A stretch of DNA of 64,000 nt, from contig CP060760.1 of assembly GCA_023205875.1 (NCBI GenBank), positions 248,001-312,000 of the forward strand. The letters are read 5' to 3'. The notes below the pieces were generated by a model. It was not told the origin of the DNA, did not search any database, and saw only the letters and a list, made by a program, of their open reading frames with translations. The position numbers and the translations under genes were made by a program. This DNA comes from Chloropicon primus. Taxonomy: Eukaryota > Chlorophyta > Chloropicophyceae > Chloropicales > Chloropicaceae. Shown here piece by piece: positions 1 to 64,000 of the stretch. Positions within the stretch are counted from its first letter, which is position 1; each line of letters starts with the position of its first letter.

Positions 1-1598
1 ATGGATTGGCCAAGACTTCGCAAAAACACCAGGATGCCAAGATACTCCATCCTGTCCGTGGCATTCGTAATCGATTCTGCCTCGACGCAGAACTTCTTCA
101 GATCGTCACTGCTGCGGAAGTTCAGCGCAGGCCTGGTGTGTAACGAGTCAGCAAGTCGACTCGTCTTACTGCTGCTCGCGCGTTCTGACCCTCTTCTCAT
201 CCTCTTCCTGTCCACTTCCCCAGTGTCCTCGGAATTCGCTCGTTTGCGGTTCTCCAGCAGGGAGAGGTTCTCCTCGGACTGGGTCTGCAGGGCCTTGCTC
301 TCCCTCTCCTTGATCATAAATTTCATCGCGTTTTGCAGCAGCAGGGGATTGTTTGCAGTTGTCATGAGAAACATAACAAGCTCCTCCATGTTTGTGCCTT
401 GGGCACCGCCGGTGGAGCTGACGTCCAAAACCATCTCACACAGAGCCCTGGGGAGATCACTTGTCTGGCTGAACTTTGCGCAATTGCAGCAGAGGAACAC
501 GACATAGTTTGAAATATTCTTGCTCCTTTGCGCCGAAGGGATGGATCTTTGGAAAAACCGCAGGAGTCCTGCCACGCACTTGTCGAAATAGTGATCGCAC
601 AGCAACGGCTGCGATGACAATAGTGCACATGTTTTCTGCAGGACCGTGTCCATGGCGCCACCCCACGGGTACGCGTGGGCACCCGCGAGCCTCGCGATGG
701 AGTGAAGGGCTCTGCAGCAATGTGGAAACAGTCCATCGCATTGATCCAAAAGATTCAACACGCTGTCGATCAGGTTTTCGCGCCCCAGAGGAATCGTGGA
801 GCAGGAGCTCTGGTCCATGCTGTACGCCAAAACGTCCAGGAGAACCTTAAGGGAGCATTCCACCTGGTGAAACGAGGTCAGGGTCAGCGCCAGGCCGCTT
901 TTGATGTCCTTCCTGTCCATAGCGACGAGTCCCAGCTCCCTGTTCTTATCGTCGTCCTCTCCACCAAGCCTCTGGAAGGCTTCCCTGAAGCCGAAAACCG
1001 TGAGTGGGGTGGACGTTCCCCCGGCGGTGCCCCTCCTGCCCGCCTTGAGGAGGTAGCTGGCGTGCGCGGCGAGCTCTCTCACCGCCGCGCTCGTCCCGGC
1101 CAAGACGCTCCTGGAGACGGCCTTGCTTTCCGAGGCATGCTCCACCAAGGCGAAGAACACCCTCGCGACCGCTTGGGAGGACTCCAAGGAATCGCACGCC
1201 TTGCAGAGGTGGATGAAGTACCGGATCACCCAGTACACCGTCAGGTCCTGGCTCGGGCCGAAGATTGGCGTGAACTGCTTCACGGCCAGCTTCGTCAGCG
1301 AGCATATCGACAGGATCTCTCGCTTGTCGATGGTCTCCCTCTCGCAAAACTCCTCGAGCAGGTTCGGAAGCAGCGACGCGAACCTCGTCCCCACGGCCTC
1401 GTAATCTGCTTGCGTCTGCTTCCCATCCGTCAAGTGGGACGTGAGGTCCTGCAGGAGCGACAGCAACGTTATCCCGGAGTCCCTCCTCCCTCCTCCCGCC
1501 GCCGCCGCCGCCGTCGGAGGGTTGCTTCCGTTGATCAGGATCCCGAGATTGCCAGGAGAGAACCCCTCCGCACTCACGATCACTTCCCCTTCCTCCAT
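1..1598 (-). CDS. Partial helical-repeat protein, function unknown (C-terminus beyond left edge)
   Basis: A single frame of 532 codons runs without a stop from an ATG at 1598-1596 to the left edge, where it is still open. The protein begins [13 protein letters not shown], has a short poly-Ala stretch near residue 33, and then a long series of leucine-rich amphipathic helices, for example [13 protein letters not shown] and [13 protein letters not shown], which look like ARM/HEAT-type repeats. A basic patch, [11 protein letters not shown], lies near residue 460 and could be a nuclear localisation signal. Codons favour G or C in the third position, like the neighbouring genes. I do not recognise the family. 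The N-terminal solenoid of a large kinase such as ATR is one thought, but nothing seen here proves it. It shares its upstream region with the U1-C gene. Confidence 0.6.
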
Positions 1599-1927
1599 CT
1601 CTCTCCTTCCCCCTCACGATCGATCGCTCCTCTCCGCCATCCCCTCCTCTCCCCTTCCAAATCCTCACCACGAAGCCGCTTCGCTCAACCGACCACACGA
1701 ACGAAAGATCGAGGCACGACGCTTACGCCTGTTCCCTCCCCTTCCCCCCCTCACTCACTCCCTTGCCGCCCTCTGCGATCGATCGCTTCGCTTCCCCTCC
1801 TCGCCCTTCCTTCCTCTGTCACCGTCGAGTGAGGCGGGAAGTGAGAAGAGGAGGAGCAATCGCGGCGATCGATCATCGATCGAGGACGACGACGAGGACG
1901 CGCGCGCGCCAGGTCGAGAGGGGGCAC

Positions 1928-1967
1928 GAAGAAGAAGAAGAAGAAGAAGAAGAAGAAGAAGAAGAAG
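1928..1967. repeat. (GAA)n microsatellite
   Basis: About 13 GAA units, visible directly, in the shared upstream region. Confidence 0.9.
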
Positions 1968-2088
1968 CGGCGTTCTCTATCTCTTTCTCTTTCTCTTTCT
2001 CTTACGAAAGAAGCGGCGGTCTGAGGAGGAGGGTTTGACGACGCGACGCATAGCATCGCATCGTGCACGAGGAGCCTTCGTTTGTTCG

Positions 2089-2124
2089 TTTGTTTGTTTG
2101 TTTGTTTGTTTGTTTGTTTGTTTG
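2089..2124. repeat. (TTTG)9 microsatellite
   Basis: Nine perfect TTTG units ending 27 bp before the U1-C ATG, so probably within its 5' UTR. Confidence 0.9.
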
Positions 2125-2151
2125 GGCGAGGGTCAGCGAGGTGTTGTCGTG

Positions 2152-2460
2152 ATGCCGAGGTACTATTGTGATTACTGCGACGCGTACCTGACGCACGACT
2201 CGGCTTCGGTGAGGAAGCAGCACAACTCCGGGTTCAAGCACAAGGCGAATGTGAGGGCATACTACGAGGTGTTCGAGAACCAGTTTCGGGAACACGACGC
2301 GAGGGTGCTGGCGGAGCAGTACGAGCTTCAGCGGCGGAAGGCCATGATGCAAGGGGCAGCGCCGATGCAGCAGCAGTACATGGTGATGCACCAGCAGGGC
2401 GTGATGGTGCCACCGCAGGAGCAAGGACAGGGGCCGGAGCGGAACCCCAAGCCCCAGTAG
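2152..2460 (+). CDS. U1C: U1 small nuclear ribonucleoprotein C (U1-C)
   Basis: 102 residues. U1-C is a core protein of the U1 snRNP and helps it recognise 5' splice sites in the nucleus. The N-terminus [17 protein letters not shown] is the family hallmark, and the single C2H2-type zinc finger is complete (Cys6, Cys9, His24, His30). The rest is a helical segment followed by a Met/Gln/Pro-rich tail, short compared with animal and plant U1-C (about 160-210 residues). The frame is open far upstream, but family alignment fixes the start at this ATG. No intron is present. It converges on PRMT1 with a gap of 126 bp. Confidence 0.93.
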
Positions 2461-2504
2461 GCTAGTCAGGCAGAGGGCTTGGGTAAAAGACCTGAAGATA
2501 AGCG

Positions 2505-2509
2505 TTACA
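2505..2509 (-). terminator. TGTAA poly(A) signal of PRMT1 (putative)
   Basis: TGTAA on the minus strand about 80 nt beyond the PRMT1 stop. UGUAA is the usual poly(A) signal of chlorophyte algae. Confidence 0.45.
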
Positions 2510-2586
2510 TTAATATTAGAGTTGAAAACTTTCTTTGTTCTTACTTTTTCTATTCCCACAAGTTCACCGCTCCCTCGACGCGTCGA

Positions 2587-3627
2587 TCACCTCATCTTGT
2601 ACTCCATCTGCCCCTTGGCCTGTTGCCACTTTCCGTTGTGGTTGTACGTAATAGTGATGTCCAAGTCCCTCCTGTTGCTCGCGTTCGGCTTGCAAGAGAG
2701 CGTCCCTGTCAGCTTCTCCCCCTCGCAGATCGTGATTTCGTCCGGCAAGTAGAACACGGTCTGCTTCCAGTGCGTCTGCTGGGCCTGGGGACTCGTCGAG
2801 AACATGTTGGCCTTGTGGCCGGTGCTAAAGGTGGTGTCAAAGTAAGCGACGAGGGCGTGGATGTAATCGTTCCTCGTTGCGGTGAGCTCAAAGGGGCTCG
2901 TGAAGGTGCAGTCCTCCACGCTGTACTCCGGCACCTTCACTTCCCTCAGGAGTTGGACGCCAGTGCAAATCTGCTGGCTGTCCACCACGTCAACCAGGGG
3001 CTCCGTGATGGCAACCTCCTTAATGCACTTCATGCTGTAGCCGTACACATTGTCCCAGAAGTCCAGCTTCTCTCTTTTGTACTCCGCGTCCTCAATGCCC
3101 ACGAGGTTGAGCGTGAGGTAGTCGGGAAGCATGATGCCCCCAGGCTTCAGCCACTTGTCTCTGGCGTGAATCACGGTGTCGAGCATGGACTCGTAGAAGA
3201 GGAAGTAACCCATCCACTCGCTGACAATGACGTCCACCTTATCGACCGGGAGCTCGATCTCCTCCACCTTTCCCTTGATCACCGTTATCACATCCTCGTA
3301 CCCGTTCTCCTTCACGATAAGCTTCGCGTAGTTCGCGATCTCACTGCAGTCTATGGCGTAAACGGCCTTGGCCCCGACCTTGGCGCAGAAAAGCGAAAGT
3401 ATCCCCGTGCCGCAGCCGATGTCAAGCACCACCTTCCCCTCTATGTTCTGCTTGTTGAACTCTATTGCACGCTTATACTCGCTCGTCCTGACTTCATCCT
3501 TCAGCATCTCCTCGTGGATCCCAAAGTGGGAGTACGAGTCGAAGTAATAATCCTTGCTCGTCATCGCCTTCCCACTCTCCTCCCCCTCGACCCCCCCCTT
3601 GGTACCAGACATCTCCATGCTCGCCAT
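2587..3627 (-). CDS. PRMT1: Protein arginine N-methyltransferase 1
   Basis: 346 residues, full length for type I PRMTs. It would place asymmetric dimethyl groups on arginines of RNA-binding proteins and histones using S-adenosylmethionine. Visible motifs are SAM motif I (VLDIGCGTGILSLFCAKVGA), the double-E loop (SEWMGYFLFYESM) with both catalytic glutamates, the FDSYSHFGIHEEML N-terminal helix that closes over SAM, and the THW loop (QQTHWKQ). The first ATG gives MASMEMSGTKGG; ATGs at residues 4 and 6 are alternatives. No intron. It is divergent from the GT29 gene. Confidence 0.95.
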   Translation of the reverse strand: MASMEMSGTKGGVEGEESGKAMTSKDYYFDSYSHFGIHEEMLKDEVRTSEYKRAIEFNKQNIEGKVVLDIGCGTGILSLFCAKVGAKAVYAIDCSEIANYAKLIVKENGYEDVITVIKGKVEEIELPVDKVDVIVSEWMGYFLFYESMLDTVIHARDKWLKPGGIMLPDYLTLNLVGIEDAEYKREKLDFWDNVYGYSMKCIKEVAITEPLVDVVDSQQICTGVQLLREVKVPEYSVEDCTFTSPFELTATRNDYIHALVAYFDTTFSTGHKANMFSTSPQAQQTHWKQTVFYLPDEITICEGEKLTGTLSCKPNASNRRDLDITITYNHNGKWQQAKGQMEYKMR

Positions 3628-3707
3628 ACTACCTCTCTATCTATGTATCTGTCTATCCAACTACCTATCTGTTCTCATCCATCCATCCATCAAACAACAA
3701 CAACAAC

Positions 3708-3711
<4 letters not shown>

Positions 3712-3759
<48 letters not shown>
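3712..3759. repeat. (GA)n microsatellite
   Basis: About 24 perfect GA units upstream of PRMT1, read as CT on its coding strand and probably in its 5' UTR or promoter. Confidence 0.9.
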
Positions 3760-3760
<1 letters not shown>

Positions 3761-3987
3761 AAAACCGTTTCAGAATTCTCGAAGAGAAAAAAAGTAAAAA
3801 AGGGAACCAGACGAAAGAGAGGAAATGTACGGGTCGTAACGCATCGCCCCTGGCTCGCCTTCCATCGCACCACGCACCATCCGGGAACTCACCTCAGTTG
3901 CTCTCGCTCTGCTTCGCAACGCCGCCAGCAGATTTTGCAGAGTGGACGACACACGAGTGCAATGAGTTCCACAATAAGTGCAACCAG

Positions 3988-4015
3988 TTTTAGGGTTTTA
4001 GGGTTTTAGGGTTTT
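3988..4015 (+). repeat. Interstitial telomere-like repeat (TTTTAGGG)3
   Basis: Three perfect TTTTAGGG units plus a trailing TTTT. TTTTAGGG is the telomere unit of Chlamydomonas-type green algae, and related telo-boxes occur in plant promoters. It lies between two divergent genes, not at a sequence end. Confidence 0.85.
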
Positions 4016-4322
4016 GTAAGATTCTCGCTCGTCATCTTTGGGAGACAGCGAAGGTGGCTCGGAGGCCACCCTGGCTAGGATACCCCAAAGACCTCTCCGA
4101 GTCATGAGAGAGACCCTTAGGCATGGACATCGCGTGACCCCATTGTCATTGGATTGCCTCACACCTTCCAAGCTTAGCGGAGCGTGAAGACCTGCTTGAA
4201 TTTTGGGTTCTCCTGGATTTCTCCAAGCTTTGAGGTTGAAAGATTTTGAACAGGACAAGGAGTTTCAAACGCGTGTGGTGCAGCACTCGTGGAGAGCGGC
4301 GCTTGATTCGTATTGCGGGACC

Positions 4323-5831
4323 ATGTTTGGAACGCAGGAAGTGAAGGGGAACTCCCGTTCTCCGTGGAGAGCTGTGCGGCCTTACGTGGTTGTCATCTTG
4401 ATATTGGGCCTGTGCAGCACCGTGATACTCCTGTCTTGGAGGAACGCCAGCCTTGTTGCGAACGGTGCCCGTCCGCGGAACGTGCACAAGCACGACGCAG
4501 CTGCAACAGAAGCTCTGAGAGCGAGGAGGCAGAGAGAGAGAGAGAGAGAGGCTCGCCGAGCACGCGCGGAGGATGCCCTGAGTCACTCCAGTGGTGGCCA
4601 TTCGAGGGGACCAGGAGGGGGGAGGGACCGGCGGTCGTCCAGGGAGAGAAGTAGGGGGCGATCTCACCGATCCTCTTCCTCCTCCCGGTCGTCCGCCGCG
4701 CAACCACCCCCTCCACCGGCTCCTCAGTCGAGGTCGAGGCAGCGCAGGGAGAGGCACAGGGAGAAGGAAAGGATAGACAAGAGCTCGGTGGACTTTAGAA
4801 ATATTTCGGACAGCATCATCGCCCAGCTCAGCATACCGAAGACGAAAGTGTATAAGCACAAGTTCCCCAACGGGTCGAGGCTCGTGGTGAACAAGAAGAA
4901 CCCGGAGAACAGGTTGGCGCACACCCAGCAGGAGAAGTTTCCGAGCAACTTGCCTGCGACAGATATCGAGGAGAGGTTCGGCTCTTGCGCAGTCGTTGGG
5001 AACTCGGGCATCAGCCTCTTCAACGAGAAGCAGGGAGAATCGATCGACAAGCACGACCTTGTGATCCGCTTCAACGACGGGCCCACGACGGGGTTCGAAA
5101 AGTACGTAGGAAAGAGGACGAGTTACAGGTTCATCAACAACAACTGGTCTCGCATTTTTACCAAGAGGGAGCCTAGAGGGTGCGCAGAGGGGGCACTCAT
5201 CTCGTTCGGGAATGGAGCCTTGCGGTTTCTCCATGCCCTCCGCGCAAAGTACGGTGAGAGGAGGCCCGCGTATTTCATGGCCCCCGAGTTTGCGCTCAAT
5301 GCAAGGGGCACATACAAGAAGGCTTATGCCGTGATGGACGAGGCGGGCTACATCCGGGTCAAGGGCAGGAACTCGCCGCCCACAGGGATCGAGGGCGTCT
5401 TCTTCGGCCTGGAGATGTGCGACACGGTGGACTTGTACGGCTTCCAGATCAGGAACGACCCAAAGATCAAGTACCACTACCACAACGAGGTCCAAGGGGT
5501 TGAGGCCGCGCATTCCTTTGGCTTTCAATACGAGTTTCTGAAAGTGCTGACTCACGGGGGCTTTATTCAGGTGTGCTTGCCCGAAACGAAGTCAGGCCCT
5601 TGCATCAATGGTGGGAAGAACGAGCCTAAAGCACGCGCGGCTCAGGATGCGCGACGGGGAGGCCAGGAGCAAGCGCAAGAAGCCGAGGTGGCCGAGCACA
5701 CTGAGGACGTGGAGGAGGCGGAGGAGGTGGGGGAAGTGGAGGAGGTGCATGAAATAGAAGAAAGTGGGGACGATGTTGAGATGGCAGAGGAAGTTCACGA
5801 GGCTGAGGAAGAAGAAGTCGTGCTGGAGTGA
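4323..5831 (+). CDS. Sialyltransferase-like protein, family GT29, with Arg/Ser-rich stem and acidic tail
   Basis: 502 residues, type II membrane topology. A short cytosolic end is followed by one membrane span (about 20-38, YVVVILILGLCSTVILLSW) typical of Golgi glycosyltransferases. The stem (about 60-150) is unusually rich in Arg, Ser and Glu. The GT29 domain shows sialylmotif L (CAVVGNSGISLF..IDKHDLVIRFND, near 218), motif S (GIEGVFFGLEMCDTVDLYGF, near 353) and motif III (YHYHNE, near 383). Residues 440-502 form a Glu/Val-rich acidic tail that I know of in no family member. The frame is open upstream, but the first ATG is at 4323. Plants and algae carry GT29 proteins whose sugar acceptors are mostly unsettled, so true sialic acid transfer is not implied. 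Confidence 0.85.
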   Translation: MFGTQEVKGNSRSPWRAVRPYVVVILILGLCSTVILLSWRNASLVANGARPRNVHKHDAAATEALRARRQREREREARRARAEDALSHSSGGHSRGPGGGRDRRSSRERSRGRSHRSSSSSRSSAAQPPPPPAPQSRSRQRRERHREKERIDKSSVDFRNISDSIIAQLSIPKTKVYKHKFPNGSRLVVNKKNPENRLAHTQQEKFPSNLPATDIEERFGSCAVVGNSGISLFNEKQGESIDKHDLVIRFNDGPTTGFEKYVGKRTSYRFINNNWSRIFTKREPRGCAEGALISFGNGALRFLHALRAKYGERRPAYFMAPEFALNARGTYKKAYAVMDEAGYIRVKGRNSPPTGIEGVFFGLEMCDTVDLYGFQIRNDPKIKYHYHNEVQGVEAAHSFGFQYEFLKVLTHGGFIQVCLPETKSGPCINGGKNEPKARAAQDARRGGQEQAQEAEVAEHTEDVEEAEEVGEVEEVHEIEESGDDVEMAEEVHEAEEEEVVLE

Positions 5832-5905
5832 ATCCAATTATTTCTGGAAAGGAATACAAATCAACGTTTTATGTATATTGTTACTATTACAGATGATGTG
5901 TGAGG

Positions 5906-5910
5906 TTACA
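5906..5910 (-). terminator. TGTAA poly(A) signal of the SPX-EXS gene (putative)
   Basis: TGTAA about 11 nt after the stop; a second lies at 5891-5887. Confidence 0.4.
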
Positions 5911-5920
5911 AACATGAAAT

Positions 5921-8350
5921 TCAAGTCTCGTGCGGCAAATGGGAGAAGTGTATGGTGGCAACGATCACCACAATGGCAACGATCACCAAGTTTCCGCCTG
6001 CTACAATCGTTGCTCTCATTGGATGGATCTGCTCAGTCTCGTTCTCAAAAGTGAGAAGGATCGGAACTTGCTTGATGCTCCTGTACTTGTTCGGATTCGC
6101 CATGTACTCGTACTCCACCCGCAGAAGAGTCCACTGGCATCTCCGCAGGATCTCGATTGTCCCCGCGATCGTCTTCGTGGTCTGGGCCCCGAGACCTGGA
6201 ATGATACTGTAGGGAGTAATCGTGAACGCCCAGGCTATCCTCCCGATGAAATTGGTGATGCAAGCGAAAACGTAGAACCACCGGGCGTTGATGAAACCGA
6301 TCTGCTTCCTGATCCCCTTTCTCGTGATGTAACCCCAGTCACACGCGATGTCCCAGCAATAACAGTACAAGGTTGAAACGATCAACATCGTGAACCACAC
6401 AGCCTTCCCGACACTCCAATGCCCGTCAACCTTGACGTAGTTTCCGAGGGAGGCCAGGCAAATTGCGCTCAAGGAGGTCAGGTACTTGCCGCAATTGACC
6501 AGCTGCCACTTATCTTGAGTGTCGTAATACCTCCTTATGCATTCCTGCACTCGATAGTAGTACGGGATACCAGTCAGAATGTGGGCTGTGAGGACGTGCT
6601 TTGGGTGCAACGACGATTCACCTGGGTGGAAGCCGCTGCCGGACACGTAGTAGAGCACCGTGTTCTCAAAGTCCACGATCCAAGCAACCATCGATGTCAA
6701 GACATCTGCCACGTAATTCTCCCTAAACCTAACCTCGGGCCCTATGAACGCAATCACCCTTTGGAAGATGATTGTCAAGGTCTGGAAGAACCACTTCCTG
6801 CTCTTGAAGTAGAAGGCTCCAGAAGGCGCAATGCAAGCCAGGAACATGACCAGGAACAAGGTCAGTGGCCAAACGTACAAGGGCAAGTCAAGCAAGGAGT
6901 ACCCTGTCTTGACAGTAGCCGTGTACAGTAGCAAGGAAATCAACCAAAAGCTCGTCATCGTTGCCGCAAGCGATGCACTGCCGTGGATGCCGAGCTCGTG
7001 CTTTGGATCCATGTCCAGAATCCAGAGGTAGTTGATGCCGTACGAGCGCCACAAGTACACAAGGACGCTCCAGCCCCAAATGAAGAGGATGGGGAAGAAG
7101 ATCACCCGGTACACTGGAATCACTTCGATCATGGACGTCGAGCAGAAGGGGCAGTCTGTCCTCGCTGGGTGGTACGTCGTGACCCAAATCAGCGCAAGAG
7201 TCAAGGCCACGTCGAACCCGAGGAAGAAGCCGACCTTGAGGGAGGGTTTGAGCGACGCCTTGTACACCATAAGCTTGGACCTCGCCTTGTCGATGTTGTT
7301 TTCCGTGAAATGCATCGCGTAGCTTCTCGCCAGCAGATCTGCTAGCTCATCCATCTTCTCCGACTTGCAGCACACCTCCTCCTTGAAGCAAGCCTTTGCA
7401 GTCAGCCGAGTCTTCTTCTTGCACTTCTTGGCCGCCTTCTGGAATCCCGTCAAGTTGAGCGTGGCCACCTGCTTGAGCTGCATGATGTGAACGTGCATCT
7501 CTCTGTAGGCGTGCTCGATCGTGTCCGGCTGGCTCCAGATCGCCTGGAACAGAGGCTGGGGCGCCTTGTAGGTCCTCAGCTTGGACTCGCTGTTCCTCCT
7601 CGATGGCGTCCTCGGTGGGGATTGAGGGCCGGGGAAAGACTCGGCGTCAGACAGACCAGAGGTTCTCCTGATCTGGGGCACGTCGTCTGTGAAGCTCGTC
7701 CTCGGGGACCTCGTGTCAGAAACCACCGGAGAGGTCTGCTCGTGCTCGTCCTCGTGATCCTGCACCCCGTGGTCAGAGTTGGGATCTGACACCCTTCTCT
7801 GCCCGTAGGGAACGGGGGAAAGGTTGGTGAAACTGACCCTCGGTGAGGGAGGCCCGGCCTTGGTGCCCGTTATGTTGTTCACCGTCTGTATCAACGAGCG
7901 AATACTCGACTCCAGCTCCGCTTCCTTGTGCGCCAAGAAGAAATTGCACCTCGACAACTCGCTCAACATCGCAGCCAGGAACTGGTCGTGCTTCTCCTTC
8001 CTCGTGGCCTCGTCCTCCGCGTCGTCCAGTATGGAGACAGAATCGAGCAAGGGCTCCACGTTCTCGCCGTCAGAGTTTCCTTTGCCGCAGCAGCAGCAGA
8101 CCCAGCTCTTGATCCAGAGAATGGTCAGCACAATCCACGTAAGGACTGCCGAGACGACGCGCTTCACCTGCTTCCCCAACGACGACGACGTGCTCAAAGG
8201 CATGGCCGTGGTTCCTATCTTGAGGTTGTCGTCATCGATGCTGTGCCTTCCGCTTCGTTGCTCGACACAGGCAACGAGCATCCCGTAGTCCAGGTACCCA
8301 TCCTCGAGGCCCTCGATCAAGTTGGCCTTGAGGAACTCACCGAAATGCAT
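5921..8350 (-). CDS. SPX-EXS phosphate exporter, PHO1/XPR1 family
   Basis: 809 residues. Members export inorganic phosphate and sense inositol pyrophosphates through the SPX domain. The ATG at 8350-8348 gives MHFGEFLKANLIEGL, the classic SPX start; the frame extends only to a TTG upstream. The SPX domain is spread over about 330 residues: the first helices are at 1-35, and the lysine surface helix NLTGFQKAAKKCKKKTRL is near 298. Between them lie a hydrophobic stretch (64-84), the run CCCC (85-88) and a Ser/Pro-rich linker. The C-terminal half has several membrane spans and the EXS signature with IEILRRCQWTLLRVEYEY near 735. No intron. The hydrophobic, Cys-rich insertion is atypical. Confidence 0.92.
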   Translation of the reverse strand: MHFGEFLKANLIEGLEDGYLDYGMLVACVEQRSGRHSIDDDNLKIGTTAMPLSTSSSLGKQVKRVVSAVLTWIVLTILWIKSWVCCCCGKGNSDGENVEPLLDSVSILDDAEDEATRKEKHDQFLAAMLSELSRCNFFLAHKEAELESSIRSLIQTVNNITGTKAGPPSPRVSFTNLSPVPYGQRRVSDPNSDHGVQDHEDEHEQTSPVVSDTRSPRTSFTDDVPQIRRTSGLSDAESFPGPQSPPRTPSRRNSESKLRTYKAPQPLFQAIWSQPDTIEHAYREMHVHIMQLKQVATLNLTGFQKAAKKCKKKTRLTAKACFKEEVCCKSEKMDELADLLARSYAMHFTENNIDKARSKLMVYKASLKPSLKVGFFLGFDVALTLALIWVTTYHPARTDCPFCSTSMIEVIPVYRVIFFPILFIWGWSVLVYLWRSYGINYLWILDMDPKHELGIHGSASLAATMTSFWLISLLLYTATVKTGYSLLDLPLYVWPLTLFLVMFLACIAPSGAFYFKSRKWFFQTLTIIFQRVIAFIGPEVRFRENYVADVLTSMVAWIVDFENTVLYYVSGSGFHPGESSLHPKHVLTAHILTGIPYYYRVQECIRRYYDTQDKWQLVNCGKYLTSLSAICLASLGNYVKVDGHWSVGKAVWFTMLIVSTLYCYCWDIACDWGYITRKGIRKQIGFINARWFYVFACITNFIGRIAWAFTITPYSIIPGLGAQTTKTIAGTIEILRRCQWTLLRVEYEYMANPNKYRSIKQVPILLTFENETEQIHPMRATIVAGGNLVIVAIVVIVATIHFSHLPHET

Positions 8351-8820
8351 CGTCGCCAAGCCAAGCCAACTCCTTCACGCACCCTTCCAACCAATGGAAC
8401 GAATGAAAGAACCAAAGCGTTCGGGTTTCTCGCTCAAAAACGACGCCAAGTGGGTCGAACGAAAGATCCAGAGACGACGCTTGCGAAGGTTACGACCTCG
8501 CGTGTGCTGCTATTCGCTCCCGCTTCCCATCTTCGCTTTGCGACGCCAGTGAACCTGGCTCACACTTCGCCGTCCACTCCCCCCCCGCTCTTCCAGGTGA
8601 GATGAGCGAGCGGATGAGAGGCAGAGGTGGGAGGGATGGCTGGAATGACTCGGGACACGACCACAGAGCCCTTCCAAAACCGTTCTCTGGGTTTGGTAAG
8701 GTGGATTGGCAAGGATAGCGGCGGGTCATCGATCGAGACACCCACACTGCCATTGTTTATATTGTTTATATTGTTTGTCCAGAGCTGATCTGCCTGGTGG
8801 TTGGTTCGTGGCATCACTAA
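8351..8820. promoter_or_regulatory. Upstream region of the SPX-EXS gene
   Basis: 470 bp between two minus-strand genes. It contains three tandem copies of TATTGTT near 8755-8780, close to the 3' end of the YjbQ-family gene. No gene is seen. Confidence 0.3.
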
Positions 8821-9420
8821 TTACTTCAAGCCGTGGACCTGAACGCCGATCTTCCTCTGCCTCTCCGGCTGACCGTCCAACTCGAGGAAGATCACGGACT
8901 GGTACGTCCCAAGCACGAGCTTCCCCTCGTGGACCGGGACGGACTCGCCCTGGCCCATGAGCATCGCAAGAATATGCGAGTGCGCGTTGATGGGCTCGTC
9001 GTCCGGCCACTTTCCAACAAAGGGGACGGGAATCTCCCTGTACTGCAGGTCGTTGTGAAGGTAGGGGTAGTCCGCAGGCACGAGCTTGGCCAGGAACTGC
9101 CTCACGTCGTCCACGAGGCGAGGCTCCAGCTCGTTGATGGTGAGCGCCGTGGTCGTGTGCCGGGAGATCACATTCACCGCGCCATTCGTCACGCCCGACC
9201 TCTCCAGCACGCCCTCGATCTGGGGGGTAATGTCGTACAGCGCGATCCCCACTTGGGTCGTCACAACGAGGTTCTCGAAGTGGTACGAGGTCTGGCCAGC
9301 ACCCCCAGCACCCCCAGCACTCCTCACCCTCGACCCCGCCACGCGTGAGGCGGCTCGTCCTCGCGGAGTCCCTCGCACCTTCCAAGCGAAGGAAGAAGAA
9401 GCAGAAGCCACCATCGCCAT
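8821..9420 (-). CDS. YjbQ/UPF0047 family protein, probably organelle-targeted
   Basis: 199 residues. After a Ser/Ala/Arg-rich N-terminus of about 45 residues, which looks like a plastid or mitochondrial transit peptide, a full YjbQ/UPF0047 domain follows. Seen are SRHTTTALTINE, the YLHND and NAHSHI histidine blocks that form the putative metal site, and GTYQSVIFLELDG at the end. Bacterial members show weak thiamine-phosphate synthase activity in vivo, but the true reaction of the family is not settled. The first ATG is at 9420; an in-frame GTG two codons upstream is ignored. It is divergent from RecA. Confidence 0.88.
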   Translation of the reverse strand: MAMVASASSSFAWKVRGTPRGRAASRVAGSRVRSAGGAGGAGQTSYHFENLVVTTQVGIALYDITPQIEGVLERSGVTNGAVNVISRHTTTALTINELEPRLVDDVRQFLAKLVPADYPYLHNDLQYREIPVPFVGKWPDDEPINAHSHILAMLMGQGESVPVHEGKLVLGTYQSVIFLELDGQPERQRKIGVQVHGLK

Positions 9421-9475
9421 CGTCACCAGCTGCCTTCAGGTGCTTTGAAAACCTCTTTGATGCTGATGCTGCTGA

Positions 9476-9507
<32 letters not shown>

Positions 9508-9896
9508 ATGATGTGAATCAGAACAGAGAGTGTGTGCACCTGTCTCTCGAGGCACTGGAACACCGCGACGTCGTCACGAGAGAGAACGATCTGATTCTCG
9601 GGACTCCGCAACGCAATGCCGCGATCCTCGTCGTCCTCGACCTCTGGCTCAGTACTTGCTTGATGGGAGTAGTGATGGGACCACCCTGGCACACCTCCTC
9701 ACTCTCTCTCTCTCTCTCGACACCGTGGGTCAAAATCTTCAACCGAGTGGTCGTTGAAAAGCTCGTGAGACGTGTAACTCGATATCTGGACTCTTGGTTT
9801 TGACCCGAACGCTCCTCCTTTCCCGCCCTCGTCGCCTCTTTCCCTCCCAGTCGCTTCAGATCTCCTCCTCTTCTGGATAAGTTTTGACTCAGGGGA

Positions 9897-9943
<47 letters not shown>

Positions 9944-10102
9944 GGATCGATCGGCGGCCAAGGGCTGAAGTGAAGAGGAAGGGAAGGAGAAGAGGAGGAC
10001 ACGAACGGAATCTTCTTTTCGTGATCTTTCGTTGGACTCGTCGCTCGAGGGAACCGGCGTTGTGGTGAGGACACAGAGAGAGGGCGAAGTAGAGGAAGGA
10101 GG
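9421..10102. promoter_or_regulatory. Shared upstream region of the YjbQ-family gene and recA
   Basis: 682 bp with a GATGCT/GTTGTT trinucleotide-rich block (about 9460-9513) and a 38-bp (AG)19 tract at 9901-9938. No gene is supported. Confidence 0.4.
9901..9938. repeat. (AG)19 microsatellite
   Basis: Perfect dinucleotide repeat 165 bp before the recA start. Confidence 0.9.
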
Positions 10103-11239
10103 ATGTTGTCTCGTGTGGGAGGGCTGGCGTTCTCGGGGCGGCTGGTGCGAGGAGGGAGGGCGGTGGCGTCCATGCCGTTTCTCCCGTCGTACTCGACCAA
10201 GTCGGAAACGACGACGACGACGACGACTCGGAGTGACGACGAGAGGAGCGACGAAGCTCTCGAGGCTGCGTTGAAGAACATTGACAAGGTGCATGGGACG
10301 GGAACGGTGATGAAGCTTGGGTCGGCTTCGGAGCAAGTGAGGAACTGCAACGTGATTCCGACGGGATCCTTGCAGCTGGATAGCATTCTGGGCGTCGGCG
10401 GGCTCCCTCGTGGGAGAGTCTGCGAGATTTATGGTCCCGAGGCGAGCGGGAAGACGACCCTTGCCCTTCACATCATTGCGGAGGCTCAGAAGCGGAACGG
10501 GACTTGCGTTTTCGTTGACGCGGAGCACGCTCTGGACAGGGAGTACGCCGACCGGATAGGGGTGGACACGGATAACCTACTGCTCTCTCAGCCGGATACC
10601 GGGGAGCAGGCCCTCGACATTGTGGACACTTTCATACGGTCGTCGTCCGTGGACGTCATCTGCGTGGACTCTGTGGCGGCCTTGGTCCCGAAGGCGGAGC
10701 TGGAGGGCGCCATGACCGAGCCCCACATGGCCCTCCAAGCGAGGCTCATGTCCAAGGCTCTGAGGAAGATATCGCACTCCCTGAGCAAGTCCGGGACGCT
10801 CCTCGTGTTCCTGAACCAGGTGAGGCAGAAGATTAACATGGGCGGGTTCAGCTACGGGATCACGGAATACACAAGCGGCGGAACCGCGCTCAAGTATTAT
10901 TCGAGCGTGCGCATGGAGATCCGAAAGATCGGGAGCATTAAGAGGGAGAACGAGATCATAGGCCACAACGTCCGGGTCAAGGTGGCCAAGAACAAGGTCG
11001 CGCCCCCGTTCAAGCAGGTGCAGCTTCAGCTGGAGTTCGGCAAGGGCCTCTGCCCTTACTCGGAGGTGCTTGACCTCGGCCTGCACTTTGGCCTGCTGCA
11101 GCAGAAGGGAAGCTGGTTCGCGATGGACGGGGAGAACATCGGGCAGGGGCGAGAGTCGGCAAAGGAGTTTCTGAGGGACACTCCTCAGGTGTACGGCGAG
11201 CTGCGAGAGTCTGTGAGAAAACTGCTTTTCACAAAGTAA
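10103..11239 (+). CDS. RECA: Bacterial-type RecA recombinase, organelle-targeted
   Basis: 378 residues. RecA forms filaments on single-stranded DNA and drives homologous strand exchange; here it would repair organelle DNA. The core shows Walker A (GPEASGKTT), Walker B (VDVICVDSVAAL), the L1/L2 region (NQVRQKINMG and GGTALKYYSSVRMEIRK) and the C-terminal domain. The N-terminus, MLSRVGGLAFSGRLVRGGRAVASMPF, is basic and free of acidic residues, which fits a mitochondrial presequence better than a plastid one, though this is inference. A Thr/Asp-rich linker coded by ACG repeats follows. No intron. Base composition matches the neighbours, so this is a nuclear gene of endosymbiotic origin rather than contamination. 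Confidence 0.95.
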   Translation: MLSRVGGLAFSGRLVRGGRAVASMPFLPSYSTKSETTTTTTTRSDDERSDEALEAALKNIDKVHGTGTVMKLGSASEQVRNCNVIPTGSLQLDSILGVGGLPRGRVCEIYGPEASGKTTLALHIIAEAQKRNGTCVFVDAEHALDREYADRIGVDTDNLLLSQPDTGEQALDIVDTFIRSSSVDVICVDSVAALVPKAELEGAMTEPHMALQARLMSKALRKISHSLSKSGTLLVFLNQVRQKINMGGFSYGITEYTSGGTALKYYSSVRMEIRKIGSIKRENEIIGHNVRVKVAKNKVAPPFKQVQLQLEFGKGLCPYSEVLDLGLHFGLLQQKGSWFAMDGENIGQGRESAKEFLRDTPQVYGELRESVRKLLFTK

Positions 11240-11256
11240 AAACAAATGATGATTTT

Positions 11257-11261
11257 TGTAA
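11257..11261 (+). terminator. TGTAA poly(A) signal of recA (putative)
   Basis: TGTAA 18 nt after the recA stop codon. Confidence 0.5.
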
Positions 11262-11302
11262 TGTGCGCGCACGTGCGCGCGCGTCGTGTCCGTGTCGCGT
11301 GT

Positions 11303-12843
11303 TTACCTGCACTTGTACGTCCACATCGCCAGGAAAAAGAAGAGAACGGCAAAGGTGAGGGAGAGCGCGCGCTGCGAGACTTCGCTCCTCATCTTCTCCT
11401 CCACCGGGGTTCTGTCCACACCGAGGTCCCCCTTCGCAACCCTCGCGCCGGCGGAGCTGCCCCTCAGCCAGCTTGGCAGGAAGGCGTCCAGCACCACCCC
11501 CGTGGCCGCCGCCGAGGAGCTCGAGACCACGGAAACCAGGAAGTTCCTGACCTGCTCGTCCCCGGCCGCCGAGCTTAGGATGTCCTTGACGAGTTCCGAG
11601 TTGCTGCTCTGGCTCGGCCTGGGCAGCTCGGGCGTGGACGACAGGGACGCCTTCACCCCGCTCACGACGCTGGTCGGCGAGTTGCAGTTGGAGCTGCAGT
11701 TCGCCAGGGGCGGGTCGGCCAGGAGGGCCGGGTACTCCCTCGGCGAGCACAGGGCGTCCCCCGCGGTGTTTCGGAGGGCGTGGTGGCCGCCCCCCGCCGC
11801 CTGTTGCGGGTCCGAGGGGGCCATCACCGTCTCCGTCCACACCTTGCAGAGCTTGACGCAGAGGTTCTCCACGAAAGACTTGTGCTGGGGCTTGATGACA
11901 GTCTCCATGATCTGGTCGTACGTGTTGATGTGGATGGTCTTGTCGATGTAGATCGAGGTCGACTCCACGACCAGGGTGATGAGCAGGTCGCTTATGAACT
12001 CCTTCCCCTCCTCCGAGAGCAGGATGTCCTTGTACTTCTCGAAGGCCTCCCCGGAGCTCGTCTGATCGCTGGCGTTCTCCATCAGCGTCTCGATGGTCTG
12101 CCTGGCCACGCTGGCGGCCACGACGGAGAAGAAGCCGCCTCCCTGGTTGAACACCTTCTCCAGGGTCTGGCCCACCATGTTGTTCGTGGAGGAGCTCATC
12201 TTCCTCAGCCCCCTGACGACCTCCGGGCCGTCCGAGTCCGACTCCCCGCTGCTCTTATTGTTGTGCGCCGTCCTCCCGCTCGTCGAGGCCTCCGACTCGC
12301 CCGACTCGGACGAGTCCGGCGCCCCGTCCTCGCCCTGAGCCCTCGTCTGAGCGAGCACGCTCTTCAGCGTGGCCTTCACGTTCGCCTGGACCGCCTCCTG
12401 GGTCTCCTCGCAGCTCGCAAGCTTTATGGCCTGCCTTATCGACTGAGGCACCACCTCGCTGTCCGAGGAAAGGAACTCCCTCACGTCCTTGGCCAGCGTG
12501 CCGAGCGCCTGGCGACGACAACAAACGAAGGAGAACGAGAAGAAGATGAAGAAGGAGGAGGGCGAGGAGAAAGAATGCGTCAGGAATTCTTCTCGCTGCT
12601 TATTTTGCTTCTGCCGTTGTTTCTGCTGACGAAGCCCAAACTCATCCCCCAACGCACGGTGGGAATGGAATGTCAAAATGCGTTCCTTACCTCTGCGGTG
12701 TCCTGCGTGGTCTCCACGACGTTCCTGAAGGCTTGAGTGGTCTTCTCGAACCATCCCCTCCTGTAGGCCTCGTACGCCGCGACTCCAGCGCAGCACACCG
12801 TCGCCGCGGCGACCGCTTTTCCCCTTCCCCTCGCAACCGGCAT
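11303..12843 (-). CDS. PP2-A10-like membrane protein (plant/algal family)
   Basis: Two exons, 12843-12691 and 12508-11303, with a 182-nt intron (GTAAGG...CAG, phase 0), give 452 residues. The N-terminus has a short hydrophobic stretch (KAVAAATVCCAGVAAYEAY). The middle has the conserved run KDVREFLSSDSEVVPQSIRQ, then FFSVVAASVARQ and SIYIDKTIHINTYDQI, which match from memory the plant family named PHLOEM PROTEIN 2-LIKE A10. The C-terminus carries a membrane anchor (LTFAVLFFFLAMWTYKCR). Ser-rich linkers lie between the blocks. The family's biochemical role is unknown and it is not a true PP2 lectin. It is convergent with recA and divergent from DDX6. Confidence 0.75.
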
Positions 12844-13808
12844 GACGAAATCCTCTCGTCACAATCCCTTTCTCCCTCGTGGCGTGGCTTCACGAGTAAT
12901 CCACCAAATTTCGCGAGAGAGGCCTCTTTGGAACCGCAAGAGAGAGACACAAGCGTTGACCCGGTCCTCCACTCGTGTTACTCCTCCCTCCGACCGCGAG
13001 ACACGTCTAAAAGCAACGACGCACCTCTACCCCCTCGTGCGTTTGCTGAGAGTCTCCTGGGTCGCTGACTCAACGGAACGGAAATGTTGCGAAAGGAAAA
13101 CTCGACTTTTCGGATAACCTCTCTCATAAAATCAATAAAACAAAGCAACGCGTGTGGATTGTCCTTCTATTTCGCCCCCACCTTCAGCAGTTTCGGTTTA
13201 GGACGAATTTCTCGAATTCTTAGCGTGGGTTTAGCACTCACTTCGATCATGTAACTTCATGCACAGAATTCCAGTGGCGGACGCGATCGCCCTCGCTCGA
13301 GAGGGAGAGAGAGAGAAAACACAAAACACAAGAGAGGGAGGAGCGCGTGGGCCTCGAACTCTCGATCGTGACCTTCGCCTTGAGCGTTACCGCGATCGGA
13401 GGGACGTAACGGGCGTGCGCGGTGCTGCGTCTTCTTCTTTTTTTCCTTTTTTTTTTTTTCTTCCCTGCGTTTGCGCGCGACCCTCTTTAGGAGAGAAAGG
13501 GAAAGGGATCTTCTTTTTTCTTTTTCTTTTGAGGGAACCCTCGCCGTCGTACCTTTTGTGTGCGTGTTTTTTGGGAACTCGCCCGGTGGCGGCCGCTTGG
13601 TTTGACGGAGCGTTGAGATCGCTTGCGCGAGCGTAACGCCCAGAAGTCTGGCTGGTCGCGAGGATCAACGTACGGACGACACGACCACCGCCTCCTTTTG
13701 CCTCGTAGAAAACGAAAAGACGTGAAGGACTCGCGGGGGCTTTTCGTAGGAAGAAGAACAAACTTAATTAGAGGAGCTCAAGAGAGTCGAGAGAGAACAC
13801 CTTGAAAG
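12844..13808. promoter_or_regulatory. Shared upstream region of the PP2-A10-like gene and DDX6
   Basis: 965 bp, GC-rich with T-runs near 13435-13460 and 13510-13535, probably including a long DDX6 5' UTR. I saw no convincing coding exon and no tRNA. Confidence 0.35.
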
Positions 13809-15443
13809 ATGGCTCACAACATGATACCGCCTCAGGTGGCCATGACGCCCCCACCCCAACCACAAACTTATGCGAACGCGTCCTCCCAACAGCAGCAGCA
13901 GCAGCAACAACAACAACAACAGGCTGCTGCCCTGTACCAGCAGCCCATGGGTGCCATGCAGCAGCAGCACCCCATGTACGCCATGCCCATGGGATACAAC
14001 CCTGCCATGATGATGCCAAACTACTATATGCAGCAGGGCATGCAGAGGGGCATGCAGATGCCGTACGGCATGCAGCCTCCACCGGGCTCGAATCCCGCCG
14101 CCCAAGCCGGCTACCAGCAGCAGCAGATGGGCCACCAGCAGGGAATGCCCCCGCCACAGGCGCCCCAGCAGCAGCAGCAGCAGCAGCAGGGTGCGGCGAA
14201 CCCCGGAGCGGTCGTCCCCTCGAACGGAAACGGAGAGGGCTGGAAGAACGGTCTTCGACTTCCACCCAAGGACGACAGGGTCAGGACGAGCGATGTGACC
14301 AACACGAAGGGCTGCGAGTTTGAGGACTTTTACCTCAAGAGGGAGCTGCTCATGGGAATTTACGAGAAGGGCTTCGACAAGCCATCCCCAATCCAGGAGG
14401 AAAGCATTCCCATCGCTCTCACGGGAAGGGACGTCCTCGCCAGGGCGAAGAACGGGACCGGAAAGACCGCCTCCTTCATCATCCCAATCCTCGAGAGAGT
14501 GAAGACCACCAAGAACTGCATCCAGGCGCTCATCTTGGTGCCAACGAGGGAGCTGGCGCTCCAGACCTCCCAGGTCTGCAAGGAGATCGGAAAGAACCTC
14601 ACCGGGTGCCAGATCATGGTGTCCACCGGTGGAACGACCCTCAAGGACGACATCATGAGGCTGCACAACCCAGTGCACATTGTGGTCGCCACGCCGGGTA
14701 GGATTCTGGACCTCGCCGAGAAGGGCGTCGCGAGGCTCGGCAACTGCGAGATGTTTGTTTTGGACGAGGCCGACAAGCTCCTTTCCGTGGAGTTCGAGCC
14801 GGTCATTGAGAAGTTGATCCGAATGTGCTCGGAAACCAGGCAAATCATGCTCTTCTCCGCCACCTTCCCTGTCACCGTGAAGGCCTTCAAGGAGAAGTGG
14901 CTCAAGAGGCCTTACGTGATCAACAAGATGGACGAGCTTACCCTCAAGGGAGTGACGCAGTACTACGCCTTTGTGGAGGAGAAGCAGAAGTTGCACTGCC
15001 TCAACACCGTCTTCAGCAAGCTGGACGTCAACCAGTCCATTATATTCTGCAACTCTGTGAACAGGGTGGAGCTGTTGGCCAAGAAGATTACCGAGATGGG
15101 CTACTCTTGCTTTTACATCCACGCGAGGATGCTCCAGAGCCATAGGAACAGGGTCTTCCACGACTTCAGGAACGGAGCCTGCAGGAACTTGGTGTCCACC
15201 GACCTGTTCACCAGAGGAATTGACGTGCAGGCAGTGAACGTCGTGATCAACTTCGACTTCCCAAAGACCTCCGAGACGTATTTGCACAGAGTTGGAAGGT
15301 CCGGAAGGTTCGGTCACTTGGGCTTGGCCATCAACCTCATCACGTACGAGGATAGGCACAACTTGTTTAGGATTGAGAAGGAGTTGGGTACTGAGATCAA
15401 GAGCATCCCACCACAGATTGAGAAGAGCCTGTACTGTGCTTAA
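13809..15443 (+). CDS. DHH1: DEAD-box RNA helicase DDX6/Dhh1 (P-body component)
   Basis: 544 residues. DDX6/Dhh1 represses translation and promotes mRNA decapping in cytoplasmic P-bodies. The N-terminal 160 residues are Gln/Met/Pro-rich, coded by CAG/CAA runs, and likely disordered. The helicase core is complete: Q-motif ([17 protein letters not shown]), motif I (AKNGTGKT), Ia (PTRELALQ), Ib (TPGRILDLA), DEAD, SAT, IV (IIFCNSVNR), V ([13 protein letters not shown]) and VI ([10 protein letters not shown]). It ends QIEKSLYCA, the usual Dhh1 C-terminus. No intron. Codon choice is the most biased in the window, suggesting high expression. Confidence 0.96.
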
Positions 15444-15692
15444 GAAGCACCCGGAGAGACTTCAGCGACAGGAAAGAGATGCAGAAGAGAGAACCAGAGT
15501 GATCCGCAAGCGCCGCGCGAGGAGAGAGGCTTTCCTCTTTCCTCGGGGCGACTTGCTTGTATTAGTAGCGCGTGTACATTGATGTGACAAAATCAACATC
15601 CGGAGAGGTTCCGGAGCATGATGAGAATAACAACACCCTGGCTCGGGGAGGTCCCGAGTCGATATGTGCTAGAAAGAGCATGAGTTTTTGTT

Positions 15693-15697
15693 TGTAA
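15693..15697 (+). terminator. TGTAA poly(A) signal of DDX6 (putative)
   Basis: TGTAA about 250 nt after the stop, giving a long 3' UTR that faces the 3' UTR of selenoprotein K. Confidence 0.4.
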
Positions 15698-15747
15698 TGT
15701 ACTTTTCTCAAGCTCCTCACTTGACAAGCAGTCAATTTGGTTTTTGT

Positions 15748-15752
15748 TTACA
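15748..15752 (-). terminator. TGTAA poly(A) signal of selenoprotein K (putative)
   Basis: TGTAA on the minus strand, about 40 nt beyond the SECIS-like hairpin, so the hairpin would stay in the mature mRNA. Confidence 0.45.
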
Positions 15753-15790
15753 AGATAGTAACAAAGGTTTTACCCCCCCGGTCGTGGCAG

Positions 15791-15833
15791 TTCAGTCGGC
15801 ACGGTCTTTCTCGACTTCCCGTGTCGTCGTCAT
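15791..15833 (-). ncRNA. SECIS-like hairpin in the 3' UTR of selenoprotein K
   Basis: Read on the minus strand, ATGA at 15833-15830 is followed after 12 nt by AA and later by TGA near 15793. Helix II has 10 positions of which 8 pair (5' GACGACACGG against 3' CCGTGCCGAC, with mismatches A-A and A-C). After the AA bulge a small helix, GTC with GAC closed by a six-base loop, makes it resemble a form-2 SECIS. The quartet, the spacing and the AA all fit the eukaryotic selenocysteine insertion element. It lies about 65 nt past the TAA stop. This was folded by eye, not by program. Confidence 0.75.
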
Positions 15834-15897
15834 ATATCTTGGCCCTCGCCGGTGTACCTCTGCATGAAAAGGGTGGTGCCTCAGCGAGCACCGCCCC

Positions 15898-16209
15898 TTA
15901 CCTTCGTCATCCACCGCCGGGAACGTTTCCGGAGCTCTTGTAGTCCTTTATCCCGGCTATTCGTGGACCCCTGTTCCTCGGCCCTCTCGGGTTACCGCCC
16001 CCTCCTCCGCCCCCTCCGCCGAAGTTGTTGTTGCTCCTCGCCCCCGTCGTCTTGCCCGTCCTCCTGTAGTGGTTGGCCTTCTCCAAACTAAACATGGTCT
16101 CGAAGAACTGGCCTATCACGTTCATCAAGGACCAGAAGAGGTCGGAAATGATGGAAAGCCTGAACGGGCTTCGCTTCTCAACGATGCGACCTTGGACGAC
16201 GTGAACCAT
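15898..16209 (-). CDS. SELENOK: Selenoprotein K with in-frame TGA read as selenocysteine
   Basis: 103 residues counting selenocysteine. SelK is a single-span ER membrane protein linked to ER-associated degradation and, in animals, protein palmitoylation with DHHC6. The sequence starts MVHVVQGRIVEKRSPFRL, spans the membrane at about 18-42 (LSIISDLFWSLMNVIGQFFETMFS), then has a Gly/Arg/Asn-rich cytosolic tail as in all SelK proteins. At codon 101 (15909-15907) a TGA follows GGG and is followed by two arginines and TAA, giving GGG-Sec-RR; animal SelK ends GG-Sec-GR. A SECIS-like hairpin sits downstream. The start is the Met matching the family N-terminus; the frame is open upstream but has no earlier ATG. 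Simple ORF callers would stop at the TGA. Confidence 0.88.
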
Positions 16210-16572
16210 CCTTGCGTTCTGCCCCCCGGCCCTCGTCCCCCTCACCGCCTCCTCTCCTCTCCTCTTCGTCTCGCCTTCTTCCTGGAGAATCTGTCCCTCG
16301 ATGGCCTCGAGGGCCTCGAGGGCCTGGGTGATGGTGATGGTGATGGTGATGGTGGCTGGATGGCGATGGTGGTGGAGGCAGGGGTTGATCCGAGTCAAAG
16401 ATGACTCCACGGCCTCTTCCTCTTTCGCAAGGACCCTCACTTGCTGGGGAAAGGGACAAAGAAGGCGATTGATGATGGCGAATGAACAGAAGGACAAGGA
16501 GTGAGAGTGTGTGTGGGTGGGGGGGGGGGGGAGCCCGAGAAAGTCGCTGGAGTCATGCAATCTTGAATTACT
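16210..16572. promoter_or_regulatory. Upstream region of selenoprotein K
   Basis: 363 bp between the SelK start and the 3' end of the ABCG gene. It has a repeated GATGGT block near 16331-16356 and a 12-base G run near 16519. A 5' UTR intron is possible but not provable here. Confidence 0.3.
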
Positions 16573-19311
16573 TTAGAAGTTATGCGAGCTAAAGTAGGTC
16601 GACAGGCACAACAGCTTCTTCCCCCTCGATCTTGCCGCGGTGAGGAAAAGCATAAAGTAGGCCAAGGCCAAAGTCATGACACAGAGCATGCCCAGCATGA
16701 TGAGGCAGTGCTTGATGTTGAGCAGGTCGAAACCGTAGAGCTCGATGTAGGTGGACCCGTCCTCGATCGGGCAGATCTCCACGGGGAAGGAGGACTCCTC
16801 GCCAAGACTTTCGGGGTAAAATCCGCCAGCGGAGTCCGGGCCGCCCTCGGCGTCGACGTTGAAGCACCGGTTCACGAGCTGCAGCACGTCCATGTTCCCC
16901 GGCTGGACCAGAACGCTGCTGCATTTCGTGACCAGAGTGCTCTGGTCGTCCCTGAAAGGGCCCAGGGTCGCAAGCCTGGCCCCGCAGGTGGGGTCCGAGA
17001 GAGCGCGAGCCGTCCAAGACAAGCAGTCCACCGCTTTGGGATCATCCACTCCACAGTCTCGCGAGAAGTTAGCGAAAAAGTCTGTGACTTCCCTTGGGCA
17101 GTTTCCATCGCCTTGGGCGTCGGGCATCACGTCCCCCAAGTCGAATCCCGATGGCACCCCCTTGATGAGCTGCGAGGGCGTGCAGTGCAGCTTGAGATCA
17201 TTGAACTCGTTCTGCATCAGCGCGGCAAAGGCGTATCTCACTGGGGAGATGGCTTGGACCCAAGCCACGTAGTCTGGCGTGTCCTCGTACGAGATGAAGA
17301 ATCCCGAGAAGAGCATGAAGGGCAGCACAAAGAGGGGGGCAAGGGACAGGGCAACCGCGACGTCCCTGAAGGCGCTGGACAGCAGCAGCCCAATGTTCGT
17401 CCCGCACAGGTTGACCATGACCAGGCAGAGGCAAAAGATTGCGAACTTGCAGCCGTCTTGCTGCAACCCAATCGCAAAATAGGAGCTGGCCGAGACCAGG
17501 ACCGGGATCAGAATCTGAAAGGGGTACTCCACCAGGATCTTGCTGCAAAAGTAGACGAAGACGGAGTACGCCCCATTCGAGTACTCCCTGATGAAGACGC
17601 TCCTCTCGCTGGAGAAGGCAGAGAGCACGCTGAGCACGGAGGTGAAGAGGGTGCCGGCCACGAAGTAGAACAGGACCCCAGACCTCGCCATGATTCCGGT
17701 CTGGTTCTCGCTGACGTCCCAGAACACCGCCAAGGCGATCAGAGTCGAGATCAGAGCTTGGATCAGCCTGGACGGGAGAAGCATCTTGTTGCGGAGAAAG
17801 TGCTTGAACCCCCTCTTGGTGAGCAGGACGATCTGCCTCCAGACGGGGACGCAGGACTTCAAGCGAAGCAGGACGATGTCCTTGATGCTGATGCTGCTCT
17901 CGGACACCTTGTGCAGCAGGGTCGATTGGGTCTCCTTGCACGTCACCGACAGCCTCCAGGACTGGTGGAGCTGCTCGAGCTTGGAGTCCCCGGAGGGGCC
18001 GGACAAGTTCAGGACGTGGAGGAAAAAGTAATCGCACGGGTTGCTGAACGGAGGGCACGAGTACCCCAGGTCGCAAAAGTACTCCACCGATTTGGAGGCC
18101 TCTCCCCAGTACACGGTCTGCCCGCTGGCCAGCAGCAGCATGTCGTCGAACATGTCGTACAAGTCGCTGGAGGGCTGGTGAATCGTCATCACGACCGTCT
18201 TGCCGAGGTGGCACAACGTCTTCAGGACTCCCCCGAGGCTGTAGGCGGCGTACGCATCGAGGCCGGAGGACGGCTCGTCGAGGAATATGATGCTCGGGTT
18301 GGTGAGGAGCTCCGTGGCGATCGCGCACCTCTTCCTCTCCCCCCCGGACACGCCCCTCGTGCCGTCGATGCTGGACCCGATGATCGTGCTCTGGCACTTG
18401 TCCAGGCCGAGCAGGCGGATGGCGTTTGCGGCCCTCTGCGCCTTCTTGGAGTTCGACATGGTGTACGGCAGCCTCATGTGCGCCGCGAAGAGGATCGTCT
18501 CCTTCACCGTCATCGTGCTCAGCATGCAATCGTCCTGGTGGACGAACGCGGAGATCTCGCTGATGTCCGTCGGGGAGCAGGCCTCCTCGCCGTTCAGAAT
18601 GATCTGGCCGGACGTCTTGGTGAGGTTCCCCCCGAGAATATTCAGCAGGGTGGTCTTCCCCGCGCCGCTGGGTCCGAGGATCGCCAGCATCCTGCCCGAG
18701 GAGTGGATGCCTGAGATGTTCTGCAGCACGTGGTGGAGTCCTGGTGCATTAGAGAGAGAGAGAGAGAGAGAGAGTGGCGTGGGAGGGTTGTACGTCAGTT
18801 CAGTTGGCGTGGGTGAGAACACACACACATACACGTGCGGGGACTTACCTTGGTCGTCGACCTTGAGCTTGCTCTTCTTTGGCCCGAAGCAACCCGGGAG
18901 CGCGTTGATCGCGAATCCGATGTTCTCCACGGCAATTTGGACCCCGCCGCCGTCCCCACCGTACAGCGAGGTCTCGCTGCTCATCACGACGATGCCAGGC
19001 CCGCTGCTCAGCGCCACGCCTTCTTGGGCCAGACCCTCCGACGAACTGAGTTTGACCCGGATCGTCATCTCCGCGGAGCACCCCCTCATGGACGAGGCGA
19101 TCACCTCCAGAGCAGACCTCGGCGTGAGGATCTCGGACCCGCTGAACTTGGGCTCGGCCGCGGGCTCCTCGGCGGGGCACCCCGCATCGCAAACCCCCTG
19201 GAAGATGCGGGCGCTCGCGCCACTCTCATTCGCATCGTCGTCGTCGTCAACAACCCCCAATTTCTGGTTCTCGACGTCCGCCGGCGGAGCAGGAACCCCT
19301 CCCTTCCCCAT
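16573..19311 (-). CDS. ABCG (white/WBC) half-transporter
   Basis: Two exons, 19311-18849 and 18740-16573, give 876 residues; the 108-nt intron (GTAAGT...CAG) is a multiple of three and lacks a stop, so it looks like coding sequence at first sight. Residues 1-155 are an acidic N-terminal extension. The nucleotide-binding domain has Walker A (GPSGAGKTT), the signature VSGGERKR, Walker B (IIFLDEPSSGLDA) and the H-loop (TIHQPSSDLYD), placed before the membrane domain as in ABCG proteins. About six spans follow. The last extracellular loop is long (about 150 residues) and holds around ten cysteines, likely disulphide-bonded. The substrate (lipid, sterol or other) cannot be told. Confidence 0.93.
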   Translation of the reverse strand: MGKGGVPAPPADVENQKLGVVDDDDDANESGASARIFQGVCDAGCPAEEPAAEPKFSGSEILTPRSALEVIASSMRGCSAEMTIRVKLSSSEGLAQEGVALSSGPGIVVMSSETSLYGGDGGGVQIAVENIGFAINALPGCFGPKKSKLKVDDQGKSPHVYVCVFSPTPTELTYNPPTPLSLSLSLSNAPGLHHVLQNISGIHSSGRMLAILGPSGAGKTTLLNILGGNLTKTSGQIILNGEEACSPTDISEISAFVHQDDCMLSTMTVKETILFAAHMRLPYTMSNSKKAQRAANAIRLLGLDKCQSTIIGSSIDGTRGVSGGERKRCAIATELLTNPSIIFLDEPSSGLDAYAAYSLGGVLKTLCHLGKTVVMTIHQPSSDLYDMFDDMLLLASGQTVYWGEASKSVEYFCDLGYSCPPFSNPCDYFFLHVLNLSGPSGDSKLEQLHQSWRLSVTCKETQSTLLHKVSESSISIKDIVLLRLKSCVPVWRQIVLLTKRGFKHFLRNKMLLPSRLIQALISTLIALAVFWDVSENQTGIMARSGVLFYFVAGTLFTSVLSVLSAFSSERSVFIREYSNGAYSVFVYFCSKILVEYPFQILIPVLVSASSYFAIGLQQDGCKFAIFCLCLVMVNLCGTNIGLLLSSAFRDVAVALSLAPLFVLPFMLFSGFFISYEDTPDYVAWVQAISPVRYAFAALMQNEFNDLKLHCTPSQLIKGVPSGFDLGDVMPDAQGDGNCPREVTDFFANFSRDCGVDDPKAVDCLSWTARALSDPTCGARLATLGPFRDDQSTLVTKCSSVLVQPGNMDVLQLVNRCFNVDAEGGPDSAGGFYPESLGEESSFPVEICPIEDGSTYIELYGFDLLNIKHCLIMLGMLCVMTLALAYFMLFLTAARSRGKKLLCLSTYFSSHNF

Positions 19312-19924
19312 CGATGTCGAGAGATCCGCGACTTAACGTGGTGGCAGACTTCAACGTCGTCCTCGTCCTCGTCGTTGTTCTCCTCCTCCTCCTCGTCGTC
19401 GTCGTCGTCGCGGCGATGATCCGTTACGCTCGCGCGTTATCTTTGACCGGCCCCACCCTCACCAGAAAATTACATGCGAGTGATTTTTTGGATTTCCCAG
19501 AAATGGACATGAAAATTGGCTGAGCCTTGCTTAATGCTGAAGCATCATCCGATTGTCCCATGTCCAAAGGCAAGTTGAGAGGAGGAGGAACGTGTCCACG
19601 GCTTGGGACCTATGTGTTTTGGACTCCCAGACCTCACTCCCTCACGTGACCACCGCACGATATGGAGATTGTTATGGAGAGGACGTCGTTCGTTTTGCCA
19701 TCCCCGCTTCTTCTTCTGGTTGCCTTTGCCTGTTGCTTTTGAGGACATATTTATAACCATAACCACGGCACACACACAACAAAAAAGTATATTATATTAT
19801 AATCTATTATTCTTCTCCTTCCCCTCCTGCTTCCTTTTTTTTTCGCTTCGTTTCCTTTTGGCTATTTTCTGTAACGCTTTTTCTGCGACCCCTCCGTCCT
19901 CAATCGCCTTCAGCTTGCGAGGAG
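19312..19924. other. Intergenic region between ABCG and SppA
   Basis: 613 bp. The part next to ABCG is CGTC/CTC-rich (its 5' UTR); the part before SppA is AT-richer with short TATTATA stretches near 19790 and would be the SppA 3' UTR. Nothing else is seen. Confidence 0.3.
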
Positions 19925-21938
19925 TCACCAAAGTCCTCCTCCTCCCGGTACCAGGAGGAGAGCAGGCCTGCCCTCGAGAAGGACCCGCTGAAGGTTCTCC
20001 AGGCTCCTGAGGGTCCCCGCGTCGACGCCGAGCAGAATGCTGAGCAGCGTGCTCCGGATCCCGGCCCCACCACTCAGGAGCGCCTTGGCTTGCTGGGCGA
20101 AGCTCTTCTTCTGCTTCACCACGAGGACGTCGGCGTCCTCCCTCAGGCCGGACAGCTCCTTGGCCGCGCGCAGAGCGTCGTCGATCCCACCGAGCTGGTC
20201 CACGAGGCCCAGCCGGTACGCGTCCTGGCCCGTCCACACTCTTCCCTGGGCAACCTTCTCCACCATCTCGGGCTTCATCCCCCGTCCCTGGGCCACCAGG
20301 CCCACGAACTTGGCGTACACGTCGTCGATAATGGCGTTCAGGGCCTTGAGCTGGGTCCTCGTGAAGCTCGTCGTCTGCGACATGATCGTCGCGTTCTTGC
20401 CGAACTTCTTGCCCTCGTCGATCGTCACGCCCAAGTCAGAAAGGAAGCCTTCGAAGTTCGGTTTGGCCATGATCACACCGATCGAGCCCGTCAGGGTTCC
20501 GGGCGACGCGAAGATCTTGGCCGCGGGGGCCGAGATGTAGTACCCGCCGCTGGCCGCGACGTTTCCCATGGAGACCACCACCGGGATCTCCTTCTCCTGG
20601 AGGTCCGAGACCGCGGCCCAGATCTCGTCGCTCCCGACGACGGAGCCCCCGGGACTGTCGACTCTCAGGACAACGGCCTTGACTCTGGGCATGGACGACG
20701 GAATCTTCCTCAGGAGCTTGGTGGCCGTCGTGCTCTCAATGACGTGGGCCGAATCGCTCGTCCCGTTCAGGATCGCGCCCTGGAGGGTCACGAGGGCGAC
20801 CGCGCCGTCCTCCTCGCCCCCGTCCGGCGTCGCCATACCCCTCAAGAATTTCATGGGGAAGGCGTGGATTTGGTCCAAGGCCTTCCGGGCTCTCAACGCC
20901 TTTGCGTACCTGTAGAGGGAGACCGCACGCTTCTCCCCGCCCGCGCGATCCAGCACCTTTTGGGTGTGACACACCTCGTGAATCAGCTTGGCCTCAAGAG
21001 CAGCAGACGCTGGGACGATCCCGTCGTCGATCGCATTCGTCACCTCGCTCTTCGTCACCTTGAGGGAATTCGCAATGTCGCCCACGCACTGCTCGAAGAT
21101 CGTTTCCAGGAGGTGCTCCGTCGCCTCCTTGTGGCCACGGGTGTACCCGCTCTCGCTCAAGTTGTTCAACGCGTTCTTGTATTCCTTGCGCTGCAGCACT
21201 GTCAGCTGTATCTTCCACTTGTCCAGGAACTCCTTGAAGAACGGCGCGCGCGTGGCGTACCCAGTGATGGAGAGGTGGCCTGCAAACGAAGAGAGAACAA
21301 AGCAGGAAATCCCAAAGTCAGCCGCCAAGCCAGTCACAATGGCAACAAGGAGAAGAGCTCCTCCAACTGTTCGCAGACTCACCTGTCGGAGCGCAAGTGA
21401 CCTTCTCGCAAGCCGTGGCCAGGGTGTAAGCCTGGAGGCCATTCGATGTGCCGAGCTCGCCAAACGTCGAGAAGCTCGCGACGGATGGCTTTTCGGACGT
21501 GAAGTTCTTAATCGCGGCTCTGATCTCCTGCATCGTCGCCGTGGAGGCCAAGCCTGCAAGCCATGCGTTTCCCTCCTGCGTCTGTCCCGATGACCGCAAT
21601 ACGAGAGAGGAGCACCGCTTGTCCGCCTTGGCCTCGTTGATCGCATCGATGGCGTCCCTCAGGTTCAGCATCTTCCTGTCCCCCGCCAAGATCTTGTCGA
21701 GGAAGTTGCCGTCCGTCGTCTCCTCCACGAGGACGTCATCCACATCAAAGTCGAGGAAGAAGTTTGGCTTCCCTGTCGCGACTTGGCTCGCCGCTCGAAG
21801 GCCGGCGTACGTGAGGACGCAGCCGCCAGCGCCGAGGACGAGCAAAGCCTTCGCCGTGCGGATGACCCTCTTCCCCATCCATGACTTCCTCACCTGCTCA
21901 ACGAGCGTTGTTGTTCTCTTCGTGGCCTTCTCCTCCAT
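19925..21938 (-). CDS. SPPA: Protease IV / signal peptide peptidase SppA
   Basis: Two exons, 21938-21383 and 21279-19925, with a 103-nt intron (GTGAGT...CAG), give 636 residues, close to the double-domain SppA of E. coli (618) and plants. SppA is a membrane-bound serine protease that degrades cleaved signal peptides; the plant form sits on thylakoids. A membrane anchor lies near 25-45 (AKALLVLGAGGCVLTYAGL). The first domain keeps the lysine-bearing block RKEYKNALNNL (general base), and the second keeps the serine block GNVAASGGYYISAPA with VDSPGGSVVGSDEIW before it, so both halves of the Ser-Lys dyad are present. Plastid location is inference; the N-terminus is not a clear transit peptide. 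Confidence 0.94.
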
Positions 21939-21963
21939 CGACGACTCTCCCTTGGGATCTGCC

Positions 21964-21997
21964 GATGCTGATGCTGATGCTGATGCTGATGCTGATG
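21964..21997. repeat. (GATGCT)n repeat
   Basis: Five to six units just upstream of the SppA start, likely within its 5' UTR. Confidence 0.8.
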
Positions 21998-22157
21998 GTG
22001 GTGATGATGGTGATCACACGAGGATTCTAAATGTTTGCTAATCTGATGTAATATGCTGGGGGACGGACGATGATGATGTCAAGCAGCTCTGAGGAGATAG
22101 AGTTGGTGCTCTATAGTATACAATACAATTGATGGTAGCACTCAGTAGTAGTGCGTG

Positions 22158-22188
<31 letters not shown>

Positions 22189-22192
22189 ATCG

Positions 22193-24691
22193 TCAGAGCT
22201 CGTCCTTGAGGAGGTTCGACTGGGCGGAGCCGCTGCCTGAGGAGAGAGGCGTGCCATCGCTCTTGGTGGCACCGAAAAATCTCGAGGTGCCTTGGGCGGC
22301 GAGGCCCGTCGGCGCCGCGATGCTTCCATCGGCATTTCTGGGGAACACCGCGCCCAGGAGAGTGTCGTGGAGCTCTCTGGGGAGGGAGTTCAGGTACGGG
22401 CGAAGGCTCCTCCTCCTGTTCTTGAAAAAGTCTGTCGTCTTTTGCATGGAATTCGGGGTGAATCTGTAGTGGTACACCGCATCGGGCAGGACATCCACCT
22501 TGAACCCCCGCAGGGACGCGTTCGCGTACATCTCCCAGTCCTCGAACCCTATCCCGTAGTCCTCCGTGTATCCGCCGATGTCCTTGAAGCTCGAGACTCT
22601 CACGAAACAGTTGGCGTCCCCGTAGCAGTTCTTGAAGGCTCCGACGTCAGGGCTGCCCCCGAGGAAGATGTAAGACGCCCTGTCCCCCCTTCTCTTCGGG
22701 ACGGGCCTGTCCATGCCCCAGAAAAAGTCCACAAACGACGTCAGGACATCTGCATTGCTGCTCTCCATCGCTCTGACGAATGTTCTGACCTCGTGCGGCT
22801 TGGCAACGTTGTCGTCGTCCATGAAGAGAATGTACTTCCCCTTGGCGTAACCGACCGCCTTGTTTCTGGCGCAGCCAAGGTAACAGTTCTCTCCCCAAAC
22901 GATCTTCCAGCCCCTCTTGTCGAATTCGGCCTCGTACGTCTTGAGGTCCCTCTTCGCTTGCTCATCCGTGGACCCGTCGTCCATCACGATCAGCTCGTAA
23001 CGGCTCCTGGGGTAGTCTTGGAGCTCCACGCTCTCGATCGCTTGGGCGACCAGCTTGCCTCTGTTGAAGTGGGTCATGATCACGGACACAAACGGCAAGT
23101 CTTCCTCGGACTCTACTGGCCTGGTTTGGAGAGCCCGCAACGTCTGCCGGTGCTCCTTTGCCAGGCTCTGGTGCCATTTCAGCCACACCCTCTCATTCTC
23201 CTCCGCGTCGATGCTCGGCCGGGCGGGCCTGATGCCGCCCCTCAGCACCTGCACCAGCTTTGCGACCAGAGCATCCTTCGTGGGCTCGAAGAGGGCCAGG
23301 CCGTGATCGTCCTTGTGAACGAGATCAGGGATTCCTCCCACGTCCGTGGCCACGAAGGGGATGCGCGCGTGGGCGCATTCGTAGATGGTGTACGGAGAGT
23401 TCTCGATCCTGGACGGCATCACCGCGAGGCGCTCCCCTTGTCCCAAGAATCCTAGCGCTTCCGTCGAGTTCATCCGTGAGATGACTTTCCAGGGGATGTT
23501 CCACTTCTGCGCCCTCTTCTGCACGTAGTGCATGCCGTACACCCCGTCGACCAGCGCGCTCCTTCCCAGAAAGATGAGCTTCTCCAGTCCCCCCTTTCCC
23601 ACGACCACGCCAAGCTCCTTCGCGTTCTCGAGAATGTGGTCCACAGCGTCGCAGAAAGTGACGATGCCCTTCCTCGTCTCCAGCCTGCCGAAGAACACGA
23701 GTTCCCGGATCGGCGTCACCGCCCTCAGCACCCCTCGCTTCTCGTTGTCGTACTTGTCCTCCTGGTACGGCAGCAGGTTCGGTTGGCACAGAGACCGCTT
23801 GTTGATGGGCCAGCCTTCGGATCCCATCCAGCCGAGAAGGTACTGGGAGGGGCTGATGACGACGTCAGAAAGCTTCACGCACCGCCTCTCCATGAAGTCC
23901 ATCTCGAGATCATCAATCTTGTCGATCTGTTCCATGTTGCCCACGGACTTTGCCCAAAGGTTCGGGCCGTGCAGCCCGATGACAAACATCTTGGTCAGCA
24001 GCTCGGGCTTCCCCTGGTCTTTCCCGATCAGGGAATAGTACCCCGCCCCCTCGTAGTCATGCAAGTGCACGACATCGAACTCGTGGCTCAGCATGTACCT
24101 GTAAACCTCGTAAGAGGCTTGCAGGTGCCTCGGTATGTACTTTTGGCCCGTCCGATGCAACCCAACCAAGGTGATGTTCAGTTTATTGTAGGCCTTGACG
24201 TGATCCTCGAAGGGACCGAACATGGAGATCGTCCCTTTCGTGAACAGGACAGTGACCTGGTGCCCAGTACCTGCCAAGGCCTTCGCCAGAGTTGTGTAAG
24301 CCGTGCCAATTCCCCCGTTGCTGACCGGACCAGCAATTTCTGTTGTTACTATACATATCTTGAGCGATTCCGTCCCCGCAGGAGACGGGCCCCTCCCCTC
24401 CTCCCAGCCACTCACGGCGTCCGTCATGCTTGGGAAGGTGTCTGGAACATTCCTGTCGATGATCTTCGAGCAGTCCTCCCCTGCGTATTCCCCTTCACAA
24501 ATGCAGATCCCATTGAGGCACCTGCCCCTTCCCGAGCAATTGTTCAAGCACGAAGGCTTCCCGTCCCCCTCCTCCCCCGCCGTAACGCAAGCAGCACTAA
24601 GCACAAGCACGAGAAGAGACGAAATCACCATCCAGTTGCTGGGACTCCTCCTTCCCCTTCCACACCCTCCAAACTTCAAGCACCACACCAT
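22193..24691 (-). CDS. ER-lumenal double glycosyltransferase: EGF-like, GT4 and GT2 domains, KDEL end
   Basis: 832 residues from the ATG at 24691; the longer frame upstream has no ATG. A hydrophobic segment (21-38, MVISSLLVLVLSAACVTA) acts as signal peptide or anchor. An EGF-like module with six cysteines follows (48-74). Residues about 110-510 are a GT4 (glycosyltransferase family 1 fold) domain with GPVSNGGIGTAYTTLAKAL at its start and the donor site ENSPYTIYE plus VGGIPDLV. Residues about 560-770 are a GT2 domain with VIMTHFNRG, VMDDGSTD, the DxD-type site FMDDDN and the acceptor-side block GFEDWEMYANA. The last four residues are KDEL, the ER retrieval signal. The architecture suggests a soluble or anchored ER enzyme adding two sugars. 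The product is unknown. Confidence 0.9.
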   Translation of the reverse strand: MVWCLKFGGCGRGRRSPSNWMVISSLLVLVLSAACVTAGEEGDGKPSCLNNCSGRGRCLNGICICEGEYAGEDCSKIIDRNVPDTFPSMTDAVSGWEEGRGPSPAGTESLKICIVTTEIAGPVSNGGIGTAYTTLAKALAGTGHQVTVLFTKGTISMFGPFEDHVKAYNKLNITLVGLHRTGQKYIPRHLQASYEVYRYMLSHEFDVVHLHDYEGAGYYSLIGKDQGKPELLTKMFVIGLHGPNLWAKSVGNMEQIDKIDDLEMDFMERRCVKLSDVVISPSQYLLGWMGSEGWPINKRSLCQPNLLPYQEDKYDNEKRGVLRAVTPIRELVFFGRLETRKGIVTFCDAVDHILENAKELGVVVGKGGLEKLIFLGRSALVDGVYGMHYVQKRAQKWNIPWKVISRMNSTEALGFLGQGERLAVMPSRIENSPYTIYECAHARIPFVATDVGGIPDLVHKDDHGLALFEPTKDALVAKLVQVLRGGIRPARPSIDAEENERVWLKWHQSLAKEHRQTLRALQTRPVESEEDLPFVSVIMTHFNRGKLVAQAIESVELQDYPRSRYELIVMDDGSTDEQAKRDLKTYEAEFDKRGWKIVWGENCYLGCARNKAVGYAKGKYILFMDDDNVAKPHEVRTFVRAMESSNADVLTSFVDFFWGMDRPVPKRRGDRASYIFLGGSPDVGAFKNCYGDANCFVRVSSFKDIGGYTEDYGIGFEDWEMYANASLRGFKVDVLPDAVYHYRFTPNSMQKTTDFFKNRRRSLRPYLNSLPRELHDTLLGAVFPRNADGSIAAPTGLAAQGTSRFFGATKSDGTPLSSGSGSAQSNLLKDEL

Positions 24692-25097
24692 GCCCCTTAC
24701 ACTTCCGAAAGAGAGAGAGAGAGAGAGTGCGCGCGCGCGCGTGTGTGCGTGTGTGTGTGTGTGTGTGGATCTCAAGCTTGAAGCTCGGCCTCTGACAATC
24801 TTCCCTAGTCTGCCTCTCTGCCTCTCCCCCTGTGCCTCACAAGACACACAGAGACACACAGAGACACACCAAACCAAACACCTTCACCCAAGTCTCCTCG
24901 ATCTCGACAAGTGTCCTCCTCGGGTCAATCCGGTGCCCACCAAGGTTGCCAATCGAAAGATCAGATCTTGCGATAAAGATCCCTGGAGGCAATCCTCCTC
25001 TTCCCCTTCTCGCGTCCTCGTGTCCCCTCCAGAGCCAAACCAATCGTCGTCCTCGCCTTCCTGCCTCCTCTTAATTTTGTCCCTGGGATCAATGCAC
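24692..25097. other. Region upstream of the KDEL glycosyltransferase
   Basis: 406 bp. It has a purine-pyrimidine tract at about 24712-24767 (GA, then GC, then GT repeats), able in principle to adopt Z-DNA, then short direct repeats of GACACACA near 24840-24870. No gene is supported here. Confidence 0.35.
24712..24767. repeat. Compound (GA)n(GC)n(GT)n microsatellite
   Basis: Alternating purine-pyrimidine run seen directly, just upstream of the KDEL glycosyltransferase start. Confidence 0.85.
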
Positions 25098-25247
25098 TCA
25101 GGGGCCAGAGATCCAGTCGAGGGTCCTGGAGGAGTGGGCGCTCTTCAAGGCGAGGTCAAGGACGAGCGGCTTGCCGACGGGGATCTCGGGGTGTGCGGCA
25201 CGAAAGGGCATCTCATGGTCTTTCGATTGATACCTCTGTTGAACCAT
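25098..25247 (-). CDS. Candidate small protein, 49 residues
   Basis: An ATG frame of 50 codons, starting MVQQRYQSKDHEMPFR and ending SSRTLDWISGP. Codons such as CTC, GTC, AAG, AGG and GCC are the genome's preferred ones, which argues for real coding sequence. It has no membrane span and I do not recognise it. It would be head-to-head with the J-domain gene 82 bp away. It could also be the last exon of a longer gene or chance. Confidence 0.3.
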   Translation of the reverse strand: MVQQRYQSKDHEMPFRAAHPEIPVGKPLVLDLALKSAHSSRTLDWISGP

Positions 25248-25329
25248 TTGGCGCGAGTGGTGGTCGTCGATTGAGTTGGCAGTTTGTCTGGCAGAAGGGG
25301 GGAGCCCTTGGGAGGGGTGCGTCGCAAGG

Positions 25330-27183
25330 ATGGCTGCGATGAAGGGTCTCGTGCGGTCCCTTGGGGATGCCACGGCGGCGATACCTCGATCTCGTTCCTT
25401 GGTGTGCTCGGCGACCCAAATGTGGTGTTCGATTCACACGGAGCTCGATAGGCAGGGCAGTGACAAAACCTTTGAGGACACCCCTGTGGTGGATCAGTGC
25501 GAGCACTATGCGAAGAAGAGTAAGTCAATTGGGTTTCTGGATCGATGGCTCGAGCGATTCTCTACATCTCCTGTTGCCCTCAGCGCACCTCAGTCCTGTC
25601 AGAACGCGCGTTGCGCTAACTCACAGCGTCTGCTTCTCTCTGCTTCTCTTCACGCAGTTCATAGTGCCAAGGTCCTTGATTTCGAGCTTAGCGAGGAGCA
25701 GGCGCAGGAAAAGTATGAGAGCTGGAACAGTAAGCACGCGTTCCACATCCCAAACATCTGGGGCAGCCAAGGGGCGAGAGTAAGGGCGGTCCAGCTTCCG
25801 TTCTGGAGGTTCAGCGCGGACGTGGACACAGTAGTGAGCAAAGCGAGAGGTCGACGCTTGTCGCTGCTTCACGACGCGCCCGCCGATGCAGTCCACGAGG
25901 TGGAGGGCGAGCACTACTCGTTTGAAAGCCCGGACACACAAATTTTTGCTTCCTATGCGCTGAGGAGGGACTTTGTCGAGAAACTGAATTTGGGGCCGAC
26001 GGCCAAGAGCAGTGAACTGCGGCCGTTGCTGAAGCCCGAGAGGGCTGCCGTGTCGGACGCAAGCAGGGAGGACGGGATCGCAACCAAGAGCAGCAACCAA
26101 GGGGCAAACCCATCGATCGGGGTGGAGTGGGGGGGCTGCTCCATGAGCCCGTCGATTGCCTGGCACCTCGCCCTCAGAAACATAAGGAAGAGGCAGATGG
26201 AGCTTGCGAGTAAGATGGTAGACGCAAGCGAAGTCAAGAACCTCCAAGTGAAGCTCAATGTGCGAAATAGGAAGGCCGAGCTGGTCTATTTGCCAGCGTA
26301 TGTCCTGGATTATTCCTATGGAACGACTATAAACATTTCTCAGGAGAGGGTGAGGGACTCATTTCAAGCGGTCGTTGGGGGGAACAAGGCCAGTGATGTT
26401 GCAGGGGAGCGACACTATTCGCCTTTGAAACTGCAAGCGGCAACAGCAGTGGCCTCCACCGCCGTTTTCTCGCTGGATTACTTTGGTTTGCCTCTGCTAG
26501 GAATCACGCCCTTCGCGAGCCCGGAGTTTTCCTTGACAGCGACCATTGTATTGTGCGGCCTCAGCAGCGTCGCGGCGAGGCGGGCCATCAACATGAAGAG
26601 ACGGGAGGAGGAAAAGAAGATTGCGGACACCGAGGAGGAGTCCTACGATTACAATCGCTTGCATGACGAAAGCATCATGCAGCGGGTGGAGGAGAACGAG
26701 TGGATACGCTGGGAGGAGTCCGAGAAGTGGAAGTGGGACCAAGGGTACAGGAAGAAGTGGGCCACGGCCCTTTTCGGCAAGCAGAAGAAGAGGAGGAAGG
26801 ACTTGGTAGCCTACATACAGAAGCTGCAGGTGCAGCAGATGAAGGACGAGGAGGAGGCCAGGAGGCAGAGCGCAAGGGAAAAGCGATATGGGAAGCAAAG
26901 CAGGGGGGCACATGCCAAGGGCCTTGAGTACCGCAGGGGGGTTGATTTCATGGGGTATTATCGATTATTGGGCCTGGAAGAGAAGCTGGCATCCGCCACC
27001 GAGCAGGAGATCAAGGAGGCCTTCCGCAAGGAGGCTTTGAGGCTCCATCCCGACAGGAACACCGGGAAAGATAACAAGAGAAAGGCGGAAGAGGGCTTCA
27101 AAAAGGTTCAGAAAGCTTACGCGGTGTTGAGCGATCCCGAGCAAAGGCTCCTGTATCACAAAGGTCAGATAGGGTCGGACTAA
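25330..27183 (+). CDS. Membrane protein with C-terminal J-domain (DnaJ/Hsp40)
   Basis: Exons 25330-25519 and 25658-27183 with a 138-nt intron (GTAAGT...CACGCAG, with a GCTAAC branch-site-like motif) give 571 residues. The intron is a multiple of three without a stop. The N-terminus (MAAMKGLVRSLGDATAAIPRSRSL) resembles an organelle targeting peptide. Two hydrophobic stretches lie near 350-395 (AATAVASTAVFSLDYFGLPL and FSLTATIVLCGLSSVAA). A highly charged helical region follows, and the last 75 residues are a J-domain with the HPD motif (LRLHPDRNTGKDNK). J-domains recruit and stimulate Hsp70. C-terminal placement after membrane spans is less common. Location, mitochondrial or plastid membrane, is inferred only. 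Confidence 0.88.
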   Translation: MAAMKGLVRSLGDATAAIPRSRSLVCSATQMWCSIHTELDRQGSDKTFEDTPVVDQCEHYAKKSKSIGFLDRWLERFSTSPVALSAPQSCQNARCANSQRLLLSASLHAVHSAKVLDFELSEEQAQEKYESWNSKHAFHIPNIWGSQGARVRAVQLPFWRFSADVDTVVSKARGRRLSLLHDAPADAVHEVEGEHYSFESPDTQIFASYALRRDFVEKLNLGPTAKSSELRPLLKPERAAVSDASREDGIATKSSNQGANPSIGVEWGGCSMSPSIAWHLALRNIRKRQMELASKMVDASEVKNLQVKLNVRNRKAELVYLPAYVLDYSYGTTINISQERVRDSFQAVVGGNKASDVAGERHYSPLKLQAATAVASTAVFSLDYFGLPLLGITPFASPEFSLTATIVLCGLSSVAARRAINMKRREEEKKIADTEEESYDYNRLHDESIMQRVEENEWIRWEESEKWKWDQGYRKKWATALFGKQKKRRKDLVAYIQKLQVQQMKDEEEARRQSAREKRYGKQSRGAHAKGLEYRRGVDFMGYYRLLGLEEKLASATEQEIKEAFRKEALRLHPDRNTGKDNKRKAEEGFKKVQKAYAVLSDPEQRLLYHKGQIGSD

Positions 27184-27240
27184 GGTGTGAAGATATACAT
27201 TGAATGGAAGATAATCTACAACTTTTTTTCTTTCACTTCA

Positions 27241-29886
27241 TTAGCCAATGATTTTTTCCTTTTGCCTCGACAGGCAAAACAGCTCCCACAGCAAGTGCTC
27301 CTTGTCCGCGGCATCAGCAGCCCCATCGGCCTTTGCTTTCAATGCAGTGTACTGTTTCTCAAACTCGCCCTTGAGGGCTCCGCAAGTCTCCGCAATCGCA
27401 ATGTCGATTCCTGCCAAAGCCATTGTTGCGCTGCCAATCGCAGCCAACTTGGCTTCGCTGACCGGAGGTTCTTCTTCCTCTCCCTCCCCCTCCCCTTCCT
27501 CCGCCTCCTCATCTGCCTTGCCTTCCGCTCCTTTCTCCTCATTACTGCCGTCCGTGGCATCGGCCTGGACGGCCTCCGTCGCCTTTGCCTCGGCATCCTC
27601 CCCTTCTGCCTCTTCCGCCTCCGCCTTGGCCTCTTCCGTTTCCTCGAAGAGATGCTCCTCAATCTTGTCGGCCACAGAGCTCAAGAGAGAATAGAAGGCG
27701 TTGTATGCAACCATGCCCTCTTCCCTTGGGATCTTCATGCTGGTCAACGTCTCATTCAGCTCAGCCTTCACCTCCTCGGCCGCCACATCAGGGGCCAACT
27801 TGCCGCTCTCCACAGCCTCAGCTATCACGCTCACGGAGCCATCCCACGTGGTCGGCTGGGGAGCTCCATCACCCTCACCATCGTTCGATTCGGCGGCGGG
27901 AGCCTCTTCTTCCTTGGCTGCACCCTCCTCCTCGCTTTCTTGGGCTCCTTCTGCGCCGTCGCTTTCGATCACACACTTTCCAAAGATGTCCTTCAACTTG
28001 TCGAACTCCTCGGGCGTGTAAAAGTAGTTCTCACCGCAGTTGGCGTTGGCCCTCACGAACATGGACCTCTCTTCCTCCTGCGAGGACGACAATCTGGCTC
28101 TCTCCGCCTGTTTTCCCTCCTCCTTGACGTCGTTGACTATTCTCTTCATCTCGTTTGACGTCACTCGCTCCTTGATCTTCTCCTTCAAGCTCGCGATGAA
28201 CTGCAACCTCTCGTCGTCAGCAAAGTCGCCAACAGTAGCGCTGCCCTTCAACACAAGAGTGTCCAGCTTGGTCGGCAAGTTTGGAATCGTTTGGATGTCC
28301 CACTTGGACCAGAACTGCCCCGCGCACGTTGGCTTGAATCCAAAGTTGAAGGTCTTTGACTCTCCGGGGAGGATCACGCCAATCATATGGCTCAGGAAGA
28401 ACATGCTTTTCTTCAAAGTCTTCTCGGACTCGAATATCGATACGTCCTTTTGCTCCACCCAGCAGTACTTCACAGCCGTGGTCCCCTTGTTCGTGAGCTC
28501 GAGCGTCTGGTGAGTTACCTCGTCAACCGAGTTCTTGAACTCAAGGCAACTGGAGCTGCACTCCAGATACGGCCCTTGCTTTGGCAGGTCCTTGCTTTCC
28601 TCCTCCTCCTCGATGTTCTTGACGCTTCTGTCTCTCTCCAAGGTCGAGAACTTCTCCCTGACTTGCCTGTTTGTGCGGATCATCTCCCAAACGGCAGGGT
28701 TTGTCTGACTGAGCTTGTCCTCAACGTCCTTCATGGTGATCGCGCTCCTTGCCTGCTCCTCGACCCTGGACTCGATGCTCTCTCCAACCACAGCTATCGT
28801 ATCTGCCCCTACAGAGTGCTGCCTCACTTTCGCGATGTTCTTGCTGTACTGCGTGCGCCTCGTCTGAAGGTACCCAGAGTCAAGCCAGCTCCTGCCCCTG
28901 GTGGCCAACGTGGATGACCCAAAGGTCTTGCCGAGCGTCTTGAGCTGCTCCGCTGTCTTCGAAGGGTCGTCCACCGAGTGTATTGGTTTCGTGATCTGCT
29001 CCAGGTACTCTATCGTCGGCTTGTCTTCCACGGGACAGAACAATCCACTGAAGATGTTACCAACAGGGACGTACCTCGTCCAGTTGTTGCGCAGGCTCAT
29101 GGTCCACTGGTCGGCACCGTGACGCTCGTGGGTCGGTATGGCCAGCTCCAGCATCTCCAGCTCCTCCTTCTTTCTCCTGAACTCCGGGCCTCTCTCGAAC
29201 ACGAGGTCGCTCTCCAGGCGTCCCACCTTGGTGGACACCTTTCCCTTGAAGTCCACCCACTCGTGGTTGAACTTGTCGTACTCCTGCAGAGCCCGAACCT
29301 GCGAGCCCTCGATGATTTTGTCTCCTATTGTCTGCCTCCTCTGGGCCTCCTTCTCCCTCTCCAAGGTGCCCGTCACGCTGGCGGACACGACGCCGTCCCT
29401 GTCCCTCTTGGCCACGGGCGAGGACCTCAAGGAAGCCGCTTGGGACGCTTGAAGCTGCTGGGAGCGAGACAGGCGAAGGTTCTCAACCTTGGACAACAGC
29501 AGGCTCTTCTCCTCCAGGCAGTCCTTGTAGGCCTTGTAAATCGCGGGAGCGAAGGCCTCCTCGTCCTTCAATGCCGAGGCAACGTCCTCCGGCAAGTTCG
29601 GGTCGTTCCTCTGCTTCTCGTACGCCAGCTGAACGGGGGAGAGACCGTTCTCCACCTGCTCGTCCTCCCTCCTCGCGAGCTCTTCCCTCAAAAGCATCTC
29701 CTCGAACTCTTCCGCGTCACCAAGAACGTTCCAAGGTTCAATCTTTCTCGCTTGCTCCTGCCTCAACGGGCTCGCCGCTTGCTCCTGCTTGTTGTTCGGG
29801 TCCAGCTCACTCATGTACTTGTCCAAAACAGTCGCGTGGCCATCGAGTGGCAAGCTGCTGCCGGTGGCCACGGCACCACTCGCCAT
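27241..29886 (-). CDS. MYCBPAP-like ciliary protein
   Basis: 881 residues from the ATG at 29886; the longer frame begins at a GTG and is ignored. The N-terminal third is charged and helical. Residues about 430-580 contain GPYLECSSSCLEFKN..TLELTNKGTTAVKYCWVE and GVILPGESKTFNFGFKP..GQFWSKWDI, the Ig-like (ASPM/SPD-2/hydin-type) core of MYCBP-associated proteins. The C-terminal part is very rich in Glu and Ala. MYCBPAP family proteins are known mainly from ciliated and flagellated organisms. No intron. Family assignment is by recalled motif similarity. Confidence 0.75.
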   Translation of the reverse strand: MASGAVATGSSLPLDGHATVLDKYMSELDPNNKQEQAASPLRQEQARKIEPWNVLGDAEEFEEMLLREELARREDEQVENGLSPVQLAYEKQRNDPNLPEDVASALKDEEAFAPAIYKAYKDCLEEKSLLLSKVENLRLSRSQQLQASQAASLRSSPVAKRDRDGVVSASVTGTLEREKEAQRRQTIGDKIIEGSQVRALQEYDKFNHEWVDFKGKVSTKVGRLESDLVFERGPEFRRKKEELEMLELAIPTHERHGADQWTMSLRNNWTRYVPVGNIFSGLFCPVEDKPTIEYLEQITKPIHSVDDPSKTAEQLKTLGKTFGSSTLATRGRSWLDSGYLQTRRTQYSKNIAKVRQHSVGADTIAVVGESIESRVEEQARSAITMKDVEDKLSQTNPAVWEMIRTNRQVREKFSTLERDRSVKNIEEEEESKDLPKQGPYLECSSSCLEFKNSVDEVTHQTLELTNKGTTAVKYCWVEQKDVSIFESEKTLKKSMFFLSHMIGVILPGESKTFNFGFKPTCAGQFWSKWDIQTIPNLPTKLDTLVLKGSATVGDFADDERLQFIASLKEKIKERVTSNEMKRIVNDVKEEGKQAERARLSSSQEEERSMFVRANANCGENYFYTPEEFDKLKDIFGKCVIESDGAEGAQESEEEGAAKEEEAPAAESNDGEGDGAPQPTTWDGSVSVIAEAVESGKLAPDVAAEEVKAELNETLTSMKIPREEGMVAYNAFYSLLSSVADKIEEHLFEETEEAKAEAEEAEGEDAEAKATEAVQADATDGSNEEKGAEGKADEEAEEGEGEGEEEEPPVSEAKLAAIGSATMALAGIDIAIAETCGALKGEFEKQYTALKAKADGAADAADKEHLLWELFCLSRQKEKIIG

Positions 29887-30572
29887 GACGGACGGTGACC
29901 GGGACGAAACAGGGAAAGGTAAAGACGGCGAGGCCAAAAGTGAAGGTGAGGACACGACCAATGTGGTCACCAAAGGTCAAGTCTTGCAGGGGCGAGGACA
30001 CGACCAATGGGTCGGGTCTTGCTCTCTCCTCACGATTCCAGTGAGTCAATGAACTCTCTCTCGTTTCTCAATCTTTGAGGTCCTCAACGAATAGGTCAAA
30101 ACCCTGGCTGGTGTAGCAGGGGAAGACACTCAAAAAATGACAAAGGAGGAGGATGGCGAAGGAAGGAAGGGAAACACGGGGGGGGAGGGGCTCTTGTCTT
30201 CCCCTGGACCCCTCCTGCGTAATCTCCAATTCTCTTGACCTCCTCAATCTTCCTGCTGCAAAAAATTGTTATTGTTATCGATCAGTCGACTTCCTCTTGG
30301 CTTGTTTGCGTGTGTGTGTGTGTGTGTTGGGGAAGGGGAAGGGGACTGAGGAGGAGGAGGAGGAGGGTGTCGTCTGTGTCACAGCGGAGAGGTTCGATGG
30401 ATTCGGCTTGGCGATGGAAAAGAATGATGGATTGTATTATAAGTGTTGCTGAATTTTTTTCTCTCGAGAAATTAGAAAAGCAAAAGGCTTCCTCTCAACT
30501 TCTCTTCGGTTTTACACGAACACCCACAACTGCAAGAAATGGAAAAAACGTCCTCCCCGCGCTGCGTGCTGC
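29887..30572. other. Region between MYCBPAP-like and 6PGDH genes
   Basis: 686 bp. Two copies of GAGGACACGACCAATG lie at 29947 and 29993, 46 bp apart, in the likely promoter of the MYCBPAP-like gene. A (GT)n run sits near 30309-30328. The right part is the 3' UTR of 6PGDH. No gene is seen. Confidence 0.35.
30512..30516 (-). terminator. TGTAA poly(A) signal of 6PGDH (putative)
   Basis: TGTAA about 57 nt past the stop codon. Confidence 0.4.
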
Positions 30573-32285
30573 TCAGTTGTTGTATCCCGTGGTGGTGATC
30601 GAGTCAGCCGACTGCGCGTCGGACCACAGCGTGTGGAACCACTCCGTGTCCGGCCTGTCTGTCCTCTGGTACGTGTGGGACCCGAAGAAGTCCCTCTGCG
30701 CCTGGACCAAGTTCGCGGGGAGGGAGTGCCTCCTGTACGAGTCAAAGTAGGCCAGGGAGGTGGACATTCCGGGGACGCTCACGCCGGACTGCACGGCCAT
30801 GGCGACCACTCTCCTCCAAGCCCCCTGCCTCGTGACCATGGCGTTCGCGAACGAGGGGTCCATCAGGAGGTTCTTGAGCTCCGGGTTGGTCTGGTACGCT
30901 TGCTTGATCTGGTCCAGGAAGCCGGCCCTGATGATGCACCCGCCCTTCCAGATTCTCGCGAGCTCGCCCATGGGGATGTCCCACTCCTGCTCCAGGCTCT
31001 TCGCCTTGATGATGTTCATGCCCTGGGCGTACGAGCAGATCTTCGAGGCGAAGAGAGCCTGTTTGACGTCGTTCATGAGCTGCTCCTTCTCCACGGCCTC
31101 CAAGGGCTTGGGCTCCGCGAGCCCGAGCTTCCCGTAGAACTCGCTGGCCTTGACCCTCTCGTCCTTGAGCCCGGACAGGAACCTGGCGTCCAAGGACGCC
31201 GCGATGGTCCCCCCCGCCACCGAGAGCTCGGCGGCCTGCTGGACGGTCCACTTGCCCGTCCCCTTCATCCCCGTCTTGTCGAGAATCTTGTCCACGAGGT
31301 ACTCGTCAGTCCCCTCCGGCAGCTGGTCGTCCTTCTTGGAGAAGATCGTGGCGCTGGTCTCGACCAGGAAGCTCTCCAGCTCCCCCTTGTTCCACTCCGA
31401 GAAGCAGGACTCGAGCTCCGCGTTCGTGAGCCCGCCGAGCGTCTTGAGGACGTCGTAAGCCTCCGCGATGAGCTGCATGTCCCCGTACTCGATCCCGTTG
31501 TGGACCATCTTCACGAAGTTTCCCGCCCCGCCCTTGCCGATGTACGTGACGCACGGGCCGTCGTCCACCTGGGCCGCGACCTTGGACAGCACCGGCCTCA
31601 CCCTCTCCCACACCTCCTTGTTTCCTCCCGGCATCATGCTCGGCCCGTTCCTCGCCCCCTCCTCCCCCCCGCTCACTCCCATCCCCATGTAAAGGACCCC
31701 CTTCTCCTCCAGCACCCTCCTCTGCCTCTCCTCGGTGTTCTGGTACCACTCGTTCCCGCCGTCGATGATCGCGTCCCCGGGCTCCAGGTGCTTCAGCAAC
31801 GCCTCGATCGTCGCGTCCACGGGAGCGCCGGCCTTCACCAGGAGCACCACGTTCCTCGGCCTCTGCAGGGACGCCACGAACGCCTCCAGGTCGTCGTAAC
31901 CCGTCAGCTTGTCCCCGAGCTTCTCCTTGCTCGCCCTCGTCACGCACTGCTCCGTCTTGCTGTACGATCGGTTGTACACGCTGATGGGGAACCCCTTGCT
32001 CGCCACGTTGAGCGCGAGGTTCTGACCCATCACCGCGAGGCCGCAAAGCCCGATCTCCGCCTTTCCAACCTCCGCACTTCCCATCCTCTCACTCTCTCCG
32101 CTCGCCACCGCACGACACCTCACCCTCTCCTGCTGCTTCGCCTTCGTCCTCGTCCTTCTCAACAAGGGAGAAGAAGGTTCCACCTCCGTCGCTCTGGTGC
32201 GCAATCCTCTAGGTCTGTGACTCACAAAGCTGCTGCAAACCCTGGGACTCGTCCTCGTCGTCGCCCTCGTGCCCAAAAGTCTCAT
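30573..32285 (-). CDS. PGD: 6-phosphogluconate dehydrogenase (decarboxylating), likely plastid
   Basis: 570 residues with the start at 32285. The enzyme converts 6-phosphogluconate and NADP to ribulose 5-phosphate, CO2 and NADPH in the oxidative pentose phosphate pathway. The core (from about residue 70) shows the nucleotide-binding turn IGLCGLAVMGQNLALN, GGNEWYQNTEERQ, GMGVSGGEEGARNGPSMMPG and the catalytic KMVHNGIEYGDMQ. The N-terminal 65 residues, MRLLGTRATTRTSPRVCSSF, are Ser/Thr/Arg-rich and lack acidic residues until late, as in a plastid transit peptide. A further in-frame ATG at 32426 would add 47 residues and is less likely. No intron. Confidence 0.94.
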   Translation of the reverse strand: MRLLGTRATTRTSPRVCSSFVSHRPRGLRTRATEVEPSSPLLRRTRTKAKQQERVRCRAVASGESERMGSAEVGKAEIGLCGLAVMGQNLALNVASKGFPISVYNRSYSKTEQCVTRASKEKLGDKLTGYDDLEAFVASLQRPRNVVLLVKAGAPVDATIEALLKHLEPGDAIIDGGNEWYQNTEERQRRVLEEKGVLYMGMGVSGGEEGARNGPSMMPGGNKEVWERVRPVLSKVAAQVDDGPCVTYIGKGGAGNFVKMVHNGIEYGDMQLIAEAYDVLKTLGGLTNAELESCFSEWNKGELESFLVETSATIFSKKDDQLPEGTDEYLVDKILDKTGMKGTGKWTVQQAAELSVAGGTIAASLDARFLSGLKDERVKASEFYGKLGLAEPKPLEAVEKEQLMNDVKQALFASKICSYAQGMNIIKAKSLEQEWDIPMGELARIWKGGCIIRAGFLDQIKQAYQTNPELKNLLMDPSFANAMVTRQGAWRRVVAMAVQSGVSVPGMSTSLAYFDSYRRHSLPANLVQAQRDFFGSHTYQRTDRPDTEWFHTLWSDAQSADSITTTGYNN

Positions 32286-32791
32286 GCCCGCTCTTGCCTT
32301 CTCTCCTCTCTCTCTCGTACGACGCTTTGCCCCCTCGACTGTCACGATCGGTGCCCTTTTTTGGTTTAGATCTTTTCCAAGACATTTCCAGATATTTCCT
32401 TTAAGAATGAACGTCTCACGACGCATGAAGAGCGAGCCGTTTTGTCGACACTAGGAGTAACGTGAATTGCGAAATTCGTTGAATCAAGTTCAAATTTGAA
32501 AAACAAGAAAAAACTGAAACGGTGGGGCGCGCGCGTGAGGCACAGCGAGAGGGAGGGTTTAGGGTGAGAGCGAGCGAGGAAGGAAGGTGAACGACGGGCG
32601 GGTGGGGAAGATTTGGCGAGAGGAGGTCAAATTAGTAGAACTTTCGTGTCTTGGTCTTTCGAAAGAGCCCTCGGTCGATCGATTTGGACGAGGGGAAGCG
32701 GGGAAAGGGTCGCTCCAAACGCGTTGGGGCGCTCGGGGTTGTTCAACGTAACCGACGACGACGTAACGTGCCGCGAAAGGTGAGGTGCGCC
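32286..32791. promoter_or_regulatory. Shared upstream region of 6PGDH and the type I membrane protein
   Basis: 506 bp between divergent genes. It contains GGGTTTAGGGTG near 32555, a telo-box-like element, and a GCGCGCG patch. No gene is supported. Confidence 0.35.
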
Positions 32792-33904
32792 ATGGCGAAG
32801 GGGACGGCGGTTGTCGCCGCCATTGCGGTGGCGTGGCTCGGTCTCCTTGCCTCGGTGGTCCACGGCAAAGGTTTCGAGGCCTTGCAGACGGCGCAGGTTC
32901 GCGGACGACTTGGGCGGGTTTCAGTGGTGGACAGCAACTCGTCGACGGTCAGGCTGGAGGTTCCGCCGGAGACCCTCTTCGTGTCCCTCGCGCCGGAAGG
33001 TCGCTCGCTCGCTCCGGACGAGGACGAGGACGCGATCGCGGAGGAGGATGACTGGGAGCAGGAGCAGGGGCCCGACGCGATCGTGGTGGAGGTGGTCCCG
33101 TTCGACTTGGGGTCCGACGAGGTGAACCATACGCAAATCGGCGCGCTGTGGAACCAAACGATTCTCATTCTCGTGGACACGGATGAGGAGGGGGAGGAAG
33201 CCCCGGAAGAGGACCCGCCGGCCGTCCCGGAGGCGGACGAGGACCAGAAGAGGAGGGAGGAGGAGGAGTTCACCCGGGTTCTCCTCCTCAGCTACACCCG
33301 GTTTCTGAGGCAGGAGCAGACCTCGAAGAGGGGGGGGTGCGAGGACGGCGTGCTGGGGGGTTTCGACGAGTCCTTCTTCCTCCGGTCGCTCCCGGGCGAG
33401 AGCTACCCCCGCGCTCGCGAGCAGACGGACAGCAGCTTTGGAATCATCGCAATCAGCGTGCTGATCATCATCCTGTACTGGTAAGTGCGCCCGGGAGCAC
33501 CCGGTTCTTGTTTCGGGCGCGCATCGTTTTCTGACGTACGTCTTGCTCTCGTCTCGTTCGTTCTTGGCTCTCTCGCGCGCGTGCGCGTGCGCAGCGTCGT
33601 CATTTTTGGGGCCCTCTACATCATCCTGCTCCTGGTCCAAAGCTTGCTGACCTTGAGGTGAGTCCGAGCGGAGAGCTTCGAGGCGTCGTGTGAACATTTT
33701 TCCTGACCCGAATTTTCCCCCCTCTTTTCGCCCAGCTGGAACGCTTGCTGCGCCTGCGACGGGGAGGAGGAGGCCCGCGACGACGGGGGGGACGAGGAGG
33801 AGCGCGCCCAACTCCTGGAGGGCGATTTCGAGGCAGCGGGGGAGGAAAGCGATGTGGAGGCGGCGCCTCCTACCTACGACAACCCTCTCGTGGCTGCCAA
33901 TTGA
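32792..33904 (+). CDS. Unknown secretory-pathway membrane protein with acidic lumenal domain and PPxY tail
   Basis: Three exons, 32792-33480, 33595-33657 and 33736-33904, give 306 residues. The start MAKGTAVVAAIAVAWLGLLASVVHGK is a clear signal peptide. The lumenal part is strongly acidic, with runs of Glu/Asp and possible N-glycosylation sites (NSS, NHT, NQT). A long hydrophobic region (about 217-253, FGIIAISVLIIILYWCVVIFG, then ALYIILLLVQSLLTL) is split by both introns and could be one long or two short spans. The cytosolic tail begins WNACCACDGEE, is acidic, and ends APPTYDNPLVAAN with a PPxY motif, a known ligand for WW domains of ubiquitin ligases. I do not recognise the family. Confidence 0.75.
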
Positions 33905-34789
33905 CTTTTTTCGTGCGGTAGTATTAGCAGCAATCGATCGGTCGATCGATCCTCGTCATATCGATAGATAGAGTGCGCGCCTGCATGCGTCTGTAAACAA
34001 GCAATTCATTCTTCGGCGCCACCATCGCGGTCACTGCCTCTCACTCACTCCTCTCGATCCTGCTCCTGCTCGCCTGCTGCGCCATCGCGGGGGAAAAGGA
34101 GAAGGGCGGATGCATCGCCCCCCTCCTCCAATCCACCAGGTCTCATGCAGGCTTGCATTGATGCAGCAGTCTCGTCTCCCTCCTCCTCCTCCTCCTCCCT
34201 CTTGAATCATCACCATTCCTTGCAAGCAAGGGCTCTTTCGAAAGAGGAAGAGCTAATGGATCCATCCGAGTCTCCTCCTCTTGCCTCTGGCTCCTCCTCC
34301 TCCCCATCCCCCTCCTCCTCTCCTTCTCCCCCTCCTCCCCCTCCCCCTCCAAAGATTTCGCTGCTGCTGATGAGTTTCAGTTGAGAGCAGCGAACAAACC
34401 CTAAGACTAAGAGCGGAGGCTTGGTGGCGACTGAGCAGGAGCAGGTGGTCAAGGTACGCCAGACGCGAGGTCGAGGAGGGGTCGACGAGGGACAGGGGCG
34501 GCGTCCGCGCGCCCTCGCGAGCTGCCTCAAGCCAGGAGCCGCTGGCATCTCCACCCGGTCGCGGAGAAGTCTTTCTGACGGCCGGCAGAACGCAAGGGGA
34601 GAGGCATGGGCAGCGCACCGTCGTCTCGTGAAGGAACGGATTCACTTGGCCGCCGTGGCCGTGGTCGTCTTCGATTTTCTGGAAGGTTCACGCGCGCTGA
34701 CTCGTTCTCGTTCTCGTCCTTTCGTCATCGTCGTCGTCCTTTTCGTTTCATTTCCTAGTTTCGTTTCACATTTCGTTCTCGGGAAAAGA
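33905..34789. other. Long gap, content unresolved
   Basis: 885 bp with ATCGATCG clusters near 33935-33970, CCTCCT-rich stretches at 34175-34200 and 34270-34350, and a telo-box-like AACCCTAA near 34396. Short open frames exist on both strands, but none has an ATG start, splice sites and preferred codons together. A small gene could be missed. Confidence 0.3.
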
Positions 34790-35156
34790 ATGAGCTCAGC
34801 AGCAGCGAGCGCGTACTGGCGCGTGGCCGGCATGAGCTACCTCAAGTACGCCAACCTCTGCGCGGACATGGTCAGAGCGGCGTTGAAGGAGCCCATGAAG
34901 AGCAACGCGCTCAAGAGGGAGACCATCTTCTACAGAGGAACGAGGTGGACCGAGGGAAAGCCCGGAGAGTCAGGTAAAGTTATTGGTGTTTGGCAGAGCG
35001 ACTTGCGGGAGCCCTCCTCGCGCACGGCGCGGTCTCGCTGCTTCCCCTCACGCTCGAGAGTCGCACTGGACTGACGGCTTCGTTTTCCCCTTTCTTTCGC
35101 GCGAACCCCCTGCAGTCTTGACGGACTTCACTGAGGCAGTTGCCGGTAAAAAGTAG
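34790..35156 (+). CDS. ATP5E: Mitochondrial ATP synthase epsilon subunit
   Basis: Exons 34790-34973 and 35116-35156, with a 142-nt intron (GTAAAG...CTGCAG), give 74 residues. The small epsilon subunit of the mitochondrial F1 central stalk has no bacterial counterpart of that name. The pattern AYWRVAGMSYLKYANLCADM followed by VRAALKEPMKSNALKRE matches plant and animal epsilon, and the extra WTEGKPGES tail matches plants. No transit peptide is expected. The second exon codes for only 13 residues, so simple ORF searches would miss the C-terminus. Confidence 0.93.
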
Positions 35157-35285
35157 AGGAAGTTGATCGGAAGAATTATTATTTTTTTTTCGACACGCGG
35201 TCGTGCTCGCGCCTGCCTCACCCTCTTCCGCTCCTGTCCTCTCTAGGTCTTGCTTTTTCTTGAAACCGCCACCGTTCTTCCCCCT

Positions 35286-36135
35286 TCACTCCTTCTTCCC
35301 GCCCCCGAGGCTGAGTTTGCCCGGGCCCGCAAGCAGGAAGTAGAAGAAAATTCCTGCGTACAGCGAAGACGTCTCGAAGGCGTACTGGTGCGCCTCCACC
35401 ACCCCCAAGGGGAATCCTTCGAGGCCCGTCTGATTCAAGTGGAAGTAGATGGCAAACCCCATGGTCGTCAGCAGCGCCGCTGCGCTCGGCCTTCCCAGAA
35501 CACCGAGCGCCAGCAAGACCGGGCAAGCGAGCTCGGCTGTGATTGCCCCGTACGTCCACAGGAGCGGGGCGATGGTGTCGAAGGGCAGAAAATCGAGGTA
35601 CCTGTTCGCGCGGGAAACGCGTCGTTCGGTCAGCAATAGAAGTGCAGAGAGACAGAGATAGAGATAGAGAGAGAGCTCGCAATCTCTCTCTCTCTCTCTC
35701 TCTCTGTATGTGTGTTCGCGGCAGACTTCTTACTTTTCGACGACAAAGGTCGAGAATCCCTCGGGGTCCTTGAGCTTGTCGAGGCCGTTGTGGAACATCA
35801 TGACGCCTTGCCAGAATAAGGGCAATGAGCCAGGGGGAGGGAAAGGGGGTTTATATGTAGTCGGAGCGCGTCGTCGTGTCAGTTGCGGTTTTACGGAATA
35901 CGAAAGCGCTGCCAATCGTGGTTTTTGAGGGGCGGTGCTACTTACTTGTTCCCAGGCGAAGGGACAGGATTCCGAGCTCGGCAGGCAGGTTGAACGGTTC
36001 CGAGGCTCCTTGCTGGCTCCCCCCCTCCCCCCCCGCCCTCGCAAGGCCGGCAGGTCGCCTCCCGCTCCCGACGACGACGCGGTGCGGGAGGATCCTTCTC
36101 GCCGCCCTCGTCGAGGTCGCGGGCGATGCCATCAT
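35286..36135 (-). CDS. DoxX-family membrane protein
   Basis: Three exons, 36135-35946, 35806-35734 and 35601-35286, with introns of 139 and 132 nt, give 192 residues. After an Arg/Ala-rich N-terminus of about 45 residues, possibly an organelle transit peptide, four hydrophobic helices follow. The first runs ELGILSLRLGTSVMMFHNGL, spliced across exon 1 and 2, where the HNGLDKL turn is typical of DoxX. The others are LLWTYGAITAELACPVLLAL, ALLTTMGFAIYFH and SLYAGIFFYFLLAGPG. DoxX-family proteins are poorly understood membrane proteins linked to redox and oxidative-stress control in bacteria. It is divergent from L11. Confidence 0.88.
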
Positions 36136-36355
36136 CGTGTCGACGAGCAGGTTCACAAGAGCAAAGAAGTCCAAAATAAAAAACTTCTCTACAGTCAAGA
36201 GGGAGAGAGAGAGAGGAGAGCGAGTCAGTTAGGAGCCCATCGGTTTGTTCGTCGAATGAGGCGGTACGGTCGGGGCGAAACGGAGGACAATTGAAGAGAG
36301 AAATCGAACGTCTCTCCACCCATTTCACGCGAGCTCGGGGTCTCTCCCCACGTAA

Positions 36356-36397
<42 letters not shown>

Positions 36398-36404
36398 ACA
36401 CATT

Positions 36405-36437
<33 letters not shown>

Positions 36438-36952
36438 GTTGTTGTCTCTGGCTCTCATGAGATCAAGGAGAAGCGTGCGCGGGTGCCTCGAAACCCCAAG
36501 CCAAGCCAAGGTGCGTCGTTGGCATCCTCCCCTCTCCCAACATCCACAACACTCCATCTCCATCTCCCTCTCTCTCAACCCTGCTTGTCGACAATCCAGC
36601 CGAAGCCAAGGGGGTAGCGAAGCCGAGGGGGTTGTGGTATCGTGCATGCGCGCATGTGTGTGTGTGTGTGGGGGGGGGGGGGAGGGGGGGAGAAGGAAAT
36701 CAAATCAAATCAAATCAAATCGAATGGAATGGAATGGGATCGGGCGTCGCGTCCGTCGCGTACCTCACCTCACCGGCGTCCCTCTCTCTCTCTCTCTCTC
36801 TTCAGGAGGACCTTATCGTATAACGTCGTGGGCGAAAAAGCAAAAGTGGATAAGGGTAGAGCCCTCAACCACAAACTGGTTTCTGAAAAGTTGCGGCGAC
36901 GAGGACGAGGACGAGGACGAGAGAGAGAGAGAGAGGCGGTGTTGTGTGAGTG
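36136..36952. promoter_or_regulatory. Shared upstream region of DoxX and L11, microsatellite-rich
   Basis: 817 bp with a (CA)n run (about 36357-36392), an (ATC)n run (about 36403-36437), a G run near 36670, AAATC repeats (about 36696-36720), a (CT)n run near 36783-36800 and GACGAG units before L11. No gene is supported. Confidence 0.4.
36357..36437. repeat. (CA)n and (ATC)n microsatellites
   Basis: Adjacent dinucleotide and trinucleotide repeats seen directly. Confidence 0.9.
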
Positions 36953-37525
36953 ATGAGGTTTGACACGATGAGAGCGCGGTCCTGTGTTCCGTCTTCGAAT
37001 GGGGTGAATCTGGCCGCGGCGCAGAGGCACCGGCCGTGTCCTGTCTCGAGGTCGAGGGTCCTGGGAGGGGCCTCGCCGAGGAGGGCCACCACGACTATGG
37101 CGGCCAAGGTGTCTGGCTTCATCAAGCTCGCCATTGAGGCCGGGAAGGCATCCCCTGCGCCGCCCATTGGCCCGGCGCTCGGTTCCAAGGGAGTGAACAT
37201 CATGGCGTTCTGTAAGGAGTACAACGCGAAGACGCAGGACAAGGCGGGGACCGTGATTCCCGTGGAAATCACGGTGTACGAGGACAAGTCCTTCACGTTC
37301 ATTCTCAAGACGCCTCCTGCGTCGGTTCTGATAAAGAAGGCCGCAGGGATAAAGACGGGGAGCGGAAACCCCTCCAAGGAGAAGGTCGGGTCCATCACCA
37401 TGGCGCAGCTCAAGGAGATTGCGGAGGTGAAATTGCCCGACCTCAACTGCAGAGGAGACGTGGAGGCCGCCATGGCCATCGTGGGCGGGACCGCTTCCAA
37501 CATGGGAGTCACCATCGAGGAGTAG
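36953..37525 (+). CDS. PRPL11: Plastid ribosomal protein L11 (bL11c/uL11c)
   Basis: 190 residues. L11 forms the GTPase-associated stalk base of the large ribosomal subunit. The first 48 residues (from [15 protein letters not shown]) form a plastid-like transit peptide. The mature part has the N-terminal domain [20 protein letters not shown], with the conserved Pro pair, and the rRNA-binding C-terminal domain with KLPDLNC and [12 protein letters not shown]. The sequence is nearer to plant plastid L11 than to mitochondrial L11. An in-frame GTG just upstream is not the start. No intron. TGTAA lies at 37571-37575, 46 nt after the stop. Confidence 0.94.
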
Positions 37526-37570
37526 CTACCCCACTGGCAAGGCTGAGACTTTTGACCATTGACTTTTGGT

Positions 37571-37575
37571 TGTAA
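37571..37575 (+). terminator. TGTAA poly(A) signal of L11 (putative)
   Basis: TGTAA 46 nt after the L11 stop. Confidence 0.45.
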
Positions 37576-37681
37576 ACTATATTTTACCGTGACGACAAGC
37601 GAGAGAGACTCTCTCGAGTGGTGAGAAAAGAAAAAAAAATAGAGGGGGGACGACGGCCAGAGACTCCCGCTTCGCTCGCGC

Positions 37682-38669
37682 TCACTTCACCGTGAACTTC
37701 AAGGTGGCTATGCCGTCGATCCATCCCTCCACCTCATCTCCTGGGCTCAGGGGTCCCACGCCGTCCGGCGTGCCCATCATAATCAAGTCCCCGGGATATA
37801 GCTCCACGTACTCGGACAAGCACGCGATGGTCTCCGGGACGCTGGTGTTTGCAGAGGATCCGTCAGTCAGTGTCATGCTGCGCGCAAAGAGAGGGAGAGA
37901 GAGAGAGATAGCGGCTTTCGTTCCCCCGGAGCCAAGGGCTGGCGACTCACCTCCAAGTGTATCCGCTGAGATCGCCGCACTGCACCGTCTTTCCATTGAC
38001 TTTGAGACCGATTTCTCCCTTGAGGGGGTTCTCCACCTTTGAGCTTGGAACGAGCTCGCTCATGGGCGCGCTGAAGTCAAAGCCCTTGGACATGTCCCAG
38101 GGCCTCCCAGCCTTCTTCGCCTCCGCCTGCATGTCCCTCCTCGTCAGGTCGACCCCGACGCCGTAGCCCCAGACGTGGGACAAGGCGTCCTCCTCCCTGA
38201 TGCTCTTCCCTCTCTTCCCAATCGCAACAACCTGCTCGATCTCGTGATGCAAGTTCTCCGTCTTGGTTGGATACGGCACCACAGAGACGTTGCATGCCGC
38301 ATCACTCGGCTTGGAGAAGAAGCACGGTGGGTCCGTCTTCGGGTCTCCTCCCATCTCAATCGTGTGAGCCGCGTAATTCTTCGCCACGCAGTACACCCTC
38401 CTCACCGTGAAGCCATCCTGTTCTCCGCTTATGCCAAGGGTAGGGACCTCCACCTTGGGTGCCATGCTCGCCGTGGTTCTCACACCCAACAAGCTCCTTC
38501 CTCCTCGTGTTGATGATGACGATGGCGAGGACGTCCTCGCACGAGGTCGCGAAGAGAGACGGAGGGAGAGGGAAGGGGGAGGGGAGGCAATTCGAACACC
38601 CTTCAGCAACGATGCCGCGTCCTGCCTCCTGCAAAGCGCGCTTCCTACCTTGACGGACAACTTCCACAT
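37682..38669 (-). CDS. Fumarylacetoacetate hydrolase-domain protein (FAHD1-like), organelle-targeted
   Basis: Exons 38669-37951 and 37877-37682, with a 73-nt intron (GTGAGT...GCGCAG), the shortest in the window, give 304 residues. FAHD1 proteins hydrolyse acylpyruvates or decarboxylate oxaloacetate in mitochondria. Residues 1-70 form a Ser/Arg-rich targeting sequence with an internal Met (TTASMAPKVEVP) where cytosolic forms would begin. The fold shows VYCVAKNYAAH, the metal site LHHEIEQVVAIG with GYGVGVDLTRRD, and the closing LYPGDLIMMGTPDGVGPL. It is divergent from the alpha/beta hydrolase with only 77 bp between start codons. Confidence 0.92.
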
Positions 38670-38746
38670 CAACCAGAGACAAGAGCAAGCGACAGGGAGA
38701 GAGAGAGAGAGTGCTATTTGGAGAGAGGAGGAGGAGGAGGACCCTG
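38670..38746. promoter_or_regulatory. 77-bp shared promoter of FAHD1-like and alpha/beta hydrolase genes
   Basis: The tightest divergent gap in the window. It contains a short GA run and GGA repeats, and no TATA box is seen. Confidence 0.45.
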
Positions 38747-39764
38747 ATGGCTGCGTCTCAGATCAAGACGGAAGGGGAGACGAGGACCCTGCTGGCGGTT
38801 GGCGATGTCCAGGTAAGGCTCACTGGAGGCACGATCCGTGGGCATCCACCTCCGCATGCCGAGGAAGGAACGAAGGAAGGAAGGAAGGAAGGATCCAAAA
38901 AATCTAGAGTGGATGAAGCAGAGGATTGTGTGATGATACTGATGTTGTTCTTGTTTCTTTTGACGATGATGGTGATGATGGTGGTGGTGGTGGTGGTGGC
39001 GCTGTGACAGCTGGAATGCATGATGTATCGAAACGCTTATGCCAGCGGGCCATCCTCGTCGGAGGAACCGCTTGCAGTGGTTGTGCTGCATCCATACTCG
39101 TGGCTCGGTGGGTGCATGTACGACCACGTCGTCCAGCACCTCTACGCAAGCTTTGCGTCGTCGGGGCAATACAACACGGTCATCGCGTACAACTCGAGGG
39201 GAGTTGGGGTAAGTGGCAGGGCGCGGTGCTTCGAGCTGCACAGAACAGGAGACTGACTTCTCGATCGGTTTGTGGTTTCCGGCTTGCTTTCGGCCTGCCG
39301 CTCGACACCAGAGGTCCAGTGGGCGGGCCACCATGTTTGGGGCCCAGAAGGAAGTTGGGGACCTTAAAGGCCTGTGCCAGATGCTGATGTCCAACCTTGT
39401 CCATCCGCCGAAGAAGGTCTTACTCGTGGGATATTCTCACGGAAGCTGCGTGGCCTGTGGGGCGAGCACGGAGCCTTACGTCGCGGGAATCTGCGCGATC
39501 TCGCCCCCCATAGGCAGCTTTGCGAGCTCGGCCCTGAGGCTCAAGGACTTGTGGAGGGTCTTCTGCCAGGCCACTACGCGAAAATTCGTGGCGCTCGGGA
39601 CTTCGGACACGTTCTGCTCGGAGAAGACGCTGCGAAAGCAGATGGATGGCGTGGAAGCTGCCGTCAAGATCTACGAGAGAGGGGACCATTTCTGGTCTCG
39701 CTCAGGATTGCTCGAGTCCTTGCAAGCTGATGTCCTGGAATGGTGCCTCGCGATCAATGCGTAA
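38747..39764 (+). CDS. Small alpha/beta-hydrolase
   Basis: Exons 38747-38812, 39011-39208 and 39312-39764, with introns of 198 and 103 nt, give 238 residues. The fold begins with VVVLHPYSWLGGCMYDHVVQ (oxyanion-side HPYSWLGG), has the spliced block AYNSRGVGRSSGRA, and the nucleophile elbow VGYSHGS (GxSxG). The candidate acid and histidine lie in the last third: ALGTSDTF and GDHFW. The overall order resembles the CGI-58/KANL3-like and bacterial COG2945-type hydrolases. The substrate is unknown. The strand-4 block crosses the second intron, so correct splicing is needed to see the fold. Confidence 0.88.
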
Positions 39765-40253
39765 CACCTCACGCTGATTGGAAGGCTGGCGAGTGGAGAC
39801 CGACAGGAAAGAAGAGGTCGGGAAGTTAAAAAACCTCTAGCGGTCGGGCAGTTTATAAAATCTACAGGAAACAAAGAGGATGATCATTCCCCTGGCCTTG
39901 ACAATCATTCCCCTGAGCCGCGATTTGACGTATGGCCCGCATTGCCATCCATCCCCTCCTCCCCCTGCGCTCCCCACTCCCTCTTCTTGATTGTGCGTGG
40001 CTTGCTCCTCGACCCAGAGGATGGAGGCCGTGGACCAAAGCGTGGATCCTTGTCCAATTTCAACGATTGGGTTGCATTGGGTCCCTCACACTCTCAGGAG
40101 CAGGTCAGACACCACCTGCATTGCCATCCATCCCCTCCCTCTGCATCTTGATCTCAATCTGGTGGGCGCTCGCTCGCTCTGCTCGGCTTTGCTCGTTTTG
40201 CGTTGGTGGCGGGGAGAGAGAGAGAGGAGAGAGAGGAGAGAGAGTGTGAGGCA
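39765..40253. other. Gap between hydrolase and FAM136-like gene
   Basis: 489 bp. GCATTGCCATCCATCCCCTC occurs twice (about 39939 and 40119) and ATCATTCCCCTG occurs twice (about 39882 and 39904). A TTTATAAAA stretch is near 39850. No gene is supported. Confidence 0.35.
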
Positions 40254-40670
40254 ATGACGGAGGCCCAGTTTCAGCAGGCGGTGAACTCGCTCCAGAGGGC
40301 GGTGAACTCCGTGCAGGACGCTTTGGAGAACAAGCTTTTGCGGAAGGTTCAGAAGGATACCTTCTTGTGTTCCGCGAAATGTTGTGACACGACCTCAACG
40401 AGGCAGGACTTGCAGCAGTGCCTCTCTGCGTGCGCGCAGCCATTGATGGAGACGGAGCAGAGGGTGAAGGTTCAGTTCGAGGAGTTCCAATTGAGGCACC
40501 AGAGATGCATTCAACGGTGCCAGGACGTCGCGGTCGAGAACCTCACGCCGTCATCCAGCGAGAGGGACAGAGAACGCGCCGGGGAGAAGCTCAGGAAGTG
40601 TGCGATCGAGTGCTGCACCAGCTACGAGAAGCAGATCCCTCAGCTGCAGAAGAACATTATGAACTCCTAA
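40254..40670 (+). CDS. FAM136A-like protein (DUF842), mitochondrial intermembrane space
   Basis: 138 residues. The protein is helical with repeated CX3C-type pairs: CSAKC, CLSAC, CIQRC and CAIEC, the pattern of FAM136A/DUF842 proteins that fold by disulphide relay in the mitochondrial intermembrane space and help keep other intermembrane proteins soluble. It starts MTEAQFQQAVNSLQRAVN. The upstream in-frame GTG extension is GA-repeat sequence and is not protein. No intron. Confidence 0.9.
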   Translation: MTEAQFQQAVNSLQRAVNSVQDALENKLLRKVQKDTFLCSAKCCDTTSTRQDLQQCLSACAQPLMETEQRVKVQFEEFQLRHQRCIQRCQDVAVENLTPSSSERDRERAGEKLRKCAIECCTSYEKQIPQLQKNIMNS

Positions 40671-40720
40671 GGACGTTTGGAATAAAAGTACAATCTATAT
40701 AAAAACGAAAACGAATTATT

Positions 40721-42217
40721 TTACATCGCCAGGGCGGCCACGCTCCCCCTGCTGGACTCCTCCGCCTCGCTCTCCTCCAGCAGCTCCTCCAGGAGTGCCT
40801 GGGCGGAGAGCGGCGCGAGCTTCGCCCACATGTCTCTCACGCCCTCGAGGCCCTTGGCCGTGGGCTCTTCGCCCCGGTACGCGCTCGTGGCATCCCTGTA
40901 ACGCCCCGCGTTGTTGTAAGTGACTTGGAAGTCCTCGTTCTCGCTCTTTTCCTTGAGCTGGTGGAGCGCCGTTTCTATCCTGGTCAGGACGCTCCTCCTC
41001 ATCTCCCTCTCGGTCATGTTGCCCGCGACGAAGCTTTCCACGAGATCCCCAATCTCGATGGGCTCTCCGACCAGGACGTCCAAATCCGTCCCGACGCTCG
41101 GAAACTTCATCCCCTTGCCCATCAGTTCCCCCATTCCCTGGTGATAGTACGGAACGATGACGGGACTCTTGCTCGCCACGAGGGCTTCCGTGTCCTCAGC
41201 CATCGCGGCGTCGCCGCAACACCTGCCGCCCTTGAGCTCCTTGACCGTGTTCACCACAAGCTGACCGACTCCCGGCTTCATCTTGAGCATTTCTCCCGTG
41301 GTGGACCTCGTTCCTTCGGGGAACACGTGAATCCAGCCGCCTTTGCTCATCAGTTTGCTCGCCACCTTCATCGAGGTCTGGTTCAAGCCAGATCCCCTTT
41401 CCACGGGAAGCACCTGGACGGCTTTGAAAAAGGCGCTCGAAAGCTTGGACTTGAAGCACCTGTCTGTCGCGCACATCACCCACCGGACCCTGTTGCTCTC
41501 CATCGGCTTCAGGGCCTCTTCCGGGACGAGCAAACTCGTGACGAAGGGATCGTCAATCGCAGACACGTGATTGCTCACCGTGATGAGGGCTTGGCCCTCC
41601 TCCCTCCCCAAGATCGCCTTGTGCATGATCTCCCTGCCACTTATCTCGCAAGAGTTCATCATGGCACTGGACCAGAACTGACAGAACCTGCCCACCGCTT
41701 TCAGCAACACGTAACGCAGGAGAGAAGAGTCCACCTCCGTCATCGTCTTATAATCCGTGCCAGCATACGGAGACCTGAAAACTCCCGAAGCGGCTCTCTT
41801 CCCCTGACTCGAGCGGCCAGAAGAAACTTCCTCGGTTTTTTTTGACTCGGATTCCCTGCCTTGTACGAAGCATTCCTGCATTTTGACCCAAGCCTTCCGC
41901 ACAGCACTCGTCGGAGCGTACTTGGTTCCGTAACGCAAAGCCTTGCCGACCTCCGGCGAGAACAGCTGCCCATCCTGCCACTCCCCTTGGCTCCTCACCC
42001 TCTCTATCGCCTGAGCGGAGACCGAAGTCGATGCGGATGCTGTTGCTGCTGATGCTTTTGTCTTTCTTTTGGACGTCGTCGTCGTCGTTTTCTTCTTCTT
42101 GTTTTGTTGAAACTGGATGACGAGCTGCTGCTTCAGTCTGACATGCTCCCTAAGCATCTCCCTGTAGTGATTCTTCACCAAGGGAACGAGGCCAACGCTC
42201 GCTCCTCCGCCCACCAT
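40721..42217 (-). CDS. Tafazzin-like lysophospholipid acyltransferase
   Basis: 498 residues from the ATG at 42217; the longer frame starts at a GTG. The acyltransferase core lies at about 195-400: NHVSAIDDPF (HX4D motif), RWVMCATDRCFK, PVERGSGLNQTS, HVFPEGTRS and PVIVPYYHQGM. DD after the HX4D and the CATDRCF block are tafazzin-like rather than GPAT-like. Tafazzin remodels cardiolipin in mitochondria; the plant homologue can N-acylate phosphatidylethanolamine. The N-terminal 190 residues, Lys/Thr/Ser-rich, and the acidic C-terminus are longer than in animal tafazzin (about 290). No intron. The stop codon overlaps a TGTAA. Confidence 0.86.
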   Translation of the reverse strand: MVGGGASVGLVPLVKNHYREMLREHVRLKQQLVIQFQQNKKKKTTTTTSKRKTKASAATASASTSVSAQAIERVRSQGEWQDGQLFSPEVGKALRYGTKYAPTSAVRKAWVKMQECFVQGRESESKKTEEVSSGRSSQGKRAASGVFRSPYAGTDYKTMTEVDSSLLRYVLLKAVGRFCQFWSSAMMNSCEISGREIMHKAILGREEGQALITVSNHVSAIDDPFVTSLLVPEEALKPMESNRVRWVMCATDRCFKSKLSSAFFKAVQVLPVERGSGLNQTSMKVASKLMSKGGWIHVFPEGTRSTTGEMLKMKPGVGQLVVNTVKELKGGRCCGDAAMAEDTEALVASKSPVIVPYYHQGMGELMGKGMKFPSVGTDLDVLVGEPIEIGDLVESFVAGNMTEREMRRSVLTRIETALHQLKEKSENEDFQVTYNNAGRYRDATSAYRGEEPTAKGLEGVRDMWAKLAPLSAQALLEELLEESEAEESSRGSVAALAM

Positions 42218-42621
42218 CTCGTCCGCCCTAGGCGCCGCCCACCAACTCTGTCTGATGCTGTTGCCTCTGGGTCTCAGCACAGGTCGGTTCTGTCATCGAG
42301 GGGACCATTGCCATTGCGAGGAGGGGAAGGACGAAGCGGGACTTGGCTAGGCTTCTGTGATCCACACGAGAGGGTTAAGACATACTCGCCTTTGCTTCCA
42401 CTTCACACGGAAATTGTCTTGTGGAGCAATCGCGAGGCTTGTGTGACTTGATTTGGAGACCAGCAGGAGAGAAGTTCGGATCCATCGAGGGCGTTGTGCG
42501 AGGAAGGGATCGACGGAGCAGGGTTTGGGACTGCACTCAGCAGCGATCCGGTTGTTCATCGGTGGGGCTCTGCTTTGCTCTCGAGTCCCGTCAAAGCCAA
42601 GACAGGAGGCTCTACCCCCCA

Positions 42622-42656
<35 letters not shown>

Positions 42657-42708
42657 GCTGACTTTGAGTGGAGTTGATGACCTGCAGGCCCAAGGGAGGA
42701 GCACTGCT
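42218..42708. promoter_or_regulatory. Shared upstream region of tafazzin-like and methyltransferase genes
   Basis: 491 bp. The plus strand has a (CT)n run at about 42623-42647 followed by a TGCAG, so a 5' UTR intron of the methyltransferase gene is possible. No gene is supported. Confidence 0.35.
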
Positions 42709-44355
42709 ATGATTGATGCCCCACACTGGACGGTGACGGGTCGCGTCACTCGGCGCAGGGAGCACGGGAAGAAGCTTCTGTTCTTCGATGTGACGGTGGA
42801 CAGGGAATTGTCCCTCCCTCTCCTTGCTTCCAGTGCAGAGTCCTCGCCAAAGAGGGACAGGTCCGGAGACGCAAGGTGCTGCTCCACTGCGACCGTGAGG
42901 AACACCATGCCCACGTTCGAGGGAAGGGAGGTGCCCACGTTCCAGGTGGTCCACAGCATGCGGTGCTACCCGGAGGGTGCCATGGACCTCAAGCGATTCA
43001 AGTGCCTGACCAAGCTGGTGATGCCAAAAGCCGTCGTCAGGGTCAAGGGAAAGTTCGGGAGGACGAAGACGCAGGAGCTCAGCCTGTTTGCGGATGACCT
43101 GCAGATTGTGCGGGTGCAGCCTGATCCCAGTGCAGTGGTGAAGATGCTCTGCAACACTTGGTGCGCATCGGATGACGATGACGACGGCGGCGGTGGGGCC
43201 GGGGGAGACGAGGGGGATTCGCTCTTCGACGTGAGGTACTGCGCTGAAGCCTTGGGCGGCGGGGGAGGGGATTCTTCATCCTCCAGCGAAGGAGAAGTCT
43301 GGTTCGGGCACAAGGAACTGGTTCGGGATCTCCAGGAGCTGATGCTGCACCACCCGAGCCAGTTCAGGCGGGAGTGCTCGTCGATCGCGAGGCAGCTGCA
43401 AGGTTTGCCCCCGCACAGGATGAGGTCGAAGCCGATGAAGATCCAGGCCAGGGACGTGGCCCTGCTGGACGGCGGCTACAGCACGGGGCTGCGGGAAGCG
43501 TACGCAGTGGACTCCGCGCTGGGCGAGGAGGTGGAGACCGCGATGGGGGCACTCGGTGGAGACATGTCCGGCCTCCTCGAGAAGCTGATTCAGAACCTCC
43601 CCTGCCTGGACCCCGAGGAGAAGAGGAGGAGGGAGCTGTACATGAGGGAGAAAAAGTGGCCTCAGATTCTTTGGATCGCGTCCCAGGTGGAGAGGATGCT
43701 CGGCGGCCTGAGATCCCCCGAGGGGGGAGGATCGTCGAGGGCCGCGCCCGTCAGGATAGCGGACGTCGGGGCGGGGCGGGGCGACCTCTCGCTCGCCCTG
43801 GCCCTGAAATTCAGGGACTGCCAGTTCGTCGTGATCGACGTCAACGAGAGCTCCCTGAACCAGGGCAAGGCTCTCGCCGCCAGGCTGAAGATCAAGAACG
43901 TGACCTTCCTTCTGCAGGACGTCAAATGCATCAGCCGATTCAACGAGGACTTTGACCTGTTCATCGGGCTGCACGCTTGCGGCGGGCTCACTGACGCCAT
44001 CCTGGAGCAAGTGTCCCTCCAGAGGTCCCCCGCCTCGTTCCTGATCTGCACGTGCTGCTTCGGCAAGAACAAGGACCTGAGGCCGGAGGCCTTTGCGCCG
44101 GCGTTCGGGCGCCACGGGGAGGAGGGTTGCGAGCGCACCCTATGCAGGCTGGCGGACTGCCAGGAGCACGATCTGTCCAGCAAAGCCATGCACGCGGTGA
44201 ACGCCGGCAGGCTGCGAGTCCTGGAGGGCCTCGTGGGATCCGCCGCCCTCGCGTGCACGCTCAAAGCCTTTCCGAGGCGATGGTCCTCCAAGAACATGGT
44301 CCTGTGCGGGGAGCACAGATCAAGAAAGACCGAACCGCTTGCTGTAAAACAGTGA
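42709..44355 (+). CDS. OB-fold plus class I methyltransferase (Methyltransf_32 type), likely RNA-directed
   Basis: 548 residues from the first ATG, MIDAPHWTVTGRVTRRR. Residues 5-135 look like an OB-fold of the aminoacyl-tRNA-synthetase anticodon-binding kind (GRVTRRREHGKKLLFFDVTV). A linker with Asp/Gly- and Ser-rich runs follows. The C-terminal methyltransferase shows the SAM motif RIADVGAGRGDLSLALAL, the acidic strand end VVIDVNESSL, then DLFIGLHACGGLTDAILEQ and LICTCCFG, the HACG/CCFG pair of Methyltransf_32, GSTCD and TRMT13-like enzymes. I infer a tRNA or other RNA substrate from the OB-fold; the exact target is unknown. No intron in the coding part. Confidence 0.8.
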   Translation: MIDAPHWTVTGRVTRRREHGKKLLFFDVTVDRELSLPLLASSAESSPKRDRSGDARCCSTATVRNTMPTFEGREVPTFQVVHSMRCYPEGAMDLKRFKCLTKLVMPKAVVRVKGKFGRTKTQELSLFADDLQIVRVQPDPSAVVKMLCNTWCASDDDDDGGGGAGGDEGDSLFDVRYCAEALGGGGGDSSSSSEGEVWFGHKELVRDLQELMLHHPSQFRRECSSIARQLQGLPPHRMRSKPMKIQARDVALLDGGYSTGLREAYAVDSALGEEVETAMGALGGDMSGLLEKLIQNLPCLDPEEKRRRELYMREKKWPQILWIASQVERMLGGLRSPEGGGSSRAAPVRIADVGAGRGDLSLALALKFRDCQFVVIDVNESSLNQGKALAARLKIKNVTFLLQDVKCISRFNEDFDLFIGLHACGGLTDAILEQVSLQRSPASFLICTCCFGKNKDLRPEAFAPAFGRHGEEGCERTLCRLADCQEHDLSSKAMHAVNAGRLRVLEGLVGSAALACTLKAFPRRWSSKNMVLCGEHRSRKTEPLAVKQ

Positions 44356-44449
44356 CAGAGACTACTGTATACTAATGTATATACGGAAAAGAAAAAGAAT
44401 AATACCACGCCAAGCACACGCACGCAACGCACGCGCAGAGGTGCTGTCT

Positions 44450-45004
44450 TCACAGGCCCTTCCTCTGCCTGGCCCTGACCTCCGGAGCTCCCCTGCTCAG
44501 GACGACGAGGCGGTGGAGCACGGACTTGTAGTTGTCGTGCGCCTCCGTCGCGAGCTTGTTCTGGGGCTCCAGCATCAGGGCGCTCTCGAAGTCCCGCCTC
44601 GCGGCGTCCGCGTCCCCAAGGGCCTCGTGCGCTTTGCCCCTCCGGAACAGCGCCTTGACCGTGAGGGAACTCGGTGGGCACAGCCGCAGGACCTCGTCCG
44701 AGTCCGTGACGGCGGCCGACCACTCCCCGCACCTCAGGAAGCAGGCCGCCCTGTTGCAGTACGAGGCGGCGAGGAGGGACCTCTCCAAGTCGCCCGTCGC
44801 CCCGTCCCCCTCGAGGAGAAGAAGGTCGAGGGCTTTCGAGTACCACGAGATCGCCTTCCTGTCCTCGCTTCCCTTCTTGAAGCACGCGTTCCCTTTGGCC
44901 TTGTACCGCTCCGCACGAACGTACAAGTCCTCCTTCAGATCCTCCTCCTCCTCCTCCTCCTCCTCCTCCTCCGACGACGCAACGGGATCCAACTCGTCGA
45001 CCAT
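44450..45004 (-). CDS. TPR protein (TTC1-like)
   Basis: 184 residues. After an acidic N-terminus with a run of ten glutamates (GAG repeats) come about three tetratricopeptide repeats: ERYKAKGNACFKKGSEDRKA, YCNRAACFLRCGEWSAAVTD and KALFRRGKAHEALGDADAAR. The basic residues of a carboxylate clamp (K..N, then N, then K..R) are present, which suggests binding of the Hsp70 or Hsp90 tail EEVD. The order and size resemble TTC1. No intron. It is divergent from the chitinase. Confidence 0.87.
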   Translation of the reverse strand: MVDELDPVASSEEEEEEEEEEDLKEDLYVRAERYKAKGNACFKKGSEDRKAISWYSKALDLLLLEGDGATGDLERSLLAASYCNRAACFLRCGEWSAAVTDSDEVLRLCPPSSLTVKALFRRGKAHEALGDADAARRDFESALMLEPQNKLATEAHDNYKSVLHRLVVLSRGAPEVRARQRKGL

Positions 45005-45354
45005 CGCTACCGGCTATGCCCTCGCTCTCGCTCGCTCCGCTCCCTGCAAAAAAGAAAACCGTTACACCCGTTACGAGTTTGAGCGAGCGGACGGAGATTT
45101 TGCAAAACGCTCAAAAGCGGAGACGAGAGGAATTTTTGAGAATTGCAACGCCTCACGAAGTCACGCCTTGAGGTTTGAGCTGGTGATTGGCTCACACGAA
45201 GCCACACATAGTTTTGCAAAAGGTAAAACAGAAGCGACGACGACTTGGCGACCGCACACGATCGATCGCGATCGATCGGGGAACCAACAGAAGACCCTAA
45301 GGCGCGGCGGCCATCGAGCTTGAACAAAGGAGCTTGAGCACAGGAGGTCCCACG
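45005..45354. promoter_or_regulatory. Shared upstream region of TPR and chitinase genes
   Basis: 350 bp with two CGATCGATCGCGATCGATCG-type palindromes near 45260. No gene is supported. Confidence 0.35.
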
Positions 45355-47310
45355 ATGTCGAGGAAAGGGATGACGGCTTTGCTTACGAGCTTGATCGTGA
45401 TGCTCGTCCTTCAGCTCGGTGTCGAGGCCAAGTCGTGTGGTCCCGATTGCGATACCAGGTGTCTTGCCGAGGAAGGCGCGGACGTCACGAATGGGGTGAG
45501 GAACAGTGATTGCGGAGCTTGTCAGGATCCTTCGATCACGTGGTGGCCATGCTCCACCGGAAAGTGCTACTGCGAGGAGCTCGAGGAGTCGGCCGATCAG
45601 GGCGCCGTCGTCACCGAGGAGGAGGGCTCTTCCTCGTCGCCCGACGATGTCCAGCCGAACACGGCTTCGCTGGAGGAGCTGACCGGCGAGGCCGCGGATC
45701 AGGACTCCTCGTCCTCGCCCGATCCCGCCGCCGCGGAGCCGAGCACCGATTCCCTGCAGGAGCTTATCTCAGGCGCCGATCCCGCTGATCAGGACCCCTC
45801 GTCCTCGTCCCCCGATCCCGCTGATCAGGGCGCGGCGGAGACTTTGCTGGCCGCGACCACTCCGTCGTCCGGATGCAGAGCGAAGAGGAATGCCTACCGC
45901 GCAGGGGTGAAGGACGAAGACTGCTCCAGGTGCCTCACCGGTTACAAGTTTTGGCCCTGCCAAACCGGCCAATGCAGCTCGGAGTGCTTTGGCGACGACG
46001 CATCGACCGCGGAGGCCGCCGAGGCCGCTGAGACCGCATCGACGACGGCGGATGCGGCACCTGCTTCCCCGGTGCTCTGCCTCCCCGGACAAGAGCTGAG
46101 CGACGACGGGCTGAGCTGCGTCGACTCGATCCTCGACACGAATGCCGGTGCTGCTGCGGAGGACTTTGAGGGGGAATCCGTCGCAGATTGGGGGCAATGC
46201 GGGGGGCTGGGCCTGCTCGAGAATTGCCAAAAGGACGGCGTCTGCAGGCGTTGCTCCAACCCCGCGTTCGAGTGCGTCAAAGGCAATGATTGGTACTACC
46301 AGTGCAAGCCAAAGGAAGAAGCTCCTGCCACTGCTGAAACTGCTGCTGTTGCTGCTGCTCCGGATCAAGTAACCGTCGTCGCACCTACCGAAGGCCTCGA
46401 GGCGGGGGGCGAGGCCGATGAAGAGGCCGAGGCCGAACAAGTGGCGGAGGCCGAAACCGAGGCTCAAGTCGTCACCCCGGTCGCCGAGGATTGCGATCAG
46501 GGCAACATCGGAGACATCATCACGGAAGACGACTGGGAGGACCTCTTCCCGTACAGAAACGATCCGGCTTGCAAGTCCAACAAGAACGCCGATGGCTCGG
46601 AGATCGAAGGGGGGTTCTACGAGTATGATAAATTTGTTAGCGCCGCAAAGCGCTTCCCTTGCTTCCTCGGGCAGGGCGATGAGAGCACGAGGAAGAAGGA
46701 GGCGGCCGCTTTCCTCGCGCAGATCTCCCACGAGACGACCGGAGGGTGGAGCACCGCCCCCGGAGGCGCGCAGAGCTGGGGTTTGTGCTGGAAGGAGGAG
46801 GTCGGCTGCGAGGACGCCGTGAGCTGCGCTCAGTACTGCGCGGCGGGGGACCCCTGCTTGGCGGCCGGGGAGGAATTGAATTGCCCTTGCACGGCTGGCA
46901 AGACGTACCACGGCAGAGGGCCGATGCAGCTCTCTTGGAACTACAACTACGCGCCGGCGGGGGACGCCCTGGGAGTTGACCTCCTGAACAACCCCGAGTT
47001 GATCACCCAGGATCCCGAGCTCGCGTTTTCGACGGGCATCTACTTCTGGATGCAGCCCAGGGGCAGCATTCCCTCGGCGCACTCCGTGATGACCGGGTCG
47101 TGGACTCCAACCCAGGCGGACATCGCGGCCGGGCGTACAGCGAGTAATTTCGGTACGACGACCAACATCATCAACGGAGGCCTGGAATGCGGCATACCGA
47201 ACGACTACAGGGTCGAGGACAGAGTCCTGTACTTCGAGCGTTACGCCGAAATCTTCGAGGTCGACCCCGGCACCGGCCTGCGGTGTGAGGACCAAGGTTC
47301 CTTCGGATAG
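45355..47310 (+). CDS. Secreted GH19 chitinase with Cys-rich modules and a CBM1-like domain
   Basis: 651 residues. A signal peptide ends near A25 ([13 protein letters not shown]). Two related Cys-rich modules follow, at about 27-77 and 172-210, sharing DC..C and a WPC.TG.C block ([22 protein letters not shown]). Ser/Pro/Asp- and Ala-rich linkers join them. Residues about 277-318 ([20 protein letters not shown]) resemble the CBM1 cellulose/chitin-binding module best known from fungi. Residues 400-651 are a GH19 catalytic domain with the acid residue in [10 protein letters not shown] (near 460), a second acidic patch in LCWKEEVGC, and [18 protein letters not shown]19 enzymes hydrolyse chitin by inversion. 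No intron. The TTG-initiated longer frame is ignored. Confidence 0.93.
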
Positions 47311-47564
47311 AGCTTGGATTTCAAGCTTCTTTGCCCCAAGACAAATGCATGACAAGGGCTTGGCAATAAATCAAGACCCTTTCTTTCTTTTCTTCCTTTT
47401 TCAATCGTCACAGAACATTAGTTAGCGCATTGCTCAAGACCGCCCACACTTCATCTTCATCATCCCCTCGCTTAAGCTCTTCCCACCCCAAAAATATCTC
47501 AATCAAAAAGTCACGTGCGGGTGCCCTGCATAAGGAAGAAGAAGAAGACCAGAGACCCCCGAGC

Positions 47565-47892
47565 ATGCTAGCGACGAGAGGTAGCGCCCGGACGGTCGTT
47601 GCGACGGCCTGCCGCCAGGGCTCGCAGAGGCCCGCGAGGACTCGCCGCTTTCCCATGCACAGGGCTCTGAGCGACGAGAGGGAGGCGGTGAATCCTCACT
47701 CCCAGCAGGAGCACGAGGCGAACGAGAGGAGGAGGCAGGAGGCCGTCGAGCAGAACGGCGGGGAGGAGCCCGAGGACTTCGTGGGTCTGAACGATTGGCG
47801 CTGGACCCTGAACTGGGACGAGATCACGCCGAACATCTGGTGCGGCGCTTGCCCTCGAGTGTGAGTACACAACCATCCAACCAACTCGTCCT

Positions 47893-47930
<38 letters not shown>

Positions 47931-47948
47931 GCGTCATCGAAATCCTGC

Positions 47949-47980
<32 letters not shown>

Positions 47981-48909
47981 GTCTGCTTGCCTGCCCCGAC
48001 CCCTCAAGGCCTCGAGACGTGGAGACGATCAAGGAGAGAACGGGCTGCACGGCGATACTCTGCCTCCAGTCCCACGCGTGCTTCGAGGCCCTGGGCATCG
48101 ACCACCCGAGGATCAGGGCCAAGGGCGGGGACGTTGGCGTCAAGGTGGTTCACGTTCCGATCAGGGACTTTGATCACGGGAACCAGGCGGAGATGATCCC
48201 GGAGGCCGTCAGGGTCCTCTCCCTGCTGCTGAAGACGGGTCACAAGGTCTACGTGCACTGCACTGCTGGGATCAACAGGGCGACGCTCACCGTTCTGTCG
48301 TACCTCACGTTCGTGGAGGGGAGGTCTTTGGACGAGTCGTACGACTTCATCAAGAAGAAGAGGCCCCAGGCGCACCCTTACCTGGACTGCTGGTGGACGG
48401 CGAGGTCCAGGTTCCTGCAGGGGAGGTCGGAAGAGATCGAGTCCAAGTCCAGGGAGCTTTACGAGCAAAGGATCAACTCGTGCGAACCCGGAACGACGGG
48501 GGAGGACTGGTTCAAGGCGGAGACCCTGCTGATCCAAGACACTTACAAGAACAAGTGGGAGGTGGACAGGAGCCTGGCGGAAGCGTGGACCGCGAACACG
48601 AAGGATGTGGAGGAGATGTACCAGAACGAGCTCGAGCAGACGAGACTGGAGGCGAACACGCTGAAGCAGGAGCTCAACGTGGTGCTGAGGGACGCTTGGG
48701 TCGAGCTCCAGAGGAAGGAGAGGCTGGAGACGGAGATGAAGAGCGTGAACAAGCAGATGTCTGCCATGAAGAGCGCCTTTGAGGTCTTGCACTCCAACCT
48801 CAGCAGGTCGTGCGAGACCATGGGCAGCGAAGAAGAAGCCTCGGCGGAAGAGGCCAGCGTGCCGGAAGACCGCCCCCCCCGCACGGGTGGCGGCGACAGT
48901 TTTGCGTAA
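47565..48909 (+). CDS. Dual-specificity phosphatase, LSF2/SEX4-like, with C-terminal coiled coil
   Basis: Exons 47565-47860 and 48009-48909, with a 148-nt CT-rich intron, give 398 residues. The N-terminus MLATRGSARTVVATACRQGSQ looks like an organelle transit peptide. The catalytic domain runs from WDEITPNIWCGACPRVPRDV (start) through the general acid block RDFD to the P-loop HCTAGINRAT (CX5R) and a C-terminal KKKRPQAHPYLDCW. The start and RDFD block match the plant phosphoglucan phosphatases LSF2 and SEX4, which remove phosphate from starch. No carbohydrate-binding module follows; residues 270-380 form a long coiled coil instead. TGTAA lies at 48942-48946. Confidence 0.84.
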
Positions 48910-48941
48910 TCGAACAGCTTTTGCTTTAATCATCCCTTTCA

Positions 48942-48946
48942 TGTAA
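48942..48946 (+). terminator. TGTAA poly(A) signal of the phosphatase gene (putative)
   Basis: TGTAA 33 nt after the stop. Confidence 0.45.
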
Positions 48947-49087
48947 ACTTACTCTGCACCCTCTTTACAAGGCTTGCGCCTCCTGTTCGAGGAGAAAGGA
49001 TCCAGGTGCCTCCCCTACGTTACACATATACCATCCCTGGCGTCCCGTGTCGAGAAAAGTCCCATGCCGAGCAAGCCCGCACGCACA

Positions 49088-49685
49088 CTAAGAGGCACCG
49101 GGCACGATCCGATGGTTAAACGTCATGAACCCGGGGCGATACGTGAGCGGCTCGTGGATCCTGTCCCCAGCCTGGGCCTTGATGGGCACCAGGTTGCCCC
49201 CGACGCCTACGCTGCCTGCGTTTTCGTGACGAGCCAACCGAAGAGAGACGAAGACATCGCGTCAGTTCCCCTTTGGAGGAGGATTCTGGCGCTCCACTCA
49301 AGGTGGCGGTGGTGGTGGTGATGCGGTTCGGATCACTTGGAGAGTTGGACGTACCTAGTAGAGTCAGACCCAAAGCTGCTAGAAGCAAGACAGCCACGTT
49401 GAACGGCAGGCCCGATAGGCCCGAGAAGGCCTTGTCCGCCGAGCTTCGATCTGCGAAGGTCAGAGCCATGTGAAAGCCAAGTGTGTTGCTGTCAGTCCCT
49501 CGTCTTCGGCTTGGGATCCATCAAGAGAATCCTCTCTCTCTCTGTCTCTCTCTTTTTCTGAAGGAGGTCGGCACAAAAAAGAAGTTTCGCTTGCGCGTGG
49601 CGATGAACTTACACTCATAGGCCATGACGCCCGCCGATAGGAGCATCGCGAACCCCGAAACAAGGTAAAAGGTCGTCGTGCCCAT
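49088..49685 (-). CDS. EMC5: ER membrane protein complex subunit 5 (EMC5/MMGT1)
   Basis: Three exons, 49685-49613, 49450-49355 and 49215-49088, with introns of 162 and 139 nt, give 98 residues. EMC5 is a core part of the complex that inserts tail-anchored and polytopic proteins into the ER membrane. The protein has two spans, FYLVSGFAMLLSAGVMAYEY and PFNVAVLLLAALGLTLLG, with a lumenal loop between. The end, YRPGFMTFNHR, matches the conserved HPSFYVFNHRG of animal and plant EMC5. Each exon alone looks like noise; only the spliced frame is recognisable. The order and phase of all junctions agree. Confidence 0.88.
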
Positions 49686-49808
49686 GATTCCACTTCCCTC
49701 CTGGCCTCTGGCCTCTGCTGAGAATCTTCTCCTGCAGAGAGAACTTCTTGAAGGTGAAGGGAGAGAGAGGGACATCATGAGGCATGATCGGGATGGTGGG
49801 ATGATACA

Positions 49809-51008
49809 TTACATGGGTGACAGGATGGAATCGTCCTCCTCCAGGCTTTCCCCTTCCGCCCGGCTGCCGTACTTTCTCTGGAAGAGCTCCGTGAGTTGCG
49901 AGTGGACGTCGAGGCCAACCTCCGCGGGGTCTGCGATGCGTTGCCGGTGAGGGAAAGGGTTGAGGGAACGTGGGCACAGAAGAAAACCAAGAGCAATGCA
50001 ATGAAAGAATGGCATCAGTTGATTTTCCTGGTGTGAGACAGAGTCGTCGTCCGAAGCGGGGTCAGCAGCAGCAGCAGCAGCTTACCTTCGATGCGGTGCT
50101 CCTCGACCCGCCTGGCGTGCTTCAGCATGTCGGTGAAGGACAGCAGAGTCCCCTCGTCCTGGTCGCGGGCCACGTCGTACTCGTCCTGGAACGCAAAGTC
50201 GCTCAGATTGACCAGCGGCTCGCCGCTGAAAATGTTCCTGACAAAGCTCTGCCTGTTGAGGAACGCCTTCATCTTGGTGTTCAGTACGCAGTGGCACCAA
50301 ATGACGTCGCTCGCGGGCCACCTCACGGTGCGCTTCACGGCCTTTCCAGTCTGCACAACGACGCATGGGCACGAGATCAGGGAGAATTGGGGTCAGTCTG
50401 CTTCCTTTCCTTTCCTTTGCCTTCGCGCTGCTCACCTCCACCTCCTTGTACACGTATCGGATCACGGGTGTCATCAACTGGATTGCCTGGACGCTCCCGT
50501 CCGGCAGGGTGTACTGCTTCCTGTTCTTCTTCAGCTCCTTCTCGTACGCCTCGAGCAGCTTCTTCGAGTAGCTCTCCTCCCTCTTCGCCCCCGCGATGCT
50601 GACGACGTGCCACCGAGCCTCCTTCTCTCCCTCCCTTTCGAAACGGTCGAAAGCAGACTCGAAACGGTTGAGCTCGCTCCTGATCGCGCTCTGGGTCTCC
50701 GCGTTGCCCTTGCCCCTCCGGCGAAACCGCGAGCTCCGAGCCTCCGAGACCTTGCTCCTCACTCGCGCCGTCCTCGGCCTCGGAGCCGCTTCAGCGTGCT
50801 CCTGTTGTTGTTGATGATGTCCACCTTCCGACCTGTGGAACTCACTCTCACTCGCTTCCTCGCCACGCAGGGCGGCAACCGAGGCAGGAGGCCTCCTCGC
50901 ATGCCTCGTGCCAGTCGCAGGAGAGCAAACCCCTCCGCATGGCGGCCTCCTCGTCCCGATCCTCTCCCCCACAACCCAACGCTTGCGCACCAGCTTGTCC
51001 ACCATCAT
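49809..51008 (-). CDS. Unknown protein, 319 residues
   Basis: Exons 51008-50436, 50350-50086 and 49930-49809, with introns of 85 and 155 nt, join in frame to 319 residues. The N-terminal third is basic and low-complexity, with a HHQQQQEH run, and could be a targeting sequence or disordered tail. The rest is compact: ELNRFESAFDRFEREG, RWHVVSIAG, LPDGSVQAIQLMTPVIRYVY, WPASDVIWCHCVLNTKMKAF, LVNLSDFAFQDEYDV and a charged end SLEEDDSILSPM. Exon phases (0, 1) are consistent and codon bias is typical, so I believe the gene. I do not recognise the family. It is divergent from COX16. Confidence 0.7.
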
Positions 51009-51258
51009 CGCCAATGAGTTCCCTCCAGCGTCACCGTTCGGCAACGGAAATGGGTCAAGTTCGGGATCACCAGAAAGATCGAGAGGAGGCCTATCGATGT
51101 CTACGACTCTCCCAAGACAATGTCTCTCTCCCCTCTCTTGGTCTCAACCCCAAAGTCCTTCCTCTCCCTTCACCAGGGGGAGTCGTGCCCCTTATCCAAA
51201 AAGTGCAGAGCAGAGCAGAGGTGTCGATGGTGGAGAAAGGAGGGCCAAGGTGAGAGCA

Positions 51259-51776
51259 ATGGTGTCCAAGCAGTTGAAGGTCGGGGTTCCCATGATTGGG
51301 GTCGTCCTCGTCGGGTACCTGTCTCTCACCAGTGTGCTGCAAGGGCGTATCAAGGTGAGGAAGCTTGACGACGCGACAACCAGGAAGGAAAGGCATCGTC
51401 GTGGTGGTGGTGGTGGTGATGATGGTGTTGTGTCGTGGTAATGCTTGTGTCACGTCCTGACTTTCTGTGTGTGACTCAGGATCATGACTCCAGGACGCTG
51501 AATGACACGCCTAGGATACCCGAGTCGAACAAGAAGAAGGGCAAGCTGGACATGGAGGAGGAGATCAAGGTAAGGCTTTCCATTGCTCCAACACGAGAGA
51601 GAGCGAGAGAGAGCGAGAGAGTGTGCGCTGCGAAATGCATCCCAAGCTGACACACACACACACACACACACACATGACCTGCTTGTCGTGTCGTGTGCCC
51701 CCTTCTTCTTGTGCAGAGGGCCGAGAACGTCGTGGCGGATGAGTATGAGCTCAAGTCAACCAGGAAGGGGGGATAG
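51259..51776 (+). CDS. COX16: Cytochrome c oxidase assembly protein COX16
   Basis: Exons 51259-51354, 51480-51569 and 51717-51776, with introns of 125 and 147 nt and all junctions in phase 0, give 81 residues. COX16 is a single-span mitochondrial inner-membrane protein needed to mature COX2. The sequence KVGVPMIGVVLVGYLSLTSVLQGR matches the GVP start and span of COX16, and the C-terminal DEYELK matches the conserved EYE-K block. Intron 2 holds a (CA)n run at about 51652-51673. No exon alone is longer than 32 codons, so the gene is easily missed. Confidence 0.87.
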
Positions 51777-51962
51777 ACGTCCTCGGCAGCAGCACCAGGT
51801 CGGTGGGCGACGTCGTTGGAAGCGTGCGTTGACAAGGAGCCCAAGCACACCCCCAAAAGGAGGAAGAAGGCTCGTGCTTTGGGTCATTGTTGTTGTGGAT
51901 GAATATAAGCGAGGAGTTGCTGTTATGCGATTACACTTTCGTCGTCGCCCTTGCCAACTTGA

Positions 51963-52098
51963 TAATAATAGTCACGCGCGCCTGTCTTTGCTTGCTTTGC
52001 CACAACCTAATGCGGCTCCACCTGCCCTGGTAATAATAGTGGCGCGTGTCTGCCTTGCTTGCTTTGCCACAACCTAATGCGACTCCACCTGCCTTGAC
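51963..52098. repeat. 68-bp tandem duplication over the 3' end of the PH-Tudor gene
   Basis: Units 51963-52030 and 52031-52098 both begin TAATAATAGT and share GCTTGCTTTGCCACAACCTA and CTCCACCTGCC, with about ten differences. The second unit contains the last codons and the stop of the minus-strand gene, so a copy of that stop region sits in its 3' UTR. Confidence 0.9.
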
Positions 52099-53726
52099 AA
52101 GTTGATGTCTTTCTCTCTCATGTTCCAGAAGACATTCTCTGCTTCCAAGTTCACCACGGCCTCATTGCCGTCGTCCACGTAGACCACGCGGACGTTCAGC
52201 TGGCCAAAGCTGTCGTCAATCACATCGACGATGGTGCACTGGCGCCACTTCTGCACGTGGCTTGTCGCGGAGGAGAGCATGAGCTCGAGCGTCTGGCCCT
52301 CCCAGACCTGTGGCTTCGTGGTGTACCTGAACTCGCAGTGCCTGAGGTCAACGAGCTCCACGTCCCCATCGTCGTACTTGATTACGCACGCATCGCTGAC
52401 GAACTTGTTGTGCCTCGATGTATCCTCGTAAGCAGGGTAGGGAGGCGACAGGAACCTGTGCCTCCTGCATTCGGTGAGGACGCCCCCGTACCACTTCCCG
52501 TCCGGGTTGTTGCACCACCTCGTGTTCGTTCCCTTCAAAGAAGAGAGAAGGTAGTGCCTCTGCTCGTAGGCCCAGTACACTTCGACCCTGCGGCCGACGT
52601 CCTTGGGCCCAAAGCTCTCAAACTCGTGCCAGGTGTTCCTCAAGCTCAAGTTCAGGCACTCCACCTCGTTATCGTCGTACTGGATCCGGTGGAGGTTGAG
52701 CGAAGGGTTGTACGTGGTCACAACGCCGGCCCACCACTGGTCCCTGGAGGTACTCTGCTGCTTGCCACACGCCTGGAGACGCTTCTCATCGGGAAGCCAC
52801 CTCACCCTAATCCTCTTCCCGCAGTGGTTGTTCGGGTCAAAGACCCAAGTCTCGTCCAACATGGTGTTCTGCACGCCCACGCACCTGTCTGCGTGAGGCG
52901 TGTAGGGCGCTACCTGAAAGGCCGGGGGAGCAGCGGATGGCGGAGGTGGCGGGGGTGGCTGGTCATGCTGATCGTACGATCTGTCATACGAGAGCGAATC
53001 GGCCGAGTCCAAATCATCATCATCGGGCAAGCCGTAGCCGTAGTCGTCATCATCGTAGCCGTCGTCGGCCACGTTGTATTGGCCGAAAGGAGCAGAGGGC
53101 ATCGGGGGGTCGACCACCTTCTCATTCATGGTGTTCACCCCCTTCTTGATGTCGTCGACGTCCACGCGAAGCTTTGCCAGCTCGGAGGCAATCGACTCGC
53201 CGTAAAGATCGACAGCGTGCTGCTGGTAGACCTGGCCCGCGCCGTTCGGAACGCCCATGGCCGGCATGTTGGACTGCCCTTGGCTCTTCGCTCCCAGGAG
53301 CTTGCCCAGCCAGGTGTTCCTCTCCTGCTTGGAGTTCGCAACGAGGTTCAGGGTCTGGATATCAGGCTGAAGCCCGTCAGGCTTGTACCCCTGCTTGATG
53401 ATGAGCTGCAAGGTAGGGCCTCTGGACTCGTCCCTGATCGGGCAAGAGATCTCTAAGCAGTCCTTGAGCGCGATCGCGATGGAGTACTTGGAGGTGGGCG
53501 TGACGTCCTCCTCATGGAACTTGAAGAGGAAGCCAGACTTCAGGACCCACCACCTCTTCCTCCAGTCCTTTAAGAACTTGGCTTGGGACAGGAGGCTTCC
53601 TTGGTGGTCCGGGCACACCCAGAACTTGACCTCATCCGGGTGGTTGGCCCAAGCGTTGGGCTGGTCCGGGTGGATCACCGGGGGGTAAAACACGTTGACG
53701 TTCGAAGGTTCACCTGAGGCTTGCAT
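52074..53726 (-). CDS. PH-domain protein with three Tudor-like domains
   Basis: 550 residues from the ATG at 53726. Residues about 30-140 are a PH domain (QGSLLSQAKFLKDWRKRWWV near its start, NLVANSKQERNTWLGKL in its last helix), probably binding phosphoinositide or protein. Residues 200-270 hold an acidic stretch (DDGYDDDDYGYG) and a run of prolines. The C-terminal half has three repeats of Tudor/Agenet shape: GKRIRVRWLPDEK..WWAGVVTTYNPSLNLHRIQYDD, GRRVEVYWAYEQ..WYGGVLTECRR..VIKYDDGDVELVDL, and a divergent one with RQCTIVDVID..VRVVYVDDGNEAVVNL. These domains usually bind methylated lysine or arginine. No intron. The combination is unusual. Confidence 0.82.
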   Translation of the reverse strand: MQASGEPSNVNVFYPPVIHPDQPNAWANHPDEVKFWVCPDHQGSLLSQAKFLKDWRKRWWVLKSGFLFKFHEEDVTPTSKYSIAIALKDCLEISCPIRDESRGPTLQLIIKQGYKPDGLQPDIQTLNLVANSKQERNTWLGKLLGAKSQGQSNMPAMGVPNGAGQVYQQHAVDLYGESIASELAKLRVDVDDIKKGVNTMNEKVVDPPMPSAPFGQYNVADDGYDDDDYGYGLPDDDDLDSADSLSYDRSYDQHDQPPPPPPPSAAPPAFQVAPYTPHADRCVGVQNTMLDETWVFDPNNHCGKRIRVRWLPDEKRLQACGKQQSTSRDQWWAGVVTTYNPSLNLHRIQYDDNEVECLNLSLRNTWHEFESFGPKDVGRRVEVYWAYEQRHYLLSSLKGTNTRWCNNPDGKWYGGVLTECRRHRFLSPPYPAYEDTSRHNKFVSDACVIKYDDGDVELVDLRHCEFRYTTKPQVWEGQTLELMLSSATSHVQKWRQCTIVDVIDDSFGQLNVRVVYVDDGNEAVVNLEAENVFWNMREKDINLSRQVESH

Positions 53727-54317
53727 CGTGCAACGACCCGCCAAAACAAAACAAAACAAAACAAAACCACAACTCAAATCAAAAAAGAGGTTCAAGACAA
53801 CAACCACACGGCGCACGGTTCCCAAAGGTAGGTTCAAACCCCAGTAGTCACAAAAAAGGTGGAATCTTTCTCGTGCCACGAGTGAAGAGGTTGCGTTCTT
53901 GGCCTTCCGAGGGTACCGAGCCGAGCCCAGAACGACGTTCGACCGTCGAAGGAGTGCGTATCTCTCTTCTGATTGATGGATGGATTGAGTGTGAGTGTGA
54001 GTCACTCCTTATCTCTTCGTAGGGTTCCCATCTTAAAGGAAGTGGTCTCCGCAAAACCTTCCCTTCTGTCTCCGCTCGAGACGTCTTCCACCGAAACCAA
54101 AACGACGACGACGACACGAGCGGAGGACCTCATCACTGGACGGCGCGGAAGACAAAGGAGAAAGGGAGAAAGGAACGTCTCCATTGCGAACGAGGGAAGG
54201 GAAGGTTCATTGTTGGGTCGTCATTCAATAGTTGCTGCGAACGAAGCGGTGACTCTGTTTTTTTTTTTTTTTTGGTTTCGAGGAATTGGATACGGACGGC
54301 GCAGAGGTGGAGGCGAG
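53727..54317. promoter_or_regulatory. Shared upstream region of PH-Tudor and CHCH genes
   Basis: 591 bp with an AAAAC repeat near 53744-53766 in the likely 5' UTR of the PH-Tudor gene and a T15 run near 54259-54273 before the CHCH start. No gene is supported. Confidence 0.35.
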
Positions 54318-54590
54318 ATGCCCAAGCACTACAGGGAGAAGGAGTACAACAGGCATGCGAAGATTGCGGCAAAGCAGGTGAACCGTGCCCACCTTGGGTG
54401 CGCTCAGGAGGTTCAAGTGCTTCTGACGTGCATGAAGAAGCACGGGTACGACGCCTTGAGCGCCAAGTGTCAGAAGGACGCCAGGAGACTCACGCAGTGC
54501 GTGGCGTCCCTCGGCAACGACAAGAAGCAGAAGGACACCCTGAATTACCACCTCCAGAGGCTGTCGAAGATCATGAAGAAGAAGAGGTGA
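54318..54590 (+). CDS. Twin CX9C (CHCH) protein, probably mitoribosomal mS37
   Basis: 90 residues with two CX9C motifs: CAQEVQVLLTC and CQKDARRLTQC. Such coiled-coil-helix proteins are oxidised in the mitochondrial intermembrane space or reside in the mitoribosome. A basic N-terminus (MPKHYREKEYNRHAKIAAKQ) and the C-terminal LNYHLQRLSKIMKKKR resemble mS37/CHCHD1 rather than COX17 or CMC proteins. Assignment to mS37 is inference. The upstream in-frame sequence has no ATG. No intron. Confidence 0.75.
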   Translation: MPKHYREKEYNRHAKIAAKQVNRAHLGCAQEVQVLLTCMKKHGYDALSAKCQKDARRLTQCVASLGNDKKQKDTLNYHLQRLSKIMKKKR

Positions 54591-55833
54591 CCTCGAGATG
54601 GAATCGGGGGGTTTCGACCACCTTCCTTTCCCCCGGGGGGAGGGGTTGGGTGAGGGAGATCCTGCTCTTCATGGCCTGAACTTATTGATGATGATGATCA
54701 TGATGACGATGATGATCTAGAAGCGCGCGTGAGTGCGCGTTTTCGTTCGGGTGCGGAGGGAGGCAGGGGACGAGGATTTTGGGGTTCTGGGTTTTGCTTT
54801 GGGAAGCGACGACGAGGAGGAGGAGGAGGAGGAGGGTGAGGACCTCTCTTTTTCTTCACACACACACACACACACACGCGCGCGCGCGCTCTATTATTCG
54901 GCGCTCTATTATTGTGTGTGCGCGTGTGCGGGAAAGAGGAGACGCACGCACACGCACACGCACGGCGTGCGTGCTTGTAATCCATAAACACGAGGCGATT
55001 CTTTCGAAAAAGCGGGCGCGGTGGTGACGACGTCTGCTGTGGTTGCTTTGGTTGCGCTCGAGTAACAACAGCACCCCACCTTTTTTTGTTTCTGTTCGTG
55101 CGCCGAGAGACCGCCAGGGGCAGCGCCAGGAGTACAGTGGGACTCCAAAGCAGCACCAAGGGCCCTGTTCCCGAACCGGAACACAGTTCTGAGCCTCACA
55201 GCGACGATTTCGTGTGTTCGTTCTCTTGAACCCAAAAAAGAAAAAAGAAAAAAGAGAGAGAAAACAGAGGAGCACGATGGTGAGGAGCACGCACATCAAG
55301 CACATCAAGCACATCAAACACAACAAACCCAAACCCGGCAAGCTTCCACGTCACGTCTCTCCATGTCCAAGTCCAAGGTCCTTTTCAAATTTCATTCCTC
55401 CCGTGATGCCCCATCCGCCACGTCAGAAATTTGGCCATTCAACTTCCCCTCTTTCCCCTCGTTTGAACAAAAACAATCGAAGTTTGGGTTGCTCGGAACC
55501 AAAACCTTGTCACGGTCGGCGAGCGAGGGACCAAGGGGAGGGCGACATTACCGCACGCTAGCGCACGAGACGCGTGAGATTCGTCCATCGGACGCGTTCT
55601 CTTCGGGTTTTTTTTTTTTTTCTTCTCCAACGAGGAGGAACTCTCTCCTTTTTTTCCAGGTCAGCTCCGCAGCGGAGAGGTCACTCCGCCATCGCGAGGA
55701 CGGTGACGGCGACGTTCGAGTCCAGCGAAGGATGCCGTAGCACTGCGTCGGGAAAGGTAGAGCCTCGATCGTCAGGTCTGGAGGTTTTTCGTTCCCTCGA
55801 GTTCGAGAAAAAAAGCAAAACAAAACAATTTAT
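54591..55833. other. Largest internal gap, content unresolved
   Basis: 1243 bp. It has ATGATG repeats near 54690, GGA repeats near 54818-54838, (CA)n(CG)n at about 54858-54890, and a 9-bp repeat ACATCAAGC near 55290-55320. A plus-strand frame from an ATG at 55277 (MVRSTHIKHIKHIK) exists but lacks family similarity and preferred codons. A polypyrimidine run near 55607-55660 followed by AG lies in the likely 5' leader of the GH2 gene, so a leader intron is possible. Confidence 0.35.
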
Positions 55834-58380
55834 ATGGATAGGATGCCGCCGGCGAATGATTCGACGACGATGGATAACCCTGCGCCGGCGAAGTCGCCTG
55901 CGATGCCAACGCTGAAACACAGCAGGTCGTACGTGACGCTTTCTGACCTTCCGGACCTCGCGGCGCAGTCGGAGGCCCCCGCGAGCGGGGTGGACATGGA
56001 CACGCAGAGCAACGGCCAGCAGGTCACCGCCACCCTGGTGCACGAGGACCACCACAAGGAGTCCTCGGCGGCGACGGACAATCCCTTCAGGAAGGTCCTC
56101 CCGAGCAACGGGAGGACGGAGGTGGTGTCCCTGACCGCCCCGGCCGCGGGGAGGTTCGCGTACAGTAGTAACACTAGTGCAAGCAGCGGCGTCGACCCGG
56201 CAAAGCAGGGCAGGAAGGGCGGGAAGAAGAGGCGCGTGGCCTGGCTCTCGCTGGCGGTTGTCCTGATCGCCACGCTGCTCAGGGGGCGGCGGGAGGCGAG
56301 TCTCCTGGACTTGGGGGCCGGGAAGCTGGAGGTCAGTCGGGCGACGTTGGGAGCGTCGTTGTCGTCGTCGTCGTCGTGGTTGTGGGGCAGCAGCGGGCCA
56401 GCGGACGTGCCGCCCCAGGTCGACCTGGAGAGCTGGAACTCGACCCGTTTCGCGGCGCCCCTGCTGACGGAGTGGGGGGAGGCCCTGAGCCCGGGGGACG
56501 TCTCCTCGGTGGAGCACCACCCGAGGCCGCAGCTCCAGAGGCCCGGCGAATGGGTGAACCTGAACGGGTTCTGGGACTTCAGGGTGGAGGACGCCACGCA
56601 CGGCGCGGGGGTCCCCTCCTCGAGGGGCTTCGAGGGGAAGATCCTGGTGCCCTTCGCGATCGAGAGCGCCCTGTCCGGGGTCGCGAGGGACGTGAGCACC
56701 GAGAAGCAGCTGGTGTACAGGAGGCACCTGGAGCTGCCCGAGTCGTCCCTGGGCGGGGGCAAGCGGCACATCCTTCACTTTGGGGCGGTGGACTGGAAGG
56801 CTTGGGTGTACATTAACGACGAGCTCGTGGGGACCCACGAGGGGGGGTTCGACCCCTTCCACTTTGACGTCACGGGCCACCTCAGGGGGGGTGCGAGGAA
56901 CGGGGGGGGGAAGCACGAGCTCAAGGTGGTGGCGTGGGACCCCACGGAGGATGGCCCGCAGCCCCACGGCAAGCAGTGGAGGGACAAGGGCTCGGACAGA
57001 CTGATCGCCCCCGAGGGAATGTGGTACACGTCGGTGACCGGGATCTGGCAAACCGTGTGGCTCGAGGCCGTGCCGGAGAAGTTTTACATCGAGTCGGTGC
57101 ACCTCACGCCGAGCATCAAGTCCAGGAGCGTGCGGGCCAAGGTCGAGACGGTGGCCCCCGGGGGCGGCATGCCGTACGTCAAGATGACCGCCTACGACGA
57201 GCACGGAATCGTGGGCTTCGGGTCGGGGTGGTCAGGCGACGAGGTCGCCCTGAAGTTCAACGAGAACCACATCCCGAGGCTCTGGTCGCCCGACTCGCCG
57301 TTCTTGTACAACCTCACCGTCTCCCTGCACTTGAGCGGCAGGGGGGAGATCGTGGACCAAGTGGAGAGCTACTTTGCGATGAGGGAGGTGTCCCTGGGCA
57401 GGGCCGGCGAGGCCGTACAGTTTCACTTGAACGGCGAGCCGCTGTTCCAGTACGGCGTCCTGGACCAGGGCTGGTGGCCCGACGGACTTTACACGCCCCC
57501 TTCGGAGGACGCCCTCGCGTTTGACATCCTCAAGGCCAAGGAGTTCGGCTTCAACCTGATCAGGAAGCACGCCAAGGTGGAGTCCGACAGGTTCTACCAC
57601 CTCTGCGACAGGCTTGGCATGCTGGTCTGGCAAGACATGCCGAGCTCCACCGGGATCTACATGTGGAGCCCGGACGGTGCCCACGATTTCGTGGAGGGGG
57701 ACAAGGTCCCCGAGGCGGCTTCCGGGTTCCTGGCCGAGTTGAGGGGGGTGATGCACTCCCTTTACAGCCACCCCTCCGTCGTTGGGTGGATCCCGTTCAA
57801 TGAGGGCTGGGGCCAGTTCGACACCGTCGACATCTTTGCCTGGATGCAGCGTTACGACCCCCAGAGGCTTGTTTGGGTCAGCGGCGGCAATGACTTTGGC
57901 ATCGGCGCGGCCTTTGACAGGCACGTCTACCCGGGACCCAGCTTCGTGCGCCTCGAGGAGTGCCGGGCTTCCGTCCTGGGCGAGTTCGGGGGTAACGGCT
58001 TTGCGATTCCGGAGCACTCCTGGAGGAGTTCCGCCGACGAGGGGGGTGCGGGGGGGGACAACTACGACACCTTTTTGGACTGGGGCTACGCTCAGGTCAG
58101 GACCCTCAAGGAGCTGGAGGGGCATTACCAGCGGCAGATGACGGTCCTGGACGGCCTCGTGAAGCAGGGGCTGAGCGCAGCGATCTTCACGCAGCTCACC
58201 GACGTCGAGAGTGAGTCCAACGGCCTCATGACGTACGACAGGAAGGTGATGAAGCTGGATCCCGAGGTCATGAAGTCCTTCCACGGCGCGCTCTATCGCT
58301 CCGGTAGCGAGGCCAAGCAAGGCCTGCATGAGTTCGGCCTCCACCCCTCGGAGGGAAGCAAGTGCCCCTGGGAGGAGTAA
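55834..58380 (+). CDS. Membrane-anchored glycoside hydrolase family 2 enzyme
   Basis: 848 residues. Residues 1-130 are a Ser/Ala-rich cytosolic tail; a short span (about 135-152, RVAWLSLAVVLIATLLRG) gives type II topology, and a stem follows. The GH2 sugar-binding domain includes WVNLNGFWDFRVED and VYRRHLELPES, the Ig-like domain is in the middle, and the TIM barrel has the acid/base in PFNEGWGQFD and the probable nucleophile in VLGEFGGNG. GH2 includes beta-galactosidase, beta-mannosidase and beta-glucuronidase; which one is not decidable here. A Golgi or ER location is inferred from topology. No intron. The ATG at 55834 is the first in frame. Confidence 0.92.
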   Translation: MDRMPPANDSTTMDNPAPAKSPAMPTLKHSRSYVTLSDLPDLAAQSEAPASGVDMDTQSNGQQVTATLVHEDHHKESSAATDNPFRKVLPSNGRTEVVSLTAPAAGRFAYSSNTSASSGVDPAKQGRKGGKKRRVAWLSLAVVLIATLLRGRREASLLDLGAGKLEVSRATLGASLSSSSSWLWGSSGPADVPPQVDLESWNSTRFAAPLLTEWGEALSPGDVSSVEHHPRPQLQRPGEWVNLNGFWDFRVEDATHGAGVPSSRGFEGKILVPFAIESALSGVARDVSTEKQLVYRRHLELPESSLGGGKRHILHFGAVDWKAWVYINDELVGTHEGGFDPFHFDVTGHLRGGARNGGGKHELKVVAWDPTEDGPQPHGKQWRDKGSDRLIAPEGMWYTSVTGIWQTVWLEAVPEKFYIESVHLTPSIKSRSVRAKVETVAPGGGMPYVKMTAYDEHGIVGFGSGWSGDEVALKFNENHIPRLWSPDSPFLYNLTVSLHLSGRGEIVDQVESYFAMREVSLGRAGEAVQFHLNGEPLFQYGVLDQGWWPDGLYTPPSEDALAFDILKAKEFGFNLIRKHAKVESDRFYHLCDRLGMLVWQDMPSSTGIYMWSPDGAHDFVEGDKVPEAASGFLAELRGVMHSLYSHPSVVGWIPFNEGWGQFDTVDIFAWMQRYDPQRLVWVSGGNDFGIGAAFDRHVYPGPSFVRLEECRASVLGEFGGNGFAIPEHSWRSSADEGGAGGDNYDTFLDWGYAQVRTLKELEGHYQRQMTVLDGLVKQGLSAAIFTQLTDVESESNGLMTYDRKVMKLDPEVMKSFHGALYRSGSEAKQGLHEFGLHPSEGSKCPWEE

Positions 58381-58401
58381 AAACAAGCAAACAAAAACCT
58401 T

Positions 58402-58406
58402 TGTAA
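58402..58406 (+). terminator. TGTAA poly(A) signal of the GH2 gene (putative)
   Basis: TGTAA 22 nt after the stop. Confidence 0.45.
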
Positions 58407-58578
58407 TTCTTTCAACACCCAATACCAATCCATCCATCCTTCCCCTTCATCGTAATCCTCCTAAGTCTCAGCCTCAGGCCCCTCCTCTCCGAGATCTTGT
58501 GGAGGGGAGAAGATCTTGGCGGTCCAGCTGAGCTGTGCAACGTCATCAGCAACGAGAGAGCGAGCGAGAGAGAGCGTC

Positions 58579-59724
58579 ATGGTGGGAGGGAACGGAACAG
58601 TGGCGGGTATGAGGAGAAGCGTCGCCTATCGCAAGTCCGGAAGGGCCGCGACAACGATGAGGAGGGCCAACGCGACCCGGTCGGCTGAGAGAAAGGCGAA
58701 GACGTGCCTTGCTGGTGCTGGTGCTCGCGTGGGGAGAGGATTGGGGTCGGGGTCGGGGAAGACCGGCCGTGACGCGAGGCGGCTTTGGGTCTGTCGAGGT
58801 GCCGTCCTCGACACAGAAGTGTCCGAAGGGATCAAGATGGCCTTGTTGGAGCTCGTGGAGGAGAACAACGCCGAGTACAGGACGCAGGTGAGTACCGGTG
58901 CGCGTGAAATCGTCCTCGTGTTCTCCGCTGCTGCTGCTGCAGCCAACTCTCTCACTCTCTCTCCCCTCTTTCTCGGTCTCCCTGCGCGTGCCTGGCCGAG
59001 CGAATCAGCCGAAGAGCGTGCTCGACTCACTTCACCCTCTGCTTCTTGTTCTTGTTCTTTCTCTTCGCAGATCAACGAGCTGTTGTATCAGCTGGAGTCC
59101 AGGAATCCAACGTTGTACCCCACGACGAGCCCGCTGCTGAACGGGGAGTGGGAGTTCAAGTACATCCCAGGCATCGCTCCTGGTCCGGTCCCTTCGCCCA
59201 CGAGGGAGATTGCCTTGTTCATGTACGCCGGGGGCTACACGCCTGGAAAGTTTCTGTTCGACTTGAGCAAGAAGCTCCCAAGCTCCGCGCTCGACATCTC
59301 GGACACCCGGGTGACTATCCAGGCCAGCCAGCCCAGGGGGAAGATAACCGCGACTCTCAAGGTGCTCAACAACACGTTTCCGGTGGAGCTGAGGACTTCT
59401 ATCGAGGCGGAGAGCGACGTCAGGATGAAGGAATCTTACCTGGACGCGGAGGCCATGGGAAGGGACATCACCATCCCCGCTCAGCTCAGAACGGAGAGGG
59501 TCTTTTACATCACGTACCTGGACGAGAACCTGCTCATCTCCAGGGACGAGAGTGGCACGCCAGACATTTTGTACAGAGTCCCCAGCTCCTCGAGACCGGA
59601 GGTGCAGGAGGAGCACGTTGCTGCCGAGGAGGCCAACGAAGTCGTGGAGCCCGACGCAGCCATCAAGCCCGAGGAGAGCGGGGAGGGCGACAAGGACAAG
59701 GACGACGCCTTCAACTCCTGGTAG
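58579..59724 (+). CDS. Plastid lipid-associated protein (PAP/fibrillin)
   Basis: Exons 58579-58887 and 59071-59724 give 320 residues; the 183-nt intron (GTGAGT...CGCAG) is a multiple of three without a stop, so an unspliced reading gives a false 61-residue insert. Fibrillins bind lipids in thylakoids and plastoglobules. The first 85 residues (MVGGNGTVAGMRRSVAYRKS) form a transit peptide. The domain shows ALLELVEENNAEYRTQINEL across the junction, PLLNGEWEFKYIPG, and RVFYITYLDENLLISRDESG near the end, the typical closing block. The acidic tail after 290 is not part of the fold. The longer frame begins at a TTG. Confidence 0.92.
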   Translation: MVGGNGTVAGMRRSVAYRKSGRAATTMRRANATRSAERKAKTCLAGAGARVGRGLGSGSGKTGRDARRLWVCRGAVLDTEVSEGIKMALLELVEENNAEYRTQVSTGAREIVLVFSAAAAAANSLTLSPLFLGLPARAWPSESAEERARLTSPSASCSCSFSSQINELLYQLESRNPTLYPTTSPLLNGEWEFKYIPGIAPGPVPSPTREIALFMYAGGYTPGKFLFDLSKKLPSSALDISDTRVTIQASQPRGKITATLKVLNNTFPVELRTSIEAESDVRMKESYLDAEAMGRDITIPAQLRTERVFYITYLDENLLISRDESGTPDILYRVPSSSRPEVQEEHVAAEEANEVVEPDAAIKPEESGEGDKDKDDAFNSW

Positions 59725-59843
59725 TTTTGTAGAAATATATTTTTTTCTTGTTTCCAAAAGTTATTGTGTTCTTCTCCTCCCCCCACCCCACCCCCCCCAC
59801 ACACAACCATCGATCACACCCTACAGGGCAAAAAATTAATAGT

Positions 59844-61065
59844 TCAAGTCTGCAACTTCAGCGGCATCGCTCGGGTGCCGAAGAGGTCGGGGCTTCCCTT
59901 GAAGCCATACGAAAGGCAGTAGTGGGCCATGATGAGGTGCCACTCCTCCAGCTCGTCCAGGAACTCGATCCTCTCCGTCCTCTTTCTCTCGTCCTGGTTC
60001 ACGTACTTGCCGTACACCTCCAGCATGTCGTGGACACCTCCGCAGGTGAATCCGCACTCTTCCAGGAGCTTGGCGTGGGATTCCTTTGCCGGGAAGCTCC
60101 TTATGCCCGGCAAGGGGCACCCCCTGGACTCCACATTATAGATGAGCTGCTGGCCAAAGGGGTCATCTGGCCCAATCATGTCGTAGATCAGCACGCAGCA
60201 CCTCTCGAAAGTGTTTGCCAGGAGAGACAACAGGTTCCTCGTGGCGTCCCCGTCCAGGTAAGCCAGCACGCACTCCAGCAGGATGAAGGTGGGAGCCTCG
60301 TAGTCTGCTTGGGCGACATCGAGGGACGCTTTCACTTTTGCAGGGTCCCTCAGGTCCGAAGGAAGCAAGGCGTACTTTGCGGAAGATATCGTGCCCGATT
60401 CCACGTCGACTTTGGCCTCCCCGCTCTGGTCCTCGCCCGCCAGCAGCCCGCAAAGCGCGGGGCTCTTCTTCACCGACCTGCACTTGCTGCACGTCACCTC
60501 CTTGTGGTCCAGCTCGATGTACAGCTTGGGTTCCGCCTTGGCTTCCCTCAGTCGAAAGAAGTTCGTGTCCCACCCGGATCCCAAGGACACGATCTGCGCG
60601 CCGCCGCTGCCGCCCCCCGCAGCCTCCATGAAGCCCTGAATGGCCTGCCTTATGGCTTGCACCCGGGCAAAGTAGCCCCTGTTTATCATGGGCGGCCTCC
60701 TGGTTCGCCGCCTGACAAACAGGTGCACGAAGTCATCCTGGAAGTACCCGAGCGTGGCGCAAGACCTGCGGGATGGTGGTGCGTGGGAGGAACAAAGCGA
60801 AACAACCCATTCATGAATGACCCAGTCAGTCGCCAGGCGAGGAAACAAAACACAAGCAAGCAAGCGGCAGAGAACCAACGAGGCAAGGAGCAGAGGAGTG
60901 AACGAAACACACAACACACACACACACACACACACACCCGTGTTCGCGGTCGGCTCTCACGTACAATTTCGACACGGTGGCGTCGTCGTTCGTTCCTTGC
61001 ACGCATCGATCTGCATTCCCTCCGGGAACGCTGCGCCTCGCGTCCGGCACCCTGAACGCTGCCAT
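59844..61065 (-). CDS. LCMT1: Leucine carboxyl methyltransferase 1 (PP2A methyltransferase)
   Basis: Exons 61065-60965 and 60765-59844, with a 199-nt intron (GTACGT...CGCAG), the longest in the window, give 340 residues. LCMT1 methylates the C-terminal leucine of the PP2A catalytic subunit and so controls holoenzyme assembly. The spliced N-terminus VQGTNDDATVSKLSCATLGY matches VRGTCEDAS...SIGYW of human LCMT1. Further blocks are INRGYFARVQAIRQ, SAM site IVSLGSGWDTNFFRL, YIELDHKEV, LLPSDLRD, LLECVLAYL and the end LIMAHYCLSYGFKG. The donor chosen keeps the frame; the nearby GTGAGA would break it. Confidence 0.93.
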
Positions 61066-61372
61066 CCCCCAACCAACGCCAGTCACTCTGCTCTGCTCCC
61101 TCGATTCTCTGTCTCCTCCTCAGAGCGAGCGGTAATCCGTTCGAGCGAACGCTCGTTGGAAAGCGCGCGACGAGACGCTTCCGATGAGACTCCTCAATAT
61201 AGTTTAAACTCAACGTTGTATCTACAAACTTCCATCAACCGTGCTCTCCCCCTCATTGCGCTCCTCATGCTCTCTCCAGACAGAAGGGAGAGGGAAAAAA
61301 AAATTGGCGCTTCGCTTCGAGAGAGAGAGAGAGAGAGGGACGAGTGCGAGACGAGAGACGAGAGACTGCGCG
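61066..61372. promoter_or_regulatory. Shared upstream region of LCMT1 and SWP73
   Basis: 307 bp with a short GA run just before the SWP73 start (about 61318-61338). No gene is supported. Confidence 0.35.
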
Positions 61373-62710
61373 ATGTCAGGGAGCTTGCTAGGTGACCGGC
61401 GCAGTCGGATCACGGAGGTTGCTCCGACTCACCCTGCATTGAAGCGGAAGAGGAACACCACGAACGCGATCCCTTTGCAGATCGCTCCCCTCCTTCCGGA
61501 CTCTGCCTTCTTCGTTCGGTTGTCTCAGTTCGAGAAGCGCGTGGATGCTACGCTGGACACCAAGCTGGAGAGAGTGAAGACGGTGGTTAACGCCAAGCAG
61601 AGTGCTCCCCTCTCCAAGTACAAGTACACGGTCGACCTCTACGTTACCATGGAGAGGAAGGTTGTGGACGGCACCGACGAGGGTGCCACGGCGACGGCGA
61701 CGGCGACGGAGGGGAGGAAGGCCGGGTGCGAGCTTTATGTGTACGGGAGCGTGGAGCTTTGCAAGCCGCACGAGGAGGTGCAGGGATCGGGGGAGGAGGC
61801 CAAGCTGGAGCTCACGGACGTCCTCAAGTCCGTGACGGTGAAGGGTTTCAAGCCGGCTGCCCCTGTGCAGGTGGGCGGGGGGACTGGCGTGGCGTCCTTG
61901 GAGGACGTGTCCTTCAGCTGGACGTCGGCCGATTACAACGGGGAACCCTCCAGCTGCCTCAAGCTGGATTGCAACGAGTTCTTCCCGGGTTCCAAAGTGC
62001 AAGTGTCGTGGGAGGTCAAGCACCAGGAGGAGAAGTTTGTTGTTCCTTGTCAGATCTCTTCCGTGTTGGGTGTGCAGGTGGACACGAAGACGAACATCAT
62101 TTCAAGGCTGTGGAACTACATGAAGCTGAAGGGGTCAGCCACGACGAACGAGGCGGCTGCTGTGGAGTTCACCAACCCGAGCATAAAGGCGTTCTTCGCC
62201 GAGGGGGAGAAGACTTCGGACTTGAAGCTTCCGGTGATTGGTCAGAAGTTGCGGAAGGCCTTGGTGCCTTCGAAGCGACCATGCCTGGAGTACACCATAC
62301 CGAGGGCAGATGATGACCAGGGGATCGACGACGTGAAGTCCCTCTCGTTCGTGGTCAGAATTCCTTCCAAGTCCTTCGCCGCGACCCTTTCGGACGCGGA
62401 CAAGCTGTTGAAGAAGGTCAAGAACACAAGGGCGTTCGACCTGATGGACAAGGACATCAAGAGGCTCGTGGACGAGATCAACGAGAGGAAGAGGAGGAGA
62501 AACTTTTATTTGGGGTTCTCGCAGTCCCCCGTGGACTTTGTGACGAGCTTGATAGAGTCCCAGCAGAGAGATCTCAACCAGATGATGAATTACGAGGCGA
62601 CCGATATTCACCAGAGGTCCCACATTTTCCGGGACGCGTGGGTACACGACGCCTCCATCAGGTACCTCCACCAGAGGATCGCGGGCAACGAGAACGGAAG
62701 CCAAAACTGA
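61373..62710 (+). CDS. SWP73: SWI/SNF chromatin-remodelling subunit SWP73/BAF60 (SMARCD)
   Basis: 445 residues. BAF60 proteins link SWI/SNF remodellers to transcription factors. A short N-terminus leads to IPLQIAPLLPDSAFFVRLSQ and a helical segment. The middle has the conserved SLEDVSFSWTSADYNG region. A SWIB domain at about 225-300 (VLGVQVDTKTNIISRLWNYM and LKLPVIGQKLRKAL) is followed by the family C-terminus RRRNFYLGFSQSPVDFVTSL and ESQQRDLNQM. The start is the ATG at 61373 because upstream sequence is GA-repeat. No intron. It is divergent from LCMT1. Confidence 0.92.
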   Translation: MSGSLLGDRRSRITEVAPTHPALKRKRNTTNAIPLQIAPLLPDSAFFVRLSQFEKRVDATLDTKLERVKTVVNAKQSAPLSKYKYTVDLYVTMERKVVDGTDEGATATATATEGRKAGCELYVYGSVELCKPHEEVQGSGEEAKLELTDVLKSVTVKGFKPAAPVQVGGGTGVASLEDVSFSWTSADYNGEPSSCLKLDCNEFFPGSKVQVSWEVKHQEEKFVVPCQISSVLGVQVDTKTNIISRLWNYMKLKGSATTNEAAAVEFTNPSIKAFFAEGEKTSDLKLPVIGQKLRKALVPSKRPCLEYTIPRADDDQGIDDVKSLSFVVRIPSKSFAATLSDADKLLKKVKNTRAFDLMDKDIKRLVDEINERKRRRNFYLGFSQSPVDFVTSLIESQQRDLNQMMNYEATDIHQRSHIFRDAWVHDASIRYLHQRIAGNENGSQN

Positions 62711-64000
62711 TGGAACAACTGTGATAAAACTGTAGTTATAGATGATGTAGCATTCGCAAGGCCTCAAGGTCAAGTTTGAGCCGACGAAGACCTCAAAAAC
62801 GGCATCCGCAGACCTCTCGGATCGAGCAAGAAGATCTGGTGGCCATCCCAAACCCATTGACCTCCACCCACCTTAGCGTTAGTGATGCGCTGTGCGCTTC
62901 TCTCTCACGTTTCGTTTTCTGGTGGATTTCTAGGTTTTAGCTGAACCATCATAACGGGCGAACACGAAGGCGAACGAGGATGGGACGAGAGAGAAACGAA
63001 GAGGACGGGAGCGCGAGGAGGGGACACATTGGGGAGTGCTCCTCTTCGTCATGAGAAAAAGCCAAAATGGTCAAAAAGAAGCTCTGGTGAGGACACAGGA
63101 TGGAGCCGGGTGCGAATATGGTGAAGGCGGAGAAAGAGGAGAGGAAAACCACTGGTGAGGGAAAGAAAGGAGGGTAACGCGGCAACAACGGGTGTTTAGC
63201 CAGCAAAATATCCACCATTCGACTCCTTGGTTTAAAGAGATCACCTGGCACGAGGCACCCTTTTTTTAGTTTTGATAAATGCAGAATGCGCAAAATATGT
63301 AAAGTATAGAATGCGACAATGCTCCGGACAAATATGGCAAACCTGTTCTCGAACTGACTCCAGTATTCGTTGACCGCGCAATCTTTCCACCACATGCATT
63401 CTTTAATGAAACTCGCAAAGAAGTGCTTGGTGCTTGGCGCTTTTCATGACAAATCTATATGTGTTTCCCCCTGCGCGCCCTCAAAGAGTCACCGTTAAAA
63501 GCCAATTTACTTAATGTAAGCATTTCCTTCAACGCGTGCCTACGTTCTAACCGATGCCAGTGAAAATAGACACACACAGACAAACACCAAAAATATAATT
63601 CCTTCGTAATACCAAATAAACTTTTTTGTATGTCAAGTAACTTGTGGTTTCATCAATATTCATAGATGTTTCCGCAATGCCCTTCTTGAAATATGATATA
63701 ATCGATAATCATTTACTGCTATCACGCAATTATGCTGCTATTATTATTTTGGTTGGGTAACCTGGACTTCGTATCTGGTAAACAACCAAACAAATGCATA
63801 TCATATCTTCTAAAAATATTGTTTCAAGAGCTGTTTAGCAGAAGGTAGCGACTGATTGTCTAATTTCCCATGCCCTTTCATTACAGCATTCATCAGAGCA
63901 TTCAGCGATATTGTCTGCTCAGAACCGAACCAGAATGCAGCCCAATTAATCCCGAGATGACTGCATAAAAATGCATCCCTTTCGGTTTAATAAATTATTC
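62711..64000. other. Right-end region without supported genes, turning AT-rich
   Basis: 1290 bp. Up to about 63200 the base composition is like other gaps. From about 63270 it becomes clearly AT-rich, with runs such as AATATAATT and TAATAAATTATT. A 148-codon minus-strand ATG frame (63395-62949) exists but has no family look and no preferred-codon bias. No tRNA or snRNA was recognised. Confidence 0.4.

Follow-up and report, generated by a model that had tools for sequence, protein, structure and literature searches.

The minus-strand gene described here encodes selenoprotein K (SelK) of Chloropicon primus, and the UGA at its codon 101 is very probably read as selenocysteine (Sec) by means of a SECIS hairpin in the 3' UTR; we put the probability of this reading at about 0.92. 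The window, i.e., the whole stretch of DNA that was analysed, is 64,000 nucleotides long. Judged from its sequence, SelK appears to be a genuine selenoprotein gene, for which we infer Sec insertion itself. With a SECIS element and the decoding machinery in the same genome, it would be a true selenoprotein K of the usual sort, adding one more member to a family already known. In the proposed mechanism, the hairpin, 73 nt past the UGA, would bind an SBP2 homologue, which would bring in eEFSec carrying Sec-tRNA-Sec, so that codon 101 would be read as Sec. The product would be small, hydrophobic along a stretch near its N-terminus, and would carry a Gly/Arg-rich tail ending in GGG-Sec-Arg-Arg. By analogy with animal SelK, it may reside in the membrane of the ER and would play the same role.

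The reading frame starts with the ATG at 16209, and the TGA (15909-15907) is codon 101 of 103. As claimed in the earlier note, which was made from the letters of the window, two arginine codons and a stop follow directly (CGA AGG TAA, with the stop at 15900-15898), giving the C-terminus GGG-U-RR. With the TGA read as Sec, the protein begins with MVHVVQGRIVEKRSPFRLSIISDLFWSLMNVIGQFFETMF, contains a run of nine glycines and ends in VPGGGURR. The Pfam family SelK_SelG (PF10961) matches residues 5-82 of the 103 with 63 bits (4.2e-17; curated cut-off 23.3 bits), spanning profile positions 4-69 of 86. The identification as SelK in the earlier note is upheld by this match, but the likeness over the whole length shrinks to these residues. 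Because the match ends at residue 82, the exact position of Sec within the family is putative and is assigned by likening the GGGURR end to that of animal SelK.

A search of the whole genome (C. primus RCC138; 17,584,162 bases in 20 contigs) with the SelK_SelG profile gave two matches at E <= 1, and only SelK in the window exceeded the cut-off. The other one (locus L012, C14:530306-530524, plus strand) has 22.7 bits against the required 23.3 and no TGA, and was set aside because it is short and has a low-complexity tail. The most hydrophobic 19-residue stretch of SelK, residues 18-36, has a Kyte-Doolittle mean of 1.33, which is weak for a membrane span. A phmmer search of the PDB returned seven weak matches, none named SelK. 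A search of viral contigs yielded 19 matches to the pattern, and tblastn gave no relative there. On the opposite strand of the window, a DEAD-box helicase ORF (13809-15443), which we take to be Dhh1/DDX6-like, runs towards SelK; its end and the SECIS are ~350 bases apart.

Coordinates of SelK, its SECIS element and related features (window positions unless a locus is given).
Feature	Position	Strand	Basis
SelK coding sequence, ATG to TAA, 103 aa, Sec at residue 101	15898..16209	-	translation and Pfam PF10961
In-frame TGA, proposed Sec codon	15907..15909	-	sequence
Intron-like stretch, 42 bases, GTAAGG...ATGCAG	15860..15901	-	ends resembling splice sites; computed consequences for frame and spacing
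SECIS core: ATGA, unpaired C, helix, AA in apical loop, TGA	15791..15833	-	models R1 and R2; pattern; shuffles
5' arm of core helix	15819..15828	-	paired with 15795-15804
3' arm of core helix	15795..15804	-	paired with 15819-15828
SECIS of thioredoxin reductase, CGA as 3' quartet strand	L002:1509-1548	-
SECIS of SelM, AGA as 3' quartet strand	L023:1842-1888	+

The motifs of a SECIS element follow the coding sequence in the expected order. The ATGA, 12 spacer bases, AA and TGA that the earlier note had pointed out downstream of SelK were all located on the minus strand at 15833-15792 (ATGA at 15833-15830, AA at 15817-15816, TGA at 15794-15792). The two spacings are 12 and 22 bases, and the core helix between the motifs has 7 computed pairs. 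By eye, 8 of its 10 positions are standard pairs and two are mismatches, in the order G-C, A.A, C-G, G-C, A.C, C-G, A-T, C-G, G-C, G-C after the unpaired C, with a G and then the AA above the helix. The element had been described as form-2-like on account of a GTC/GAC mini-helix. Both triplets are present in the sequence, but the mini-helix is absent from the predicted fold, in which the helix CACGG/CCGTG takes up the C of GAC. As this C is common to both, the core helix and the mini-helix cannot both form in full, and the element may hence be of form 1 or form 2; the form-2 label is not established. The distance from TGA to ATGA, 73 nt, is the same as in the thioredoxin reductase gene, in which the Sec codon also lies near the C-terminus; in the other seven genes with a SECIS element it is 317-531 nt, introns included.

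How often such a hairpin arises by chance was estimated with a pattern (ATGA-N10..13-AA-N15..39-TGA, combined with a core helix close to the quartet) on both strands of the window. At -6 kcal/mol or better, three places pass, including SelK with -8.6. The other two, at 42677 (+, -10.6) and 48736 (+, -9.2), have a better energy than SelK and lie inside long same-strand ORFs (42421-44355 and 48019-48909). With NGA allowed in the pattern, 10 distinct places pass, seven of them with a better energy than SelK; with this looser motif at -5 or better, six of the eight known elements pass, and those of SelM and of the GPx at locus L015 fail. When the 307 bases after the TGA were shuffled, any core at all appeared in 53 of 5000 sequences, and one of -8.0 or better in 16. 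The 111-base region of the SelK hairpin folds no better than its shuffles (z -0.55). The case for the SelK SECIS draws on motif, helix and place rather than on stability.

In the earlier note, the lack of a SECIS call by a covariance model was to count against the element. The Rfam model (RF00031) indeed gave no match in the 64-kb window, and a scan of 15600-16240 with permissive filters gave no SECIS and one chance-like match to a viral RNA family. Over the genome at E <= 10, the same model listed three places, with 20.8, 20.3 and 19.2 bits, the best of them still below its cut-off of 35 bits. These follow the genes of thioredoxin reductase, one GPx and a PRXL2/SelU-like protein. Since all three lie after genes with an in-frame TGA, the silence of Rfam was rejected as a refutation of the SelK element.

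Other SECIS cores of the genome were collected by eye and by script: those of four distinct GPx, thioredoxin reductase, the PRXL2-like protein, a SelW-like protein and SelM. Five of them, aligned on their arms, pair in 97.8% of 45 cells, and all nine pairs change on both sides. Their covariation score is 1.311; the shuffles averaged 0.393, and none of the 500 reached the observed value. This control makes the result look better than it is, as some cores had been chosen for their pairing. A model of five elements (R1, SelK left out), run on the window with filters off, placed 15791-15833 on the minus strand first of the seven matches listed, with 15.1 bits (E 0.12), followed by one of 12.8 bits. 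Over 17 loci, it recovered the held-out elements of SelM (24.6 bits), the SelW-like protein (20.9) and one GPx (16.3); SelK had 15.1 bits, the lowest of the nine elements, and the best other match 11.6. With a model of eight elements (R2, SelK again left out), SelK came second of the 11 matches listed in the window (14.7 bits, E 0.42), behind a false-looking match without ATGA at 7062-7099 (+, 17.0 bits). The E-values of both models are rough and none is below 0.01. Reduced to the ~300 bases downstream, on one strand, the rough E-value of R1 would correspond to a chance of about 0.0003.

SelK is not alone in carrying an in-frame TGA. Nine further genes do so, two of them identical copies, and this is a lower bound, as only four protein families were searched. 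Among the GPx, five of the six matches contain a TGA, at sites preceded by VASF, TATY, VASL or VASE. The copies L013 (C1:163046-163366, minus strand) and L014 (C1:158819-159139, plus strand) are identical over 857 nt; they lie in opposite orientation ~4 kb apart, and L015, a third, different GPx with a TGA, adjoins them. One of three Rdx matches has the TGA, within a CVK-U motif; its 22.0 bits fall just short of the required 22.6. SelM gave two matches in one frame, with the TGA in the first; thioredoxin reductase ends in GC-U-G; and the PRXL2/SelU-like protein belongs to PF13911. All nine SECIS elements collected from the genome have ATGA followed by C or T, and their arms can pair from the next base on. 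The 3' strand of the quartet is TGA in seven; the two exceptions are given in the table. For the GPx element of locus L018, folding the segment together with its flanks does not yield the core.

The core machinery for Sec insertion (tRNA-Sec, SepSecS, eEFSec and an SBP2 homologue) is present in the genome. The tRNA-Sec matches RF01852 with 66.9 bits (cut-off 47) and, according to ARAGORN, has the anticodon TCA. SepSecS is found with 418.7 bits. The best PDB match of eEFSec is 5izk (1.4e-110), and the eukaryote-specific third and fourth domains are both present, although the protein stays under the NCBIfam selB cut-off (215.5 vs. 242.25 bits). The absence of tRNA-Sec and EFSec, which the earlier note had named as grounds for giving up its reading, is not what the genome presents. 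The SBP2 gene that it had proposed to look for also has a counterpart: a frame of 635 aa (L032:1363-3270, minus strand), the sole PDB match of which at E <= 0.01 is SBP2 (7zjw, 1.3e-19) and which gave no match in NCBIfam. Its residues 397-421 also match C2H2 zinc-finger families, and a second C2H2-like stretch was seen by eye near residue 142.

The SPS gene, another suggested target, was found with a reservation. The single match to the SPS domain in the genome (305.2 bits, cut-off 125) lies in a protein of 800 aa (L010:1375-3777, minus strand), behind an N-terminal pyridine nucleotide oxidoreductase. This protein passes the NCBIfam selD cut-off (302.1 vs. 125 bits), but scores highest in NCBIfam with a model called 'fusion_not_SelD' (417.1 bits, under the cut-off of 700 of that model). 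Presumably, it has Cys at the position where some SPS have Sec. For PSTK, the family PF08433 (KTI12/PSTK) gave three matches in the genome, the best with 52.4 bits. This protein resembles archaeal PSTK structures (4e-11) and is called a candidate, as it scores far too low for the PSTK models; with the eukaryotic one it reaches 72 bits where 382 are required. Fusions of SPS with NADH-dehydrogenase-like proteins are known in protists (PMC4561486, in part). Together with the further TGA-containing genes, these homologues support the working Sec system that had been surmised for this alga, as far as sequence likeness can tell.

The TGA might also be an ordinary stop, ending a SelK of 100 aa at GGG, with the hairpin a product of chance or a decayed SECIS. 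The low R1 score of the hairpin, its invisibility to Rfam and the 16 of 5000 shuffles with an equally stable core fit such a stop. Against it, the genome by all signs decodes Sec, the hairpin ranks first or second in 64 kb with models built without SelK, and its distance from the TGA equals that in the gene of thioredoxin reductase. Furthermore, algal SELENOK, among the least widely distributed of these proteins, is almost exclusively Sec-containing (PMC7539508, in part). Termination at codon 101 is, hence, considered very improbable.

Sec insertion could be accompanied by splicing just behind the codon, and this was judged just as improbable as an ordinary stop. The stretch 15901-15860 reads AAG/GTAAGG...TTTTCATGCAG/A, with ends that resemble splice sites; its removal would keep the TGA, abolish the TAA and leave an open frame, so that the SECIS would lie inside the coding sequence and the protein would end in ...GGGURRGTPARAKIYDDDTGSRERPCRLNCHDRGGKTFVTIL. 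Counting both strands, the window has four copies of AAGGTAAG. However, 31 nt instead of 73 would then separate the TGA from the SECIS, where the minimum spacing is ~50-110 nt, and ribosomes would traverse the SECIS. The unspliced form also leaves two residues after Sec, as in animal SelK. Moreover, 42 bases is shorter than the introns inspected (75 and 119 nt, in the SelM and SelW-like genes) and than the mean of 152 bp published for C. primus RCC138, which has 0.54 introns per gene (PMC12301720, in part). The stretch is probably not an intron. Least probable of all is its partial splicing as a switch between two SelK ends, i.e., splice-controlled Sec insertion: the unspliced form would have the Sec-Arg-Arg end and 73 nt, the spliced one no TAA and a SECIS 31 nt away, in frame. 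The preferred reading thus remains an unspliced SelK with Sec as its third residue from the end.

No earlier report of a Chloropicon SelK was found in the literature within reach, which excluded most subscription journals and supplements, nor was a paper on the C-terminus of SelK. Chloropicon is not named in the main texts of the algal selenoprotein surveys PMC7539508 and PMC6627142 or in that of PMC7678280, and the main texts of two Chloropicon genome papers (including PMC12301720) contain no word starting with 'selen'. Sec machinery has been described in the Mamiellophyceae and in the Trebouxiophyceae-Ulvophyceae-Chlorophyceae clade; for some selenoproteins, those of Mamiellophyceae in particular, SECISearch3 predicts no SECIS (PMC6627142, in part). 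The present gene suggests that a full Sec system, with a set of selenoproteins, exists in the Chloropicophyceae, a class of abundant marine picoalgae distinct from the Mamiellophyceae, which have been studied better. Gene callers that take TGA as a stop would cut such genes. As the Rfam model listed only three of the nine elements, a lineage-specific model would be useful for finding the rest.

In comparison with known systems, SelK of Chloropicon resembles SELENOK/SelG (PF10961) in the family match over residues 5-82, the proposed Sec codon near the C-terminus, the Gly/Arg-rich tail and the 3' SECIS. It differs in its nine-glycine run and its GGGURR end, where animal SelK ends in GGUGR. Its SECIS stays under the threshold of RF00031, and the long mini-stem described for the elements of Ostreococcus is not predicted in it. 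In Ostreococcus, all but one element per species have a G before the core (PMC2375036, in part), whereas the nine of Chloropicon have ATGA. A Sec-containing SelK is already known in algae, namely in O. tauri and O. lucimarinus (PMC2375036, in part), and what is new is the gene in Chloropicon. With spacings of 12 and 22, its element fits the published eukaryotic SECIS pattern of NTGA, 10-13 bases, AA, 15-39 bases and GA (PMC2375036, in part).
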